Shown: positions 1-56,398 of the stretch, in pieces | Layout of the letters: every line of letters starts with the position of its first letter | How positions within the stretch are numbered: position 1 is the first letter of the stretch | Assembly: GCA_021778515.1 (NCBI GenBank) | Contig: JAJYCJ010000009.1 | Span: 1 to 56,398 of the forward strand | Length of the DNA: 56,398 nt | Direction of reading: 5' to 3' | Origin: Acidobacteriota bacterium | Lineage (GTDB): Bacteria > Acidobacteriota > UBA4820 > DSQY01 | The notes under the pieces: model-generated | Database searches by the model: none | Seen by the model: only the letters and a program-made list of their open reading frames with translations | What the model was told of the DNA's origin: nothing | Made by a program: the position numbers and the translations under genes

Positions 1-696
1 GACCTCCGGGCGCCGACGCCGTCCGTTGCGGCCGAGCTGCTGACCTCGATGAGGGACTCGGTCCTCCAGCGCGCGGGGGCGGCCGAGCGAAGACTCTTCG
101 ATCTCTCCCTTGCCCGCCTGACCGCCTTCAGGCAGACACTCGTCGCCAGCCGGCCCGACCGTCTCCGAGGCTCCCTCGTGAAGGCCCTGGAGCGGGCGCA
201 GGAACGGAGTGACAGGGCGGTGGATGGGGCGGCGCGGGCGGTCTCGATCCGGCTGGCCCAGGATGCGCACAGACTGGAGCTCTGCCGGCGGACGCTGTCG
301 CCCGAGACCATCCGGCGGACGCTGGCGGCCTTCGGCACCGCGCACGAGGAGGCGCGGCGAAGGATGCGGACCGCCGTGGCGGGGGGGCTGGAACGGCGGC
401 GGGAGCGGTTCGGCGGGCTGACGCGCACGATGAATTCCCTGAGCCCCCTCAACACGCTCGGCCGCGGCTACGCCGCCGCCTTCGTGCAGGGTGGCCGGTC
501 CCTCACGAGCAGCGCGCAGGCCCCCCCGGGAACCCGAGTATCCCTGGCGCTCCGGGATGGCGGATTGGACTGCGCCGTGCTCTCCCACCGCGCATCGGCC
601 CTGCCCGAAGTCCTGAGGACGCGAGCGGGCCCGGCCGTTGACTCCTCGGCGGGAGCGGCCGTAACATCGGGCTTTGAGGAGAAACCCGATGAGTGA
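1..696 (+). CDS. xseA: Exodeoxyribonuclease VII large subunit, C-terminal part
   Basis: The reading frame is open from the first base, so the start lies outside the window and only the last 231 codons are seen. The opening residues DLRAPTPSVAAELL match the conserved DxRAPTPSxAAE segment of XseA. A long Arg/Glu-rich helical region follows, then the LSPLNTLGRGYA motif typical of the C-terminal domain. XseA with XseB forms exonuclease VII, which degrades single-stranded DNA into short oligonucleotides. No xseB follows. Instead a DUF3467 gene overlaps the last eight bases, so xseB may be elsewhere. The last 35 residues are low in complexity and less conserved. Confidence 0.9.
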   Translation, partial: DLRAPTPSVAAELLTSMRDSVLQRAGAAERRLFDLSLARLTAFRQTLVASRPDRLRGSLVKALERAQERSDRAVDGAARAVSIRLAQDAHRLELCRRTLSPETIRRTLAAFGTAHEEARRRMRTAVAGGLERRRERFGGLTRTMNSLSPLNTLGRGYAAAFVQGGRSLTSSAQAPPGTRVSLALRDGGLDCAVLSHRASALPEVLRTRAGPAVDSSAGAAVTSGFEEKPDE

Positions 697-997
697 CAAG
701 AAGGCGGACAAACCCCAGGGATTTGAGCTCAAGATCCAGGTGGACGAGAAGGTCGCCGAGGGTACCTACGTGAACTTCCTCTCGGTCTTTCACAACCAGG
801 CGGAGTTCGTCATGGATTTCGGCCGCATGATCCCGGGCAAGCCTGAGGTGAAGGTCCTCTCCCGGCTCATGACCAATCCCATCGCCCTCAAGCAGATCGT
901 CAGGACGCTGGCGGAGAATCTGGAGCGGTACGAGAAGGCCTTCGGCCCCATCCCGGTGGAACCGCCCATGCCGGTCCCCAAGGGACTCATTCAGTGA
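689..997 (+). CDS. DUF3467 family small protein
   Basis: This 102-residue cytoplasmic protein belongs to the DUF3467 type. The pattern is a beta-strand-rich start (GFELKIQVDEKVAEGTYVN), then the N-x-x-x-V-x-H-x-x-x-E-F-x-x-D-F block and a C-terminal helix, LAENLERYEKAFGPI. The ATG at 689 is preceded by AGGAG seven bases upstream, which favours it over the in-frame TTG at 674. It overlaps the end of xseA by eight bases, and its stop overlaps the next start as GTGA, so the three genes are probably co-transcribed. The molecular function of the family is not established. Confidence 0.8.
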   Translation: MSDKKADKPQGFELKIQVDEKVAEGTYVNFLSVFHNQAEFVMDFGRMIPGKPEVKVLSRLMTNPIALKQIVRTLAENLERYEKAFGPIPVEPPMPVPKGLIQ

Positions 998-1260
998 AGC
1001 TGGGCTGGTTCGGCGCCCTGATGATCCTTCTCGTGGGCGCGGTCATCGGAACCCTTCTGGGCCAGGTCGTGGGCATGCTGCTTCCGGGGGGAGCGGCGCA
1101 CGACCTCTTCTTCAAGGGCGTCTCCATCGGCCTGAAGGAGCCGCTCCATCTGGATCTCTCGGTCCTGCAGGTCATCTTCGGCATCACCCTCTCGGTGAAT
1201 CCCCTGACGCTGGTGGGATTGCTGCTGGCCATCTACCTCGTCGTGAAATTCTGGAAGTGA
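994..1260 (+). CDS. DUF4321-like small membrane protein
   Basis: This 88-residue protein has a hydrophobic segment at about residues 5-30 (GALMILLVGAVIGTLLGQVVG) and another at about 70-85 (LTLVGLLLAIYLVVKFW), with a short exposed loop between. The Gly-rich first helix and the ending GLLLAIYLVVKFW resemble DUF4321 proteins. It starts with GTG overlapping the previous stop (GTGA), so translation is probably coupled. No catalytic residues are evident. Its place beside maf recalls DUF4321-maf neighbourhoods, but no function can be assigned. Confidence 0.65.
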   Translation: MKLGWFGALMILLVGAVIGTLLGQVVGMLLPGGAAHDLFFKGVSIGLKEPLHLDLSVLQVIFGITLSVNPLTLVGLLLAIYLVVKFWK

Positions 1261-1369
1261 GCCTCCCCGTGACCGAACCCTCAAACGCTTCCCCCACGGC
1301 CTTCCCAGGCGAGCGCCCACGGACAATCGGGCGGGGGCCGGGAGCCGACGGGCCGCCGGGGGCGCCGGC

Positions 1370-1954
1370 ATGGTGATGGACGTGGTTCTCGCCTCCCGAA
1401 GCCCTCGCCGGACTGACCTTCTGGACCTGCTCGGCGTGCCCCACCGGGCCGTGCCCTCCGGCATTTCCGAGGAGCCCATGCCGGGAGAGGGTGCCGAGGC
1501 GCAGGTGATCCGCCTCGCCCGCCGCAAGGCGGAGCACGTGGCCTCCCTGGAACCGGGGGCGGACCTGGTCATCGGCGCCGACACGCTCGTCGTCCTGGAC
1601 GGGAGCGCCATGGGGCAGCCCGGCGACGCGGCGGAGGCGGCCGGAATGCTTCGGAGGCTCTCCGGCCGGACCCACACGGTCCTCACGGCCATGTGCCTGC
1701 TGCGCGGCGGCGAAAAGGCTGAGGGGGTCAGCAGCACCGGAGTGACCTTTCATCGGTTGTCGGACGCGGAAATAGCCTGGTACGTGGGGACCGGGGAGCC
1801 CATGGACAAGGCGGGGGCCTATGCGGCCCAGGGGATCGGCGCGGTCTTTCTCCGGCGCATCGAGGGCTCCTTCCACAACGTCGTGGGCTTCCCTCTCGAT
1901 CTGTTCTACCGGCTCTTACCCCAGATCCGGATCAGCCTGCGGGACCTTCTCTGA
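1370..1954 (+). CDS. maf: Maf family nucleotide pyrophosphatase
   Basis: This 194-residue protein has the hallmarks of Maf: the N-terminal LASxSPRR motif (VVLASRSPRRTDLLDLLGV), the AxxKAE-like segment (LARRKAEHVASLEPG), GADTLVVLDG, and MDKAGAYAAQGIGAVFLRRIEGSFHNVVGFPL. Maf proteins hydrolyse non-canonical or modified nucleoside triphosphates to monophosphates in the cytoplasm and are linked to septum control. The start could be the ATG at 1370 or the second ATG at 1376; neither has a strong Shine-Dalgarno sequence. The last codons run close to the convergent response-regulator gene, leaving an 11-base gap. Confidence 0.9.
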   Translation: MVMDVVLASRSPRRTDLLDLLGVPHRAVPSGISEEPMPGEGAEAQVIRLARRKAEHVASLEPGADLVIGADTLVVLDGSAMGQPGDAAEAAGMLRRLSGRTHTVLTAMCLLRGGEKAEGVSSTGVTFHRLSDAEIAWYVGTGEPMDKAGAYAAQGIGAVFLRRIEGSFHNVVGFPLDLFYRLLPQIRISLRDLL

Positions 1955-1965
1955 GGAGCCCCGCC

Positions 1966-2328
1966 TCACGACCCTCGAACCGCCAGGCGCACGGCCTCCA
2001 CGAGCCGGTCGAAGGGGAAGGGCTTTCCGAACACCTTCACCACTCCCAGCTCCTTCAGCTGCCGGTCTTCCGGTAGGTTGAAGGCCGCCGAGACCATGAT
2101 CGCCGGAATGAGCGGGCGGGCGGCCGCGAGGTGGCGAAGCATGGCCAATCCGTCCATGCGGGGCATCATGGTGTCCGTGATGATGCAGTCGGGAGCTTCT
2201 CTCAGGACCGAGGCGAGCCCTTCGCTCCCGTCCTCCGCCTCGCGCACCTCGAAGCCCTCGTTTTCCAGGAGAGCTCGGAACATCCGCCGCAGGTGGGCGT
2301 CATCCTCTACGATCAGGACCCTCTTCAC
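1966..2328 (-). CDS. Single-domain response regulator (CheY-like receiver)
   Basis: This 120-residue stand-alone receiver has the acidic pair at E9-D10, phosphoacceptor D52 (CIITDTMMPRMDG), S80 in the Thr/Ser position and the K of FGKPF. No output domain follows. The start is the GTG at 2328, which overlaps the upstream stop as GTGA. It is the last gene of a three-gene minus-strand operon: sigma-54 activator, degenerate kinase, receiver. In that setting it probably accepts or donates phosphate through the middle gene. Partners are inferred from gene order only. Confidence 0.88.
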   Translation of the reverse strand: MKRVLIVEDDAHLRRMFRALLENEGFEVREAEDGSEGLASVLREAPDCIITDTMMPRMDGLAMLRHLAAARPLIPAIMVSAAFNLPEDRQLKELGVVKVFGKPFPFDRLVEAVRLAVRGS

Positions 2329-2974
2329 GGCCTCACCGGCACGAAGCACTCCAGCCGCCAGAGGCCGCTTCGCCAGCAGAGCTCCAGGCTCCCTCCGGAG
2401 GGATTGAGCAGCGCCTCCAGGTAAGGAAGGCCCGGATCCAGCCAAGCCTCCATGGGTCTTGCGGAGGGCCAGTACACCTTGCGGAAGAGCCTCTCCTCGT
2501 CCAGGAGATCCGGGTCGCCCTCCAGGCTGTAGCGGCTCACGATGAGACCCGGCACCTCCTCCAGCTCCCACCGCGGAACGGCCTTGGAGGCTGCGAGCAG
2601 CGTGATCGCCGCACCGATGAGCCCTACGATGAGGGGTTCCTGGGGCACGCTCAGGAGGGCCTTCCCCATGCGCTCATCGGGAGGATCCACGGGGAGCCTC
2701 TCCTCCTCGAGCCGCTCCCGAATCCCCCGTCCCAGCGTGCTGGCCGGCCAGGGCTCCACGGGCCCAGCCTCCCGTCCGTCGAGAAGCTCCCGCGTGCGCC
2801 AGTACCAGCCGAGCATGCGCTCAAGGGTCCGGACGCTGTGGGACAGGACCTCCATGGCGTCGGCCGACCGGGGATCGTTGCCGACCACCATCTTGAGAAG
2901 GTAGTGGGCCCCCTGAAGATTGGTCAGGGGCGTGGCCAGGTCGTGCTCGAAGAAGAGGCGCTCGTCTTCCGGTC

Positions 2975-2978
<4 letters not shown>
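2325..2978 (-). CDS. Short degenerate histidine kinase / ChpT-like histidine phosphotransferase
   Basis: This 217-residue cytoplasmic protein begins with a DHp-like helix carrying an H-box (FEHDLATPLTNLQGAHYLLK, His12). The second half should be the ATPase domain, but no N box, DxGxG or GxGLG motif can be found. The size and two-part layout match ChpT-type phosphotransferases, which keep a dimeric His helix pair with a dead ATPase fold. The GTG start at 2978 overlaps the stop of the sigma-54 activator, and its own stop overlaps the downstream receiver. That arrangement suggests it passes phosphate between the two receivers. It could instead be a kinase with an extremely diverged catalytic domain. 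Confidence 0.6.
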
Positions 2979-4354
<1,376 letters not shown>

Positions 4355-4376
4355 GGCCTCCCCTATGCTCAGAGCC

Positions 4377-4406
4377 ATTCTAGACCGATGCCGCGCCGAT
4401 GCACAA
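4377..4406 (-). promoter_or_regulatory. Sigma-70-type promoter for the NtrC-type/ChpT-like operon
   Basis: On the minus strand TTGTGC (4401-4406) and TAGAAT (4377-4382) are separated by 18 bases. Transcription would begin near 4370, leaving a leader of about 16 bases before the ATG at 4354, which has AGGGGAGG just upstream. The promoter lies in the 148-base gap behind ispF. Confidence 0.55.
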
Positions 4407-4502
4407 GGCCGGCGCCTCGACCACTCCGGCGGATGATGCGCGCGGAGGGGCTTGAGCAGCGGGGAGTCGGGGATCCGCAACCCGGCAGGGGCGGCAGGGA
4501 GG

Positions 4503-5003
4503 TCAGGGCCCGAACCCCGGCCCCTCCTTGGGGATCTCCTCCAGGAGAACCACGGCGTGGCAGGCCACGGCCAGACCGGCGCCGATGTCCCCCAGTCCCT
4601 CCGTCGTCTTGGCCTTGATGTTCACGCATTTGGGATGGAGGTTGAGGTGGCGCGCCACGCTGTCCCGGAGGGCGTCACGGTAGGGGGAAAGCTTGGGCTC
4701 CTGCGCGATCACGGTCACGTCGGCGTTCACCGGGGTGAAGCCCGCCCGGTTCACCTTCTCCAGCACCTGGTCGCACAGGACGCTGCTGTCGGCATCCTTC
4801 CACCGGGCGTCCGTATCCGGGAAGTGGAGCCCGATGTCGCCGAACCCCGCGGCACCCAGAAGGGCGTCCATGAGGGCGTGCAGGAGCACGTCCCCATCCG
4901 AATGGCCGAGCGAGCCCCGGCTGTGGGGAATGGTGAGTCCCCCGAGCCTGAAGGGCCGTCCGGCCACCAAACGATGCAGGTCCCATCCGTGCCCTACGCG
5001 CAT
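4503..5003 (-). CDS. ispF: 2-C-methyl-D-erythritol 2,4-cyclodiphosphate synthase
   Basis: This 166-residue enzyme cyclises CDP-methylerythritol 2-phosphate to the 2,4-cyclodiphosphate in the MEP isoprenoid pathway. The metal-binding motif GxDxHx appears as GWDLHRL near residue 7. HSDGDVLLHALMDALLGAAGFGDIGLHFPDTD and IKAKTTEGLGDIGAGLA are family signatures. Length is normal. The ATG at 5003 overlaps the end of ispD by ten bases, so the two are translationally coupled. It is the last gene of the pyrH-frr-ispD-ispF run. Confidence 0.96.
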   Translation of the reverse strand: MRVGHGWDLHRLVAGRPFRLGGLTIPHSRGSLGHSDGDVLLHALMDALLGAAGFGDIGLHFPDTDARWKDADSSVLCDQVLEKVNRAGFTPVNADVTVIAQEPKLSPYRDALRDSVARHLNLHPKCVNIKAKTTEGLGDIGAGLAVACHAVVLLEEIPKEGPGFGP

Positions 5004-5698
5004 CCCTTGCCCTCCAGAATGGATTCCGCCAGAGCCACGTCCTCGGGGTAGGTCACCTTGATGTTCCAGGAGTAGCCCCGCACCCACACCACGTCCCCGC
5101 CGAAGTGACGCACGAAGGAGGCGTCGTCGGTGCCGTGGAACCCCTCCGCGAGCCCACGGGCGTAGGCCTCCAGGACCGTGGCGAAGGGGAAGGCCTGGGG
5201 CGTGTACGCGCGGACGAGCCTGCTGCGGTCCACGGCCTCCCGCGCCGTCGGTCCGTCCACCTGCCACAGGGTGTCCACGGCGGGCGCGCCCAGAAAGGCT
5301 CCGTCGTGGCCCGGGAGCGCCGCCAGCAGGGCCTGCACGTCCTCCTCCGCCACCAGGGGGCGGGCCGCGTCGTGGACCAGGACCACCTCGGGCGCGTCCT
5401 CCTCCAAGGCCCGGAGGGCCGCCAGGGCCGATTCCGGCCGGGTCGGGCCTCCCGGAACCCACCCCTTGTAGCAGCGTCGCGGGTAAGGCAGGAGGGCCCG
5501 GTCCAGGAGCGGGCCGACGGTTTCGGCGATGGCCACGACGACGGAGGAGACCTCGGGGATCGCCTCGAACACGCGGAGGCTGTAGTGGATCATGGGGTGT
5601 CCGAGGATCGGGGTCAGCGGCTTGGGCGCCGCGCCTCCCAGGCGGGTTCCCATTCCTCCCGCCAGGACCGCGACACCGAGCCGCCTGGGAGGATGCAC
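4994..5698 (-). CDS. ispD: 2-C-methyl-D-erythritol 4-phosphate cytidylyltransferase
   Basis: This 234-residue enzyme couples CTP to methylerythritol 4-phosphate. The N-terminal nucleotide-binding loop LAGGMGTRLGG, the VLVHDAARPLV motif and the C-terminal VKVTYPEDVALAE-like segment are diagnostic; here that last segment begins IKVT. The ATG at 5698 lies one base after the frr stop. Its product feeds the pathway completed by the next gene, ispF. Length and motifs indicate an intact enzyme. Confidence 0.95.
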   Translation of the reverse strand: MHPPRRLGVAVLAGGMGTRLGGAAPKPLTPILGHPMIHYSLRVFEAIPEVSSVVVAIAETVGPLLDRALLPYPRRCYKGWVPGGPTRPESALAALRALEEDAPEVVLVHDAARPLVAEEDVQALLAALPGHDGAFLGAPAVDTLWQVDGPTAREAVDRSRLVRAYTPQAFPFATVLEAYARGLAEGFHGTDDASFVRHFGGDVVWVRGYSWNIKVTYPEDVALAESILEGKGCA

Positions 5699-5699
5699 C

Positions 5700-6257
5700 T
5701 CACACCTCCATGATGTCCGCCTCCTTGCGGGTGACGGACCGGCTGATCTCCTCGATGTGCATATCGTGCTGGTGCTGGATCTTTTCGAACGACTGGTCGC
5801 GGTCGTCCTCGGAGATGGCCTTGGCCTTCTCCTCCTTTTCCACCTGCCCCCTCCCCTCGTGGCGGATGTGGCGGATGGCCACCTTCCCCTTCTCCCCCAC
5901 CTCGCGGGCCCTCTTGCAGAGGTCCTTCCTGCGTTCTTCGGTGAGGGCCGGGATGGGAATGCGGATCACGCGGCCGTCGCTGGATGGGTTGAGACCGATG
6001 TTGGCCTCCAAAATCGCGCGCTCGATGGCCGGGATCTGTTTCGGCTCCCAGGGCTGAACCATGATCATGCGGGGTTCCGGCACGGAGAGGGTGGCCACTT
6101 GGTTGAGCGGCGTTTTGGACCCGTAGTAGTCCACCTTGACGGGCTCCAGAATGCTCAGATTGGCCTTTCCGGTCCGAAGCAACGACAACTCGTGCTGGGT
6201 CGCCTCGACGGAAGATTTCATCTTCTCTTCCACTTCTCTGAGGATGTCCTTGAGCAT
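5700..6257 (-). CDS. frr: Ribosome recycling factor
   Basis: This 185-residue protein has the expected length and layout of RRF, which splits post-termination ribosomes with EF-G. Recognisable blocks are LRTGKANLSILEPVKVDYYGSKTPLNQVA near the start, SDGRVIRIPIPALTEERRKDL in the middle and the helical C-terminus with the IRHIRHEG motif. The start ATG at 6257 is preceded by GGAGGTGACGC on the minus strand. It follows pyrH after a 55-base gap, as in many bacteria. Confidence 0.97.
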   Translation of the reverse strand: MLKDILREVEEKMKSSVEATQHELSLLRTGKANLSILEPVKVDYYGSKTPLNQVATLSVPEPRMIMVQPWEPKQIPAIERAILEANIGLNPSSDGRVIRIPIPALTEERRKDLCKRAREVGEKGKVAIRHIRHEGRGQVEKEEKAKAISEDDRDQSFEKIQHQHDMHIEEISRSVTRKEADIMEV

Positions 6258-6312
6258 GCGTCACCTCCGCTGGTCTGTCCACGGGCCGCTCGGCGGCCGC
6301 TCCTCCCCTCCC

Positions 6313-7026
6313 TCACTGCACGATGGAGCCGATGGGGGCGCCTTCTACGATCCTTCGGATGTTGCCCTCCTCGAAGAGGTCGAAGACCCTGATCGGGATC
6401 CGGTTCTCCATGCAGAGGCTGATGGCCGTGGCATCCATCACCTTCAAACCCATCTCCAGCGCCTTCAGGTAGGTCAGGCTCTCATAGCGCTGGGCCGAGG
6501 GATCCTTCTTGGGATCGGCCGAGTACACCCCGTCCACCTTGGTGGCCTTGAGGAGGAGCTCCGCCTTGATCTCGGTGGCCCGCAGCGCGGCGGCGGAGTC
6601 GGTGGTGAAGTAGGGGCTTCCCGTGCCGGCGGCGAAGATCACGACCCTGCCCTTCTCGAGGTGGCGGATCGCGCGGCGCCGGATGTAGGGCTCGGCCAGC
6701 GCGTGCATGGCGATCGCCGTCATGAGACGCGTGCTCACGCCCCTCTGCTCCAGGGCATCCTGCAGGGCCAGCCCGTTGATGACGGTGGCGAGCATCCCCA
6801 TGGAGTCGGCAGTCACGCGATCCAGCCCCTGCTCCTGCGCCTGGATCCCGCGAAAGATGTTCCCGCCTCCCACCACGAGGGCCACGCTGACCCCCATGCC
6901 GTGGATCTCCTGGATCTCTGAGGCCACGGTGGAGACGGCATCGGGATTGATGCCGTAGGGCACCGCTCCCATCAGGGCTTCGCCGGAGATTTTCAGGAGT
7001 ATCCGCTTGTAGACGGCTCCCGCCAT
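6313..7026 (-). CDS. pyrH: Uridylate kinase
   Basis: This 237-residue enzyme phosphorylates UMP to UDP. The lysine-containing start [15 protein letters not shown], the GGGNIFRG loop, [16 protein letters not shown] and [12 protein letters not shown] are standard UMP kinase signatures. Of two ATGs, 7026 lies nine bases after AGGAGG and 7032 only three bases after it, so 7026 is preferred. Upstream, one end of the MITE-like repeat lies 28 bases from this start. The usual tsf-pyrH continuity is therefore broken by a terminator plus the repeat, and no clear promoter was found between repeat and start. Confidence 0.96.
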
Positions 7027-7053
7027 GGTCATCGACCTCCTCGCCATCTTACA

Positions 7054-7325
7054 CCCAAATCCCGCGATTGGACATGGGAGTGGCTCCGAAAGGCTCATGG
7101 ATGGTAGTTTCCGTGGAAGACGGTCTTCACCCGCCAAGGGATTTGGGTTGCCTCCGACCCCGGACTTGATCCGGGGGAGGAAGCCCCAAGGGTGGGGTGG
7201 GGCCCCAGCGGGCTTTGCCCGTGGGGCGGGGAGGGAATGGCCCTCCCCGTCCAAGAGACAATGTCTTCCCCCCGTGAACCTGAACCATAGCCGAAGCCAC
7301 CCGCATTTCAATCGCGGAATTTGGG
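7054..7325 (+). mobile_element. MITE-like repeat, copy A (short form, 272 bp)
   Basis: The element begins CCCAAATCCCGCGATTG (7054-7070) and ends CAATCGCGGAATTTGGG (7309-7325), inverted repeats matching at 16 of 17 positions. TACA flanks both sides, consistent with a 4-bp target duplication. Inside are hairpins: CCCCGGA/TCCGGGG at 7158-7176 and a GCCCC-CGGGC-TTT-GCCCG-GGGGC stem at 7202-7227. A copy of the end motif, GGGATTTGGG, lies at 7138-7147. It lacks the roughly 53-bp hairpin module found in copies B and C. It encodes no transposase and sits between tsf and pyrH. Confidence 0.85.
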
Positions 7326-7348
7326 TACAGGGACGTCAGGCAAAACAA

Positions 7349-7371
7349 AAGGGCGGCCCGCGGCCGCCCTT
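7349..7371 (-). terminator. Intrinsic terminator after tsf
   Basis: A perfect 10-bp stem, AAGGGCGGCC and GGCCGCCCTT with a 3-base loop, lies 13 bases past the tsf stop. On the minus strand the stem is followed by TTGTTTTG. This should end the rpsB-tsf transcript before the repeat and pyrH. Confidence 0.8.
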
Positions 7372-7383
7372 CGACTGTCCCGG

Positions 7384-8280
7384 TTAGGGGGCGTCGCACC
7401 CGGAGGGCTTGAGCCCCTCCCCGAGCACGTAGCGCGCGAAGCGCTTCACCCGTATCTTGTCGCCGGCCAGAGAGGCAAGATGCTTCTGGACGCTGACCGA
7501 GGGGTCCTTGATGAAGGGCTGCTCCACGAGGCAGTTCTCCTCGTAGAACTTGTTCATCTTGCCCTCGACGATCTTATCCACGATGTTGGCGGGCTTGCCC
7601 TGGGCAAGCACCTGGGCCCGGTAGATCTCGCGTTCGCCCGCGAGCACTTCCGGGGTGACCTGGTCGCGCCCTACGAACTTCGGCACCGACGCGGCCACCT
7701 GCATGCAGAGATCTTTGACGATCTGGGAGTACTCCTCGCTCTTCGCCATGCCGGCATCCGAGCAGGAGGCCTCCATGAGCACGCCGATTTTGCTGCCGGG
7801 GTGGATGTAGGCGGCCACCGTCCCTTCCGCACTCTGGTAGCGGTCGAACCGGCGCACCTGGATGTTCTCGCCGAGCTTGGCCACCTTGGCCACGATGGCG
7901 TCCTTCACCTTCTGCGCCGTGTCCGCGTGGAACGGCTGTTCCAGCAAGGCTTCAGGCGAAGAGGGCGCGCCCTCCTCCACCTGGCGGGCCAGGCCGGCCA
8001 CCAGGGATTGGAAGTCGTCGGTCTTGGCGACGAAGTCCGTCTCGCAGTTCACTTCGATGAGCACGCCCACCTTGGCGTTCCCGGCCACATGGGCGAACAC
8101 GAGGCCCTCCGAGGCGGCCCGCATGGCCTTCTTCTCGGCCGTCGCGACACCCTTCTTGCGGAGGACCTTGACGGCCTCCTCGAGGTTGCCGCCCGACTCC
8201 TCCAGGGCGCGCTTGCAGTCCATCATGCCGACGCCCGTCTTCTCTCTCAATTCCTGCACGAGCTTGGGGGAAATAGCCAT
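7384..8280 (-). CDS. tsf: Elongation factor Ts
   Basis: This 298-residue protein is the guanine-nucleotide exchange factor for EF-Tu. The N-terminal UBA-like segment VQELREKTGVGMMDCKRALEESGGNLEEAVKVLRKKG and the core CETDFVAKTDDF motif are unmistakable. The C-terminal repeat of the core domain follows. The ATG at 8280 is favoured because AGGAG lies eight bases upstream; a second in-frame ATG at 8289 is less well placed. It lies directly behind rpsB, as is usual, and is followed by an intrinsic terminator. Confidence 0.97.
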   Translation of the reverse strand: MAISPKLVQELREKTGVGMMDCKRALEESGGNLEEAVKVLRKKGVATAEKKAMRAASEGLVFAHVAGNAKVGVLIEVNCETDFVAKTDDFQSLVAGLARQVEEGAPSSPEALLEQPFHADTAQKVKDAIVAKVAKLGENIQVRRFDRYQSAEGTVAAYIHPGSKIGVLMEASCSDAGMAKSEEYSQIVKDLCMQVAASVPKFVGRDQVTPEVLAGEREIYRAQVLAQGKPANIVDKIVEGKMNKFYEENCLVEQPFIKDPSVSVQKHLASLAGDKIRVKRFARYVLGEGLKPSGCDAP

Positions 8281-8285
8281 GGGGA

Positions 8286-9176
8286 TCACTCCTTCGCTTC
8301 GCCTGCGGGGCGGGGCGGAGCCGCCTTGCGGGACGGGGCGCGGCGGATCTTCCTATCGGGGGTTTCCTTCTTGTCGTGGGCCTTGCCGCGCTTGGCATCG
8401 GGGACGGCCTCCTCGTCCACGATCTCGCCCGTGTCACGGCCGATCTTGTCGGCCATGGCCTGGGACTCGGCCTTGGCTTCCTGCTGAGCCTGGTAGATGC
8501 CCTTCCCCTCCTCCACCGACTCGGCGATCTTCGAGGCGAAGAGCTGGATGGCGCGGACGGCGTCGTCGTTGGCGGGGATCGGGAAGTCGGCCTCGTCCGG
8601 GTCGCAGTTGGTGTCCACCATGGCCACCACGGGGATCCCCAGCTTCCGGGCCTCCCGGATGCAGTTCTTCTCCCGCTTCAGGTCCACCACGAAGAGCGCC
8701 GCGGGAAGGCGGCTCATCTCCATGATGCCCGAGAGCATGGTCTCCAGCTTCTCCTTTTCCTTGGAGAGGAGGAGCTTCTCCTTCTTGGTGAGGTTCTCGA
8801 AGGTGGAGTCGCTCTCCATGCGGGAGAGGTCCTTGAGGCGCTGGACCCGGGTCATGATGGTGCGGAAGTTCGTGAGGGTGCCGCCCAGCCACCGCTCCGT
8901 GACGCACGGCATGTTGACCCTGGCCGCGGCTTCGCGGATGGCCTCCTGCGCCTGCCGCTTGGTCCCGACGAAGAGGACCTTGCCGCCCCTGGCGGCCACC
9001 TCGGTCACGAAACCGGAGGCCTGCTTGAACTCGCGCAGGGTGTGCTGGAGGTCGATGATGTGGATGCCGTTGCGCTGGCCGAAGATATAACGCTTCATCT
9101 TGGGGTTCCACTTCCGGGTGAGGTGGCCGAAGTGGACGCCGGATTCGAGCAGTTCTTTCATGGTGACGTTAGCCAA
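8286..9176 (-). CDS. rpsB: 30S ribosomal protein S2 with charged C-terminal extension
   Basis: This 296-residue ribosomal protein shows the S2 signature from the start ([30 protein letters not shown]), and later WLGGTLTNF and [24 protein letters not shown]. The TTG at 9176 is chosen because AGGAGG precedes it by five bases and the family usually begins five residues before the conserved Met-Lys/Arg; the ATG at 9161 is the alternative. Standard S2 is about 240 residues, so roughly 55 extra residues form a Lys/Arg/Glu-rich tail of low complexity. It is followed by tsf, whose start lies just inside this gene's end. Confidence 0.95.
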
Positions 9177-9392
9177 GGTACCCTCCTTCTGGCTGCCGCA
9201 GACGGGGCGGAAAGCCTTATGGCCAGGCGGCCCACCGTGGGCGCCTTGCCCGCCCCTTTCCTGTCCGCGGGATGACGGGACCGCGTTCGAACCGGGAGCC
9301 CGACCATCCCCGGATCGATGGAGGGCAACAGCCCTCCGCGATCCAGGACGGCCGGGACGGCCCACCAACGGCGGGGGCCCTCCCGGTGAAGG

Positions 9393-9785
9393 TTAACGCT
9401 TGCTGAACTGGAACCGTTTGCGCGCTTTGGGGTGGCCGTACTTCTTGCGCTCCACCTCGCGCGCGTCGCGGGTCAGCATGCCCGCGGCCTTCAGCTTGCC
9501 CCTGAGCTCCTGGTTGTACTCCAGGAGGGCACGGCTGATGCCGTGGCGGACCGCGCCCGCCTGCCCCGAGGACCCGCCGCCCTGAACGTTCACGAAGATG
9601 TCGAACTTGTCCAGCGTGCTGGTCATGACCAGCGGGCTCTGGATGAGCATCCGGTGGAGGGGGTTCGGAAAGTAGTTCTCGAACTCCCGCTTGTTCACCG
9701 AAATGGTGCCCTTCCCCGGCCGCAGGTAGACGCGAGCCACGGAGGTCTTGCGCCTTCCGGTTCCCTGGTACTGGATAACGCTCAT
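9393..9785 (-). CDS. rpsI: 30S ribosomal protein S9
   Basis: This 130-residue small-subunit protein starts [22 protein letters not shown] and ends with the conserved [17 protein letters not shown] tail that reaches the P-site tRNA. Length is typical. It lies 17 bases behind rplM, the usual partner in a two-gene operon. The 216 bases between it and rpsB hold a 7-bp hairpin (9319-9336, loop AACA) but no clear promoter or T-run. Confidence 0.97.
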
Positions 9786-9802
9786 GCCTCAGACTCCTGC
9801 AT

Positions 9803-10240
9803 TCAGCTCAATTTCACTGGGAAGGGCTCAGGCTTCTGGGCCTGATGGGGGTGGTGATCCCCGGCGTAGACCTTCATCTTCCGTATCAGGCGGTCCCCGA
9901 TGCGGTTCTTGGGCAGCATGCCCCTCACGGCCTTCTCGATGAGGCGGGTGGGTTGCTTGGCCACGAGGTCTCTGGCCGCCGTCTCCTTCAGGCCTCCGGG
10001 GTACATCGAGTGGTGCCGGTAGATCTTGTCGGTCCATTTGGCACCCGTCAGCCGCACCTTCTCGGCATTGACTACCACGACGAAGTCGCCCGTCTGGACG
10101 TGGGGCGTATAGCAGGTCTTGTGCTTGCCCATGAGGACGCGGGCCACCTCGGTCGCCAGCCTGCCCAGGGTCTTTCCGTCGGCATCCACCAAGAACCAGT
10201 TCCGCGGAATCTCCCCACTCTTTGGGAAATACGTGCTCAT
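9803..10240 (-). CDS. rplM: 50S ribosomal protein L13
   Basis: This 145-residue large-subunit protein carries the L13 signatures WFLVDADGKTLGRLATEVA, GDFVVVVNAEKVRLTG and the AVRGMLPKNRIGDRLIRKMKVYAG block. The ATG at 10240 has AGGAG seven bases upstream and lies about 50 bases downstream of a strong promoter start. It begins the rplM-rpsI operon. Confidence 0.97.
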   Translation of the reverse strand: MSTYFPKSGEIPRNWFLVDADGKTLGRLATEVARVLMGKHKTCYTPHVQTGDFVVVVNAEKVRLTGAKWTDKIYRHHSMYPGGLKETAARDLVAKQPTRLIEKAVRGMLPKNRIGDRLIRKMKVYAGDHHPHQAQKPEPFPVKLS

Positions 10241-10295
10241 CTGAACTCTCCTCAACTCGAACGCCTGGGCGGGCCATACGGCCGCGCAATTGTTG

Positions 10296-10324
10296 AGTTT
10301 ACGATAAAAGGCTTCCAGTGTCAA
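10296..10324 (-). promoter_or_regulatory. Strong sigma-70-type promoter of rplM-rpsI
   Basis: On the minus strand TTGACA (10319-10324) and TAAACT (10296-10301) are exactly 17 bases apart. The predicted start is near 10289, giving a leader of about 49 bases. The AT-rich hexamers stand out in this GC-rich sequence. Confidence 0.8.
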
Positions 10325-10477
10325 GGCTTGGGAGGAAGGCCCCCGGAGGTTGGCGGAGCGCCCCTGATCGCCAACTCCCGTTTCTCCCCTCTCGCGTGCC
10401 CGACGCGCCCCGCACCTCACACCCCCCGGACCTCCTGTTCTCATCCATGTTATCATGGGGCGCGTTTTGGAGGTTGA

Positions 10478-12256
10478 ATGGAGTTGAGACTGTTGGCCCG
10501 CATCCGGTTTCTGCTCCCCCTGCTCCTTTCGCTTCCCCTTCTGGCCCAGTCCCCCCCCCGTGACGCTCCCGTCCTCCCCTTCTCGGACGTCCACGCCGGC
10601 CTTAGGGGTACGGGCTTCACCGTCTTCCACGGGGAGACGGTCTCCCCCTTCCGGGTCCAGGTCCTCGGGACGGTGGACCAGGGTGCGGCCATGACGCGCA
10701 TGATCGTCTGCCGCCTGGACGGAGACGACCTGACCAAGACCGGCGTCCTGGCCGCCATGAGCGGCAGCCCCGTGTACGTCGAGGGGAAATTCCTGGGCGC
10801 CGTGGCCTACGCGTGGCCCTTCTCCAAGGAGCCCCTCTGCGGCGTCACGCCCGCCCAGGACCTGCTGGAAGTGAAGACCGCGGCCCAGGAGGCGACGGCT
10901 CGCGAGGGGGCCGGTCCGATGGAATCGCTATCGAGCTACCTGGCCGCTCTCGAAGGCGCGCAGGGCGGAGGGGCCGCGGTGCCGCTGGCCGCCGAGGGTT
11001 CTGTGCGCCGGCTGCTGGACCAGCTTCAGGATCGGGGGTTCACGTGGTCCGTGGCTGCCCGCGAGGGCTTCGGCACGGGCGGAGACGGCAAGACGCCGCC
11101 CGCCCCCTCGCGCCCGCCCGGGCCCGGAGGCATGATCGCCGTTCAGCTCGTATCCGGCGACGTCCAGTACGCCGCCTACGGCACCGTCTCGTGGGTGAAG
11201 GGAGACGAGTTCCTGGCCTTTGGCCACCCCTTCCTCAACCTGGGCAGCGTCGAGATGCCGGTGGTGGCGGCCCGGGTGGTCACCCCCGTGCCGAGCCTCC
11301 AGGCCGGTTTCAAGCTGTCCACTCCCCTCGGGCCCGTCGGCGTCGTTACCCAGGACAGGAAGACCGGCATTTTCGGCCGGTTCGGAGAAAGAGCCGACAC
11401 CCTGCCCGTCGAAGTCACCATCCAGGGGACCGGCGGAGATGGCCGGCACTACCACTTCGAGCTGATGCGCCACCCCCTCCTCACTCCGGCGCTCCTCATG
11501 GGCGCCCTGAATTCGCTGTGGAACTCCGTGGAGGGCCAGGCCGGCGTCAGGACCATCCTCGTGAGCGGCCTGAGCCTGGACCTTTCGGACGGCCGGTCCC
11601 TGCGGCTCAAGGACCAGGCCTTCGCGGGGCCAACCTACTCGTTGGATGCCTTCAACTACCTCTCCGCACTCCTGGGCCTGCTCAGCGGCAACCCTTACGG
11701 CGAGGTCCACCTGAAGGGAATCCGCATGACCCTGGAGAGGATGGCCGACAACCGCTCGGCCACCGTGGAGACCGCCTGGCTGGACCGGAACGTGGTGGCG
11801 GCGGGCGAACCCCTCGGCCTGTCGGTCCGGCTGCAGCCCTTCCAGAAACCCAGCCGAGTGATCCGGCTTTCGATTCCCACCGGCGGACTTCCTGCGGGAC
11901 CCATCACCCTCTGGGTGGGCGGATCCTTCGCCGTGGAGCAGAAGATGGCCGGCTCCCTCGCCGAGGTGCCCCATTCCGCGAAGGACCTCCTCACGAGGCT
12001 CGCGGATCTTCCCTCCGACCAATACCTGCGGGTGGCCCTGGCGGCGCGCGAACCGGGGCTCCTGCTCCAGCACAAGCGGGTGGGCGGGCTCCCGCCCTCG
12101 ATGGCCGCACTGCTCTCCGCGCAACCCACCGCGAACGCCTCCCCTCCCGATGCCGCCAGCCTGCTCTGGGAGGATGCCGTGCCCGCGGACTCGGTTCCCG
12201 ATGGGATGGTGGAGCTCACCTTCACCGTGAAGGAGACCGGCGATGAAGCCAGGTAA
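10478..12256 (+). CDS. Secreted S55-like (SpoIVB-type) serine peptidase domain protein
   Basis: This 592-residue protein begins with a signal peptide (FLLPLLLSLPLLAQS, residues 11-25). Residues 35-130 match the S55 family: GLRGTGFTVFHGE, then LAAMSGSPVYVEGKFLGAVAYAWPF, where S95 in the MSGSP motif is the likely nucleophile. A second conserved block, EFLAFGHPFLNLG, occurs near residue 250. SpoIVB processes sporulation factors, but stand-alone S55 proteins of this length occur in non-spore-formers and their substrates are unknown. GGAGG precedes the start by four bases. The gene overlaps the next by 14 bases, which suggests joint production with the propeller protein. Confidence 0.75.
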   Translation: MELRLLARIRFLLPLLLSLPLLAQSPPRDAPVLPFSDVHAGLRGTGFTVFHGETVSPFRVQVLGTVDQGAAMTRMIVCRLDGDDLTKTGVLAAMSGSPVYVEGKFLGAVAYAWPFSKEPLCGVTPAQDLLEVKTAAQEATAREGAGPMESLSSYLAALEGAQGGGAAVPLAAEGSVRRLLDQLQDRGFTWSVAAREGFGTGGDGKTPPAPSRPPGPGGMIAVQLVSGDVQYAAYGTVSWVKGDEFLAFGHPFLNLGSVEMPVVAARVVTPVPSLQAGFKLSTPLGPVGVVTQDRKTGIFGRFGERADTLPVEVTIQGTGGDGRHYHFELMRHPLLTPALLMGALNSLWNSVEGQAGVRTILVSGLSLDLSDGRSLRLKDQAFAGPTYSLDAFNYLSALLGLLSGNPYGEVHLKGIRMTLERMADNRSATVETAWLDRNVVAAGEPLGLSVRLQPFQKPSRVIRLSIPTGGLPAGPITLWVGGSFAVEQKMAGSLAEVPHSAKDLLTRLADLPSDQYLRVALAAREPGLLLQHKRVGGLPPSMAALLSAQPTANASPPDAASLLWEDAVPADSVPDGMVELTFTVKETGDEAR

Positions 12257-14255
12257 GAAAACCATTCCGTGGATCGTGCTGACAACGCTCTCCCTGCTCG
12301 CCGCCGCCACCGCCGGCGCCACCCAAACCAAGATCCTGCTCTCCTCGGCCCAGGATCTCTGGCAGGGATACCCCGACGGCGTGCGCGTGAGCCCGAGCGG
12401 CAGCTTTGCCCCGGGGCCGGCTTTCGGGCCTTCGGTGGACCTGCCCGGACTGCCCCTGTGCGCCGTTCGCGCGGGGGGGACACTCTGGGTCGGCACCGCT
12501 CCGAGCGGCGACCTGCTGCGCGTGGACACCGGAGGCAAGGGCCCGACCGTGGCCCACCACTTTGGCGAGCCGCTCGTCACGGCCCTCGCGCTCCTGCCCG
12601 GAGGCGACCTCCTGGTCGGGACCTCCACCCCGGCGAAGATCTACCGGTTCGACCCGGCCACGGGAAAGACCACCCAGGTGGCCGCCCTGAAGGCCGAATA
12701 CGTATGGGCGCTCCTGTCCCAGCCCGCAGGCATTCTGGCCGCCACCGGTAAACCGGGCCGGGTCTTCAAGATCCCCGAAAAGGGGGAGCCGGAGCTCGTG
12801 CTCGACGCCTCGGCGGACCACGTGCGGTGTCTGGTTCCATGGAAGGGCGCCGTCTGGGCGGGCACAAGCGGACCGGCCTCCCTCTTTCGCCTCGAGGGCG
12901 GCAAGGCCTACCTGGCCTTTGGCCTGGACCAGGAGGAGGTGGCCGCCATGGTCGTCCGCGGCGGCGACCTGTTCGTAGGCGCCAACGACAAGGCGGGCCA
13001 GCCCGCGGTGGGCAGCGAGAAGGCGGGCAGCGCCAAGCCATCCGGAAACTCCACCGTGTATGTGTTGTCGGAGGGCAAGCCTCCCACGCCGGTGGAGCGC
13101 TTCCAGACCCCCATCCTCTGCGCCGCGTCCTCCGGAGGCGAAGGGTTTATGGGGCTGGCGGACGGCCGCCTGATGGTGACCGACGGGCAGGACGTCGCGC
13201 TGCTCGCGCACTGGGAGGATGCCCAGGTGACGGCCCTGGCCGGTGGCGAGGGCCCGCCCGTCGTGCTGACGGGGAATCCCAACGCTTTCCTGGGGCCGTC
13301 GACCGGTGCGGGCGAGAGGTACGCCTCGCCCGTAGCCGACCTGGGCGGCCCTTCCATCTTCGGTGTGGTTTCGGTCATGGGTTCCGGCGCCCAGCTGCAG
13401 GTGCGCGCGGGGAACACCCCCAAACCCGGGCCCTTCTGGAGTGCCTGGGTCTCCTCGGAGCGCTCCGACTCGCTTCCCCTGGCCCGTTACGCCCAGTGGA
13501 AGATCGAACTGACGGGAGGCAGCACGCTGCGAGGGGTCTCCCTGGCCTACCGCAACGCCAACCGCGCGCCGGTCTTCGTCTCCGCCCAGGTCAACCCGCC
13601 CGGCGAGATCTTCGTGCGCTCCCCGAGCCAGCTCGGGGACCGGCTGGTGCGCGAGATCCACGACAAGGACAGGATCTTTCCCAGCCTCGCCCTCGCGCCC
13701 GGCCAGGACACCCCTCCTCAGAAGTACTTCCTTCAGGGCTTTCGGATGATTACCTGGAAGGTGGAGGATCCCGACGGGGACGAGGTGGAGATGAAGGTGG
13801 AGTTCCGGCCCGAAGGCGGGGTCTCCTGGTACACGCTGACACGGCACGTGAAAGACTCCTTCTACGACTTCGACGCCCGCGGCCTTCCCGACGGGCTGTA
13901 CCGAATCCGGCTGACGGCCGACGACGCCCCCTCGAACCCGGAGGGGCAGGGGCTGAGCACCGTCCTGGAGCTTCCTGACTTCCGGGTGGACAACACGCCG
14001 CCTTCCGTCGAACTCAGGCCGGAGGGACCAGGCAAGCTGGCGGTGCAGGCGACGGACAACACCTCCGTGCAGGCCGTCCGCGCCAGCGTGGACGGGCAGC
14101 CCTGGCAGACGCTCGAAGCCGTCGCGGGGGAAGAGGGAGGCCGATCGAGGAGCTACGTCGTGACCTATCCCGCGTCGGGCCAGCACTGGATCGCGGTCCA
14201 GGCCGTCGATCCCTTCCGGAACGAGGCCACGGCCTCCTGGCTGACGGGCCCTTGA
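12243..14255 (+). CDS. Exported propeller-like protein with C-terminal Ig/FN3-like region
   Basis: This 670-residue protein has a signal peptide (IVLTTLSLLAAATAGAT, about residues 10-27). Short repeats such as LWVGTAPSGDLLRVD, LLVGTSTPAKIYRFDPATG and VWAGTSGPASLFRLEGG, spaced about 40-50 residues apart, point to a beta-propeller over residues 60-350. The C-terminal third contains DPDGDEVEMKVEFRPEGGVSW and GLPDGLYRIRLTADDAPSNP, typical of Ig/FN3-like folds. No catalytic motif is seen. Its start lies inside the S55 gene, so the two are translationally coupled and may act on the same envelope target. Exact function is unknown. Confidence 0.65.
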   Translation: MKPGKKTIPWIVLTTLSLLAAATAGATQTKILLSSAQDLWQGYPDGVRVSPSGSFAPGPAFGPSVDLPGLPLCAVRAGGTLWVGTAPSGDLLRVDTGGKGPTVAHHFGEPLVTALALLPGGDLLVGTSTPAKIYRFDPATGKTTQVAALKAEYVWALLSQPAGILAATGKPGRVFKIPEKGEPELVLDASADHVRCLVPWKGAVWAGTSGPASLFRLEGGKAYLAFGLDQEEVAAMVVRGGDLFVGANDKAGQPAVGSEKAGSAKPSGNSTVYVLSEGKPPTPVERFQTPILCAASSGGEGFMGLADGRLMVTDGQDVALLAHWEDAQVTALAGGEGPPVVLTGNPNAFLGPSTGAGERYASPVADLGGPSIFGVVSVMGSGAQLQVRAGNTPKPGPFWSAWVSSERSDSLPLARYAQWKIELTGGSTLRGVSLAYRNANRAPVFVSAQVNPPGEIFVRSPSQLGDRLVREIHDKDRIFPSLALAPGQDTPPQKYFLQGFRMITWKVEDPDGDEVEMKVEFRPEGGVSWYTLTRHVKDSFYDFDARGLPDGLYRIRLTADDAPSNPEGQGLSTVLELPDFRVDNTPPSVELRPEGPGKLAVQATDNTSVQAVRASVDGQPWQTLEAVAGEEGGRSRSYVVTYPASGQHWIAVQAVDPFRNEATASWLTGP

Positions 14256-14328
14256 CGGACCAGATCGCGAATTCGTTGGGCGGGGCCTGACGGAGAAAGG
14301 CTCCACCGCTAATCGCTAGGAGGACGAC

Positions 14329-16947
14329 GTGACCATTCTCAGGAAGGGGACCTGGTTCATCGGCCGGTACACCGGCGAATCCGAGAGCGCCAGGCTCAAG
14401 GCGGGCGCCACGCCACCCCCGGAGGGCAAGAGCTACGCTCCCGACAAGCTCGTGGATGTACTGCACATCAAGCTCGAGGTGTCCTTCGATCTGGCTGACA
14501 AAGCCGTGCACGGCACCGCGACTCACACCATCTCCCCCCTCAGCGACGGTCTCGATCACCTCGTGCTCGACTGCGTGGAGCTCACGGTGGAGGGGGTGGC
14601 CGACGGCAAGGGCAGGGCACTCCCCTCCGACTGCGACGGGGAGAAGCTGCGGATCGCCTTTCCAAAGCCGCTGAAAGCCGGCCACCCCGTCGAGGTCTGT
14701 GTGCGCTACCGCGGCACCCCCCGCTCGGGCCTTTATTTCACGGGTCCCTCCGAGGCCTGCCCCGATACGGCCGCGCAGGTGTGGAGCCAGGGGCAGGACG
14801 AGGACAGCCGCCACTGGTTCCCCTGCTTCGACTACCCCAATGAGAAGGCCACCTCCGAGACCCTCGTGACGGTGCCCGATACATGGACCGTCGTGGGCAA
14901 CGGGACCCTGGTGGGCGTGACGAGCGGGAGCCGAAGAGGGACCAAGACCTGGCACCACCGCATGGAGGTGCCTCACGTCAGCTACCTCATCTCCATCGCC
15001 TGCGGTGAGTTCGCCAAGATCGAGGACACCTGGCGAGGGACTCCCGTCCAGTACTTCGTCAAGCCGGGGAAAGAGAAACAGGCCAGGCGCGCCTTCTCCT
15101 TGACGCCGGACATGCTCGAGCACTTCTCCGAGACCTTCGGCTACGCCTATCCCTACCCCAAGTACAGCCAGGTGGTGGTGGAGGACTTCATCTTCGGCGG
15201 CATGGAGAACATCAGCGCCACCACGCTCATTGATCGGTGCCTCATGGACGAGCGCGCGGCCCTCGACTACGAGCCCCAGGACCTGGTCAGCCACGAGCTG
15301 GCCCACCAGTGGTTCGGGGACCTGGTCACGTGCAAGGACTGGTCCCACGCCTGGCTGAACGAGGGCTTCGCCACCTTCTCCGAGGTGGTGTACCGAGAGC
15401 ACTGGCGCGGCGGGGAGGACGCCGGCTACCACAGGCTCCAGCAGATGCAGAGCTACTTCGAGCGCGACCGCTCCGAGAGGAGGCCCATCGTCACGAAGGC
15501 CTACACCCTTCCCATGGAGCTCTTCGACCAGCACATCTACGAGAAGGGGGGCCTCGTCCTCCACATGCTCCGTCACGCGCTCGGCGACGGGCCCTTCTGG
15601 CAGAGCGTCCAGGCCTACCTGCACGAGTTCGCCGGCCGGAACGTGCAGACCGAGGACCTCATCGGGGTCATCAATCGCGTGACGGGAAAGAACATGGAGT
15701 GGTTCTTCGACCAGTGGGTCTTCGGCGCGGGCTTCCCCGAATTCGAGGTGGCCTACGCCTGGGATGAGAAGCGGAAGACGGCCACCCTCACGGTGGACCA
15801 GAAGCAGAAGGTGGACGAGACGACGCCCGTGTTCCGCGCGCCCGTGACGGTCCGCTTCCACGGGCGCAGGACCGTCGAGGAACGGATAGAGGTCCGCCAG
15901 GCCCACCAGATCTTCAGCTTCCGGCTCGAGGAGAAGCCCGCCTTCGCGAGCTTCGATCCGGGCTTCCACATCCTGAAGAAGCTCGCCTTCAAGAAGCCCC
16001 AGGAGATGCTGAAGACCCAGCTCGTCAAGGATCCCGACTGGTTCGGGCGCGTCGAAGCCGCCCAGGCGCTCTGCAAGGAAGGGAGCCGCGAAGCGCTGGA
16101 GGCCGTCGGCCATGCGCTCCGGAGCGACCCCTTCTGGGGCGCCCGGGTGGAGATGGCCGCCGCGCTCGGGGAGAACGGCTCGCTGCATTCCCGCGACCTC
16201 CTCATCGAGGCGCTGGGGACGAAGGACCACAAGGTCCGCCGAGCGGTGGTTCGAGCCCTGGGCCAGTTCCAGGACGAGACCGCGGCGAAGGCCCTGCTGC
16301 CGCTGGCCAGAAAAGATCCCTCCTACTTCGTCGAGGGCGAGGCCAACGCGGCCCTCGGCGCCACGCGCCAAACCCTGGCCTTCGCCGCGTTGGAGAAAGC
16401 GGTCCGGAAGGAGAGCCACCTGGACGTGATCCGGGCGGGGGCGCTCTCGGGGCTGATGCGCCTGAGGGATGAGCGGGCGTGGCCTCTGCTCAGGGCCTGC
16501 GCCGCGCCCGGCGGCCGGCCCCAGGGGCGCATAGCCGCCATGCGGGCCATGGCCGCCATGGCCCGCGGCAGGGAGCCCCAGCGCTTCGACGTGCGCCAGG
16601 AACTGGAGCGTTACCTTTACGACGCCAACTTCTTCGCCAAGTTCGGGGCCATGATGGCCCTCGAACTCCTCGATGAGTCCGCCGCCGCCCTCGAGCTAGA
16701 GAGGATCGGTCAGCGCGAGGTGGACGGGCGCATCCGCATGAACGCCCGCGACATCGCGAGGACGCTTCGCGAGGGCAAGAGCAAGGGCGAGGAGATCGTC
16801 AGGCTCAGGGGCGAACTGGAGAAGCTGCGCGAGGACAGGCGTTCCCTGGAAGACCGCGTGGCCAAGCTCGAGGCCCTCGCCGCGCCCAAGCCGCCGAGAA
16901 GGCGAGCCAGCCGCGGAGCCATCTCGAAGGGCACGCCGAAGCGCTGA
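14329..16947 (+). CDS. M1 family aminopeptidase with HEAT-like C-terminal repeats
   Basis: This 872-residue zinc metallopeptidase removes N-terminal residues from peptides. Near residue 290 is the GGMEN substrate-binding motif. The zinc site is HELAHQWFGD with H322, E323, H326, and E345 in WLNEGFA, the exact M1 spacing. Residues about 560-780 form Ala/Leu/Arg helical repeats like HEAT repeats, and residues 810-855 look like a coiled coil before a basic tail. No signal peptide is obvious, so it is probably cytoplasmic. The GTG start follows AGGAGG by five bases. It lies 73 bases after the propeller gene. Confidence 0.93.
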   Translation: MTILRKGTWFIGRYTGESESARLKAGATPPPEGKSYAPDKLVDVLHIKLEVSFDLADKAVHGTATHTISPLSDGLDHLVLDCVELTVEGVADGKGRALPSDCDGEKLRIAFPKPLKAGHPVEVCVRYRGTPRSGLYFTGPSEACPDTAAQVWSQGQDEDSRHWFPCFDYPNEKATSETLVTVPDTWTVVGNGTLVGVTSGSRRGTKTWHHRMEVPHVSYLISIACGEFAKIEDTWRGTPVQYFVKPGKEKQARRAFSLTPDMLEHFSETFGYAYPYPKYSQVVVEDFIFGGMENISATTLIDRCLMDERAALDYEPQDLVSHELAHQWFGDLVTCKDWSHAWLNEGFATFSEVVYREHWRGGEDAGYHRLQQMQSYFERDRSERRPIVTKAYTLPMELFDQHIYEKGGLVLHMLRHALGDGPFWQSVQAYLHEFAGRNVQTEDLIGVINRVTGKNMEWFFDQWVFGAGFPEFEVAYAWDEKRKTATLTVDQKQKVDETTPVFRAPVTVRFHGRRTVEERIEVRQAHQIFSFRLEEKPAFASFDPGFHILKKLAFKKPQEMLKTQLVKDPDWFGRVEAAQALCKEGSREALEAVGHALRSDPFWGARVEMAAALGENGSLHSRDLLIEALGTKDHKVRRAVVRALGQFQDETAAKALLPLARKDPSYFVEGEANAALGATRQTLAFAALEKAVRKESHLDVIRAGALSGLMRLRDERAWPLLRACAAPGGRPQGRIAAMRAMAAMARGREPQRFDVRQELERYLYDANFFAKFGAMMALELLDESAAALELERIGQREVDGRIRMNARDIARTLREGKSKGEEIVRLRGELEKLREDRRSLEDRVAKLEALAAPKPPRRRASRGAISKGTPKR

Positions 16948-17051
16948 CGAGACGAAAAAGCAGCGAGAGCGCGGCTCAAAGGGGACGAGGAATCCTTTCG
17001 ATCTCGATGGCCCGGGGCGCCGAATGGACCATCCCTCTCTGCAGAGCGCTC

Positions 17052-17831
17052 CTACGGCCGCTGGTTGGCGGCCGGAGGCGGCTTGTGTGACGACTCACCC
17101 CGGTAGTAGGGGGTCTCAAAGAACCGGCTCTCCAGCACGTCGAGGAAGCGGCCCGCCTTGCCGGTCCTCTGGCAGCAGAAGAAGAGGCTCACGGCAAAAC
17201 CCGGCAACAGGCGGGCGAGCGGTCTGGCGAGGGATTTCGGGAATGGGTAGAAGTTGGATCCCCCGACCTCGACGACGCGGAAGTAGCCGTCCGCCTCGAT
17301 GAAGCGCCGGAACCCCGGCTTCGTGAAGCCGCGCACGTGCGGTCCCAGCACGTCGATGGGACTCGGCTGCATGCCCAGGCCCAGCATGATACGGCTGTGG
17401 AGCGAGGCCAGATTGGGAACCCCGACGATGAAGAGGCCGCCCGGCTTCAAGACCCGGGACACCTCCGAGGCGATCCAGAAGATCTCCTTGGCATGCTCCA
17501 TCATCTGGTTCGCGAGGACCACGTCCAGGAAGGCCGTTTCGAAGGGGAAGGCGCTGCGTTCCACGTCCGCCTGGCGCACGTCCACGCCCAAGGCCCTCGC
17601 CGCTTCCACGTAGGGCGGATGGCTCTCCAGGCCGAAGAGCTTCGTTCGGCGAGGTTCCAGGGACTTGGCCACGTTCAGGAGATCGGCTCCCAATCCGAGG
17701 CCGATGTCCAGGACGTTCAGCTCACCCTCGACGGCGCTCTGCGCATGACGGCGAGCCATGCCCGCGATCACCTCGCGCCCGTAGTTCAGCTCCACCGTGC
17801 GCGCCTTGAGCCTGGCCAACAATGCCCGCAT
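17052..17831 (-). CDS. Class I SAM-dependent methyltransferase (type 11)
   Basis: This 259-residue protein has the Rossmann motif I, VLDIGLGLGADLLNVA, an acidic strand-2 end (GLESHPP), and LDVVLANQMMEHAKEIFWIASEVSRVLKPGGLFIVGVPN, the methyltransferase-11 motif IV/VI block. The substrate cannot be read from sequence; similar proteins methylate lipids, quinones or glycan precursors. The ATG at 17831 is preferred to an upstream in-frame TTG at 17861. It is convergent with the M1 aminopeptidase and stands alone. Confidence 0.85.
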   Translation of the reverse strand: MRALLARLKARTVELNYGREVIAGMARRHAQSAVEGELNVLDIGLGLGADLLNVAKSLEPRRTKLFGLESHPPYVEAARALGVDVRQADVERSAFPFETAFLDVVLANQMMEHAKEIFWIASEVSRVLKPGGLFIVGVPNLASLHSRIMLGLGMQPSPIDVLGPHVRGFTKPGFRRFIEADGYFRVVEVGGSNFYPFPKSLARPLARLLPGFAVSLFFCCQRTGKAGRFLDVLESRFFETPYYRGESSHKPPPAANQRP

Positions 17832-17913
17832 CTTCGCAACCTTTCGTGGCCCATTGTACAAGGATGCACCGCCTCGGCGGGAGGGAGGTCGTGGCGGACC
17901 CTTCTCCGGGGGG

Positions 17914-18168
17914 TCACCGCCGGATGGAGAGCACGACCAGGTAGAGGACGCAGAAGGAGAGCAGGAGCCCCGCGATGGCCACGGCGAGGGCGATCCACAG
18001 CTTGCGCGCGGGATGGCGCTGGCCGCCTCCGGCCGATTGGGGAAACTGCGAGTGGCCGCACACCGGGCACGTCAGCACGAAGACCGGCGAAGAGGTGCCG
18101 CAGATCGGGCAGGCCTTCCGAGGCACCTCCGGCCCGACGCCTCCCGCGCCATCGTGCGGAGCGGTCAT
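17914..18168 (-). CDS. Small zinc-ribbon membrane protein
   Basis: This 84-residue protein has two CxxC pairs (C20-P-I-C23 and C34-P-V-C37) that form a zinc ribbon. A basic linker follows, then one C-terminal transmembrane helix, LWIALAVAIAGLLLSFCVLYLVVLSI. Its ATG at 18168 overlaps the uvrC stop as ATGA, with GGAGGGAG just upstream, so it is co-translated with uvrC. The zinc ribbon should face the cytoplasm. No function can be assigned; the tie to uvrC may be only operonic. Confidence 0.75.
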   Translation of the reverse strand: MTAPHDGAGGVGPEVPRKACPICGTSSPVFVLTCPVCGHSQFPQSAGGGQRHPARKLWIALAVAIAGLLLSFCVLYLVVLSIRR

Positions 18169-19967
18169 TCTCCCTCCCCCGCGCGTCTCTTCTCCTCGGT
18201 CTCCTGCTTCGCCCACGCCATGACCGTGCGCGCCGCGGCCTTCCCCACCGCCCGGACGAGCTGCTCCTGTGTGGCCTCCCTGACGGCGGCCGTGGTGAGG
18301 AAGGCCCTCAGCAGTTTCTTCGCGGTGATGGGGCCGATCCCCGGAACGGCGAGCAGCGGTGAGGCCATCCGTGCCTTCGATCGGCGGCGACGATGCGCGG
18401 CGATGGCAAAACGGTGGGCCTCGTCCCGGATCTGCTGCAGGAGGTGGAGCGCGGGCGACTCCTTGGGAAGCATCACGGGGGCGGGATCGTGGGGCCGGAA
18501 GAGCCACTCCTCGCGCTTGGCCAGTCCCGCCATGGGCGGGGGGTCCGGCAGAAGCCGGACCAGCGCGGCGTGCGCCGCGTTGACCTGGCCGGGGCCACCG
18601 TCGATGAGCACCAGGTCCGGGAGCTCGCCGCCCTCCTCCAGCAGTCGCATGTAGCGGCGCCCGACCACCTCGGCCATGGAGGCGAAATCGTCGATCCCCT
18701 CCACCGACTTGATGTTGAAGTGGCGGTAATCGGACTTCCGCATCCCTCCCTCCTCCCACACGACGCAGGAGGCCACCGTCGCCTCGCCGTGGCTGTGGGA
18801 GATATCGAAGCACTCGATACGCCTCGGCGGTCCCTCCAGGCCCAGGTTTTCCATGATGGGGTCGAGGACGGTGGCGGGGTCCACGTGGGCGTCGAACTCC
18901 AGCCTCGCGTTCTCCATGAGCGTGGCGACGAGCGCCGCCCTCTCACCCCGCTGGGGCCTCCGCACCCGGACCTTCCTCCCTTTGCGCTCGGAGAGGAACC
19001 GCTCGAGCAGGGGCAGATCCTGGAATTCGTGGGAGACCACCACCCCGTCCGGCAGCACCGACACGTTGCCGTACAGGCGGGTGAGCATGGCAGCCAGCAG
19101 ATCCTCGCCCGCAAGCTCCACCTGGTCGAAACGCCAGCGGCGCCGGTCCACCACCTTGCCGTCCACCACGACGAAGCCGTGGACCACCCAGGTCTCGCCT
19201 CCTCCGTAGAGGGCGAAGTAGTCCCAGTGTCCCTCGCCGGGTCTGGCCACCGCTTGGCGCCCGCCCAGAAATTCCGCGGCCCGTTCGAGGTCCCGATAGT
19301 GCGCGGCCTGCTCGTAGTCCTGACGCTGCGCAGCGGACAGCATGCGGCCGTGCAACTCCTCGCGCAGGTCGGCGGTCCGCCCCTCCAAAAAGAGCCTGGC
19401 CTCGTCCACTACGGCAGCGTATTGGTCGGGCGGAACCCTCCCTTTGATGCACGGGGCATAGCACTGTCCCATCTCGTAGTAGAGGCAGGGGCGGAGCCGG
19501 GAGCCGTCGAGCGGGTCCTTGCAGGTGACCACGCGGAAGTGCTCCTGGAGGATCCGCAGATTCTTCTTGGCCTGCCAGCCGGGCACGAAAGGTCCGTAGT
19601 AGAGTGCTCCGTCCTTCTCCGGCCGGCGCGTGAAGACCGCCTTGGGGTAACGGTCCTTCACCGTCAGCTTGACGTAGGGATAGGTCTTGTCGTCCTTGAG
19701 GAGCGTGTTGTAGCGGGGCTTGAACTGCTTGATGAGGTTGTTCTCGAGGAGAAAGGCCTCCCACTCGCTCGCCGTGACGATGAACTCGAGGTCCACCGCC
19801 TGCTGCCTCAAGCGGCGGATCTTGAGAGGCACCTCGGACTGGAAGTAGCTCGATACTCGTGCCCGCAGATTCTTGGCTTTGCCCACATAGAGCGGCCGCT
19901 TCTTCGCGTCTCGAAAAATATAGCATCCGGGCCGGGAGGGCGGAGGCTGAGGTGGATGATCCAGCAT
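18165..19967 (-). CDS. uvrC: UvrABC system protein C
   Basis: This 600-residue nuclease makes the 3' and 5' incisions in nucleotide excision repair. The N-terminal GIY-YIG domain is present (PGCYIFRDAKKRPLYVGKAKNLRARVSSYF). A UVR segment follows (LSAAQRQDYEQAAHYRDLE), then the RNase H-like C-terminal nuclease core (ECFDISHSHGEATVASCVVWEEG, LVLIDGGPGQVNAAH). A helix-hairpin-helix ends the protein (LLAVPGIGPITAKKLLRAF). Length is typical. A large hairpin lies directly upstream of the ribosome-binding region. Confidence 0.97.
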   Translation of the reverse strand: MLDHPPQPPPSRPGCYIFRDAKKRPLYVGKAKNLRARVSSYFQSEVPLKIRRLRQQAVDLEFIVTASEWEAFLLENNLIKQFKPRYNTLLKDDKTYPYVKLTVKDRYPKAVFTRRPEKDGALYYGPFVPGWQAKKNLRILQEHFRVVTCKDPLDGSRLRPCLYYEMGQCYAPCIKGRVPPDQYAAVVDEARLFLEGRTADLREELHGRMLSAAQRQDYEQAAHYRDLERAAEFLGGRQAVARPGEGHWDYFALYGGGETWVVHGFVVVDGKVVDRRRWRFDQVELAGEDLLAAMLTRLYGNVSVLPDGVVVSHEFQDLPLLERFLSERKGRKVRVRRPQRGERAALVATLMENARLEFDAHVDPATVLDPIMENLGLEGPPRRIECFDISHSHGEATVASCVVWEEGGMRKSDYRHFNIKSVEGIDDFASMAEVVGRRYMRLLEEGGELPDLVLIDGGPGQVNAAHAALVRLLPDPPPMAGLAKREEWLFRPHDPAPVMLPKESPALHLLQQIRDEAHRFAIAAHRRRRSKARMASPLLAVPGIGPITAKKLLRAFLTTAAVREATQEQLVRAVGKAAARTVMAWAKQETEEKRRAGEGE

Positions 19968-19978
19968 GCATCACCTGT

Positions 19979-20009
19979 GCGGGCCCGCGTGGTCGTCCCG
20001 CGGGCCTGC
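19979..20009 (-). promoter_or_regulatory. Hairpin in the uvrC leader
   Basis: Two 11-base arms (GCGGGCCCGCG and CGCGGGCCTGC) pair with one G-U wobble around a 9-base loop. On the minus strand the stem ends about ten bases before the uvrC ATG, directly next to the ribosome-binding region. It could affect translation initiation; there is no T-run, so it is unlikely to be a simple terminator. Confidence 0.4.
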
Positions 20010-20167
20010 GAAGCAGAGACAAGATGGTCCACAAACCACCAAGACACAAGGGGACAAGGAAAGCTGGGGCGGCGAATCGAAGGGAGCAAGCCAAGAGATG
20101 AGCGAGACGCGAAGGATTGGGACATGGGATCGGCACGATGGGTGGACTCGCGCCGACCATCCATCAT

Positions 20168-20492
20168 CCCAAATCCCGCGATTGAAATGCGGGTGGCTTC
20201 GGCTATGGTTCAGGTTCACGGGGGGAGACATTGTCTCTTGGACGGGGAGGGCCATGGGCTTCTCTCTCCGATTCGCAGGCAAAGCCTGACGAATCGTCGC
20301 GTTGCCCTCCGGGGTCCCGCCCCACGGGCAAAGCCCGCTGGGGCCCCACCCCACCCTTGGGGCTTCGTCCCCTGGATCAAGTCCGGGGTCGGAGGCAACC
20401 CAAATCCCTTGGCGGGTGAAGATCGCCTTCCACGGAAACTACCATCCATGAGCCTTTCGGAGCCGCTCCAATATCCAATCGCGGGATTTGGG
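20168..20492 (-). mobile_element. MITE-like repeat, copy B (long form, 325 bp)
   Basis: This copy is in the opposite orientation to A and C. Its ends are CCCAAATCCCGCGATTG (20168-20184) and CAATCGCGGGATTTGGG (20476-20492), perfect 17-bp inverted repeats. ATCAT flanks both sides as a 5-bp direct repeat. Compared with copy A it carries about 53 extra bases, including a hairpin with arms CGATTCG and CGAATCG around an AGGC-AAA-GCCT stem. It lies between uvrC and the histone H1-like gene and contains no protein-coding gene. Confidence 0.88.
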
Positions 20493-20532
20493 ATCATCTT
20501 TCGTCCTCCGTCGCGGAACGGCCGGAGGGACA

Positions 20533-20607
20533 CGAAAAAAAACGGCCCGCTTGGGGCCGCCTTTTTTCAAGAGACGGAGGTGGCCCGCCGTGAGGCGACG
20601 GGCCACC
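20533..20607 (-). terminator. Tandem hairpins ending the histone H1-like gene
   Basis: Two stems lie after the stop of the Lys/Ala-rich gene. The first has arms GGTGGCCCG and CGGGCCACC at 20579-20607. The second has CGGCCC/GGGCCG arms flanked by an A-run and a T-run (about 20535-20567), so it can work in both directions. On the minus strand the second stem is followed by a run of eight T. Confidence 0.8.
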
Positions 20608-20623
20608 ACAATGGGCCTGCCGA

Positions 20624-20887
20624 TTACTTCTTGGCGGCGGGCTTCTTGGCCACTGCCTTCTTCACGGTGGTCTTCTTGGCGGCGGCCTTGCTTGCCGTCT
20701 TCTTCGGAGCCGCCTTGGTCGTCTTCTTGACGGCGGTCTTCTTGGCGGCCGGTTTCGCCGCGGCCTTGGTAACCTTCTTGGCCGCGGGCTTCTTGGCCGC
20801 AGCCTTCTTCACAGCGGGTTTCTTCGCCGCGGGCTTCTTGGCCGCAGGCTTGGGGGTCGCCGTCTTGGTCTTGGCTTTCTCCACCAT
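20624..20887 (-). CDS. Lys/Ala-rich histone H1-like DNA-binding protein
   Basis: This 87-residue protein consists almost wholly of Lys, Ala, Pro, Thr and Val, in PAAKK / KAAAKK / KKT repeats, like the basic tails of bacterial histone H1-like and AlgP-type proteins. It has no globular domain. It should bind DNA or RNA non-specifically through charge. The ATG at 20887 is preceded by AAGGAGG at five bases, and an excellent promoter lies about 75 bases upstream. Together with tandem terminators this marks a strongly expressed single-gene unit. The repetitive codons also create DNA repeats, which are not CRISPR. Confidence 0.8.
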   Translation of the reverse strand: MVEKAKTKTATPKPAAKKPAAKKPAVKKAAAKKPAAKKVTKAAAKPAAKKTAVKKTTKAAPKKTASKAAAKKTTVKKAVAKKPAAKK

Positions 20888-20962
20888 TACGTCCTCCTTA
20901 TACAGGAACCACCACCACTTGCCCGACACCGTCCAGGATGTACCATACCTGGTGCTTGCGAT

Positions 20963-20991
20963 AATATAAGCCCAATCTTTTCCCGAGTCAA
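20963..20991 (-). promoter_or_regulatory. Strong sigma-70-type promoter of the histone H1-like gene
   Basis: On the minus strand TTGACT (20986-20991) and TATATT (20963-20968) are separated by 17 bases. The surrounding 21 kb region is unusually AT-rich for this window. The leader would be about 70 bases. Confidence 0.8.
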
Positions 20992-21087
20992 GAGGTTGTG
21001 TTGAATGATTGTGCAGCACAATAGATGGTGGATGAAACCGATGAAACAAATTTGCGGCTCACCTCTGGAATGCCCGCAGACAGGCAC

Positions 21088-21738
21088 TTAGCTGATGGAG
21101 GGTCGGCGGCCCAGCCGGTTCTCGGTACCGGCCAGGATGCGAAGGATGTTGCTTCGATGCTTCACCACGATGAGCAGCGCGAGACCCGCAACGATCCAAA
21201 ACGGCCAAGGGTTTTCCCTCACCCAGCTCGTCCCGCTCATGGCCCAGAGCAGCAGCGGGAAGGAGGCGGCCGCGAGCACCGACCCCAGGGAGACCATCCG
21301 TGTCGCGAGCACGGTGACGAAGAATATGGGCGCGCAGGCGGCCAGCACCAGCGGATGGACGGCGATCATCATGCCCGCGGTGGTCCCCACGCCCTTGCCG
21401 CCCCGGAATCCGGCAAAGACGGGATAGATGTGCCCCACGACGGAGGCCGCGCCGGCGACCGTCATGGCCGTCACCGGATCGGGAGATGCGGCGCCCAAGG
21501 AGAGGCGAGAGATCACCGCGGCAGCCAGCCAGCCCTTGCCCACATCCACCAGCGCCACGAAGAGGGCCGCCTTCCAGCCCACCACGCGCAGCACGTTGGT
21601 GCCGCCCGCGTTGCCGCTCCCGTGCTGGCGAATGTCGATGCCCTTCACCAAGCGGGACACCAGGATGCTCGTGGGGAAGGAGCCGGCCAAGTAGGAGAGG
21701 ATGATCACCGGCAGGAGCGGCAGGAGGGATCCGCTCAA
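21088..21738 (-). CDS. plsY: Glycerol-3-phosphate acyltransferase PlsY
   Basis: This 216-residue integral membrane enzyme transfers an acyl group from acyl phosphate to glycerol 3-phosphate, the first step of phospholipid synthesis. Three conserved loops are visible: SYLAGSFPTSILVSRLVKGIDIRQHGSGNAGGTNVLR, VVGHIYPVFAGFRGGKGVGTTAG, and a C-terminal VKHRSNILRILAGTENRLG. Five or more hydrophobic helices connect them. The TTG at 21738 overlaps the preceding stop as TTGA, implying coupled translation; no strong Shine-Dalgarno is present. Confidence 0.95.
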   Translation of the reverse strand: MSGSLLPLLPVIILSYLAGSFPTSILVSRLVKGIDIRQHGSGNAGGTNVLRVVGWKAALFVALVDVGKGWLAAAVISRLSLGAASPDPVTAMTVAGAASVVGHIYPVFAGFRGGKGVGTTAGMMIAVHPLVLAACAPIFFVTVLATRMVSLGSVLAAASFPLLLWAMSGTSWVRENPWPFWIVAGLALLIVVKHRSNILRILAGTENRLGRRPSIS

Positions 21739-23588
21739 GCGAGCCCCAGGACGGCGATGGCCGCCGCGCCCGGCCCGGAGTGCGCGCCGAGGACCGGCGT
21801 TGCCTCCACCACCGGCACGTCGGCGATACCGGCCAGAGCTCTGATGCGCTCGGCGTAGTAGCGCGCCACCTCGGGAGCGTCCATGTGGGCGACGGCCACC
21901 CGGAACCGCTTGTACCGGCTCCACTCCGCGCGGGCGAGGGCCACCACCTTCGCCTCGACTCGATGGTCGCCGAAGGCCGCGGCTGCGGAAAAGCTCCTGC
22001 CTTCGGCGTTGAAGGAGACCACCGGCTTGATGCCCAGCATCTTGGCCAGGAGGTTCTTTCCCGCGCTCACGCGGCCGCCTCGGTGGGCGAAGTCCAGGCT
22101 CCTGAGCGATATGAAGAGGCGGACGTGCGTCTTCAACTCCTCGAGCTTCTCCGCGATGGCCTTCCCGCTCTCGCCGGCCTCGGCCATGTCAAAGGCTTCC
22201 CTCACGAGCAGGCCCTCCGCCACGGAGACCGATCGGCTGTCCACCACGTGGACCGCTGCGCCCTTGAACTGCACAGCGGCCGCTCGGGCCGCTTCGAAGG
22301 TCCCGCTGACCGCACCGGAGAGGCAGACCACCACGATCTCCCGGCCGTGGCGCGCGGCCAGTTCGTACCCCCGCAAGAAATCGCTCACGGCGGGCTGGCT
22401 GGTCTTGGGGTGTTGGGACGAGGTCCGACATCGGTCGAGGAAGCCCGAGGGACTTATCTCGATCCTGTCCAGGAATACCTCATCCCCGAAGATCACCTTG
22501 AGCGGTACCACGGTGATCGGCTCCCTGGCGAGGAGGTCCGCCGGCAGGTCGCAGGCCGAGTCCGTCACCACCGCCACGCCCCTGGGAGCGGAGACGGCCT
22601 GGACGTGCTGAGCCTGCATGTCGTCGCACTTCCTTCGGAGGATGACGCCGAAACTGCCGGCCACCTCGTAGAGCCGGCTGGGCTCGTTGGTGTGAAGGTG
22701 GATCTTCACGACGCTGTCGCCCATGACCACCACGAGCGAGTCACCGAGGGATTGGAGTTCGGATTCGAGCAGCGAGCGCTGGACGGGAACGGGAGTCCGC
22801 ACCACGCACTCCGTGCAGTAGCGATAGGTCAGGAGCTCGGGTCCCTCGCCGTAGAGCAGGCGCACATGGGAAACGGGCGTCTCGCCATCGCCCGGCACCA
22901 CCAGGACGGCCGAGGCCCGAATGTTGCCCGTCTCGACGTATTCGGTGATCCCTTCCAGCAGGTTGATAAAGCCCGCCGCGCCAGCGTCCACGACGCCGTG
23001 GTCCTTGAGCACCTGGAGCTGGTCGGGAGTCCTCTTCAACGATTCCCTGGCCTTCGCCAGGGCGCCCTTCAACAGCTCGACGAAGTCTTCCGACTCCCTC
23101 CAGCGGGACTCGATGTGGTCGCTCCAGTCCTTGATCACCGTCAGGATGGTCCCCTCCCGGGGCCTGGCTAGGGCGGCGTACGCGGAGTGCTTGGCCCGCT
23201 CGGCCGCCTGGGCGAACTCCATGGTCGTGATGCGCGCCTTGCCCTTCAATCCGTCGGAAAGCCCTTTGAGGAATTGCGCAAGGATGGCGCCGGAATTCCC
23301 CTGGGAACCGAGTATGGCGTGGTCCGCCATGTCCCGGCTCGTCAGGTCGATGGCCCTGTCGAGTTGCTGCTTCAGCCCCTCGGCCGCCGAGCGCATGGTG
23401 AGGGACATGTTGGTCCCCGTGTCCGCATCGGGAACGGGATAGACGTTGATCTCGTTGAGGTGCTCTCGCTGCTGGTGCAGCCATTCGATGCCGGCCAGGA
23501 CCGCGCGGCGGAAGCGCCGGCCATCCAGGTAGCGAATCTGAACACGTCCGCGCCCGTCGGCGGGGGCCGTGCCATCTCTGCGGCTCAT
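21735..23588 (-). CDS. DAK2 (FakA-like) and DegV (FakB-like) fusion protein
   Basis: This 617-residue protein joins two modules usually encoded separately. Residues about 20-200 are a DhaL/DAK2 kinase domain with INVYPVPDADTGTNMSLTM and LGSQGNSGAILAQFLKG. A FakA-like middle domain follows. From about residue 355 it is a DegV fold (VAVVTDSACDLPADLL, SSQHPKTSQPAVSDF, CLSGAVSGTFEAARAA, VHVVDSRSVSVAEGLLV). FakA with FakB phosphorylates fatty acids to acyl phosphate. Its co-translation with plsY, which consumes acyl phosphate, supports that role here. GGGGAGG precedes the ATG by six bases. Confidence 0.88.
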   Translation of the reverse strand: MSRRDGTAPADGRGRVQIRYLDGRRFRRAVLAGIEWLHQQREHLNEINVYPVPDADTGTNMSLTMRSAAEGLKQQLDRAIDLTSRDMADHAILGSQGNSGAILAQFLKGLSDGLKGKARITTMEFAQAAERAKHSAYAALARPREGTILTVIKDWSDHIESRWRESEDFVELLKGALAKARESLKRTPDQLQVLKDHGVVDAGAAGFINLLEGITEYVETGNIRASAVLVVPGDGETPVSHVRLLYGEGPELLTYRYCTECVVRTPVPVQRSLLESELQSLGDSLVVVMGDSVVKIHLHTNEPSRLYEVAGSFGVILRRKCDDMQAQHVQAVSAPRGVAVVTDSACDLPADLLAREPITVVPLKVIFGDEVFLDRIEISPSGFLDRCRTSSQHPKTSQPAVSDFLRGYELAARHGREIVVVCLSGAVSGTFEAARAAAVQFKGAAVHVVDSRSVSVAEGLLVREAFDMAEAGESGKAIAEKLEELKTHVRLFISLRSLDFAHRGGRVSAGKNLLAKMLGIKPVVSFNAEGRSFSAAAAFGDHRVEAKVVALARAEWSRYKRFRVAVAHMDAPEVARYYAERIRALAGIADVPVVEATPVLGAHSGPGAAAIAVLGLA

Positions 23589-23662
23589 GGCGCCCCTCCC
23601 CTGGAGTCAGGGGATGATCCTAGCCCATTCCGCCGCGAGCGCCAAGCGGGCCACGCGGAGCT

Positions 23663-25048
23663 TCAGAAGGTCCTTTTCCAGGTCTTCTCGTGGCCCTGTC
23701 CGTCGAAGGCCGTGACGGTGACGGTCCTGTCCTTCGCATCGGCGAAGGTGAACACTCCCGAAAAACCGCCGTCCTGGCCCACGTTCACCTCCACGTCGTT
23801 CACGGTCACGAAGACGTGAGGGTTCACCTTCCCATTGATGAGGACGCCGTCTCCGACTGGCGTCGCGTCCACCGTGAGGGTCCAGTCCGGAGGAGCTGGG
23901 CCCTCGGCGGCGCGCAGCACGCGGAATCGCCGCGGCTGGCTCCAGAAGGAGGGCGAGCCGCCACTCTGCGCCCGCACCCGCCAATAGTACATGCCCTCGG
24001 GCAGCGCCGGAGGAGTGAACGAACCGCCGGTGACGGAGCGGTCCACGAGCACGCCTCTGCGGAAGAGCGGGTCCCGGGCCACCTGAAGGTTCACCGAAGC
24101 CCCGAGGAGATGTTGCCACTCGAGGGTGACCTCACCGGATCTGCCTCCATGCGATCGGAGGACCGCGCCATCCACGGGAAGCCCCATGAGGGGTGGGGTC
24201 TCCAAGGGGCGCGGACGCGTCATCCCGTTGGAGCCGCCCTCCACCGAGAGGGCTCCGCTCCGAGCATCCAGCGTCTCACTGCCTTGCTCCGCTTCCACCC
24301 GGATCACCCCGCGCCTCGCCTCCACCAGAAAACCCTCGCCGGCCGATACTCCGACGCGAGCTACGGCACCCGGGGCCGAGCGGACGCTGCCCCGGGGCAG
24401 AAGGATGAGGCCCGCGCCGTCGGCCGGGACCAGGGCCGGCGTGCGAAAGAGAACGGACCCTCTCTCGACGCGCACCTCCACGCCCGACCCAGTGGCACCG
24501 GCGGTCCAGGTGTCCAGCTTGACCTTCGACCCGGCGAGGAGCGTCAGGTCCTCCCAGTTGGGAAAGCGCACCATGGCCTCACCCGAGGCTCCCGCCTCGA
24601 TCACGTCGCCCGAGGTCAGGTAGGTGCCCTCTTGGAGCTCACCCTGGTCCGTACCATCCTGGGCGAATATCCTGACGGACCCTGCGACGGCCAGACAGTG
24701 GGCGTTTTCTCTGGGCGCGTCCAGCCCGTCCTGGATGCCCCTGAGCTTTTCCAGCGCCGCGTTCGCCTCATCAAAGGACCGGCCGTAGTCCCGCTTTTCA
24801 CTCGCCGCCGAGGCCGCGTGCAGGTGGTCCCGGGCCTCTTTCAGTTCCTCTGCCTGAGAGGGGTTCAGCTCGCGCCGGCCCAGGCGGACCGCCAGGGACC
24901 TGGCCTGTCCGATGGAGCCAGCGGCCTGCCCTCTGTAGATGTCGCGGTTTTGAACGTAGAAGTAGTAGGCCCCGCACGCGGCGATCACGACGAGCAGGGC
25001 GGCGATGCCGTAGAAGAAAAGATTGGCGGCCCGAGAGAACCTCCCCAT
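23663..25048 (-). CDS. Membrane-anchored FecR-domain protein with FN3/Ig-like modules
   Basis: This 461-residue protein has an N-terminal transmembrane anchor (ANLFFYGIAALLVVIAACGAYYFYV, residues 8-32) followed by a helical stretch to about residue 95. A FecR-like region follows (VAGSVRIFAQDGTDQGELQEGTYLTSGDVIEAGASGEAMVRFPN). Later come an FN3-like segment with PALPEGMYYWRVRAQSGG and a C-terminal Ig-like domain. It is probably exposed outside the inner membrane and may bind glycan or protein. The ATG at 25048 has GGAGG five bases upstream. It is not next to a TonB receptor or ECF sigma factor, so a classical FecR signalling role is unlikely. Confidence 0.75.
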   Translation of the reverse strand: MGRFSRAANLFFYGIAALLVVIAACGAYYFYVQNRDIYRGQAAGSIGQARSLAVRLGRRELNPSQAEELKEARDHLHAASAASEKRDYGRSFDEANAALEKLRGIQDGLDAPRENAHCLAVAGSVRIFAQDGTDQGELQEGTYLTSGDVIEAGASGEAMVRFPNWEDLTLLAGSKVKLDTWTAGATGSGVEVRVERGSVLFRTPALVPADGAGLILLPRGSVRSAPGAVARVGVSAGEGFLVEARRGVIRVEAEQGSETLDARSGALSVEGGSNGMTRPRPLETPPLMGLPVDGAVLRSHGGRSGEVTLEWQHLLGASVNLQVARDPLFRRGVLVDRSVTGGSFTPPALPEGMYYWRVRAQSGGSPSFWSQPRRFRVLRAAEGPAPPDWTLTVDATPVGDGVLINGKVNPHVFVTVNDVEVNVGQDGGFSGVFTFADAKDRTVTVTAFDGQGHEKTWKRTF

Positions 25049-25102
25049 GCCTGCCTCCACCTCGGTTCGCGCTACAGCCGCAGACTCCTTGAAGCCGGTC
25101 TG

Positions 25103-25131
25103 AGGATAGCGCATCCCCCAAGGCGTCACAA
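25103..25131 (-). promoter_or_regulatory. Candidate promoter of the FecR-domain gene
   Basis: On the minus strand TTGTGA (25126-25131) and TATCCT (25103-25108) are 17 bases apart. The leader before the ATG at 25048 would be about 48 bases. It lies in the 325-base divergent region shared with the OPT transporter. Confidence 0.5.
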
Positions 25132-25312
25132 GCGGAATGAAGGACGAGCGATGACGGTCCGGCGGCAGAGGGGACCGGCCGACGGAGAGCTGAAAAGGCA
25201 CGCCGTATGCGGCCCGCGCATCGGCCTCTGGAGAGGCCTCCTGCAGGCCGCACCAGTCTTCTCCTCCCTCCACTCCCCGCCCTCCGCCAACCGCCATCCG
25301 GCCGCGTCTGGC

Positions 25313-25341
25313 TTGAGCCTCCCGCCTCTTTACGGTAAGCT
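25313..25341 (+). promoter_or_regulatory. Candidate promoter of the OPT transporter gene
   Basis: TTGAGC (25313-25318) and TAAGCT (25336-25341) are 17 bases apart, about 26 bases before the ATG at 25374. The remaining divergent region between the two candidate promoters shows no other clear signal. Confidence 0.5.
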
Positions 25342-25373
25342 CCTCTGGTGCCGACCTTTGAGAAGGGGGATGC

Positions 25374-27380
25374 ATGAGCGCACAGGACCCGTCCAGCAAG
25401 AACTCGACGCAGCTGCCCGAGAACGCCTACCGGGAGCTCAAGCCCGGCGAGGAGTACGTGCCCCTCATCAGCGCCCAATCCGGCGTCCCGGAGGTCACGG
25501 CCCGGTCCATCATCTTCGGCCTCTTCATGACCATCGTCTTCTCCGCGGCCGCGGCCTACATCGCCCTGAAGCTCGGCCAGGGCATCGAGACGGCCATCCC
25601 CATCTCCATCCTCGCCATCGGCTTTTCCGCCATGGTGGCGCGCAAGAGCATCATGATCGAGAACGTGAACATCCTGGCCATCGGGGCCACCTCGGGCATC
25701 GTGGTGGGCGGGTCGGTCTTCACCATGCCGGCCATCTACATCCTCGGGCTGAAGGGCGGCTTCTTCCAGATCTTCATCGTGCCCTTCCTGGGCGCCGTGC
25801 TGGGCGTGCTCTTCCTCATCCCCTTCCGCCGCTACTTCACCCACGAGATGCAGGGCAAGCTCCCCTTCCCCGAGGCGACGGCAACAACGGAGATCCTGGT
25901 CACCGGCGAGAGGGGGGGCAACCAGGCCAAGACCCTCCTCTACGCGCTGGGCATCGGCATCGTTCTCGACTACATGGCGCTCTCCTACCACGCCTGGACC
26001 GACACCTTCACCACCGCGTCGCTGAAGGGGATGGATTTCTTCACCAACAAGGTCAAGGGCGTCTTCGCCATGAGCACGTCGGCGGCCGTGCTGGGGCTGG
26101 GGTACATCATCGGCATCCAGTACGCCTCCATCATCATGGCCGGCTCCATGCTCTCCTACTTCGTTCTGGTTCCCCTCTTCGCCAAGGTGGGAGGCCCCGC
26201 CTACGAGGCCATGAGCTACACGCAGATCTTCGGGGACAAGCTGCTGGGGGTGAGAAACATCGGCATCGGCGGGATCTTCGCGGCGGGCGTCATCTCCATT
26301 CTCAAGATGGCCCCGGTCATCAAGCAGGCCCTCCAGCAGATGATTGCCCAGATATTCAAGAAGCGCGAGGACGGTGCTCTCGACTCCAGGCTGGACCGGG
26401 ACATCAAGATGACCTGGGTGGTGGCCATGATCGTGGCGCTCTCGGCGGCCATCTTCCTCTATTTCCGCTTCTCCGTTCTGGCCGGCGAGCCGAAGGCCTG
26501 GCTCCTTGCCTTCCTGGCTCTCCTCCTGACGCTCGTCATCGTCTTCCTCTTCTCCGCCGTCTCGGCCTGGGCCGTGGCCATGATTTCGGTGACTCCCATC
26601 TCGGGCATGACGCTCACGACGCTCATCATCGCCGCGGTCATCATGTCGGCCCTCGGCCTCTCGGGCAAGGCGGGCATGCTCGCCATCCTGCTCATCGGCG
26701 GCGTCGTCTGCACGGCTCTCTCCATGTCCGGCTCCCTCGTCACGCAGTTCAAGATCGGTTACTGGCTGGGCTCCACCCCGAGGACGATCCAGTGGAGCAA
26801 CATCATCGGCTCGGCCTTCGCCAGCTTCACCGTGACCCTGGTCATCATGCTGTTCGCCAACATCTATGGATACGGAACGCCCACGGCGCAGCACCCCCAC
26901 CCGCTGGCGGCGCCCCAGGCGAGCGCCATGGCAGCGGTGGCCAACGCCTTCCTCGGCGGTCAGGGGGCGCCCTGGATGCTCTATGCCATGGGCGCCATCA
27001 TCGCCGTCATCGTCTCCATGCTGGGGATCTCCGCCCTGGCCTTCGCCCTCGGCATGTATCTGCCCATCGAGCTCAACAGCCCGATCCTCCTGGGCGCCAT
27101 CGTGGCCTGGCTGGTTCAGCACTCCACAAAGAGCGCCGGGCTCTCCAAGGTCCGCAACGACAAGGGCATCCTGCTCGCCTCCGGTCTCATCGCGGGGGGC
27201 GCGCTGGCGGGCGTCGCGGACGGTTTCACCAAGATGGCCACGGAGTACGTCCACATCCAGCCCCGCGCCTTCCACTTCGCGGAGGAGACGCAGAACTGGA
27301 TCGGACTGGCCGTGTTCCTCCTTCTGGCCGGATTCCTGTACTGGGATGCCTGCCGGGCCAAGGAAGAAGAATCGGCCTGA
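25374..27380 (+). CDS. OPT family oligopeptide transporter
   Basis: This 668-residue protein has about 15 hydrophobic helices and the features of the bacterial OPT family: an N-terminal soluble segment, ARSIIFGLFMTIVFSAAAAYIALKLGQGIETAIPISILAIG, and the GAILGV-like repeats. It should import short peptides or related compounds using the proton gradient. GGGGG lies shortly upstream of the ATG. It is a single-gene unit ending at a strong bidirectional terminator. The substrate cannot be read from sequence. Confidence 0.9.
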   Translation: MSAQDPSSKNSTQLPENAYRELKPGEEYVPLISAQSGVPEVTARSIIFGLFMTIVFSAAAAYIALKLGQGIETAIPISILAIGFSAMVARKSIMIENVNILAIGATSGIVVGGSVFTMPAIYILGLKGGFFQIFIVPFLGAVLGVLFLIPFRRYFTHEMQGKLPFPEATATTEILVTGERGGNQAKTLLYALGIGIVLDYMALSYHAWTDTFTTASLKGMDFFTNKVKGVFAMSTSAAVLGLGYIIGIQYASIIMAGSMLSYFVLVPLFAKVGGPAYEAMSYTQIFGDKLLGVRNIGIGGIFAAGVISILKMAPVIKQALQQMIAQIFKKREDGALDSRLDRDIKMTWVVAMIVALSAAIFLYFRFSVLAGEPKAWLLAFLALLLTLVIVFLFSAVSAWAVAMISVTPISGMTLTTLIIAAVIMSALGLSGKAGMLAILLIGGVVCTALSMSGSLVTQFKIGYWLGSTPRTIQWSNIIGSAFASFTVTLVIMLFANIYGYGTPTAQHPHPLAAPQASAMAAVANAFLGGQGAPWMLYAMGAIIAVIVSMLGISALAFALGMYLPIELNSPILLGAIVAWLVQHSTKSAGLSKVRNDKGILLASGLIAGGALAGVADGFTKMATEYVHIQPRAFHFAEETQNWIGLAVFLLLAGFLYWDACRAKEEESA

Positions 27381-27401
27381 GTCCTGGTTGGCTCAAAGAG
27401 T

Positions 27402-27437
27402 AAGGGGGCGCGGGGTTCCATCACCCGCGCCCCCTTT
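27402..27437. terminator. Bidirectional terminator between convergent genes
   Basis: A 13-bp stem (AAGGGGGCGCGGG with CCCGCGCCCCCTT) lies 21 bases after the OPT transporter stop and before the end of the convergent gene. Both flanks are short of long T-runs, but the stem is very stable. Confidence 0.7.
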
Positions 27438-27516
27438 CACGTCTTGGCTTTTTTCCGCGTCACGCGAGCCACGATCCAAAGCTGCTGCCCCTGCCGCTCT
27501 TCACTCGCTCGGCAGG

Positions 27517-28449
27517 CTACGCACCCTTCTCCTGCTCCTTCAGCAGCCGCGAGGTTTCGGCCAGAACGTCCCGGGCTTCGGGTACGGTGAAGCCGAGACG
27601 ATACTCGGGCGGGTCCTCGCGGTTCATCATGGCCCGGAGGAGGAGACCGGAGAGGTAGGCCCCCTCTGCCATCCACCCCCGCTCCATGGCCCGGAGGGCT
27701 GCCAACACGCTCTCCCGGTTCTCCGGCCCGGCGTGCGCCACGGCCTGCATGAGGAGGCGGATGTTCTCGACTCCGTAGTCGTTTCCGTAGGAGCCCACCG
27801 CTGGCCAGAGGCACGCCTCGTACAACACCTCCAGGAGGCGCCGCTCGAAATCGGCCGCCGGCTGCAGGTCCCGCGCGCACGACTGGGCGATGCTCTCCAC
27901 CATGGCCTGGAGAAACGCGGGCCCCATGGGCCCCTCCCCCGGAGGCACGGGCGGCGCCTCGGCGCGGGACAGGGGGTGGCTGAGGAGCAGGGCGCCGATC
28001 ACGTACTTGGGCAGGATCGGATCTCCCGGTCGGAGCGAGGACCACGCGTTGACAAAACAGGGAAAGGGATTGGGCAGGCTGACGACGAAGCCGTGGAGGT
28101 CGGAGGGACAGGCCATGAGCACCTCGGCGGAGGAGCCGTCGGCTCCGGGGACCTCGACGCCCATGGCGCACTCGGTCAGCTCCCCCTCCTGCCAGAACGG
28201 CTCCAACCCGGCGCCGCGCCAGAAGCGGGCCAGCATGAGGGCGATGTAGACGCCGCTGGCCAGGGCGAAATCCGCCACCTCCCGGGCAGGCGACTCGGTG
28301 CCGTAGTAGGGCGCGAGCAGGTGGTCCAGAACGTAGACGTCGGGGAACTCGCCCGTGAGCGCCGCCTTCCCCCCGGTCATCCCCTTGACGTGCGGGACGA
28401 GGTCCCGGCTGATGGCCACGGCCTTCTCCAGCGTTAGCGGCTCACTCAT
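27517..28449 (-). CDS. Conserved-looking protein of unknown function
   Basis: I do not recognise this 310-residue protein. It has no signal peptide or transmembrane helix. The N-terminal half contains DHLLAPYYGTESPAREVADFALASGVYIALMLARFW and a GFVVSLPNPFPCFVNAWSSLRPGD segment. The C-terminal half is helical, with a GNDYGVENIRLLMQAV motif. Composition and codon use match its neighbours. GGAGGGAG lies eight bases before the ATG. It is convergent with the OPT gene and divergent from the sigma-54 controlled operon. Confidence 0.6.
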   Translation of the reverse strand: MSEPLTLEKAVAISRDLVPHVKGMTGGKAALTGEFPDVYVLDHLLAPYYGTESPAREVADFALASGVYIALMLARFWRGAGLEPFWQEGELTECAMGVEVPGADGSSAEVLMACPSDLHGFVVSLPNPFPCFVNAWSSLRPGDPILPKYVIGALLLSHPLSRAEAPPVPPGEGPMGPAFLQAMVESIAQSCARDLQPAADFERRLLEVLYEACLWPAVGSYGNDYGVENIRLLMQAVAHAGPENRESVLAALRAMERGWMAEGAYLSGLLLRAMMNREDPPEYRLGFTVPEARDVLAETSRLLKEQEKGA

Positions 28450-28576
28450 CGAACTCCCTCCTGGCGCATCGTCCGATCCCCCCGGACCGGCCGCAGTCCA
28501 TCATACTCCTGCGGGAGCGGGGGGAGGCGCCTTCCCTGTGGCTCCGTATCAGAGATGAGCCAAACCTCGGGGTGGC

Positions 28577-28658
28577 GGTCTCACCCTCGCGACAGGCACC
28601 ATGAGACCCGCGGCGGTGCCCTTCTGGAAGCCTGACTTCATGAGCGTTCCGTGAAGTC
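28577..28658 (+). promoter_or_regulatory. Inverted repeats upstream of a sigma-54 promoter (candidate activator sites)
   Basis: GGTCTCA (28577-28583) and TGAGACC (28602-28608) form a perfect inverted repeat with 18 bases between. A second perfect inverted repeat, GACTTCA (28634-28640) and TGAAGTC (28652-28658), has 11 bases between. They lie about 20-100 bases upstream of the -24 element, where NtrC-type activators usually bind. Confidence 0.45.
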
Positions 28659-28675
28659 CCGCCGACAGCCGGTCC

Positions 28676-28691
28676 TGGCATCAGACTTGCT
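28676..28691 (+). promoter_or_regulatory. Sigma-54 (-24/-12) promoter of the Cys-rich receiver operon
   Basis: TGGCA at 28676-28680 and TTGCT at 28687-28691 place GG and GC exactly ten bases apart, the defining sigma-54 spacing. The start codon of the first gene follows 27 bases later. The operon encodes its own sigma-54 activator. Confidence 0.75.
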
Positions 28692-28717
28692 TCCTCGTGA
28701 AGGCAAGGAGGTCCACC

Positions 28718-29401
28718 ATGAACGAAAATACTATTGCCCGTGAGGAGCCCAGCCCTGACGCCGGAGACACCTTCGAGGTGATCTGCCAGCACTGCGGCCG
28801 GCTCTTCAATGCCTGCCAGAGCGCCTGGTGCGAATGCATCACCGACAACCCGACGCTGGTCTGCCCCCTCTGCCATACCTGCTTCTGCGACACCGACCCC
28901 GAATATCGCAAACATTTCTGGGAAGCGGCCCCGCCCGGCTTGTGGCAGCGCCGACTCCGCTACTCCTTCCGCGGCAACGCCAATCCTCCCCTCGAAGAGG
29001 GCAATCCGATCCGCAGGCCGCTCATCGAGGTGGTGGACGATGATCCCAATACGCGGCTCATCGCCTTCCACGTCCTGGAGGCGTTGGGTTACGGCGTGCT
29101 GCTGGCCGAGGACGGAGAGCGGGGATTTCAGATGGCGCGCCAGTTCGCGCCGGACCTGATCCTCACGGACCAGATCATGCCGCGCTGCGACGGCAAGCAC
29201 TTTTGCCGCCGAATCAAGGAAGACCCCGCCACACGGGACATCCGGGTGATCGTCATGACCGGCCTGTACAAGAAGGAGAGCCAGCGGATCGCCGTTCTGC
29301 GGGATTCGCACGCCGACGACTTCCTCACCAAGCCGATCTCCTTCGACCGGCTGGGCGAGATCCTGGGCTCGTGGTTGCCCCGGGCGGCGTGCGCGCTGTG
29401 A
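28718..29401 (+). CDS. Cys-rich N-terminal domain fused to a receiver domain
   Basis: This 227-residue protein has nine cysteines in residues 23-57 (C23, C26, C33, C38, C40, C49, C52, C55, C57) in CxxC and CxC patterns, suggesting bound metal or an Fe-S/zinc cluster. Residues about 100-220 form a receiver with phosphoacceptor D151, T181 and K205 (DFLTKPISFDRLGEI). No DNA-binding or enzymatic output is present. The ATG at 28718 follows AGGAGG by six bases. It is the first gene of a sigma-54 promoter operon with a histidine kinase and an NtrC-type regulator, so it probably joins their phosphorelay. Confidence 0.8.
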   Translation: MNENTIAREEPSPDAGDTFEVICQHCGRLFNACQSAWCECITDNPTLVCPLCHTCFCDTDPEYRKHFWEAAPPGLWQRRLRYSFRGNANPPLEEGNPIRRPLIEVVDDDPNTRLIAFHVLEALGYGVLLAEDGERGFQMARQFAPDLILTDQIMPRCDGKHFCRRIKEDPATRDIRVIVMTGLYKKESQRIAVLRDSHADDFLTKPISFDRLGEILGSWLPRAACAL

Positions 29402-29426
29402 GAGGGCGGCGTGCGGCGGCCCTTCC

Positions 29427-30926
29427 ATGAAACCTGGCGCGGCCGAAGGGGGACGGGAGAGCGCGGGGCCGATGGCCGGCCTGGCGATGGAGCTCATCCC
29501 GGCCCATGATCTGCCCGCCGTGGCGAAGACGCTGAGCCGGTGGCTTCCCCGGATCCTGCCCGCGGGGGGCCGGGCCATGCTGGTCTTTGCGCCCGACGAG
29601 AAAGGATCGCTGGAGGGCTGGATCATCGGAGGCGGGGAGGCACCCGCGGCGCCGGCGGGACCGGCCCACCGAGAGGAAGGCCCAATCCCGACGGCCTTCG
29701 CCTCGCCTGCGGTCTTGAGAGAGCGGGCGGCCGAGGGCGGTTATGCCGTCTTGCCGCTGGATGCTGCGGGGGGGCCGTTCCCCTGCCTTCTCCTGGCTTC
29801 CGGCGGCCAATCCGGTGCCACGCCATCGGAAGCCTCGCAGGCTGATGCGCTGGCCGCCCTGCTCATTCTCACGCTGGGGCGGATGCGCATCCAATCCGTT
29901 CTGTCGGTGGGCAAGCGAGACTGGGAGAAGGCCTTCGATGCCTCCTCCGATCTCTTCGTCCTTCATGACGACTCGGGAAAGGTCTTTCGGGTCAACATGG
30001 CCGTCTCGCTCTTCCTCGGACTGCCGATCCAGGCGTGCATCGGGAGGAGCTGCGCGGAAATCCTCCCCGGGCTGTGTCAGATGCAGGACGCGTCCGGGCT
30101 CGAGTGGGCGGACGCGGCGAGGGGCCGCTCCTTCATCGCCTCCACCCAACACATCAATCTGGGCGGCCAGTCCGCCTGTCTCCACGTTCTGCACGAGGTC
30201 ACCGAAGAGCGCAGGGCCCAGGCCCTCGCCAAACAGCAGAGGGATCTCGAACTCACGAGGAAGATGCTGCAGGGGCTGGCGCACGAGATCCGAAACCCCT
30301 TGTTCGGCATCAGCTCGGTCGTGCAGGCGCTGGAGGCCAGGATCTCCTCTGACGCCGCGGCCAAACCCTACCTCGCGATCGTCCTGCGGGAGGTCAAGCG
30401 CCTCGACCGCCTCGTCCGAAGGTTCATGCAGCTCGCCTTCCCGAGCGAACTGGACCAGCCCGGCACGGTGGAGGTGGAGGCCATCCTCCGACGCGCCCTC
30501 GAAATCACGGGAGAGCGCAGGCCCGAGCTCGACACAAAACGAATCCGGCTCCTGTGCGAGCCCGGCCTTCCGGCCCTTCGGGGCGACGGAGAGACCCTGG
30601 CGCAGGGCTTGGCCGATCTCTTCGAGAACGCCCTCTTCTTCGGCCCCGCCGGCAGCCCCGTCGCGGTTCGGGCCCTCAGGTCCGAAGGCTTGACGGTCCT
30701 TTCGGTAGAGGACGAGGGGCCCGGCATCCTGGAGGGCCACCTCGACCTGATCTTCGAGCCCTTCTTCACCACCGTCCCGCACCGCACCGGCCTGGGCTTG
30801 AGCCTGGCCCGGTCCGCGGTCCTCCAGTACGGCGGCACCCTCAGCGTGCGCAGCGCCCCCCCTTCTCCCGGCGCCACTTTCCTGATAGCCTTGCCCTCAG
30901 GAATGGCACAGGGGAAGGAAGAATGA
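29427..30926 (+). CDS. GAF/PAS-type sensor histidine kinase
   Basis: This 499-residue soluble kinase has a GAF-like N-terminal region (about 20-155), then a PAS domain (about 165-262). The dimerisation domain carries the phosphorylated histidine H286 in LQGLAHEIRNPLFGISS. The ATPase domain has an N-box LFENALFFG, then EDEGPGI and TGLGLSLA. There is no transmembrane segment, so it senses an internal signal. It lies 25 bases after the Cys-rich receiver gene and overlaps the following regulator as ATGA, so the three proteins probably form one relay. Confidence 0.9.
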   Translation: MKPGAAEGGRESAGPMAGLAMELIPAHDLPAVAKTLSRWLPRILPAGGRAMLVFAPDEKGSLEGWIIGGGEAPAAPAGPAHREEGPIPTAFASPAVLRERAAEGGYAVLPLDAAGGPFPCLLLASGGQSGATPSEASQADALAALLILTLGRMRIQSVLSVGKRDWEKAFDASSDLFVLHDDSGKVFRVNMAVSLFLGLPIQACIGRSCAEILPGLCQMQDASGLEWADAARGRSFIASTQHINLGGQSACLHVLHEVTEERRAQALAKQQRDLELTRKMLQGLAHEIRNPLFGISSVVQALEARISSDAAAKPYLAIVLREVKRLDRLVRRFMQLAFPSELDQPGTVEVEAILRRALEITGERRPELDTKRIRLLCEPGLPALRGDGETLAQGLADLFENALFFGPAGSPVAVRALRSEGLTVLSVEDEGPGILEGHLDLIFEPFFTTVPHRTGLGLSLARSAVLQYGGTLSVRSAPPSPGATFLIALPSGMAQGKEE

Positions 30927-32266
30927 ACCTGCTGCTCATCGACGACGAGCCCGCGATCCGCTTCGGCATTGCCAAGTATCTAGAGGGTGAGGGATTCCGA
31001 ATCACCGAGGCGGCCTGTCTCGCGGAGGCCCGCGAACGGCTGGTCAAGCAGGGCTTCGGAGCCATCCTGCTGGATGTGAAGCTCCCCGACGGAGAGGGCA
31101 TCGACTTTCTCAAGGAGATCCGTGAGCACGACCCCTCGGTCCCGGTCGTGGTCATCACCGGCCACGGCACCATCCCCATGGCCGTGGAGGCCATGCGCCG
31201 CGGGGCCGACCATTTCCTGACCAAGCCCGTGGACCTCAAGGAGCTGGAGATTCTCCTGAACAAGGCCATGCAGATCGGCACCCTGCGCCGGGAGAACCGC
31301 GCCCTCAGGGAGCGTCCCCGCATGCTGTCCCCCCACCTCGGGGACAGCCCGGCCATGCAGCGCATCGAGCCCCTGCTCGCGGCCGCCTGCCGGCACAGGA
31401 GCCCCCTGCTCCTGCGGGGGGAAACGGGCACCGGCAAGGGGCTCATGGCGCGTCACATCCACCAGAACTCCGGCGAGCGCGACGAGCCCTTCGTGGAGCT
31501 CAACTGCGCGGGGCTGAAGGGGGAGTTCCTGGAGACGGAGCTGTTCGGCCATTCCAAGGGGGCGTTCACGGGTGCGGTGGAGACGAAGGAGGGGCTGCTG
31601 GAGAGGGCCCACCGCGGCACCCTGTTCCTGGACGAGATCGGTGACATGGACATGACGGTGCAGGCCAAGTTCCTGAAGGTGCTTGAAGAGAAGCGCTTCC
31701 GTCCCCTCGGCCGCGTGGAGGAGAGGGTCTCCGACTTCCGCCTCATCTGCGCGACCCATCAGGACCTGGAGAAGCGCATCGAATCCGGAGAGTTCCGGCG
31801 GGACCTCTTCTACCGGATCAACACCCTGTCCATCATCCTGCCGCCGCTGCGCGAGCGGACCCGGGAGATGCCTCAGTTGGTCTCGCACCTCCTCCGCTTC
31901 ATCGTCCAGGGCCGAGCCGTTCCCGAGGTGGGGAAGGAGGTGCTCGGACTCCTCTGTTCCTACCCATGGCCGGGCAATCTCAGGGAGTTGCACAATGTTC
32001 TGGAGCGGGCGTGGATCCTCTCGGACGGCAAGAAACTCCGCCCCGAGCACTTCAGCTCGCTGGGCCCTTCTTTGCCCGCGCCAGCCGGATCCGACCCGAC
32101 GAACGGGCCCTCCGACCTTGACTCCGCCGAGAAGAGGCACATCGAACAGGTCCTGAGAGAGGTCAAGGGCGACGTGAACAGGGCCGCCAAGCTCCTGGGC
32201 GTCTCCCGTGCCACGCTCTACCGCAAGATCACCAGGCACGCTCTGGCGCTGGATGATTGCCGGTGA
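30923..32266 (+). CDS. Sigma-54-dependent NtrC-type response regulator
   Basis: This 447-residue activator has a receiver with D51, T79 and K101. Its AAA+ domain has Walker A GETGTGK at 166-172, GAFTGA at 213-218 and Walker B LFLDEIG near 234-240, with PWPGNLREL. The C-terminal Fis-type helix-turn-helix is GDVNRAAKLLGVSRATLYRKI. It is translationally coupled to the kinase. The most obvious targets are the two -24/-12 promoters flanking this operon, at 28676 (self) and 32375 (the receiver-EAL pair). Confidence 0.93.
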   Translation: MNLLLIDDEPAIRFGIAKYLEGEGFRITEAACLAEARERLVKQGFGAILLDVKLPDGEGIDFLKEIREHDPSVPVVVITGHGTIPMAVEAMRRGADHFLTKPVDLKELEILLNKAMQIGTLRRENRALRERPRMLSPHLGDSPAMQRIEPLLAAACRHRSPLLLRGETGTGKGLMARHIHQNSGERDEPFVELNCAGLKGEFLETELFGHSKGAFTGAVETKEGLLERAHRGTLFLDEIGDMDMTVQAKFLKVLEEKRFRPLGRVEERVSDFRLICATHQDLEKRIESGEFRRDLFYRINTLSIILPPLRERTREMPQLVSHLLRFIVQGRAVPEVGKEVLGLLCSYPWPGNLRELHNVLERAWILSDGKKLRPEHFSSLGPSLPAPAGSDPTNGPSDLDSAEKRHIEQVLREVKGDVNRAAKLLGVSRATLYRKITRHALALDDCR

Positions 32267-32293
32267 CACCCTGGCTTCTCACGCCCGCGCGGC

Positions 32294-32341
32294 CCGTCTC
32301 AGAAGCGCGACCCCGCGTCGGCGCCGGTTTCGGCGAGACGG
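32294..32341 (+). promoter_or_regulatory. GTCTC/GAGAC inverted repeat upstream of the second sigma-54 promoter
   Basis: CCGTCTC (32294-32300) and GAGACGG (32335-32341) are perfect inverted half-sites separated by 34 bases, ending 33 bases before the -24 element. They share the core GTCTC/GAGAC with the repeat upstream of the 28676 promoter, so both may be sites for the NtrC-type activator. Confidence 0.35.
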
Positions 32342-32374
32342 CGATTCGGCGGGGGCGTCGTGATCCGGGGAGGT

Positions 32375-32390
32375 TGGCACGGGGCTTGCT
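32375..32390 (+). promoter_or_regulatory. Sigma-54 (-24/-12) promoter of the receiver-EAL operon
   Basis: TGGCAC (32375-32380) and TTGCT (32386-32390) match the sigma-54 consensus with GG and GC ten bases apart. It lies about 110 bases past the end of the sigma-54 activator gene and 30 bases before the receiver start. Confidence 0.85.
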
Positions 32391-32420
32391 TGATTGAAGT
32401 GGACGCCGAGGGAGGCCGCC

Positions 32421-32810
32421 ATGAGCTACAAGATTCTGGTAGTCGATGACGAGAGCGCCACGGCCTTCGGCTTGAAGGCTCTCTTGGAGAGGGAAGACGT
32501 CGAGGTCCTGACGGCCGTGAACGCCCACAGCGCCCGCGAGATCCTCGGTTCCGGGAGTATCCAGGTGCTCCTCTCGGACATCCGCCTCAAGGGGACGCTG
32601 GACGCCGAAGGGCTGGAACTGCTCCGGTTCGTGCGGGATAACGGGCTGAAGACCCAAACCATCCTCATGACCGGATACGGTGACCCGGCGGTCATGCAAA
32701 AGGCCTTCGAGCTGGGCGCCGCCTACTACTTCGAAAAGCCCGTCGAACTGACGACGCTCAGCGAGGCCATCCAAGAACTTGGCGTCCCCAACGCCCTGTC
32801 GGGAGGGTGA
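32421..32810 (+). CDS. Single-domain response regulator paired with an EAL protein
   Basis: This 129-residue receiver has the acidic residues D9-D10-E11, phosphoacceptor D53 (VLLSDIRLKGTLDAEGL), T in LMTGYGD and K in FEKPVEL. No output domain is attached. The ATG at 32421 follows GGGAGG by six bases and stands 31 bases from the sigma-54 promoter. One base separates its stop from the EAL gene start, so it probably acts on, or alongside, that phosphodiesterase. Confidence 0.88.
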   Translation: MSYKILVVDDESATAFGLKALLEREDVEVLTAVNAHSAREILGSGSIQVLLSDIRLKGTLDAEGLELLRFVRDNGLKTQTILMTGYGDPAVMQKAFELGAAYYFEKPVELTTLSEAIQELGVPNALSGG

Positions 32811-32811
32811 G

Positions 32812-33660
32812 ATGACCACCGAGGACCAGGTCCGCCACCTTCTCAAGCGCGGGTACATCTCCACGGCCTATCAGCCCATCGTCAATCTCCAGAACGGCGG
32901 GATCCTGGGATACGAGGCGCTGATGCGGGGTCCCAAGGACACTCCGCTCAGCCACCCCGGCTGGATCTTCGGCCCGTCCAGCCGCGTCTCCGACGGGCTC
33001 ATCCAGGATCTGGACGCGGCCTGCATCGCGGCCTCTCTTCGGTCGGGGCACATGCTGGTTCCCGCGGGGGACCTCTTCATCAACGTGCACATCAGCACCC
33101 TGCTCCACCTCCGCAAGATGCAGTCTCTCTTCGAGAATCTCCTCGATTCCAGCGGCATCCCGCCGGAGGCGGTGGTGATCGAGATCTCCGAAAGGACCAA
33201 GGCCCCCAATCCCCGCGCCCTCTCCAGAATCCTGCGAACCCTGCGCCGGAGAGGCTTCCGCTTCGCGCTCGACGATTTCGGTCAGGCCTTCTCGGGCCTT
33301 CAGCACCTCCTGTGGTTCGAGCCGGAGTTCATCAAGATCGACCGCGCCTTCATCCTGGGCATCCAGCGTTCCGCGCGAAAGCAGGCTCTCGTGGCTGGCG
33401 TGGCGACCATGGCTCAGAAGCTGGGCGGGCAGGTCGTGGCGGAAGGGGTGGAGACCTCCGAAGAGCTCTTGACCCTCATGGCCTTGGATGTCCCCATGGC
33501 CCAGGGATACCACTTCGGTCGCCCCCAGTCCGCCCTCTTCTGGACGGCCGAGGGGAAGGTCAAGGCCATCTTCCGGCCCTGGTTTCAAGCGGGAGCGGCC
33601 CCCGGCGGAAGCGGCAGTGCCGAGGGCGGCGGCCGAGGCGGCCCCCCGCCCGTGAACTGA
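32812..33660 (+). CDS. EAL-domain c-di-GMP phosphodiesterase
   Basis: This 282-residue protein is an EAL domain with no other recognised domain. The catalytic set looks complete: E35 of EAL with R39, N91, E124, D154 and D155 of DDFG, K175, E211 and E214 of EGVET. It should hydrolyse cyclic di-GMP to pGpG. The last 30 residues are Gly/Pro-rich and probably disordered. The adjacent lone receiver may regulate it in trans. The pair's sigma-54 promoter makes its synthesis dependent on an NtrC-type activator. Confidence 0.92.
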   Translation: MTTEDQVRHLLKRGYISTAYQPIVNLQNGGILGYEALMRGPKDTPLSHPGWIFGPSSRVSDGLIQDLDAACIAASLRSGHMLVPAGDLFINVHISTLLHLRKMQSLFENLLDSSGIPPEAVVIEISERTKAPNPRALSRILRTLRRRGFRFALDDFGQAFSGLQHLLWFEPEFIKIDRAFILGIQRSARKQALVAGVATMAQKLGGQVVAEGVETSEELLTLMALDVPMAQGYHFGRPQSALFWTAEGKVKAIFRPWFQAGAAPGGSGSAEGGGRGGPPPVN

Positions 33661-33806
33661 TTGGATCCTGCCTATCCAAAATGGACCGTCCTACCGGCTC
33701 CGAACCACGGCTGGGTCTGGCACGCGCCTTCCTCCGCTTCGCTCCGGAAGGCAAACCCCTCAAGTGCGAGCTGGAATTGTTTTGGACAGCCATGATGATA
33801 GATGGA

Positions 33807-34131
33807 CCCAAATCCCGCGATTGGATATTGGAGCGGCTCCGAAAGGCTCATGGATGGTAGTTTCCGTGGAAGGCGATCTTCACCCGCCAAGGGATTTGGG
33901 TTGCCTCCGACCCCGGACTTGGTCCGGGGGAGGAAGCCCCGAGGGTGGGGTGGGGCCCCAGCGGGCTTTGCCCATGGGGCGGGACCCCGGAGGGCAACGC
34001 GACGATTCGTCAGGCTTTGCCTGCGAATCGGAGGAGGAAGCCCATGGCCCTCCCCGTCCAAGAGACAATGTCTCCCCCCGTGAACCTGAACCATAGCCGA
34101 AGCCACCCGCATTTCAATCGCGGAATTTGGG
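33807..34131 (+). mobile_element. MITE-like repeat, copy C (long form, 325 bp)
   Basis: This copy has the same orientation as copy A. Its ends are CCCAAATCCCGCGATTG (33807-33823) and CAATCGCGGAATTTGGG (34115-34131). ATGGA flanks both sides as a 5-bp direct repeat. It carries the extra hairpin module present in copy B and the CCCCGGA/TCCGGGG stem with a changed loop base. It occupies most of the 566-base gap between the EAL gene and the DUF4388 gene. A 6-bp hairpin (33661-33679) directly follows the EAL stop. The remaining bases show nothing recognisable. Confidence 0.88.
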
Positions 34132-34226
34132 ATGGATGATGGATGAGGGGGGGGACTGGGCGATGCTTTCCCCGGCAGTTGTCGCCTACGTCATCCTCCG
34201 CGCTCGATCTTCAGCGCTCATCCTTC

Positions 34227-35576
34227 TCACCCCTGGAGCAGCGTCTTGGCCATCTCCACGATGCCGGCCTCCATGTCGGGGCCCAGGGTGTTCTTGACGG
34301 CGAAGAGCTGAAAGTAGAGGAGCTCGTTCAGCTCCCGCACCAAGGCGCTCTCGCGCTCCTCGGGCAGGGCGGCCAGGCGGGACATGAGGGGTTCGTCGGC
34401 CAGCACCCCCTCCTCCGTCAGGCTGAGGCCGGCGAGGAGGGAGGACCCGGCTTCCAGCCCCTTGAAGAAGGCTCCCAGGATCACCTCCACCTTCCGGCCC
34501 ACCTCGATGGAGAGGGCCTGAAAGATCGTCGAGAAGACGCTGTTGTAGCTCTCCAGGCGCCGGATCAGGAGCGCCCGCTCCTCGCCGGAAAGCGTGGCCG
34601 AGGCGGCCTCGGGTTCGGCCGGCGCCGGCGTCTCCCTCACGACCCGGACCAGGCCCGCCGCGATGAGCGAGGCCACGGCCTTCTTGCCCTCCATCTCTCC
34701 CACCTTGGCCCGAAGAAGCACCTCTTGCAGGGTGCGGGCGCCGGTGATCTGCCCGAGCACCTGCTCCTCCTCGAAGGTGATGCTGGTGGAGGCCGTCACG
34801 TCCTCCGGCGTCTCAAGCACGGCGTCTGGAGGCGGGACGCGGTCCTGCACCCTCGCCCATTCGTCCAGCCGGCGGGTGGCCTCCATGACATAGTTGGTCG
34901 TGGACATGGGAAGGTTCAGGACGAAGGGCGACTGGACCTCCCCGTTCTGAAAGCCGAAACGCCCCCTGCCCAGCCCGAACACGCGGAAGATGATGGCCTC
35001 CACGCACCGGATCCATTGCTCCCGGAACTCCTCGAGGCCCAGGCCCGAGACCTCCAGCAGGACCTTGAGAGTGCCTCGTTTGTCCTCCAGGAGGTTGGAG
35101 CCCTGGATCAGATCCTGTTCGGTCAGGAACTGGCGTTGGAGCAAGTAGGCGGTCAGGCCGGATTTGGGGTCGTCCCCGGTGGCGAAAACCAGATTGCCGT
35201 TCTGAAAGAAGAAGCCCCAGCGCTGTCCCTCCTCCTGCACCACGAGCAGTCCGCTCTTCTTGCTGGCCGACAGGAAAAGGAAGACGTCGCTCAGGGCGAG
35301 AACGGACAGGTCGCCCTCGAACTGGACGCCCTCTCGCTCGGGCTCGGCCTTGCGGAAGTGCTCCTCCTGGACCGCGGAAAGGGATTCGAACTGGTGGAAG
35401 CGATCGAGCAGTTGGGGAACTTGTCCCGACTCGATGTCCACGTAGACCGGGGAGACGACGAGACACCCCGACCGCAGATGAACCACCGCCTCCCGCGCCT
35501 TGCCGAACACCTCCTCCACGAGCTCCCTTGGAACCACGATGGAGCCATCGCCCTGGATGGGTATCGCCTTGCGCAC
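34227..35576 (-). CDS. DUF4388 (PATAN-type) protein with AbrB-like N-terminus
   Basis: This 449-residue cytoplasmic protein starts with a 45-residue segment, IPIQGDGSIVVPRELVEEVFG...LRSGCLVVSP, that resembles the AbrB/SpoVT swapped-hairpin fold. Residues about 85-235 match DUF4388: FEGDLSVLALSDVFLFLSASKKSGLLVVQ and WGFFFQNGNLVFAT, ending RGRFGFQNGE. A helical region and a second helical C-terminal part follow. DUF4388 domains occur in signalling and gliding proteins, often beside receivers. GGAGG lies five bases before the GTG start, and a strong promoter lies just upstream. Confidence 0.78.
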   Translation of the reverse strand: MRKAIPIQGDGSIVVPRELVEEVFGKAREAVVHLRSGCLVVSPVYVDIESGQVPQLLDRFHQFESLSAVQEEHFRKAEPEREGVQFEGDLSVLALSDVFLFLSASKKSGLLVVQEEGQRWGFFFQNGNLVFATGDDPKSGLTAYLLQRQFLTEQDLIQGSNLLEDKRGTLKVLLEVSGLGLEEFREQWIRCVEAIIFRVFGLGRGRFGFQNGEVQSPFVLNLPMSTTNYVMEATRRLDEWARVQDRVPPPDAVLETPEDVTASTSITFEEEQVLGQITGARTLQEVLLRAKVGEMEGKKAVASLIAAGLVRVVRETPAPAEPEAASATLSGEERALLIRRLESYNSVFSTIFQALSIEVGRKVEVILGAFFKGLEAGSSLLAGLSLTEEGVLADEPLMSRLAALPEERESALVRELNELLYFQLFAVKNTLGPDMEAGIVEMAKTLLQG

Positions 35577-35596
35577 GGCTTCCTCCGACTGCGCCC

Positions 35597-35625
35597 ATGC
35601 TAACCGGCGTCCCAGATGGTGTCAA
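35597..35625 (-). promoter_or_regulatory. Sigma-70-type promoter of the DUF4388 gene
   Basis: On the minus strand TTGACA (35620-35625) and TAGCAT (35597-35602) are 17 bases apart, giving a leader of about 14 bases before the GTG at 35576. Confidence 0.65.
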
Positions 35626-35844
35626 CGCTGAGCCTCGGAGGGAGTGAGAAGCGAAGAGGTAAACAGTGAAAAGGACGCATCGGTCGCCGATCGCGCGTCA
35701 TCTCCCATCCGCCCCGGCGAGACGCAACCCGCGAGGGATGAGCGCTAGGGATGAGCGCTGAGGACGGAGCAACACGATCGCGGCGCGGCGCCGCTCCTGC
35801 GATTGGTTGCGCTTGCGTCGAGGAATTTGAGATCACCGTCCAGC

Positions 35845-35873
35845 TTGCGCGCGGGTTGGGGTTCCTCTAGGAT
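35845..35873 (+). promoter_or_regulatory. Candidate promoter of anmK
   Basis: TTGCGC (35845-35850) and TAGGAT (35868-35873) are 17 bases apart, about 20 bases before the anmK ATG. The rest of the 316-base divergent region contains short GATGAGCGCT direct repeats near 35738-35760 and no other clear signal. Confidence 0.45.
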
Positions 35874-35892
35874 ATCGGGAAGGGAGAAGCGG

Positions 35893-37098
35893 ATGCTGAA
35901 TACCATTGCGGCGAAGGATGAAAGGCTCGTCATAGGACTCATGTCCGGCACTTCCGCGGACGGGATCGATGCGGCCCTGGTCGGCATTCAGGGTCAGGGG
36001 GCGGACTCGTCTTTCTCGCTCATGGCCAGCGACACCCTGCGCTTCTCGCCGGGAGTGCGGGCCCGAATCCTCCAGTGCCAAGGCGCGCGCGCCGGGGACG
36101 CGGGGGAGATCACCCTGCTGAACTCCTATCTTGGAGAGCTCTTTGCCCACGCCGCCCTGCACGTCTGCAAGAAGGGCGGCGTAAACCCCTCGAGCGTGGA
36201 CCTCATCGGGTCTCACGGGCAGACCCTGTACCACATGCCCACATCCCTCCCCATGCCCGGGTTTTCCGTCCGCGGCACGCTGCAGGTCGGCAACCCCGCC
36301 ATCATCGCCGAACGGACGGGCATCACGGTAGTCTCCGATTTCCGCTCCCGCGACATGGCGGCGGGAGGGCAGGGGGCCCCGCTGGTGGCCTACCTCGATT
36401 ACGCGCTGTACCGCCACCACGCGCGGAGCCGGATCGCCCTCAACATCGGAGGCATCGCCAACGTGACGGCTATTCCGGCCGATGCCAAACTCTCCCAGGT
36501 GACGGCCTTCGACACGGGACCGGGCAACTCTCTCATGGACGCCGCCGTGATCCACTTCACCCAGGGCGCCCAGGGCCTCGACCGGAACGGGACCATGGCG
36601 GCCTCCGGCACGGCCGACCCGGCCCTGCTGGCGAGGCTCCTGGAGCATCCCTTTCTCAAGAAGGCTCCCCCCAAATCGGCGGAGAAGGGGGAGTTCGGCC
36701 CCGCCTTCCTGAAGGCCGCCCTTCAGGACTTCCCCTCCCTGCGCCCCGCCGATGTGCTGGCCACGCTGGCCGCCTTCACGGTGCAGACCATCACCACCGC
36801 CATCCTCGAACACTGCCTGCAGGACGTCCGGTACGAGGAGATCATCGTCTCGGGAGGCGGCGCCGACAATCCGGTGTTGATGTCCGGACTGAGAAGGGTC
36901 CTGCCCAAGCTGGCGGTCACCACGGCGGACGATTACTCCATCCCCAACAAGGCCAAGGAGGCCGTTCTCATGGCCTTCCTGGCCAACGAGACGGTGAGAG
37001 GGCGCGCGGGCAACGTGCCCTCGGCCACTGGCGCGCAGCGGCCCGTCGTTCTGGGCTCCATCACTCCGGGGATCCAAGCCTGGGACCATGAGCTCTAG
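35893..37098 (+). CDS. anmK: Anhydro-N-acetylmuramic acid kinase
   Basis: This 401-residue kinase phosphorylates 1,6-anhydroMurNAc while opening the anhydro ring, a step in recycling peptidoglycan. The N-terminal ATPase motif GLMSGTSADGIDAALV, the middle GSHGQTLYHMP, the NIGGIANVT strand and the FDTGPGNSLMDA block are characteristic. Length is typical. The ATG at 35893 follows GGGAGAAG. The end of the gene overlaps the start of a peptide-binding lipoprotein gene by 11 bases, which suggests a shared cell-wall-recycling role. Confidence 0.95.
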   Translation: MLNTIAAKDERLVIGLMSGTSADGIDAALVGIQGQGADSSFSLMASDTLRFSPGVRARILQCQGARAGDAGEITLLNSYLGELFAHAALHVCKKGGVNPSSVDLIGSHGQTLYHMPTSLPMPGFSVRGTLQVGNPAIIAERTGITVVSDFRSRDMAAGGQGAPLVAYLDYALYRHHARSRIALNIGGIANVTAIPADAKLSQVTAFDTGPGNSLMDAAVIHFTQGAQGLDRNGTMAASGTADPALLARLLEHPFLKKAPPKSAEKGEFGPAFLKAALQDFPSLRPADVLATLAAFTVQTITTAILEHCLQDVRYEEIIVSGGGADNPVLMSGLRRVLPKLAVTTADDYSIPNKAKEAVLMAFLANETVRGRAGNVPSATGAQRPVVLGSITPGIQAWDHEL

Positions 37099-38680
37099 GC
37101 CACCGCGGCGGCCCCACGCTTTCCCCCTCCGTCATCCGCTCGCCGCTTCGCTCCTGATCTTAATCGTCGCGCTGCTCGTCTCCGGTTGCGGGAGGGAGCG
37201 GCGCAGGGCCGACCTGATCGTGGGCGTGGAGGCGGAGCCCGCCTCGCTGGACCCGCGGATCGGCTCCGACGTGGCGGCGGACCGCGCCTTCCATCTCCTC
37301 TATCGGGGGTTGTTCAAGACGGGCGAGGACCTCCGCCCCGTGCCGGACCTGGTGGAATCCTGGGAGCAGCCCGATGCGACGCGCTACGTCTTCCACCTCA
37401 AGCCCGGAGTGCGGTTTTCGGATGGACGAGAGGTCACGGCCCAGGACGCGCTCGCCACCCTGCGGTCGATTCTGGACCCTTCCCTCCCCTCCTTCCGCAA
37501 GGGAGACCTGGACTGCATCGCCTCCCTGTCGGCGCCAGGAAGGTACCGGCTGGACATCACGTTGCGCGAGCCCAGGGCGGCCTTCCTCTCGGCCCTCACG
37601 GTGGGCATCCTCCCCGCCGACGCGGTCTCGGGCTCGGCGCCGCCGCACGCTCATCCGCCCGGCTCCCCCTCTCCCATCGGCTGCGGTCCCTACCGCCTGA
37701 CCCGGTGGGAGAGGGGGCAATGGCTCCTGTTCGAGGCCAACCCCTTCGCCTCGCCGCAACCGGCCTGCCGCACCGTGGCCTTCAAGGTGATCCCCGACCC
37801 CGTGGTCCGCTCTCTGGAACTGCGCCGCGGCAGCGTAGACCTGGTGGTCAACGACCTTCCCCCCGACTCGCTCGCCTACTTCGCGAACCATGGCTACGAG
37901 ATCCGAAGGTCCCCCGGCGCGAACTACGCCTACGTCGGCTTCAACTGTGCCCACCCGCCCCTTGACCGCACCGAGGTGCGGCGCGCCATCGCCTTCGCCA
38001 TCGACCGGCGGGCCATCCTCACCTACATTCTGCACGGCTACGGCCGCCTGGCCACGGGCCTGCTCAGCCCCGAGAACTGGGCCTACTGCGGCGACGTGGA
38101 GTCGTATCCCTTCGATCCGGCCCGCGCCCGCCGGTTGCTGGATGCAGCCGGACTGCCGACCGGCAGGGACGGCGTCCGGTTCAGGCTGGTCTACAAGACC
38201 TCCAACAACAAGCTCTCCCGGCAGATCGCCACGGCCCTGGCGCAGGATCTCGCCCGGGTGGGCGTCTCGGTCACGGTTCAGTGGCTGGAGTGGGGCACCT
38301 TCTACGGGGACGTGAAGCGGGGGAACTTCGACTGCTTCGGGCTGACCTGGGTGGGAATCACGGATCCCGACGCCTTCCGGCTGCGCTTCGCCTCGTGGGC
38401 GCTGCCGCCCGACGGGTTCAACCGGGGCCGCTACGCCAACCGCGAGGTGGACGATCTGGTGGAGGAAGGGGCGCGCGAGGTGGACCCGGCGAGGCGCAAG
38501 GCGATCTACGCGCAGGTGCAGAAGGTCTTGGCCCAGGACCCGCCCTACGTGAGCCTCTGGTGGCCGGACAACGTGGCGGTGGCCAGGCCCGGACTGGAGG
38601 GGATCTCTCTGCCGCCGGATGGCGACTTCGGCTTCCTTTCCGGCGTCCGCTGGAGGGAGGGGCCGCCTCCGTCCCGGTAG
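37088..38680 (+). CDS. Family 5 extracellular solute-binding lipoprotein (peptide-binding)
   Basis: This 530-residue protein begins with a lipoprotein signal ending in the lipobox LLVSGC, with C34 as the lipidated residue. The body matches the SBP_bac_5 family: DLIVGVEAEPASLDPRIGSD, FHLKPGVRFSDGREVTAQDA, and the C-terminal RYANREVDDLVEEGAREVDPARRKAIYAQVQKVLAQDPPYVSLWWPDNVAVARP. Such proteins bind oligopeptides, murein peptides or nickel complexes for an ABC importer. No permease or ATPase gene is adjacent. Overlap with anmK suggests uptake of murein tripeptide or related products, but this is an inference. Confidence 0.88.
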   Translation: MSSRPPRRPHAFPLRHPLAASLLILIVALLVSGCGRERRRADLIVGVEAEPASLDPRIGSDVAADRAFHLLYRGLFKTGEDLRPVPDLVESWEQPDATRYVFHLKPGVRFSDGREVTAQDALATLRSILDPSLPSFRKGDLDCIASLSAPGRYRLDITLREPRAAFLSALTVGILPADAVSGSAPPHAHPPGSPSPIGCGPYRLTRWERGQWLLFEANPFASPQPACRTVAFKVIPDPVVRSLELRRGSVDLVVNDLPPDSLAYFANHGYEIRRSPGANYAYVGFNCAHPPLDRTEVRRAIAFAIDRRAILTYILHGYGRLATGLLSPENWAYCGDVESYPFDPARARRLLDAAGLPTGRDGVRFRLVYKTSNNKLSRQIATALAQDLARVGVSVTVQWLEWGTFYGDVKRGNFDCFGLTWVGITDPDAFRLRFASWALPPDGFNRGRYANREVDDLVEEGAREVDPARRKAIYAQVQKVLAQDPPYVSLWWPDNVAVARPGLEGISLPPDGDFGFLSGVRWREGPPPSR

Positions 38681-38683
38681 CCC

Positions 38684-39358
38684 CTATCCCCTGGACTCCA
38701 GGAAGCTGCGAAGACGCCCCATCGCGTTTCCGGCCCCCGCATCGAACCGGATGGCAAAGGTCCGCCGCTCCTCGCCTCCGTGGCCGCGCGGGCCCAAAAC
38801 GGTTCCAGGGACCGACAGTCCACGCAGGCCCTCCGGGCCTCCGAACGTCCACAGGGGCCGTTCCCCCAGGGGAAGGGGTTGCCGGCTCGATACAAGCATG
38901 CCGCCCGGAGAGAGATCCACGGTCGTCCCGGTGAGGGTCGAGCCCCGCGAGGTTCTTCCCGTCACGTCCACCGCCACCAGGAGCCGCTTCTCGATTCGTG
39001 TCGGAAGATCCAGGAGCCGCGCCATGACCCGTCCGAAGTCCCTGGAGCACAGAGGCGGACCGAGCACCTCGACTACGGGGGGCCGCCGGAGCGCTGAATC
39101 CGGATGTCCGGTCAACAAGACGCCCACGGGCGGTGGATCCCACTGCGAGGTCCGTATCCGCCAGAGGAAGAGCGCCAGCTCCTCATCCCCGCGGCGGTGG
39201 TCCACCACGAAGAAACCGGGGCGCTGCGTGAGCATGACCTGGTAGGCGGAATCATAGTCCTCGGCTTCGCGGACGTTGACCTCCGTCCGGGAGAGGACCG
39301 TGTCGCGCCAGGGAATGCCGAAGTGCCCCTTGGATATGAGCAGGACTTCTCTCATCAT
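38684..39358 (-). CDS. PilZ-domain protein with a degenerate receiver
   Basis: This 224-residue protein has two halves. Residues 1-115 look like a receiver that has lost the acidic pair near the start; D53 may stand in the phosphoacceptor position. Residues 118-224 are a PilZ domain with R121-x-x-x-R125 and D148-L-S150-x-x-G153, the complete c-di-GMP binding motif. It is therefore a likely c-di-GMP effector that no longer takes phosphate. It converges with the peptide-binding lipoprotein gene, with three bases between the stops. The start ATG at 39358 has a weak ribosome-binding site. Confidence 0.8.
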   Translation of the reverse strand: MMREVLLISKGHFGIPWRDTVLSRTEVNVREAEDYDSAYQVMLTQRPGFFVVDHRRGDEELALFLWRIRTSQWDPPPVGVLLTGHPDSALRRPPVVEVLGPPLCSRDFGRVMARLLDLPTRIEKRLLVAVDVTGRTSRGSTLTGTTVDLSPGGMLVSSRQPLPLGERPLWTFGGPEGLRGLSVPGTVLGPRGHGGEERRTFAIRFDAGAGNAMGRLRSFLESRG

Positions 39359-39460
39359 TCGTTCGCCGGCCGCATGGCCGACCTCCAGGTCTAATGTAGG
39401 CCTCCCGAGCCGCCCCGCCAGTTCCCCGACCTGGAGTGGGAACCTGTCCTCCCAGATGCG

Positions 39461-39488
39461 CGACGGCCGCCCCCGCGGGCGGCCGTCG
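39461..39488 (-). terminator. Strong hairpin after etfA
   Basis: A perfect 12-bp stem (CGACGGCCGCCC and GGGCGGCCGTCG, loop CCGC) lies 35 bases past the etfA stop on the minus strand. There is no T-run on that strand, so termination may be inefficient or need Rho. Confidence 0.55.
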
Positions 39489-39522
39489 ATTCGTCATTTC
39501 TGACCTGGATGAACCTGGAGCT

Positions 39523-40503
39523 TCAGCCCTTGGCCTTCAGCTCCTCCACCGCCTTGGTCATGAGCGGCACCACCTCGAAGAGGTCCCCGACGATGCCGTA
39601 AGTGGCCACCTTGAAGATGGGGGCCTCGGGGTCCTTGTTGACCGCCACGATGACCTTGGAGCTGGACATGCCGGCCAGATGCTGGATCGCCCCGGAGATG
39701 CCGCAGGCGATGTAGAGGCCGGGGGAGACCACCTTTCCCGTCTGGCCCACCTGGTGCTCGTGGCCGATCCACCCGGAGTCCACGGCGGCGCGCGACGCGC
39801 CCACCGCCCCGCCGAGCGCCTTGGCGAGCGCCTCGAGGATGGGGAAGTTCTCGGGGCCCTTCATGCCGCGGCCGCCCGACACGATGATGTTGGCTTCGGC
39901 CACGTCCAGGAGCCCGCCCTGTGCCGTGAGAATCTGCTGGACCACCGACTTGATATCGCCGGGGGTGACCCCGTGATCGAGGGGCACCACCTCGCCAGCT
40001 TTGGCCTTGTCTGCCACGGGGAAGACGTTGGGCCGCAGGGTCACGGCGAAGGGCTTGCCCGGCACGGGAGTCAGAGTGGCGAAGGCCTTGCCGGCGTAGA
40101 TCGGTCGCCGGAAAAGGGGGCTGCCCCCCTCGACGGAGTAGGCCGTCACGTCAGACAGGAGGCCCATCCCCAGGCGGGCGGTCACCTTCGGGGCGAGGTC
40201 CTTTCCCATGGCCGTGGCCGAGAAGAGAATGCAGTCGGCCCCGTAGGCCTGTGCCGCCTTGCCCACGGCCAGACCAAAGGCGTCGTTGCTGTAGGCCGCG
40301 AAGAGGGCATCGTCCCCCACGAAGACCTTGTCGGCGCCCACCTTGCCCAATTCGGCCGCCAGACCCGAGATTCCCTGGCCCACGACCACCGCAGCGGCCT
40401 CGCCGCCCGTGGCGTCCGCCAGCTCTCGCCCGACCGACATGGCTTCCAGGGAGGCCTTCTTCAGTTTTCCGTCGCGCTGTTCCGCAAATACGAGGATTTT
40501 CAT
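39523..40503 (-). CDS. etfA: Electron transfer flavoprotein, alpha subunit
   Basis: This 326-residue subunit binds FAD. The C-terminal FAD site is clear: [39 protein letters not shown], then [30 protein letters not shown] and [22 protein letters not shown]. With EtfB it passes electrons from acyl-CoA dehydrogenases to the quinone pool. It follows etfB after 14 bases. It fits with the acyl-CoA carboxylase and enoyl-CoA hydratase genes farther on in a catabolic role. Confidence 0.96.
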
Positions 40504-40517
40504 GACAACCTCCCTCC

Positions 40518-41303
40518 CTAGAGCGCCTTGGCTTCTTCGCGAAGGAGGCGCACCAGCTCCTTCACCTGGTCGGGGATCTCACCCGCAAGAACCTTCCCTT
40601 CCGGTCTGGGTGGAGGCAGCTCCAGCTTCCTGAGCTGGAACCCCGCGCCTGTGGCGCCCACGGTGGAAGCTTCCAGGCCGAGGTCCGCCAGGCCCCACTT
40701 GAGGACCTCCTTCTTCTTGGCGGCCATGATGCCCTTCAGAGAAGGATAGCGCGGCTCGTTGAGTCCCTTCTGGCAGGTGATGAGCGCGGGCAGGCTCGCC
40801 TTCACGACCTCCGTCCCGCCCTCGATCTCTCTCTTGCAGATGGCCGCCTGACCGTCGAACTCCAGGCCGGTCACGACCGTCACGCAGGGGACGTCCAGGA
40901 GCTGGGCCACCAGGGTTCCCACCTGCTGGTTGTCTTCGCCCACGGCGTGCTTTCCGCAGAGGATGAGGTCAAAGGGAATCTTCCTGGCCGCGGCCGCCAG
41001 CACCCGCGCGATGCCGAGGGCGTCTCCGCCCTGGAATGCCGCGTCGGTGAGCAGCACGGCCTTGTCGGCGCCCATGGCGAGGGCCTGGCGAAGGGTCTTG
41101 GTGGCCTCCTCGTCACCCACCGTGAGGGCGGTCACCTCGCCGCCGAGCTTCTCCTTGAGCCGGATGCCCTCCTCCACGGCGAACTCATCATAGGGATTGA
41201 TCACCCAGTTGGCCTCAGCCAGGTCAAGGCCCATGCCGTCCGGCTTCACCTTGACCCGCGTCTCCGTGTCGGGGACGTGCTTCACACAGACCAGAACGTT
41301 CAT
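40518..41303 (-). CDS. etfB: Electron transfer flavoprotein, beta subunit
   Basis: This 261-residue subunit starts MNVLVCVKHVPDTETRVKV and contains NPYDEFAVEEGIRLKEK, the LALGMGAD-like segment (ALAMGADKAVLL), GKHAVGEDNQQVGTLVAQLL and the C-terminal recognition region NEPRYPSLKGIMAAKKK. It pairs with EtfA. The ATG at 41303 follows AGGAGG by five bases. An extended -10 promoter lies about 85 bases upstream. Confidence 0.96.
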   Translation of the reverse strand: MNVLVCVKHVPDTETRVKVKPDGMGLDLAEANWVINPYDEFAVEEGIRLKEKLGGEVTALTVGDEEATKTLRQALAMGADKAVLLTDAAFQGGDALGIARVLAAAARKIPFDLILCGKHAVGEDNQQVGTLVAQLLDVPCVTVVTGLEFDGQAAICKREIEGGTEVVKASLPALITCQKGLNEPRYPSLKGIMAAKKKEVLKWGLADLGLEASTVGATGAGFQLRKLELPPPRPEGKVLAGEIPDQVKELVRLLREEAKAL

Positions 41304-41384
41304 TGGAACCTCCTTCTCCAAACACCGCACAGGCAACCGAGGCGTGCATGCTAGTGAATACTCGCTTGCACCGCAAGCCAGGGA

Positions 41385-41393
41385 TTATACCAT
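41385..41393 (-). promoter_or_regulatory. Extended -10 promoter of etfBA
   Basis: On the minus strand TGG immediately precedes TATAAT (41385-41390), the extended -10 arrangement. No convincing -35 lies 17 bases upstream. A 6-bp hairpin (GCTTGC/GCAAGC) falls in the leader at about 41364-41378. Confidence 0.6.
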
Positions 41394-41444
41394 ACAGGTT
41401 CGACCCGTTCGTCACCCGCTCCACGATCTTTTCAGCGTGGTGGG

Positions 41445-42692
41445 TTATGCCCCGGAGGCGTACCGTGACAGCAGAAGGGACGCGTTGGTGCCCCCGAAAC
41501 CGAAGGAGTTGGACAGCGCGTGGATGATCTCCATGGGCCGTGCGGTATTGGGCACGTAGTCCAAGTCGCACTCCGGGTCCGGCTTCTCGAGGTTGATGGT
41601 GGGCGGGGCCACCTGGTCGCGGATGGCCAGAATGGTCAGGACCGCTTCGAGTCCCCCCGCCGCGCCCAGGAGGTGGCCCGTCATGCTCTTGGTGGAGGAG
41701 ACACAGAGGCGGCCGGCATGGTCTGCGAAAGCGCGCTTGATGGCGAGCGTCTCCACCTTGTCACCCACGGGAGTCGCGGTTCCATGAGCGTTGATGTACT
41801 GAATGTCCGAGGGGTTCAGCCCCGCGTCCCGGATGGCGTTGAGCATGACCCGCATGGGGCCGTCGCCATCCTCCGAGGGCGCGCTGATGTGATAGGCGTC
41901 TCCCGAGAGGCCGTACCCAGAGACCTCGGCCAGGATCTGGGCGCCGCGAGCCCAGGCGTGCTCGATCGCCTCCAGGATGAGGACGCCCGCCCCCTCTCCC
42001 ATGACGAAGCCGTCCCTGTCCTGGTCGTATGGCCTTGAGGCTCTCGTCGGCTCCTCGTTCCTCGTGGAGAGAGCCCGCATGGCCGCGAACCCGGCCACCG
42101 CCAGCGGACTGACGGCGGCCTCGGCCCCGCCGCAGATCATGGCGTCGGCCTCGCCACGCTGAATGTATCGGGCTGCCTCGCCGATGGCGTGGGAGGCCGT
42201 GGAGCACGCCGACACGGTGGCGATGTTCGGTCCCTTGGCCCCGTACCGAATGGAGATCTGGCCGCTGGCCATGTTGATGATCATGCCGGGGATGAAGAAG
42301 GGGCTGATGCGCCCCGGGCCCCGCTCCAGGAGGATCTTGTGCTGCTCCTCGAGCAGGGAGAGCCCGCCGATCCCGCTACCCACCGCGACGCCCACCCGCT
42401 CCGCATTCTCCGGCGTGATGGTCAGGCCGCTCCGATCCACGGCCTCAGCCGCCGCCGCACAGGCGAACTGGATGAAGCGGTCCATCTTCCGGGCATCCTT
42501 CTTATCCATGTAGTTCAAGGGGTCGAAGCCCTTGGCCTCGCCCGCGATGCGGGCCGGATAAGAGGATGCGTCAAAGAGGGTGATGGGACCGATGCCGCTT
42601 TCGCCCTTCAGACTTCGATGCCACGTCTCCTCCGCGGTGAGCCCGAGCGGAGACACGACACCCACCCCAGTGACGACGACACGGCGCTTCAC
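41445..42692 (-). CDS. fabF: 3-oxoacyl-[ACP] synthase II
   Basis: This 415-residue condensing enzyme elongates acyl-ACP in fatty-acid synthesis. The active-site Cys lies in ATVSACSTASHAIGEA, and the two His residues in YINAHGTATPVGDKVE and STKSMTGHLLGAAGG. The VVVTGVGVVSPLG start and the C-terminal NSFGFGGTNASLLLSRY are also typical. It lies 12 bases behind acpP, the usual gene order. Confidence 0.97.
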   Translation of the reverse strand: MKRRVVVTGVGVVSPLGLTAEETWHRSLKGESGIGPITLFDASSYPARIAGEAKGFDPLNYMDKKDARKMDRFIQFACAAAAEAVDRSGLTITPENAERVGVAVGSGIGGLSLLEEQHKILLERGPGRISPFFIPGMIINMASGQISIRYGAKGPNIATVSACSTASHAIGEAARYIQRGEADAMICGGAEAAVSPLAVAGFAAMRALSTRNEEPTRASRPYDQDRDGFVMGEGAGVLILEAIEHAWARGAQILAEVSGYGLSGDAYHISAPSEDGDGPMRVMLNAIRDAGLNPSDIQYINAHGTATPVGDKVETLAIKRAFADHAGRLCVSSTKSMTGHLLGAAGGLEAVLTILAIRDQVAPPTINLEKPDPECDLDYVPNTARPMEIIHALSNSFGFGGTNASLLLSRYASGA

Positions 42693-42704
42693 CGGATCAC
42701 CTGC

Positions 42705-42941
42705 CTACTTGTCGACGTGGGCCTTGATGTAATCGATGGCGGCCTGGACCGTTTGGATCTTCTCGGCTTCCTCGTCGGAGATCTCGATGCCGAACTCCTC
42801 CTCCAGGGCCATGATGAGCTCCACCGTATCCAGGGAGTCCGCTCCAAGGTCATTGATGAAAGAGGCCTCCGGCTTCACTTCGGATTCGTCCACGCTCAGC
42901 TGGTCGGCAATGATGCTGATGACCTTCTCTTCAATGTTCAT
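42705..42941 (-). CDS. acpP: Acyl carrier protein
   Basis: This 78-residue acidic protein carries the 4'-phosphopantetheine attachment serine in the [14 protein letters not shown] motif. It is the carrier for fatty-acid synthesis and partners FabF from the next gene. The ATG at 42941 follows GGAGGAG by seven bases. Confidence 0.98.
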
Positions 42942-42972
42942 GCGATTGCTCCTCCACAAGCATGAGGCATGG

Positions 42973-43001
42973 ATGATACCCAAGATCGGAAGGAAATGCA
43001 A
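42973..43001 (-). promoter_or_regulatory. Sigma-70-type promoter of acpP-fabF
   Basis: On the minus strand TTGCAT (42996-43001) and TATCAT (42973-42978) are 17 bases apart, about 32 bases before the acpP start. Confidence 0.65.
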
Positions 43002-43081
43002 GAGGATGGCCCACTTGCGCTGAAATGGCCGCGGGGGGAAAATATAGATCTCGTGAGTTGCGAGCTTCCTAGGGGGGCGCC

Positions 43082-43765
43082 GTGGCCCAGCGGATCGCCG
43101 TGGTGGAGGACGAGCCGGACATCCTGGAAACCCTCTGCTACGCCCTGGGCAGGGAAGGATACGAGTGTGCCGGCTTTCCCGATGGGGCCGCGGCGCTGCT
43201 GGCCTTCAGGGACAGGGTTCCAGACCTCGCGATTATCGACTGGATGCTTCCCGGCATGTCCGGCATCGACCTTTGCCGCATTCTCCGCGGCGACCAGCGC
43301 TTCGGCCGGACGGGGCTGTTGATCCTGACGGCCAGAGGGACCGAAATGGACGTGGTGACGGGCCTGAACGCCGGCGCCGACGACTACGTGATCAAGCCCT
43401 TCCGCCACCGGGAACTCCTGGCCAGGGTCAAGGCCATCCTCCGGCGGTACGCCACCGCGGACCAGGCGCAAGGCATCAAGAGGGTCGGCGAAGTGTGGAT
43501 CGACACGACGAGCTACCGCGCCGGATCGGGCGACGTGGTCTTCGACTTCACTCCCACCGAATTCAAGATCCTGGAGCTCCTTCTTCGGCATCCCGGACGC
43601 GTCTACACCCGGGGCCAGATCCTCAACAACCTGTGGCCCGAGGACAAGGCCGTGGAAGACCGGGCGGTGGACGTCCACATCGCCCGCCTGCGGGAGAAGA
43701 TGGGCCGCCAAGGGCCGATGGTGGAGACCGTCCGCGGCGTGGGCTACCGGCTGAAGGGCGGCTGA
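43082..43765 (+). CDS. PhoB/OmpR-type response regulator
   Basis: This 227-residue regulator has a receiver with the acidic residues at E9-D10-E11, the phosphoacceptor in [13 protein letters not shown] and the K of VIKPF. A winged-helix output domain follows ([59 protein letters not shown]). This matches PhoB, but no phosphate transport genes are near. It starts with GTG after AGGGGGG and overlaps the kinase gene by one base. It is divergent from acpP. Confidence 0.93.
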
Positions 43766-45123
43766 TGCGGACCTACCGGCGGTACCTGCTCCTCTTCGCC
43801 GCGGCCGCGGTGTTCCTGCTGTGGCCCGGGGGGCTGGATGGCTGGGCCGCATTTCTGGTGAGGCTTCTGGTCCTCGTGGCCGCCGCCCTGGTGGCGCTGA
43901 ACTGGACCGCGACGCCCTGGGGCGAGCTTCAGGGCGCTTGTGAGAGGCTCTCCAAGGGTGACTTCTCGGCACGCCTCGACGACGTCACGCCCGGTGCGCT
44001 GGCCGCTCCCGCGCGCGCCTTCAACCGTATGGCCGAAGAGTTCGCCCAGTCCCTCAACCTCTCCAAGGAGCGGGAAGAGAGACTCGTGGCCGTGCTGGCC
44101 GCCAGCGACCGCGGTATTCTCGTGGTCCGAAGCGATGGAGCCGTCCTCCTCACCAGCGAGGTCACCCAGCAGCTCTTTCCCCGGTTCCACCGGGAGGTGG
44201 GCCTCCCCAGCCTGGGCCTGCCCGGGCTGACCCAACTGGTGGAGGACTCCCTCTCCTCCGGAGAGAGCAGCGCGGCCATGATCGAGGAGGGCGAAAGGGG
44301 AGAGCAGCGGGCCTTTTCGACGCGGATCACTCCCCTGAATAGGGACGAGGCGGTGATCTACCTTCGCGACGTCACGGACGAATCCAGGCTGGCCAGGGTG
44401 AAGGCGGACCTCGTGGCCAACGTTTCGCACGAACTCAGGACTCCCTTGACGGTGCTCTCCTCGCTGACGGAGACCCTTTCGGATCCCGAACTCTCCCCCG
44501 ATCGCCGCGCCCACTTCCTGGAGCGGCTCCAGTTCCAGATCGGGCGGATGCAGAACCTCGTCAACGACCTGCTGACCCTCTCGCGCCTGGAATCGGAGAA
44601 GGGCGAACCCCCGACGGAAGAGATCGCCGTGGCGCCCTTCTGCCAGGACCTGGTCTCAGGCCTGCTCCCCTTCGCAGGGCAGGCGGGCATCACCATGCAG
44701 GCGCTGTGCCCCGAGGGCCTGGTGGTCCGGGCCGAACGCGACCTGCTCGAAGCCGCGGTGGGGAACCTGCTCGACAACGCCATCCGATACAACCGGCCGA
44801 ACGGAAGCGTGACCCTCTCCGTGACGGCCGAGGACGAGGTGGTCCGGTTCTCCGTGCAGGACACGGGCGAGGGCATTCCGAGGGCGCACCTCGCCAGGAT
44901 ATTTGAGCGTTTCTACCGGGTCGACACCCACCGCTCCCGCGAGAAGGGGGGCACTGGGCTTGGGCTCGCCATCGTAAAGCACGCGGCGGGCCGCCTCGGC
45001 GCCGACGTGCGCGTGGAGAGCACCGTGGGGACCGGAAGCACGTTCACCCTGACCCTTCCGGCCAAGGCTCCCGTCACAGGAGAGCGCGAGCCGCAGGGAG
45101 AGGCCGCGTCGGGACATGAGTAA
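43765..45123 (+). CDS. PhoR-type membrane histidine kinase
   Basis: This 452-residue kinase starts with two close hydrophobic segments (YLLLFAAAAVFLLWPGG and AAFLVRLLVLVAAALVALNW), with almost no extracytoplasmic loop, as in PhoR. A HAMP-like and a PAS-like part follow. The H-box is VANVSHELRTPLTVLSS; the ATPase motifs are NLLDNAIRYN, DTGEGIP and GGTGLGLAIVKH. It should phosphorylate the PhoB-type regulator whose gene it overlaps. The small periplasmic part suggests its signal comes from a partner protein or the membrane. Confidence 0.93.
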   Translation: MRTYRRYLLLFAAAAVFLLWPGGLDGWAAFLVRLLVLVAAALVALNWTATPWGELQGACERLSKGDFSARLDDVTPGALAAPARAFNRMAEEFAQSLNLSKEREERLVAVLAASDRGILVVRSDGAVLLTSEVTQQLFPRFHREVGLPSLGLPGLTQLVEDSLSSGESSAAMIEEGERGEQRAFSTRITPLNRDEAVIYLRDVTDESRLARVKADLVANVSHELRTPLTVLSSLTETLSDPELSPDRRAHFLERLQFQIGRMQNLVNDLLTLSRLESEKGEPPTEEIAVAPFCQDLVSGLLPFAGQAGITMQALCPEGLVVRAERDLLEAAVGNLLDNAIRYNRPNGSVTLSVTAEDEVVRFSVQDTGEGIPRAHLARIFERFYRVDTHRSREKGGTGLGLAIVKHAAGRLGADVRVESTVGTGSTFTLTLPAKAPVTGEREPQGEAASGHE

Positions 45124-45153
45124 CCTGCCTCCGCCGCCGGGGGGCCTCTCTCC

Positions 45154-45921
45154 ATGAGCGGGCCGGCCGCCCGTTTCAGGTCGGCCCTCCGGGGAGCCTG
45201 GGGCGAGCACGGCGCGTGGGCCGTACTCCTGGTCTCCTTCGGCGCCGGCCTCATCCTGGCATGGCCCGCCGGTCTCGACCACTGGCTCCTCCTGCCCTCT
45301 CTGTCGCTCCTCACGGCCGCCAAGGGGATGACCCAGCGGGCCAGGCGCACCGGCCGCGGATGGCTGGGGCCGTCGGTGGCGGCCATCCTCGGGGCTCTCC
45401 TCGCGCTGCCGGCGGTGGCGCGCGCCCCCGTGCCTTATGCGGTGCTCGCTCTTCTCGCGGCCCCCTTTCTCGCCACCTACTTCAGCCGCGCCGACTCCCC
45501 GGCGTGGACGCGCTCCCTTCCCGTCGAGCTGTACGGCACGGCGCTGCTGGCCTCTTCCGCCGGCCTCGGCCTTCTGGGCCCCGGCCGCCCGGGCCCCCGA
45601 GCGGCGCTGCTGGCCTGGGTGCTCGTGGGGTCGCTCTTTCTTCCGGGCGTCCTTCGCGCGCGGTTGCCGAAGCGTCCCGTTCCCCTCCTGCGGGCCTCGG
45701 CGCTGGGACTCGCGGCGGGAGGCGTGGCCGTGGTTCTCCTCTTCGTGACGGAGGGCCTGATCGCACCGTGGGGGAGCTTGGCCGCCGTTTCCTTTCTGGA
45801 GGATGCCTTCGGCGCCCTGAGCATTCCCCGGTGGACCACCAAGCGGTTGGGCGTTACTCTTACCGTGAAGAGTTCGGCCGCCGCGCTCCTGCTGGCTCTC
45901 GCCTGGAGGCTGCGGCCCTGA
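45154..45921 (+). CDS. YwiC-like integral membrane protein
   Basis: This 255-residue protein has about eight hydrophobic helices. Its start contains GEHGAWAVLLVSFGAGLI, close to the EHGAWAML motif that defines YwiC-like proteins. A cytoplasmic RRTGR loop and a conserved SFLEDAFGALSIPRWTTKRLGV near the C-terminus follow. The function of the family is unknown. It lies 30 bases after the PhoR-type kinase and may be in the same transcript. Confidence 0.65.
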   Translation: MSGPAARFRSALRGAWGEHGAWAVLLVSFGAGLILAWPAGLDHWLLLPSLSLLTAAKGMTQRARRTGRGWLGPSVAAILGALLALPAVARAPVPYAVLALLAAPFLATYFSRADSPAWTRSLPVELYGTALLASSAGLGLLGPGRPGPRAALLAWVLVGSLFLPGVLRARLPKRPVPLLRASALGLAAGGVAVVLLFVTEGLIAPWGSLAAVSFLEDAFGALSIPRWTTKRLGVTLTVKSSAAALLLALAWRLRP

Positions 45922-45948
45922 CGGCTCATCGCCGGAACGGGAGGCGAA

Positions 45949-46140
45949 ATGGAAGGCAATGCCGGAACCGGACAAGAGGAACCCGCCACCTGCATGTTCT
46001 GCGGCAGCGGCGAGGAGCGGATCCCGCTCGTGCCACTGCGCTACCAGGGCGGCCAGGCCTTCATCTGCCCGAGGTGCCTGCCCCGCCTGATCCATCCCGA
46101 AAGGGCCGGAGGCACGGCTCCCCACGGGCAGCCGGGATGA
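45949..46140 (+). CDS. Small zinc-finger-like protein
   Basis: This 63-residue protein has two CxxC pairs, C15-M-F-C18 and C40-P-R-C43, separated by 21 residues, consistent with one zinc site. GGGAGG lies four bases before its ATG, and the gene follows the YwiC-like gene by 27 bases. The short length leaves function open, but the motif and ribosome-binding site make it a likely real gene. Confidence 0.65.
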   Translation: MEGNAGTGQEEPATCMFCGSGEERIPLVPLRYQGGQAFICPRCLPRLIHPERAGGTAPHGQPG

Positions 46141-46214
46141 GGGCTGAGGGACCGATGGGGCTTTTCCTCCGCTCCCCGCGCCCCTACAATATTAATTAGA
46201 TGATGGAGGCAGCC

Positions 46215-46619
46215 ATGGATGAGAAGATTCGCACGCTGCTGCACGAGGCGAGGGACATCGCCGTCGTTGGAATTTCGGACAAGCCGGACAGGCCGAGCCA
46301 CGACGTGGCGGCCTATTTACAGTCGGCGGGCTACAGGGTGATCCCCATCAACCCGGTCCTGAGCGAGGTGCTAGGGGAGCGATGCTACCCGAGCCTGGCC
46401 GCCTACGGAAAGCCCGTGGACGTGGTGGACATCTTCCGCAAACCCGAGGCCGTGCCGCCCGTGGTGGAAGAGGCTCTCTCCGTCGGGACCAGGGCGGTCT
46501 GGATGCAGGAGGGAATCCGCCACCCGGAGTCCGCAGCGAAAGCACGGTCGGCTGGGGTCCTCGTCGTGGAGGACCTCTGCATCAAGAAGGTCCTGATGGC
46601 CCTGGGAGGCCGACCTTGA
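46215..46619 (+). CDS. CoA-binding domain protein (YccU-like)
   Basis: This 134-residue Rossmann-fold protein matches the small CoA-binding family: DIAVVGISDKPDRPSHDVAAYLQSAGYRVIPINP, VDVVDIFRKPEAVPPVVEEAL and AVWMQEGIRHPESAAKARSAGVLVVEDLCIKK. These stand-alone proteins resemble the nucleotide-binding domain of succinyl-CoA synthetase and bind CoA; their role is not settled. The ATG at 46215, six bases after GGAGG, is favoured over the ATG at 46200. A TACAAT -10-like sequence lies just upstream without a clear -35. Confidence 0.88.
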   Translation: MDEKIRTLLHEARDIAVVGISDKPDRPSHDVAAYLQSAGYRVIPINPVLSEVLGERCYPSLAAYGKPVDVVDIFRKPEAVPPVVEEALSVGTRAVWMQEGIRHPESAAKARSAGVLVVEDLCIKKVLMALGGRP

Positions 46620-47056
46620 AGCGGTTCGCGCTGGTGGCGGCGGCCCTGCTCGTCACTCTGGCGATGGCTGCGGCCGGAGGTGCGCACGAGCTCAAGGGCC
46701 GGGGTAGCCAGGGGTGGATCCGGTACTGGGGCAACGGAACGGTCCACCTGTCCGGCCGCGGCACGCTCACCCTGAAAAACCTCTCCAACCTGCAGGTGGA
46801 GATGAAGGGGGAGTGGAAGAGGGAAGAGAAAATCGCCGACGGCGCGGTGTACACGGGATTCTCGGGGAGCGTGACGGCCGTGGGATTGGGTGCCCACGTG
46901 GAAATCCGGGGATGGGACCTCGCCATCGAGGCCAAGGGCCAGGGCAAGGCCTGGTTTCAGGGCATGGGTTCGGTGAGCCTCGACGGGGGGCCCGAGCAGC
47001 CCTGGCCCGTGGAACAGACGGCACACGCCTGGCTCAAGCTGCGCTTTCAGCACTGA
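46616..47056 (+). CDS. Small secreted protein, unknown
   Basis: This 146-residue protein has a signal peptide (ALVAAALLVTLAMAAAGGAHE, about residues 5-25). The rest is rich in Gly, Trp and alternating hydrophobic residues, suggesting a beta-sheet protein. I do not recognise a family. It starts with TTG overlapping the preceding stop (TTGA), with GGGAGG six bases upstream, so it is co-translated with the CoA-binding protein. Confidence 0.65.
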   Translation: MKRFALVAAALLVTLAMAAAGGAHELKGRGSQGWIRYWGNGTVHLSGRGTLTLKNLSNLQVEMKGEWKREEKIADGAVYTGFSGSVTAVGLGAHVEIRGWDLAIEAKGQGKAWFQGMGSVSLDGGPEQPWPVEQTAHAWLKLRFQH

Positions 47057-47078
47057 CTCCGCGACGAGGGGGGATGAG

Positions 47079-48749
47079 ATGAGCTCCGAACCGCGGCCGG
47101 TGATGGGCGAGCTCCTCTTGAAGGAGGGGCTCCTGACGCCGGAGCAGCTCCAGGAGGCCCTGGCGGCGCAGCGGCACCTGGGCGGGCGATTGGGGTATCA
47201 CCTCATCCGCCTGGGCTTCCTGAACGTCCAGCGGCTCAGCCAGTTTCTGCGGGACTCCATGGGCCTCATTCCCTACGATCTGGCCCAGTGGATCAAGGAC
47301 CCCTCCGTCACCGAGGCCATCCCGAGCAACCTCGCCCAGTTCTACCAGGTCGTCCCCGTGGAGAGGAACGGCAACACGCTCACGGTGGCCCTCGCGGACC
47401 TCGACAACCCCAGCATCGTGCCCGCCTTGGAGGAGCTTACCGGGCTCACGGTGGACCCCGTGGTCTGCCCCAGGGAGGTCGTGGTCCGGGCCCTCGAGCA
47501 GTTCTATGGCGTCGCCAAGGACCCCGGAGTAGAGAGGAGCTTCTCGGGCGATCACCTGTTCGTGCTCTCCTCCTCGGCCAGGCGGATCCGGCCGCTCCAC
47601 TGGTCCACGCTCAAACCCGATTCCTCGGCCAACGACTGGCTCAGGACCATGCTCGCGGAGGCCATCCGGAGCGGCTGCAGGACCGTCTCCATCAGGCCGG
47701 GGGAGACCACCCTCAGGGTGGCTTTCAAGCACGGTGAACGCTGGGAGGACCGCTTCGGCATTTCTCCCAGGAAGAGCCAGGAGCTGGACGCCCTTTTGAC
47801 CGAATTGGCCCGATTGAAAGACCGCAGCCGCGGGTCCAGGCTCGAAGGAAGGGTCCGCCTGCAGGTGGATTCGCGATTCCTCAGCCTCTATGTCCGGGCG
47901 CTGACCTCCCTGCAGGGTACGCGCTACACCTTGATGCTGTACGACGAGCGGGTCTTCCTCCAGGACTGGGAGCGCCTCGAATCCCAGCTTCTTCCTGGCG
48001 AACGCAAGAGTCTCGGGAAGGCGCTCGGCGGCGGCTCGGGCCTGCTACTCCTGGTGGGATCGCCGGGCCACGGCATGAGCCAGGTTTACTACGCCCTGCT
48101 GAGCTGGCTGGCCCGGACGCGCCAGCCGGCTATCGCCCTGGAGGAATACGCCCTGCTGGCCATGGCGGACGTATCGCAGATGGAGGTCTCGCGCCAGGAA
48201 GGCGCCACGTGGCCGGAGCTGATCGCCCTCTCCCTGAAGCAGTCTCCCGCCCTGTTCGCCTGCTACCCCATCAAGGAGCGCAGCTCCATGGAGCTGGCCT
48301 TCCTGGCGGCCTCCCGGACGTGTGTGCTGGGAGTCCTCCACCAACCCGACGCCCTGTCGGCCATCCGCTGGTTCATGAGAAACCAGTTTCGCTCGCCGCT
48401 CAGAGCCGGCGTGCTCAAGGGCATTCTCACCGTGGCCAGCCTTCCCGAACTGTGCCCCCATTGCCGGCTTCCCATGGAGGTTCCCGGACGCTCCGGGGAG
48501 CAGCACGCCCTCTTCACGCGCCAGGGGTGCGAGAATTGCCTTGCCTGGGAGCAGCTGCCCACGCAGGAGGTCCTCGAGTGGCTGCCCCTCGGCAGCCGGC
48601 ACTCGGACCTCTTTCAGGACGAGCCGGACGCGGCCGCCCTCCAGCGCAGCCTTCTCGGGGCGGGCGGCGTGAGCCTCGGGCAGAGGGTGCTGAAGAGGGC
48701 CAAGGATGGGCTCTTGGATGGCCAGGAGGCGAGGGATTTTCTCCCTTGA
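47079..48749 (+). CDS. GspE/PilB-like pseudo-ATPase with MshEN domain
   Basis: This 556-residue protein follows the layout of type II secretion / type IV pilus ATPases but with lost catalytic motifs. Residues 8-140 form an MshEN-type region (MGELLLKEGLLTPEQLQEAL, GGRLGYHLIRLGFLN) of the sort that can bind c-di-GMP. At the Walker A position the sequence is GSPGHGMS (327-334), with Met333 in place of the essential Lys. The Walker B/GEIRD region is replaced by ACYPIKE. The metal-binding cysteines C459, C462, C484 and C487 remain. It may therefore be a regulatory or structural partner of a true ATPase. A promoter for the next gene overlaps its stop. Confidence 0.78.
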   Translation: MSSEPRPVMGELLLKEGLLTPEQLQEALAAQRHLGGRLGYHLIRLGFLNVQRLSQFLRDSMGLIPYDLAQWIKDPSVTEAIPSNLAQFYQVVPVERNGNTLTVALADLDNPSIVPALEELTGLTVDPVVCPREVVVRALEQFYGVAKDPGVERSFSGDHLFVLSSSARRIRPLHWSTLKPDSSANDWLRTMLAEAIRSGCRTVSIRPGETTLRVAFKHGERWEDRFGISPRKSQELDALLTELARLKDRSRGSRLEGRVRLQVDSRFLSLYVRALTSLQGTRYTLMLYDERVFLQDWERLESQLLPGERKSLGKALGGGSGLLLLVGSPGHGMSQVYYALLSWLARTRQPAIALEEYALLAMADVSQMEVSRQEGATWPELIALSLKQSPALFACYPIKERSSMELAFLAASRTCVLGVLHQPDALSAIRWFMRNQFRSPLRAGVLKGILTVASLPELCPHCRLPMEVPGRSGEQHALFTRQGCENCLAWEQLPTQEVLEWLPLGSRHSDLFQDEPDAAALQRSLLGAGGVSLGQRVLKRAKDGLLDGQEARDFLP

Positions 48750-48774
48750 CAGCCCCCTGATTCCATTCTATAGT
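48746..48774 (+). promoter_or_regulatory. Strong sigma-70-type promoter of the HU-family gene
   Basis: TTGACA (48746-48751) and TATAGT (48769-48774) are 17 bases apart. The -35 overlaps the stop codon of the GspE-like gene. The start codon follows about 26 bases after the -10. Confidence 0.8.
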
Positions 48775-48800
48775 CCGAACAAAGCGCGGGAGGATCGGGT

Positions 48801-49094
48801 ATGACCAAAACCGAGTTGATTCGGAAACTATCGGATGTCACTGGCTTGCCCCAGAAAGATGTCCGGAGCGTCCTGGAGGCTCTGACGGACGCCAAACCGG
48901 GAAAGGGTATTATTACGACCAGTCTGAAGCAGGGGGGGAAGGTTATCATTTCTGGATTCGGCACATTTTACGTTCGAGAGCGAAAGTCCCGCCAGGCCCG
49001 AAATCCCAAGACCGGCGGCAAGGTGAAGGTGCCCAAGCGCTCGTACCCGGCCTTCAAGCCGTCCAAGACGCTGAAGGACTCTCTGAAGAGTTAG
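48801..49094 (+). CDS. HU/IHF family DNA-binding protein
   Basis: This 97-residue protein matches the HU/IHF fold: MTKTELIRKLSDVTGLPQKDVRSVLEAL, then VIISGFGTFYVRERKSRQARNPKTGGKVKVPKRSYPAFKPSKTLKDSL. The RNPKTG beta-arm, which wraps and bends DNA, is intact. It should act as a nucleoid architectural protein; HU and IHF subunits cannot be told apart with certainty here. It has its own strong promoter. A hairpin (49094-49122) right after the stop may help terminate the transcript. Confidence 0.93.
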   Translation: MTKTELIRKLSDVTGLPQKDVRSVLEALTDAKPGKGIITTSLKQGGKVIISGFGTFYVRERKSRQARNPKTGGKVKVPKRSYPAFKPSKTLKDSLKS

Positions 49095-49366
49095 CCCGCC
49101 TCCTCCTGCCAATCGGGCGGGCGGGATCGCGCGGTCCCGTCCGCCTTCCTCCTTTCTCCGGCCGTCCCGTGGCTCCCGTTGCGGGTGGGTCTCCAAAATT
49201 TGTTCGTCCCAAGATGTGGAAGGCCTTCCCGCCGAAGGCGGAAAGCGGAGGCCCAAAGGCGACCGGCCGGCACGCCGCCGATAGCCCTGCACACGTTCGG
49301 CGAAGGGGCCCATCTGCCTGTGTGCTCTCCCCCACCGGCCCCACACAGGTCTTGCATGACGGCGCT
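49095..49366. other. Intergenic region before the acyl-CoA carboxylase gene
   Basis: This GC-rich stretch holds a 7-bp hairpin just after the HU stop and a GAA-loop hairpin with CGCC/GGCG arms near 49227-49245. I see no gene, RNA or repeat copy in it. The promoter of the next gene lies at its right end. Confidence 0.5.
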
Positions 49367-49396
49367 TTGCGATGGGGCATTTCACTCTGCTATACT
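49367..49396 (+). promoter_or_regulatory. Promoter of the acyl-CoA carboxylase operon
   Basis: TTGCGA (49367-49372) and TATACT (49391-49396) are 18 bases apart. Transcription would start near 49403, which rules out starts upstream and supports the GTG at 49420. Confidence 0.6.
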
Positions 49397-49419
49397 CGCT
49401 CTTACTCGTGGAGGCGGCC

Positions 49420-51084
49420 GTGACCATCCTGGAGAGTACGATCACAAAAGAGGTTCAGTCGAGCCTGGAGTACAGGCGCAACCGGGACAACCTCAAGAGC
49501 CTCGTGCAGCAGACCGCCGAGATCTCGGAGATCCTGCGCCAGGGCGGAGGCCCCAAGTCCATCGAGACGCAGCACGGCAAGGGGCGGCTCACGGCGCGCG
49601 AGCGCATCACTGCCATCCTCGATCCGGATGTTGCCTTCCACGAACTGGGGCTTTTCGCCGCCTACGGCATGTACGAAGAGTGGGGCGGTGCCCCCGCGGC
49701 CGGGGTGATCACCGGCACGGGCGCCATCCACGGCCGCCTCTTCATGATCATCGCCAATGACGCCACCGTAAAAGCGGGCGCCTTCTTCCCAATCACCGCC
49801 AAGAAGGTGATCCGGGCGCAGACCATGGCTATCGAGAACCGGCTCCCGGTCCTCTACCTGGTGGACTCGGCCGGCGTCTTCCTGCCGCTGCAGGACGACG
49901 TGTTCCCCGACCAGGACGACTTCGGCCGCGTCTTCTACCTGAACGCCCGCCTCTCGGCCCTGGGCATTCCGCAGATCGCGGCCATCATGGGACCCTGTGT
50001 GGCCGGCGGCGCCTACCTGCCGGTCATGTGCGACACCCTCCTCATGACCGACGGCTCCGGCCTCTACCTGGCCGGGCCGGCGCTGGTGAAGGCCGCCATT
50101 GGCCAGACCGTCTCCTCCGAGGAGCTAGGCGGCGCCGGCATGCACGCGGCCGTTTCGGGCACCGTGGATTTTCACGAGAAGAGCGATGCGGATTGCATCC
50201 AGCGAATCCGCGAGGTGGCCTCCCGCCTGGGCCGCCCGGACCGGCCCGTCTTCTCCTGGGAATCTCCGGCTCCCCCGCTCTACGATCCGCAGGAGCTGTA
50301 CGGCCTCTACCCGGACAACCCGCTCGGCCAGTATGACATCCGGGAGGTGCTGGCCCGGGTGGTGGACGGGAGCGACTTCACGGAGTACAGGCCCGAGTTT
50401 GGAAGGACCCTCGTCTGCGGCTACGCCCGAATCGGCGGGTGGGCCGTGGGCATCGTGGCGAACCAGAAGATCCACATCCGGGAGAAGGGCCGTCCCCTGG
50501 AGATCGGCGGAGTCATCTACGTGGAGAGCGCCAACAAGGCGGCCCGCTTCATCATGGACTGCCACCAGCAGCGCGTCCCGCTGATCTTCCTCCACGACGT
50601 CAACGGATTCATGGTGGGGAGGGATTCGGAGCACGCGGGCATCATCCGCGCCGGCGCCAAGATGGTGAACGCCGTCTCCAACGTGGGCGTCCCGAAGATC
50701 TCCGTCATCCTCGGGGGCTCCTTCGGCGCGGGACACTACGCCATGTGCGGCAAGGCCTACGCCCCCCGGTTCCTCTTCGCCTGGCCCACGGCCAAGTACT
50801 CGGTGATGGGCGGGGACCAGGCCGCCAACACCCTTCTGGACATACGGCTCTCCCAGCTCAAGAAGCAGGGCAAGAGCATCACGCCCGAGGAGAAGAAGGC
50901 CGCGCTCGATGAGATCAAGGGCCGCTACGCCGCCGCCCTCGATCCCAAGTACGGCGCCGCCCGCCTCTGGATCGACGCGATCATCGATCCCGCGGCCACG
51001 CGGGACTATCTGATCAGGACGCTGGACGTGGCCGCGCACCAAACCGAGATCCCGCCCCTCTCGGTGGGCGTGTATCAGACGTGA
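49420..51084 (+). CDS. Acyl-CoA carboxylase beta subunit (carboxyltransferase, MccB-like)
   Basis: This 554-residue protein is a biotin-dependent carboxyltransferase. Signatures are GKGRLTARERITAILDPD, the FELG-like segment FHELGLFAAYGMYEEWG, MGPCVAGGAYLPVMCDTLLMTDG and SSEELGGAGMHAAVSGTVDFH. The second half has the acyl-CoA-side GRDSEHAGIIRAGAKMVNAVSN and GGSFGAGHYAMCGKAYAPRFLFAWPTAKYSVMGGDQAA motifs. The closest general match is methylcrotonyl-CoA carboxylase beta. GGAGG precedes the GTG at 49420 by five bases. An enoyl-CoA hydratase follows, the common order in leucine degradation; no biotin subunit is in the window. Confidence 0.88.
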   Translation: MTILESTITKEVQSSLEYRRNRDNLKSLVQQTAEISEILRQGGGPKSIETQHGKGRLTARERITAILDPDVAFHELGLFAAYGMYEEWGGAPAAGVITGTGAIHGRLFMIIANDATVKAGAFFPITAKKVIRAQTMAIENRLPVLYLVDSAGVFLPLQDDVFPDQDDFGRVFYLNARLSALGIPQIAAIMGPCVAGGAYLPVMCDTLLMTDGSGLYLAGPALVKAAIGQTVSSEELGGAGMHAAVSGTVDFHEKSDADCIQRIREVASRLGRPDRPVFSWESPAPPLYDPQELYGLYPDNPLGQYDIREVLARVVDGSDFTEYRPEFGRTLVCGYARIGGWAVGIVANQKIHIREKGRPLEIGGVIYVESANKAARFIMDCHQQRVPLIFLHDVNGFMVGRDSEHAGIIRAGAKMVNAVSNVGVPKISVILGGSFGAGHYAMCGKAYAPRFLFAWPTAKYSVMGGDQAANTLLDIRLSQLKKQGKSITPEEKKAALDEIKGRYAAALDPKYGAARLWIDAIIDPAATRDYLIRTLDVAAHQTEIPPLSVGVYQT

Positions 51085-51094
51085 GGAAGCGGCG

Positions 51095-51880
51095 ATGAAG
51101 GAACCCACGGTACTCGAGGCCACCCGCGGCGCGGTCCGGATACTCACCCTCAACAGGCCGGAATCGAGAAACGCCCTGAACGGGGAACTCGTGGAGGCCC
51201 TGACCGAAGCCGTCCTCAGGGCCGCGCGGGAGGCGGAGATCCGCACGCTGGTCCTCACGGGCTCCGGCCGAAGCTTCTGCGCTGGTGCCGATCTCAAGAG
51301 CCTCCAGTCCCTTCAGGAGGCCACCCCCGAGAGCAACGCCGAGGACGGCCTCCGGCTGCTTGGGCTGTACCGTTCGCTGGCGACCTGTCCCAAACCCGTC
51401 ATAGCCGCGGTGAACGGCCCGGCGCTGGCGGGCGGCTGCGGGCTCGCAACGCTCTGCGACCTGATCCTGGCCGAACCCGAGGCCTCCTTCGGCTACCCCG
51501 AAGTGCGCATCGGATTCGTGGCCGCCATGGTCTCCGTGATCCTGGCGAGGCAAATCGGCGACCGAGCGGCCCGCGAGATGCTCATCACGGGCACTCCGGT
51601 CACCTCCGAACGGGCGCGCGAGCTGGGGCTGGTCAACCGGATCGTCCCTCGCGAACGGCTCCTGGAAGAGGCCCTCTCGCTCGCCGAGGCCACGGGAGCC
51701 GGCTCCCCCGACTCGCTGGCCTACACGAAGGAGCTGCTCTGGCACGCTTCCGGCCTCTCCACGTCGGCCGCCCTGGAACTCGCCGTCCGAGTCAACCTCC
51801 TCGCCCGGACGGGCCCGGACATGCATGAGGGGCTGGCGGCGTTCTTCGAAAAGAGGAGGCCAAACTGGAAACCCAGCTGA
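51095..51880 (+). CDS. Enoyl-CoA hydratase / isomerase family protein
   Basis: This 261-residue crotonase-fold enzyme has LTLNRPESRNALNGELVEAL, the oxyanion-hole block TGSGRSFCAGADLKSLQ and AAVNGPALAGGCGLATLCDLILAEPEASFGYPEVRIGFVAAMVS. Its place behind the carboxyltransferase suggests methylglutaconyl-CoA hydratase in leucine degradation, but crotonase substrates cannot be fixed from sequence alone. It lies 10 bases after the carboxyltransferase gene and 14 bases before the kinase gene. Confidence 0.9.
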   Translation: MKEPTVLEATRGAVRILTLNRPESRNALNGELVEALTEAVLRAAREAEIRTLVLTGSGRSFCAGADLKSLQSLQEATPESNAEDGLRLLGLYRSLATCPKPVIAAVNGPALAGGCGLATLCDLILAEPEASFGYPEVRIGFVAAMVSVILARQIGDRAAREMLITGTPVTSERARELGLVNRIVPRERLLEEALSLAEATGAGSPDSLAYTKELLWHASGLSTSAALELAVRVNLLARTGPDMHEGLAAFFEKRRPNWKPS

Positions 51881-51894
51881 AGGAGAAGCGGTTC

Positions 51895-54159
51895 GTGTCG
51901 CGCCACCAGAGGTTTCTCCATTGGATAGACCAGGTGGCGGAGCCCTTCCTGCACGAATGGGTGAGCGGCATCCAACGCGAGATCCCGGCCTACGTGGGGA
52001 TGGAGGCCTCGGGCATCCACGCCCAGGTGAGCCGCCACCTCGCGGCCCTGCGGTACTACTGGGACCACGGCACCCAGAACCTCATGTTCGACTTCTACAG
52101 CGAGCTCGCTCGCCGCCGGCTGTCGGAACAGATCCGCCTGACCGACGTCTCCCGCGCCGTGGCGGTGGGGGAGCGCCTCCTGCTCGAGCGCCTGGCCACC
52201 TCCCGCCTTCCCGGCAAGGAGACCTTCCGCGAACTGGTCACGGACACCTTCCGCGAGGGCTCCTACATCCTCCTGGAATGCTATCAGGCGGCCGTGGAGG
52301 AGCGGGCCGCGTCGGCGCAGGCCAAGATCGCGGCCACCGAAGCGGATGCGGCCAAGACCTGGGAGGAGTATGGACTGCTGAATCAGATCCTCTCCGGCAT
52401 CGACGTGGGCATCGTGCTCCTGGACGCCGAGCTCAAGGTCGTCTGGCTGAACGCGACCATGCCCAAGGAGCTCTTGCGCGTCCGCCCCGAGTTGGCCGTG
52501 GGCCGGCCCTGCCAGGAGGTCCTCGCGCACGAGGCTGCGGAGTGTTCGCGGTGCTCCGTCTGCAACGTCCTGGAGGGCTCCAAGCCCATGCGCCATCTCG
52601 TCCGCGCCAAGGCGGGCGAGCGGATGCGCGACTTCCTCAAGATCACGCGGCCCATTTCGGGCGGGCAGCTGAAGGGAAGGCACGCCATCGAGATCTACCT
52701 GGACATCACGGCTCAGCAGGACACCCTGCGGGCCCTGGCGCGGACGCAGGAACTCGTGCGGAATATCTTCAACTCCTCCGTCAACGGCATCATCTCCACC
52801 GACCTGAAGGGCAGGATCACCCTCTTCAACCGGACGGCGGAAAGCATCTTCGGCTACGCAGAATCGGAGGTGCTCCGCAAGCCGGTTGCGGATTTCTACC
52901 AGCGCGGGAGGCCGGACGCCGACCGCGTCATGAGGATGCTGCTGAAACGGGAGGTCTGGCCCGACGTGGAGACGGCCTTCAAGTCCAAGTCGGGTGAGTT
53001 CGTCCCCATCCGCGTGACCTTTTCTCTGCTGAAGGACGAACAGGGCAAGCTGATCGGCACCATGGGGTTCTGCAACGACCTCCGGGTGGAGGAGGCGCTC
53101 AAGAAGGAGGTGGCCAGCCGGGACCAGTACCTCCTGTCCATCCTGCAGTCCTCCATGGATGGCCTGGTCACGCTGGACGCAAGGGGTAGGATCGCCTCCT
53201 GGAACCGCGGGGCGAGCGCCCTTTTTGGGGTGGAGGCCAAGGATGCGCTGGGCCACCCCATTGAGGATTTTCTGCCCGCGGGCGCCATCCAGGAGATGCC
53301 CAGCGGCCAGGAGCCGCGTGGCACCATGCGATTCGAGGCCCGCATTCCGCAGGACTGCGACTGCTACACGGACCTGCTCGTGACCCGGACGGAGATCCAG
53401 GACCCCATCGGAGGCGAACCGGGCGCCTCGCTGGTCCTGAAGGAGGTCACCGAGCTCAAACGGCTCCAGCGCGAGTTGTCCCAGGCCGAGCACCTGGCGG
53501 AGATCGGCCGCCTGGCCGCGAGCGTGGCGCACGAGATCAAAAACCCCATCGCCGGGCTCAAGGGTGCCATGGAGATGATGCGGGGGGTGCACGTGCCAGG
53601 TGACCCCCGGTTCGCCCTCTTTCAGGAGGCCTTCCAGCAGCTGAGGCGGCTGGACAGCCTCGTGAAGGACCTGTTGGCCTTCGCCAAGCCCGTCATCCTT
53701 CGACGGGAACCCCTGCCGCTCGCGCTGGTGGTGGAATCGTCCCTCCCCTTCGTCCAGGAGAGCGCCGCGGACGCCGGGGTGGAGCTATCCCAATCCATCC
53801 CCGACGACCTTCCGAACGCTCTCGCCGATCCCCAGCAGATCCAGCAGGTGCTGGTCAACCTGATCCTCAACGCCATCCAGGCTGTGCCGGTACCGGGCGG
53901 ATCGGTCCGCGTGTCGGCCCGGCAGTGCGGCGGGGAGCTCGCCCTGGAGGTGAGCGACACCGGCGCCGGGATCCCACCGCAGGCTCAGAAGCAGATCTTC
54001 CAGCCCTTCTTCACGACCAAGCACATCGGAACGGGCCTGGGGCTGTCGATCGTCCAGCGCATCATTAACGCCCACGGGGGCCGTATCGAGGTGGCCTCCC
54101 GAGTGGGAAAGGGAACCACCTTCACCGTCTATTTGCCCGCTGACGCACGGAGTGCCTGA
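51895..54159 (+). CDS. Triple-PAS sensor histidine kinase
   Basis: This 754-residue soluble kinase has an all-helical N-terminal region (1-150) resembling the RsbRD-type sensor domain. Three PAS-like domains follow at about 161-275, 287-400 and 410-525. The first PAS contains a C217-x-x-C220-x-x-C223 cluster that could hold a metal or act as a redox switch. The dimerisation domain carries H546 (VAHEIKNPIAGLKG), and the ATPase domain has NLILNAIQAV, DTGAGIP and TGLGLSIV. It is in the same transcription direction as the two acyl-CoA genes and overlaps the NtrC-type regulator gene by one base. Confidence 0.9.
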   Translation: MSRHQRFLHWIDQVAEPFLHEWVSGIQREIPAYVGMEASGIHAQVSRHLAALRYYWDHGTQNLMFDFYSELARRRLSEQIRLTDVSRAVAVGERLLLERLATSRLPGKETFRELVTDTFREGSYILLECYQAAVEERAASAQAKIAATEADAAKTWEEYGLLNQILSGIDVGIVLLDAELKVVWLNATMPKELLRVRPELAVGRPCQEVLAHEAAECSRCSVCNVLEGSKPMRHLVRAKAGERMRDFLKITRPISGGQLKGRHAIEIYLDITAQQDTLRALARTQELVRNIFNSSVNGIISTDLKGRITLFNRTAESIFGYAESEVLRKPVADFYQRGRPDADRVMRMLLKREVWPDVETAFKSKSGEFVPIRVTFSLLKDEQGKLIGTMGFCNDLRVEEALKKEVASRDQYLLSILQSSMDGLVTLDARGRIASWNRGASALFGVEAKDALGHPIEDFLPAGAIQEMPSGQEPRGTMRFEARIPQDCDCYTDLLVTRTEIQDPIGGEPGASLVLKEVTELKRLQRELSQAEHLAEIGRLAASVAHEIKNPIAGLKGAMEMMRGVHVPGDPRFALFQEAFQQLRRLDSLVKDLLAFAKPVILRREPLPLALVVESSLPFVQESAADAGVELSQSIPDDLPNALADPQQIQQVLVNLILNAIQAVPVPGGSVRVSARQCGGELALEVSDTGAGIPPQAQKQIFQPFFTTKHIGTGLGLSIVQRIINAHGGRIEVASRVGKGTTFTVYLPADARSA

Positions 54160-55526
54160 TGGCGAAAGAGAGAATCCTGCTCGTCGAGGACGAGAAGCTC
54201 ATCCGATGGTCACTTGCCAACCGCCTCACCAAGGAAGGATACGTGGTGGCCGAGGTGGACCGCGGCAGCGACGCGCTCAAGGCCCTGGAGGAGCAGGAGA
54301 TCGATCTGATCCTGCTGGACTACCGCCTGCCCGACATGGACGGCCTCCAGCTCCTCAAGATCGTGGGGCCCAAGTTCAGGGACCTGCCGGTGATCATGAT
54401 GACGGCCTACTCGACCGTCGAGAGCGCCATCGAGGCCATGAAACTGGGGGCCTTCGACTACCTCAACAAGCCCTTCGAGATCGAGGAGCTCCTGGTGACG
54501 ATCCAGAAGGCCCTGGAAACCACCTCCCTGAAGCGCGAGCTGGGGCGCTACCGGCGGGCGCAGGAAGAGCGCTTCGGCATGGGCAACCTGGTGGGCCGCA
54601 ACGCCCGGATCGTGGAAGTGTTCGAGCTGGTCAAGAAGATCGCCGCCTCCTCGGCGACGACGGTGCTCCTCCAGGGCGAGAGCGGAACGGGCAAGGACCT
54701 GCTCGCCAACACCATCCACTACGCCAGCGACAGGGCCAAGAAGCCCTTCATGAACCTCACCTGCTCGGCGCTTCCCGAAGCGCTTCTGGAGAGTGAGCTC
54801 TTCGGCCACGAGCGAGGAGCATTCGAGGACGCCAAGGCGGCCAAGAAGGGGCTCTTCGAGCTGGCCGACGGGGGCACGGTGTTTCTGGATGAGATCGGGG
54901 AGATCGGCCCCAACCTTCAGTCCAAGGTTCTGCGGTTTCTCGAGGACCGCACCTTCAAGCGGGTAGGAGGAACGGTGGACATCCGCGTGGACGTCCGCAT
55001 CGTGGCGGCGACCAACGCCAACCTCGACCAGGCCGTCTCGGAAGGCCGGTTCCGCAAGGACCTCTACTACCGCCTCAAGGTGATCCCCATCGTGCTGCCG
55101 CCCCTCAGGGAGCGGCCCGAAGACGTCCCTCTGCTGGTGAAGCACTTCATCGACCACTTCAACCGGGAGTTCAAGAAGGGCACCCGCGGCGTAAGCCACG
55201 CGGCCATGCAGGCCCTCATGGAGTACCCTTGGCCGGGGAACATCCGCGAGCTCAAGAACCTCATCGAACGGGTCATGATCCTGGAGAACAAGGAGATCAT
55301 CGACCTCCCCGACCTGCCCAGGGAGATTCTGGTGCAGGAGCCCTACCAGCCCGTGGAGCAGACGTTCACCCTGCCGCCGGGAGGCGTGGTGCTGGAAGAC
55401 GTGGAGAGGAGCCTCATCGAGCAGGCCCTCAAGCGCACCGGCGGGAACCAGACCAGGGCCGCGCGCCTGCTCGGCCTCACCCGGGACACCCTCCGCTACC
55501 GGCTCAAGAAGTACGACCTGGAGTAG
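54159..55526 (+). CDS. NtrC-type AAA+ response regulator lacking GAFTGA
   Basis: This 455-residue regulator has a receiver with D54, T82 and K104. Its AAA+ domain has an intact Walker A GESGTGKD (173-180) and Walker B VFLDEIG. The sigma-54 contact loop GAFTGA is replaced by GAFEDA at 220-225. The C-terminal Fis-type helix-turn-helix [23 protein letters not shown] is normal. Without the Thr-Gly of GAFTGA it probably cannot remodel sigma-54 polymerase, so it may be a sigma-70 activator or repressor. It is paired with the triple-PAS kinase by a one-base overlap. Confidence 0.9.
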
Positions 55527-55560
55527 GGCAGGGACGTGGTGGCGAGCGGCCGGAAGGGCG

Positions 55561-56280
55561 GTGGCCGCGCCTCGATCAGCCCCCGTCCCGGCATCACGAA
55601 TCTCGCGGAGGGCGCCTCTCATAGAAGCCATCATCTTCGATCTGGACGGGACCCTCGTGGACAGCCAGGGGGACATCCTGCGGGCCTACGAGGCCTCCTT
55701 CGATGCCATCGGGGTACCGCTTCCCCCGCGGGAGCGGCTTCTCTCCACCATCGGAACCCGACTGGAGGAGTGCTTCGCCCAGCTCCTGGGAGACCCGGCC
55801 ATGGGCCCCGAGGGGGCCCGCCACTTCCGCGCCTGGTATGAAGCCCACTGCCTCGACAGCACCCGCCCCTTCGCCGGCGTGGATGCCTCTCTCAGGAGCC
55901 TGGCCGGCGAGGTACCCATGGCCGTGTGCACGATGAAGAAGGGACCCTATGCCCGGAAGGTGGTCGCGGGACTGGGCTGGGAAGGCCTGTTCGACGAGGT
56001 GCTGGGCGCCGAGGAGGGGTTCCCCGCGAAGCCAGACCCGGCCATGCTCCTGGAGCTCTGCCGGCGGCTGGAGGTGACGCCCGGAGAGGCCGCCTTCGTG
56101 GGGGACACCCGCCTGGATTTCCTCACGGCAAGGGCCGCGCGGTGCCCCTTCCACTTCGCCGCCTGGGGTTACGGAGGGATCTCGTCTCTGGATGGCCTCA
56201 CCGCGCGCAGCATACTTCGATCGCCCTCGGAGCTGGCCGGACTCCGCGCCGTCCGTGATCAGCCCAAATCCCGCGATTGA
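55561..56280 (+). CDS. HAD-superfamily hydrolase (phosphoglycolate phosphatase-like)
   Basis: This 239-residue protein has the HAD motifs FDLDGTLVDSQGD (nucleophile and acid Asp), CTMKKGPYARKVVAGLG in the Thr/Ser position, the K of AKPDPAMLL and GDTRLDFLTARAA. It is likely a small-molecule phosphatase of the Gph type. The GTG at 55561 begins a 20-residue variable N-terminus. The last five residues (PKSRD) and the stop codon come from the end of repeat copy D, so the native C-terminus was probably altered by insertion. Confidence 0.85.
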   Translation: MAAPRSAPVPASRISRRAPLIEAIIFDLDGTLVDSQGDILRAYEASFDAIGVPLPPRERLLSTIGTRLEECFAQLLGDPAMGPEGARHFRAWYEAHCLDSTRPFAGVDASLRSLAGEVPMAVCTMKKGPYARKVVAGLGWEGLFDEVLGAEEGFPAKPDPAMLLELCRRLEVTPGEAAFVGDTRLDFLTARAARCPFHFAAWGYGGISSLDGLTARSILRSPSELAGLRAVRDQPKSRD

Positions 56281-56398
56281 AATGCGGGTGGCTTCGGCTA
56301 TGGTTCAGGTTCACGGGGGGGAGACATTGTCTCTTGGGCGGGGAGGGCCATTCCCTCCCCGCCCCCCGGGCAAAGCCCGCTGGGGCCCCCCCCCACCC
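56263..56398 (-). mobile_element. MITE-like repeat, copy D (partial, cut by the window end)
   Basis: This copy starts CCCAAATCCCGCGATTG at 56263 and continues in the same orientation as copy B. Within the visible 136 bases it lacks the extra 53-base module, like copy A. The left end lies inside the HAD gene frame and supplies its stop codon. The right end and any target duplication lie outside the window. Confidence 0.82.

Follow-up and report, generated by a model that had tools for sequence, protein, structure and literature searches.

A conserved cysteine-rich module, probably zinc-binding, on a receiver protein of an Acidobacteriota two-component operon

The Cys-receiver operon and its promoter-like sites

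We analysed a 56,398-nucleotide stretch of DNA (contig JAJYCJ010000009.1) from an Acidobacteriota bacterium, referred to here as the window, and identified within it an operon with the gene order Cys-receiver, histidine kinase, NtrC-type activator, receiver and EAL. The features of this locus, with the basis of each in brackets where it applies, were the following:

28577..28608 (no strand): inverted repeat GGTCTCA-N18-TGAGACC, located upstream of the sigma-54 promoter-like site and a candidate activator site
28676..28691 (+): sigma-54 -24/-12 promoter-like site TGGCATCAGACTTGCT (TGGCN7TTGCW), 26 bases before the ATG
28718..29401 (+): first operon gene, protein of 227 aa with a Cys-rich module and a receiver (translation; Pfam PF00072; homologues)
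28769..28966 (+): Cys-rich (zinc-type) domain, about residues 18-83 (profile match; conservation; AF2 model)
29030..29359 (+): receiver domain, residues 105-214, with D108, D109, D151 and K205 (Pfam; residue counts)
29427..30926 (+): histidine kinase with PAS, HisKA and HATPase_c (Pfam; conserved operon)
30923..32266 (+): NtrC-type sigma-54 activator with receiver, AAA+ and Fis HTH (Pfam; conserved operon)
32375..32390 (+): second sigma-54 promoter-like site TGGCACGGGGCTTGCT (TGGCN7TTGCW), ahead of the genes for the stand-alone receiver and the EAL protein
32421..32810 (+): stand-alone receiver (Pfam; the ORF tool gave a TTG start at 32394, ATG at 32421 being likely)
32779..33660 (+): EAL domain protein, putative c-di-GMP phosphodiesterase (Pfam PF00563, E 2e-50)

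The ATG start codon of the Cys-receiver gene was located at 28718, with AAGGAGG upstream of it at 28705-28711. The gene order of the operon was kept at three related loci (L058, L059 and L060) and partly at a fourth (L072). A DUF4388 protein, encoded at 34227-35576 (-), is convergent to the operon, and this adjacency was kept in L059 and L060.

Four matches to TGGCN7TTGCW were found in the window versus 0.69 expected. The first site was also present ahead of the Cys-receiver gene in L058, L059, L060, L009 and L010/L072, while a counterpart of the second was located in L058 at 9601, and the inverted repeat was also retained in L058. Judging from these motifs, the operon may be under sigma-54 transcription driven by its own NtrC-type activator.

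Outside the family of the window operon, at two further loci (L067 and L077), the genes after the Cys-receiver encode a kinase, a receiver and a protein of Hpt-REC-GGDEF architecture. The recurring context of the module is two-component signalling beside c-di-GMP enzymes or receptors, and no gene for redox or metal handling stood out in the neighbourhoods examined.

The Cys-receiver protein and the ligands of its module

The C-terminal part of the first operon protein, described in the first-pass annotation as a normal receiver with D151 and lacking a DNA-binding output, matched PF00072 over residues 105-214 with 74.6 bits against a cut-off of 30.2 (E 9e-21), and the description was right on both counts. 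Its catalytic residues are intact, since D151 was invariant in the alignment (49/49 relatives), K205 was found in 45 of the 49, and D108 and D109 were both present.

The same annotation had counted nine cysteines ahead of the receiver (C23, C26, C33, C38, C40, C49, C52, C55 and C57) and placed them at 28784-28891. All nine are present in the translation, with their codons at 28784-28888. With a background of 0.87% Cys, taken from the neighbouring proteins, at least nine Cys within 35 residues would be expected by chance with p of about 2e-11. As this composition is accompanied by a pattern kept in 92 distinct copies, the cluster is not a product of chance.

These 92 copies, on which the ligand counts are based, comprise 49 that lie before a receiver, 38 of a PilB type described below and 5 others. 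Some early copies had been gathered by their Cys pattern, the larger set by profile searches; every earlier match retained in the 92-copy alignment fitted the Cys pattern. The pattern reads CxxC-x11-CxC-x8-CPxCxxCFC and is followed by a helical FWxxAPxxLxxR segment, in which the strongest conservation outside the ligands was found (F67, W68, A71 and P72). Leaving aside copies truncated at a contig end, C23, C26, C38, C49, C52, C55 and C57 were Cys throughout. At the C40 position, Cys was found in 72 copies, His in 17, Asp in 2 and Arg in 1, so that the ligands, as in a zinc domain, were limited to Cys, His and Asp, apart from that one Arg (91/92 at this position). Poor conservation of the cysteines in homologues, which the first-pass annotation had named as the refuting outcome, was therefore not observed, except for C33, which was kept as Cys in just 4 of the 49 copies that precede a receiver. 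Thus, the claimed nine-Cys domain holds as a domain with eight conserved ligand positions, while C33 falls outside the conserved motif. Seven constant Cys with a Cys/His/Asp eighth make metal binding by the module well supported.

Searches of Pfam, NCBIfam, PDB sequences and PDB folds yielded nothing significant for the module. Members resembled several Pfam zinc families weakly, mostly zinc ribbons and zinc fingers, none of which exceeded its cut-off; the best for the window protein was zf-C2HC_2, with 13 bits versus 27. In the PDB, the best profile match of the module had an E-value of 0.13 and the best fold match 1.9, neither of which is significant. The AF2 confidence for the module core was mostly about 80-95. 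A fold search with the full-length model returned almost only receivers among its top matches, and the same search with a module-only model gave no significant match. The Cys module was not described in the literature that we searched, and it is an uncatalogued domain in current libraries. The window protein is real and conserved, and it is ordinary as a receiver that carries a zinc-type accessory domain.

Architectures and distribution of the module

In most receiver-type copies, the module lies directly N-terminal to the receiver. Tandem module-receiver pairs after a long N-terminal region were detected at four loci (L061, L063, L065 and L140), and one protein (L012) is a GGDEF-EAL-module-receiver fusion. 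The four proteins with tandem pairs are large, their N-terminal region apparently having a hydrophobic start and coiled-coil-like repeats.

The module is not specific to receivers, as it also forms the N-terminus of a second large class of proteins, PilB/GspE-like, in which it precedes MshEN and T2SSE domains; one of these (L051) is encoded in the genome of the window itself. Six short PilB-type copies seemingly have no ATPase part (L127, L128, L132, L134, L135 and L138). The Walker A Lys was lost in each of the 30 acidobacterial PilB-type copies that could be read at this position, so the acidobacterial Cys-PilB proteins are probably not motors, and the Walker B Glu column held Glu in only four of the acidobacterial copies. 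A PilB-type copy from the phylum Schekmanbacteria (L151) retains GSGK, which is consistent with a descent of Cys-PilB from an active ATPase. In both PilB-type copies tested, the c-di-GMP motif of MshEN type, whose consensus was taken from PMC11731258, scored above the cut-off of NCBIfam NF053729.

Linkage of the Cys-PilB genes to pilus genes was sought and not found; the genes examined sit among housekeeping genes. According to rough gene calls, two Cys-PilB genes lie in tandem beside hisS-/aspS-like genes in L045 (G031:C94) and L050 (G016:C70). A second PilB/GspE-like protein, encoded in the window at 47079-48749 (+), has MshEN and no Cys module, and its Walker A region, GSPGHGM, likewise lacks the Lys.

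The module was detected in 25 of the 60 relatives searched and, by profile search, in 45 of 396 Acidobacteriota genomes (29 of 210 genera). A contig scan, for which the closer 10-row alignment set served as the query, returned 21 named loci, all acidobacterial save one record of Candidatus Schekmanbacteria; in this second phylum, 2 of the 8 genomes searched had the module. No match was seen in plasmid and phage records. Three genomes (G039, G064 and G100) had only the receiver type and four (G009-G012) only the PilB type. A strict pairing of the two types within one genome was considered and rejected, as they do not always co-occur. Many forks of the module tree are unresolved, and we claim no order for the fusions.

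Proposed role and comparison with known systems

The explanation that we favour as a whole, and consider moderately probable, is that of a receiver with a structural-zinc docking module, acting as a phospho-switched adaptor with a c-di-GMP-linked output and encoded in a sigma-54 autoregulated operon. The N-terminal domain would be a new zinc module with eight ligands (CxxC, Cx[C/H/D], CPxC and CxC). The exchange of Cys, His and Asp at one ligand, together with the CPxC pairs, points to zinc, probably two ions, and the eight-ligand pattern agrees better with a domain that binds two zinc ions than with an Fe-S cluster. The zinc would most likely be structural.

The first-pass annotation had suggested instead that phosphorylation and the metal or redox state could be integrated in this one protein. 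The module would then be a sensor in which zinc occupancy or thiol oxidation gates the receiver, and since dense thiolate sites can serve as redox switches and the module adjoins the receiver through a linker, such gating is conceivable. However, the same module is found on PilB-like proteins that have no receiver; the eight positions are all kept, leaving no variable sensing Cys, and the spare C33 is lost in most relatives. The proposal is unsupported and we think it unlikely, as the receiver-less fusions and the lack of a redox or metal gene among the neighbours examined make a structural or docking zinc module the simpler reading.

Many zinc ribbons bind nucleic acids, and given the sub-threshold similarity of the module to zinc ribbon and C2H2 families, it could be asked whether it is a nucleic-acid-binding zinc finger and the protein a small response regulator that acts in transcription or binds RNA. 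This seems to us more doubtful still, since reuse on PilB-type c-di-GMP proteins would be odd for a DNA-binding domain, the strongest conservation outside the cysteines is hydrophobic rather than basic, and the operon already holds a DNA-binding output in its NtrC-type activator. As for Fe-S binding, which had been named together with metal binding, the run C49xxC52xxC55xC57 is superficially like Fe-S motifs, but we consider such a cluster very improbable. The ligands fall into zinc-knuckle-like pairs (CPxC), one position carries His or Asp in 19 of the 92 copies, an exchange typically seen at zinc ligands and rarely at those of Fe-S clusters, and no Fe-S family appeared among the mostly zinc ribbon and finger resemblances listed from Pfam.

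Returning to the structural-zinc docking module, D151 would be phosphorylated, most likely by the histidine kinase of the operon, whose gene is adjacent, and the receiver would thereby be switched. The Cys module would dock the receiver to a partner in a c-di-GMP-linked output; we infer docking because the module is reused on receivers, in tandem pairs, in the GGDEF-EAL fusion and on PilB-like proteins. The sigma-54 promoters would be served by the operon's own NtrC-type activator. A direct receiver-PilB pair is disfavoured, as the two module types do not always occur together. Perhaps the module is a shared adaptor, which would bring phosphorelay receivers and signalling-only, ATPase-dead, c-di-GMP-binding PilB descendants to a common partner or into contact with one another, an idea that we put forward only tentatively and regard as rather unlikely. 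If it were true, phosphorylation and c-di-GMP would converge on one complex in Acidobacteriota.

The domain, which is unnamed in current libraries, joins receivers and PilB-like proteins without an ATPase signature, two groups that were not obviously connected before. If it is indeed a docking adaptor, it would offer a handle on the coupling of phosphorelay and c-di-GMP in Acidobacteriota, a phylum with few genetic tools.

Like single-domain response regulators of the CheY/DivK/Spo0F type (PF00072), the window protein has the catalytic Asp and Lys and no DNA-binding output; it differs from them in its additional N-terminal module with eight ligands. The order of ligand pairs in the module is similar to that of AN1-type zinc fingers (CxxC, CxC, Cxx[H/C] and [H/C]xC), although no AN1 family was listed in the Pfam results and no AN1 structure was among the fold matches of the module. 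A domain that is likewise Cys-rich, predicted to bind zinc and found in two-component proteins is TackOD1 (PMC5847659). It is an output domain of archaeal response regulators, has 11 Cys and is reported from type IV pilus loci of thaumarchaea, which links it independently to type IV pilus genes. Its 11 Cys are arranged as CxxC/HxxC pairs, whereas our module has eight positions in the order CxxC-CxC-CxxC-CxC, and TackOD1 was not among the listed Pfam matches of the module. The PilB of Myxococcus xanthus has a signalling role, as a substitution of its Walker A Lys still signals exopolysaccharide production (PMC5544727). The acidobacterial Cys-PilB proteins are, like it, of the PilB family with c-di-GMP motifs; the M. 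xanthus protein additionally works as a motor, whereas the acidobacterial proteins are naturally without the Walker A Lys and carry the Cys module. We take the analogies with M. xanthus PilB and TackOD1 as a lead, and not as a claim of membership.
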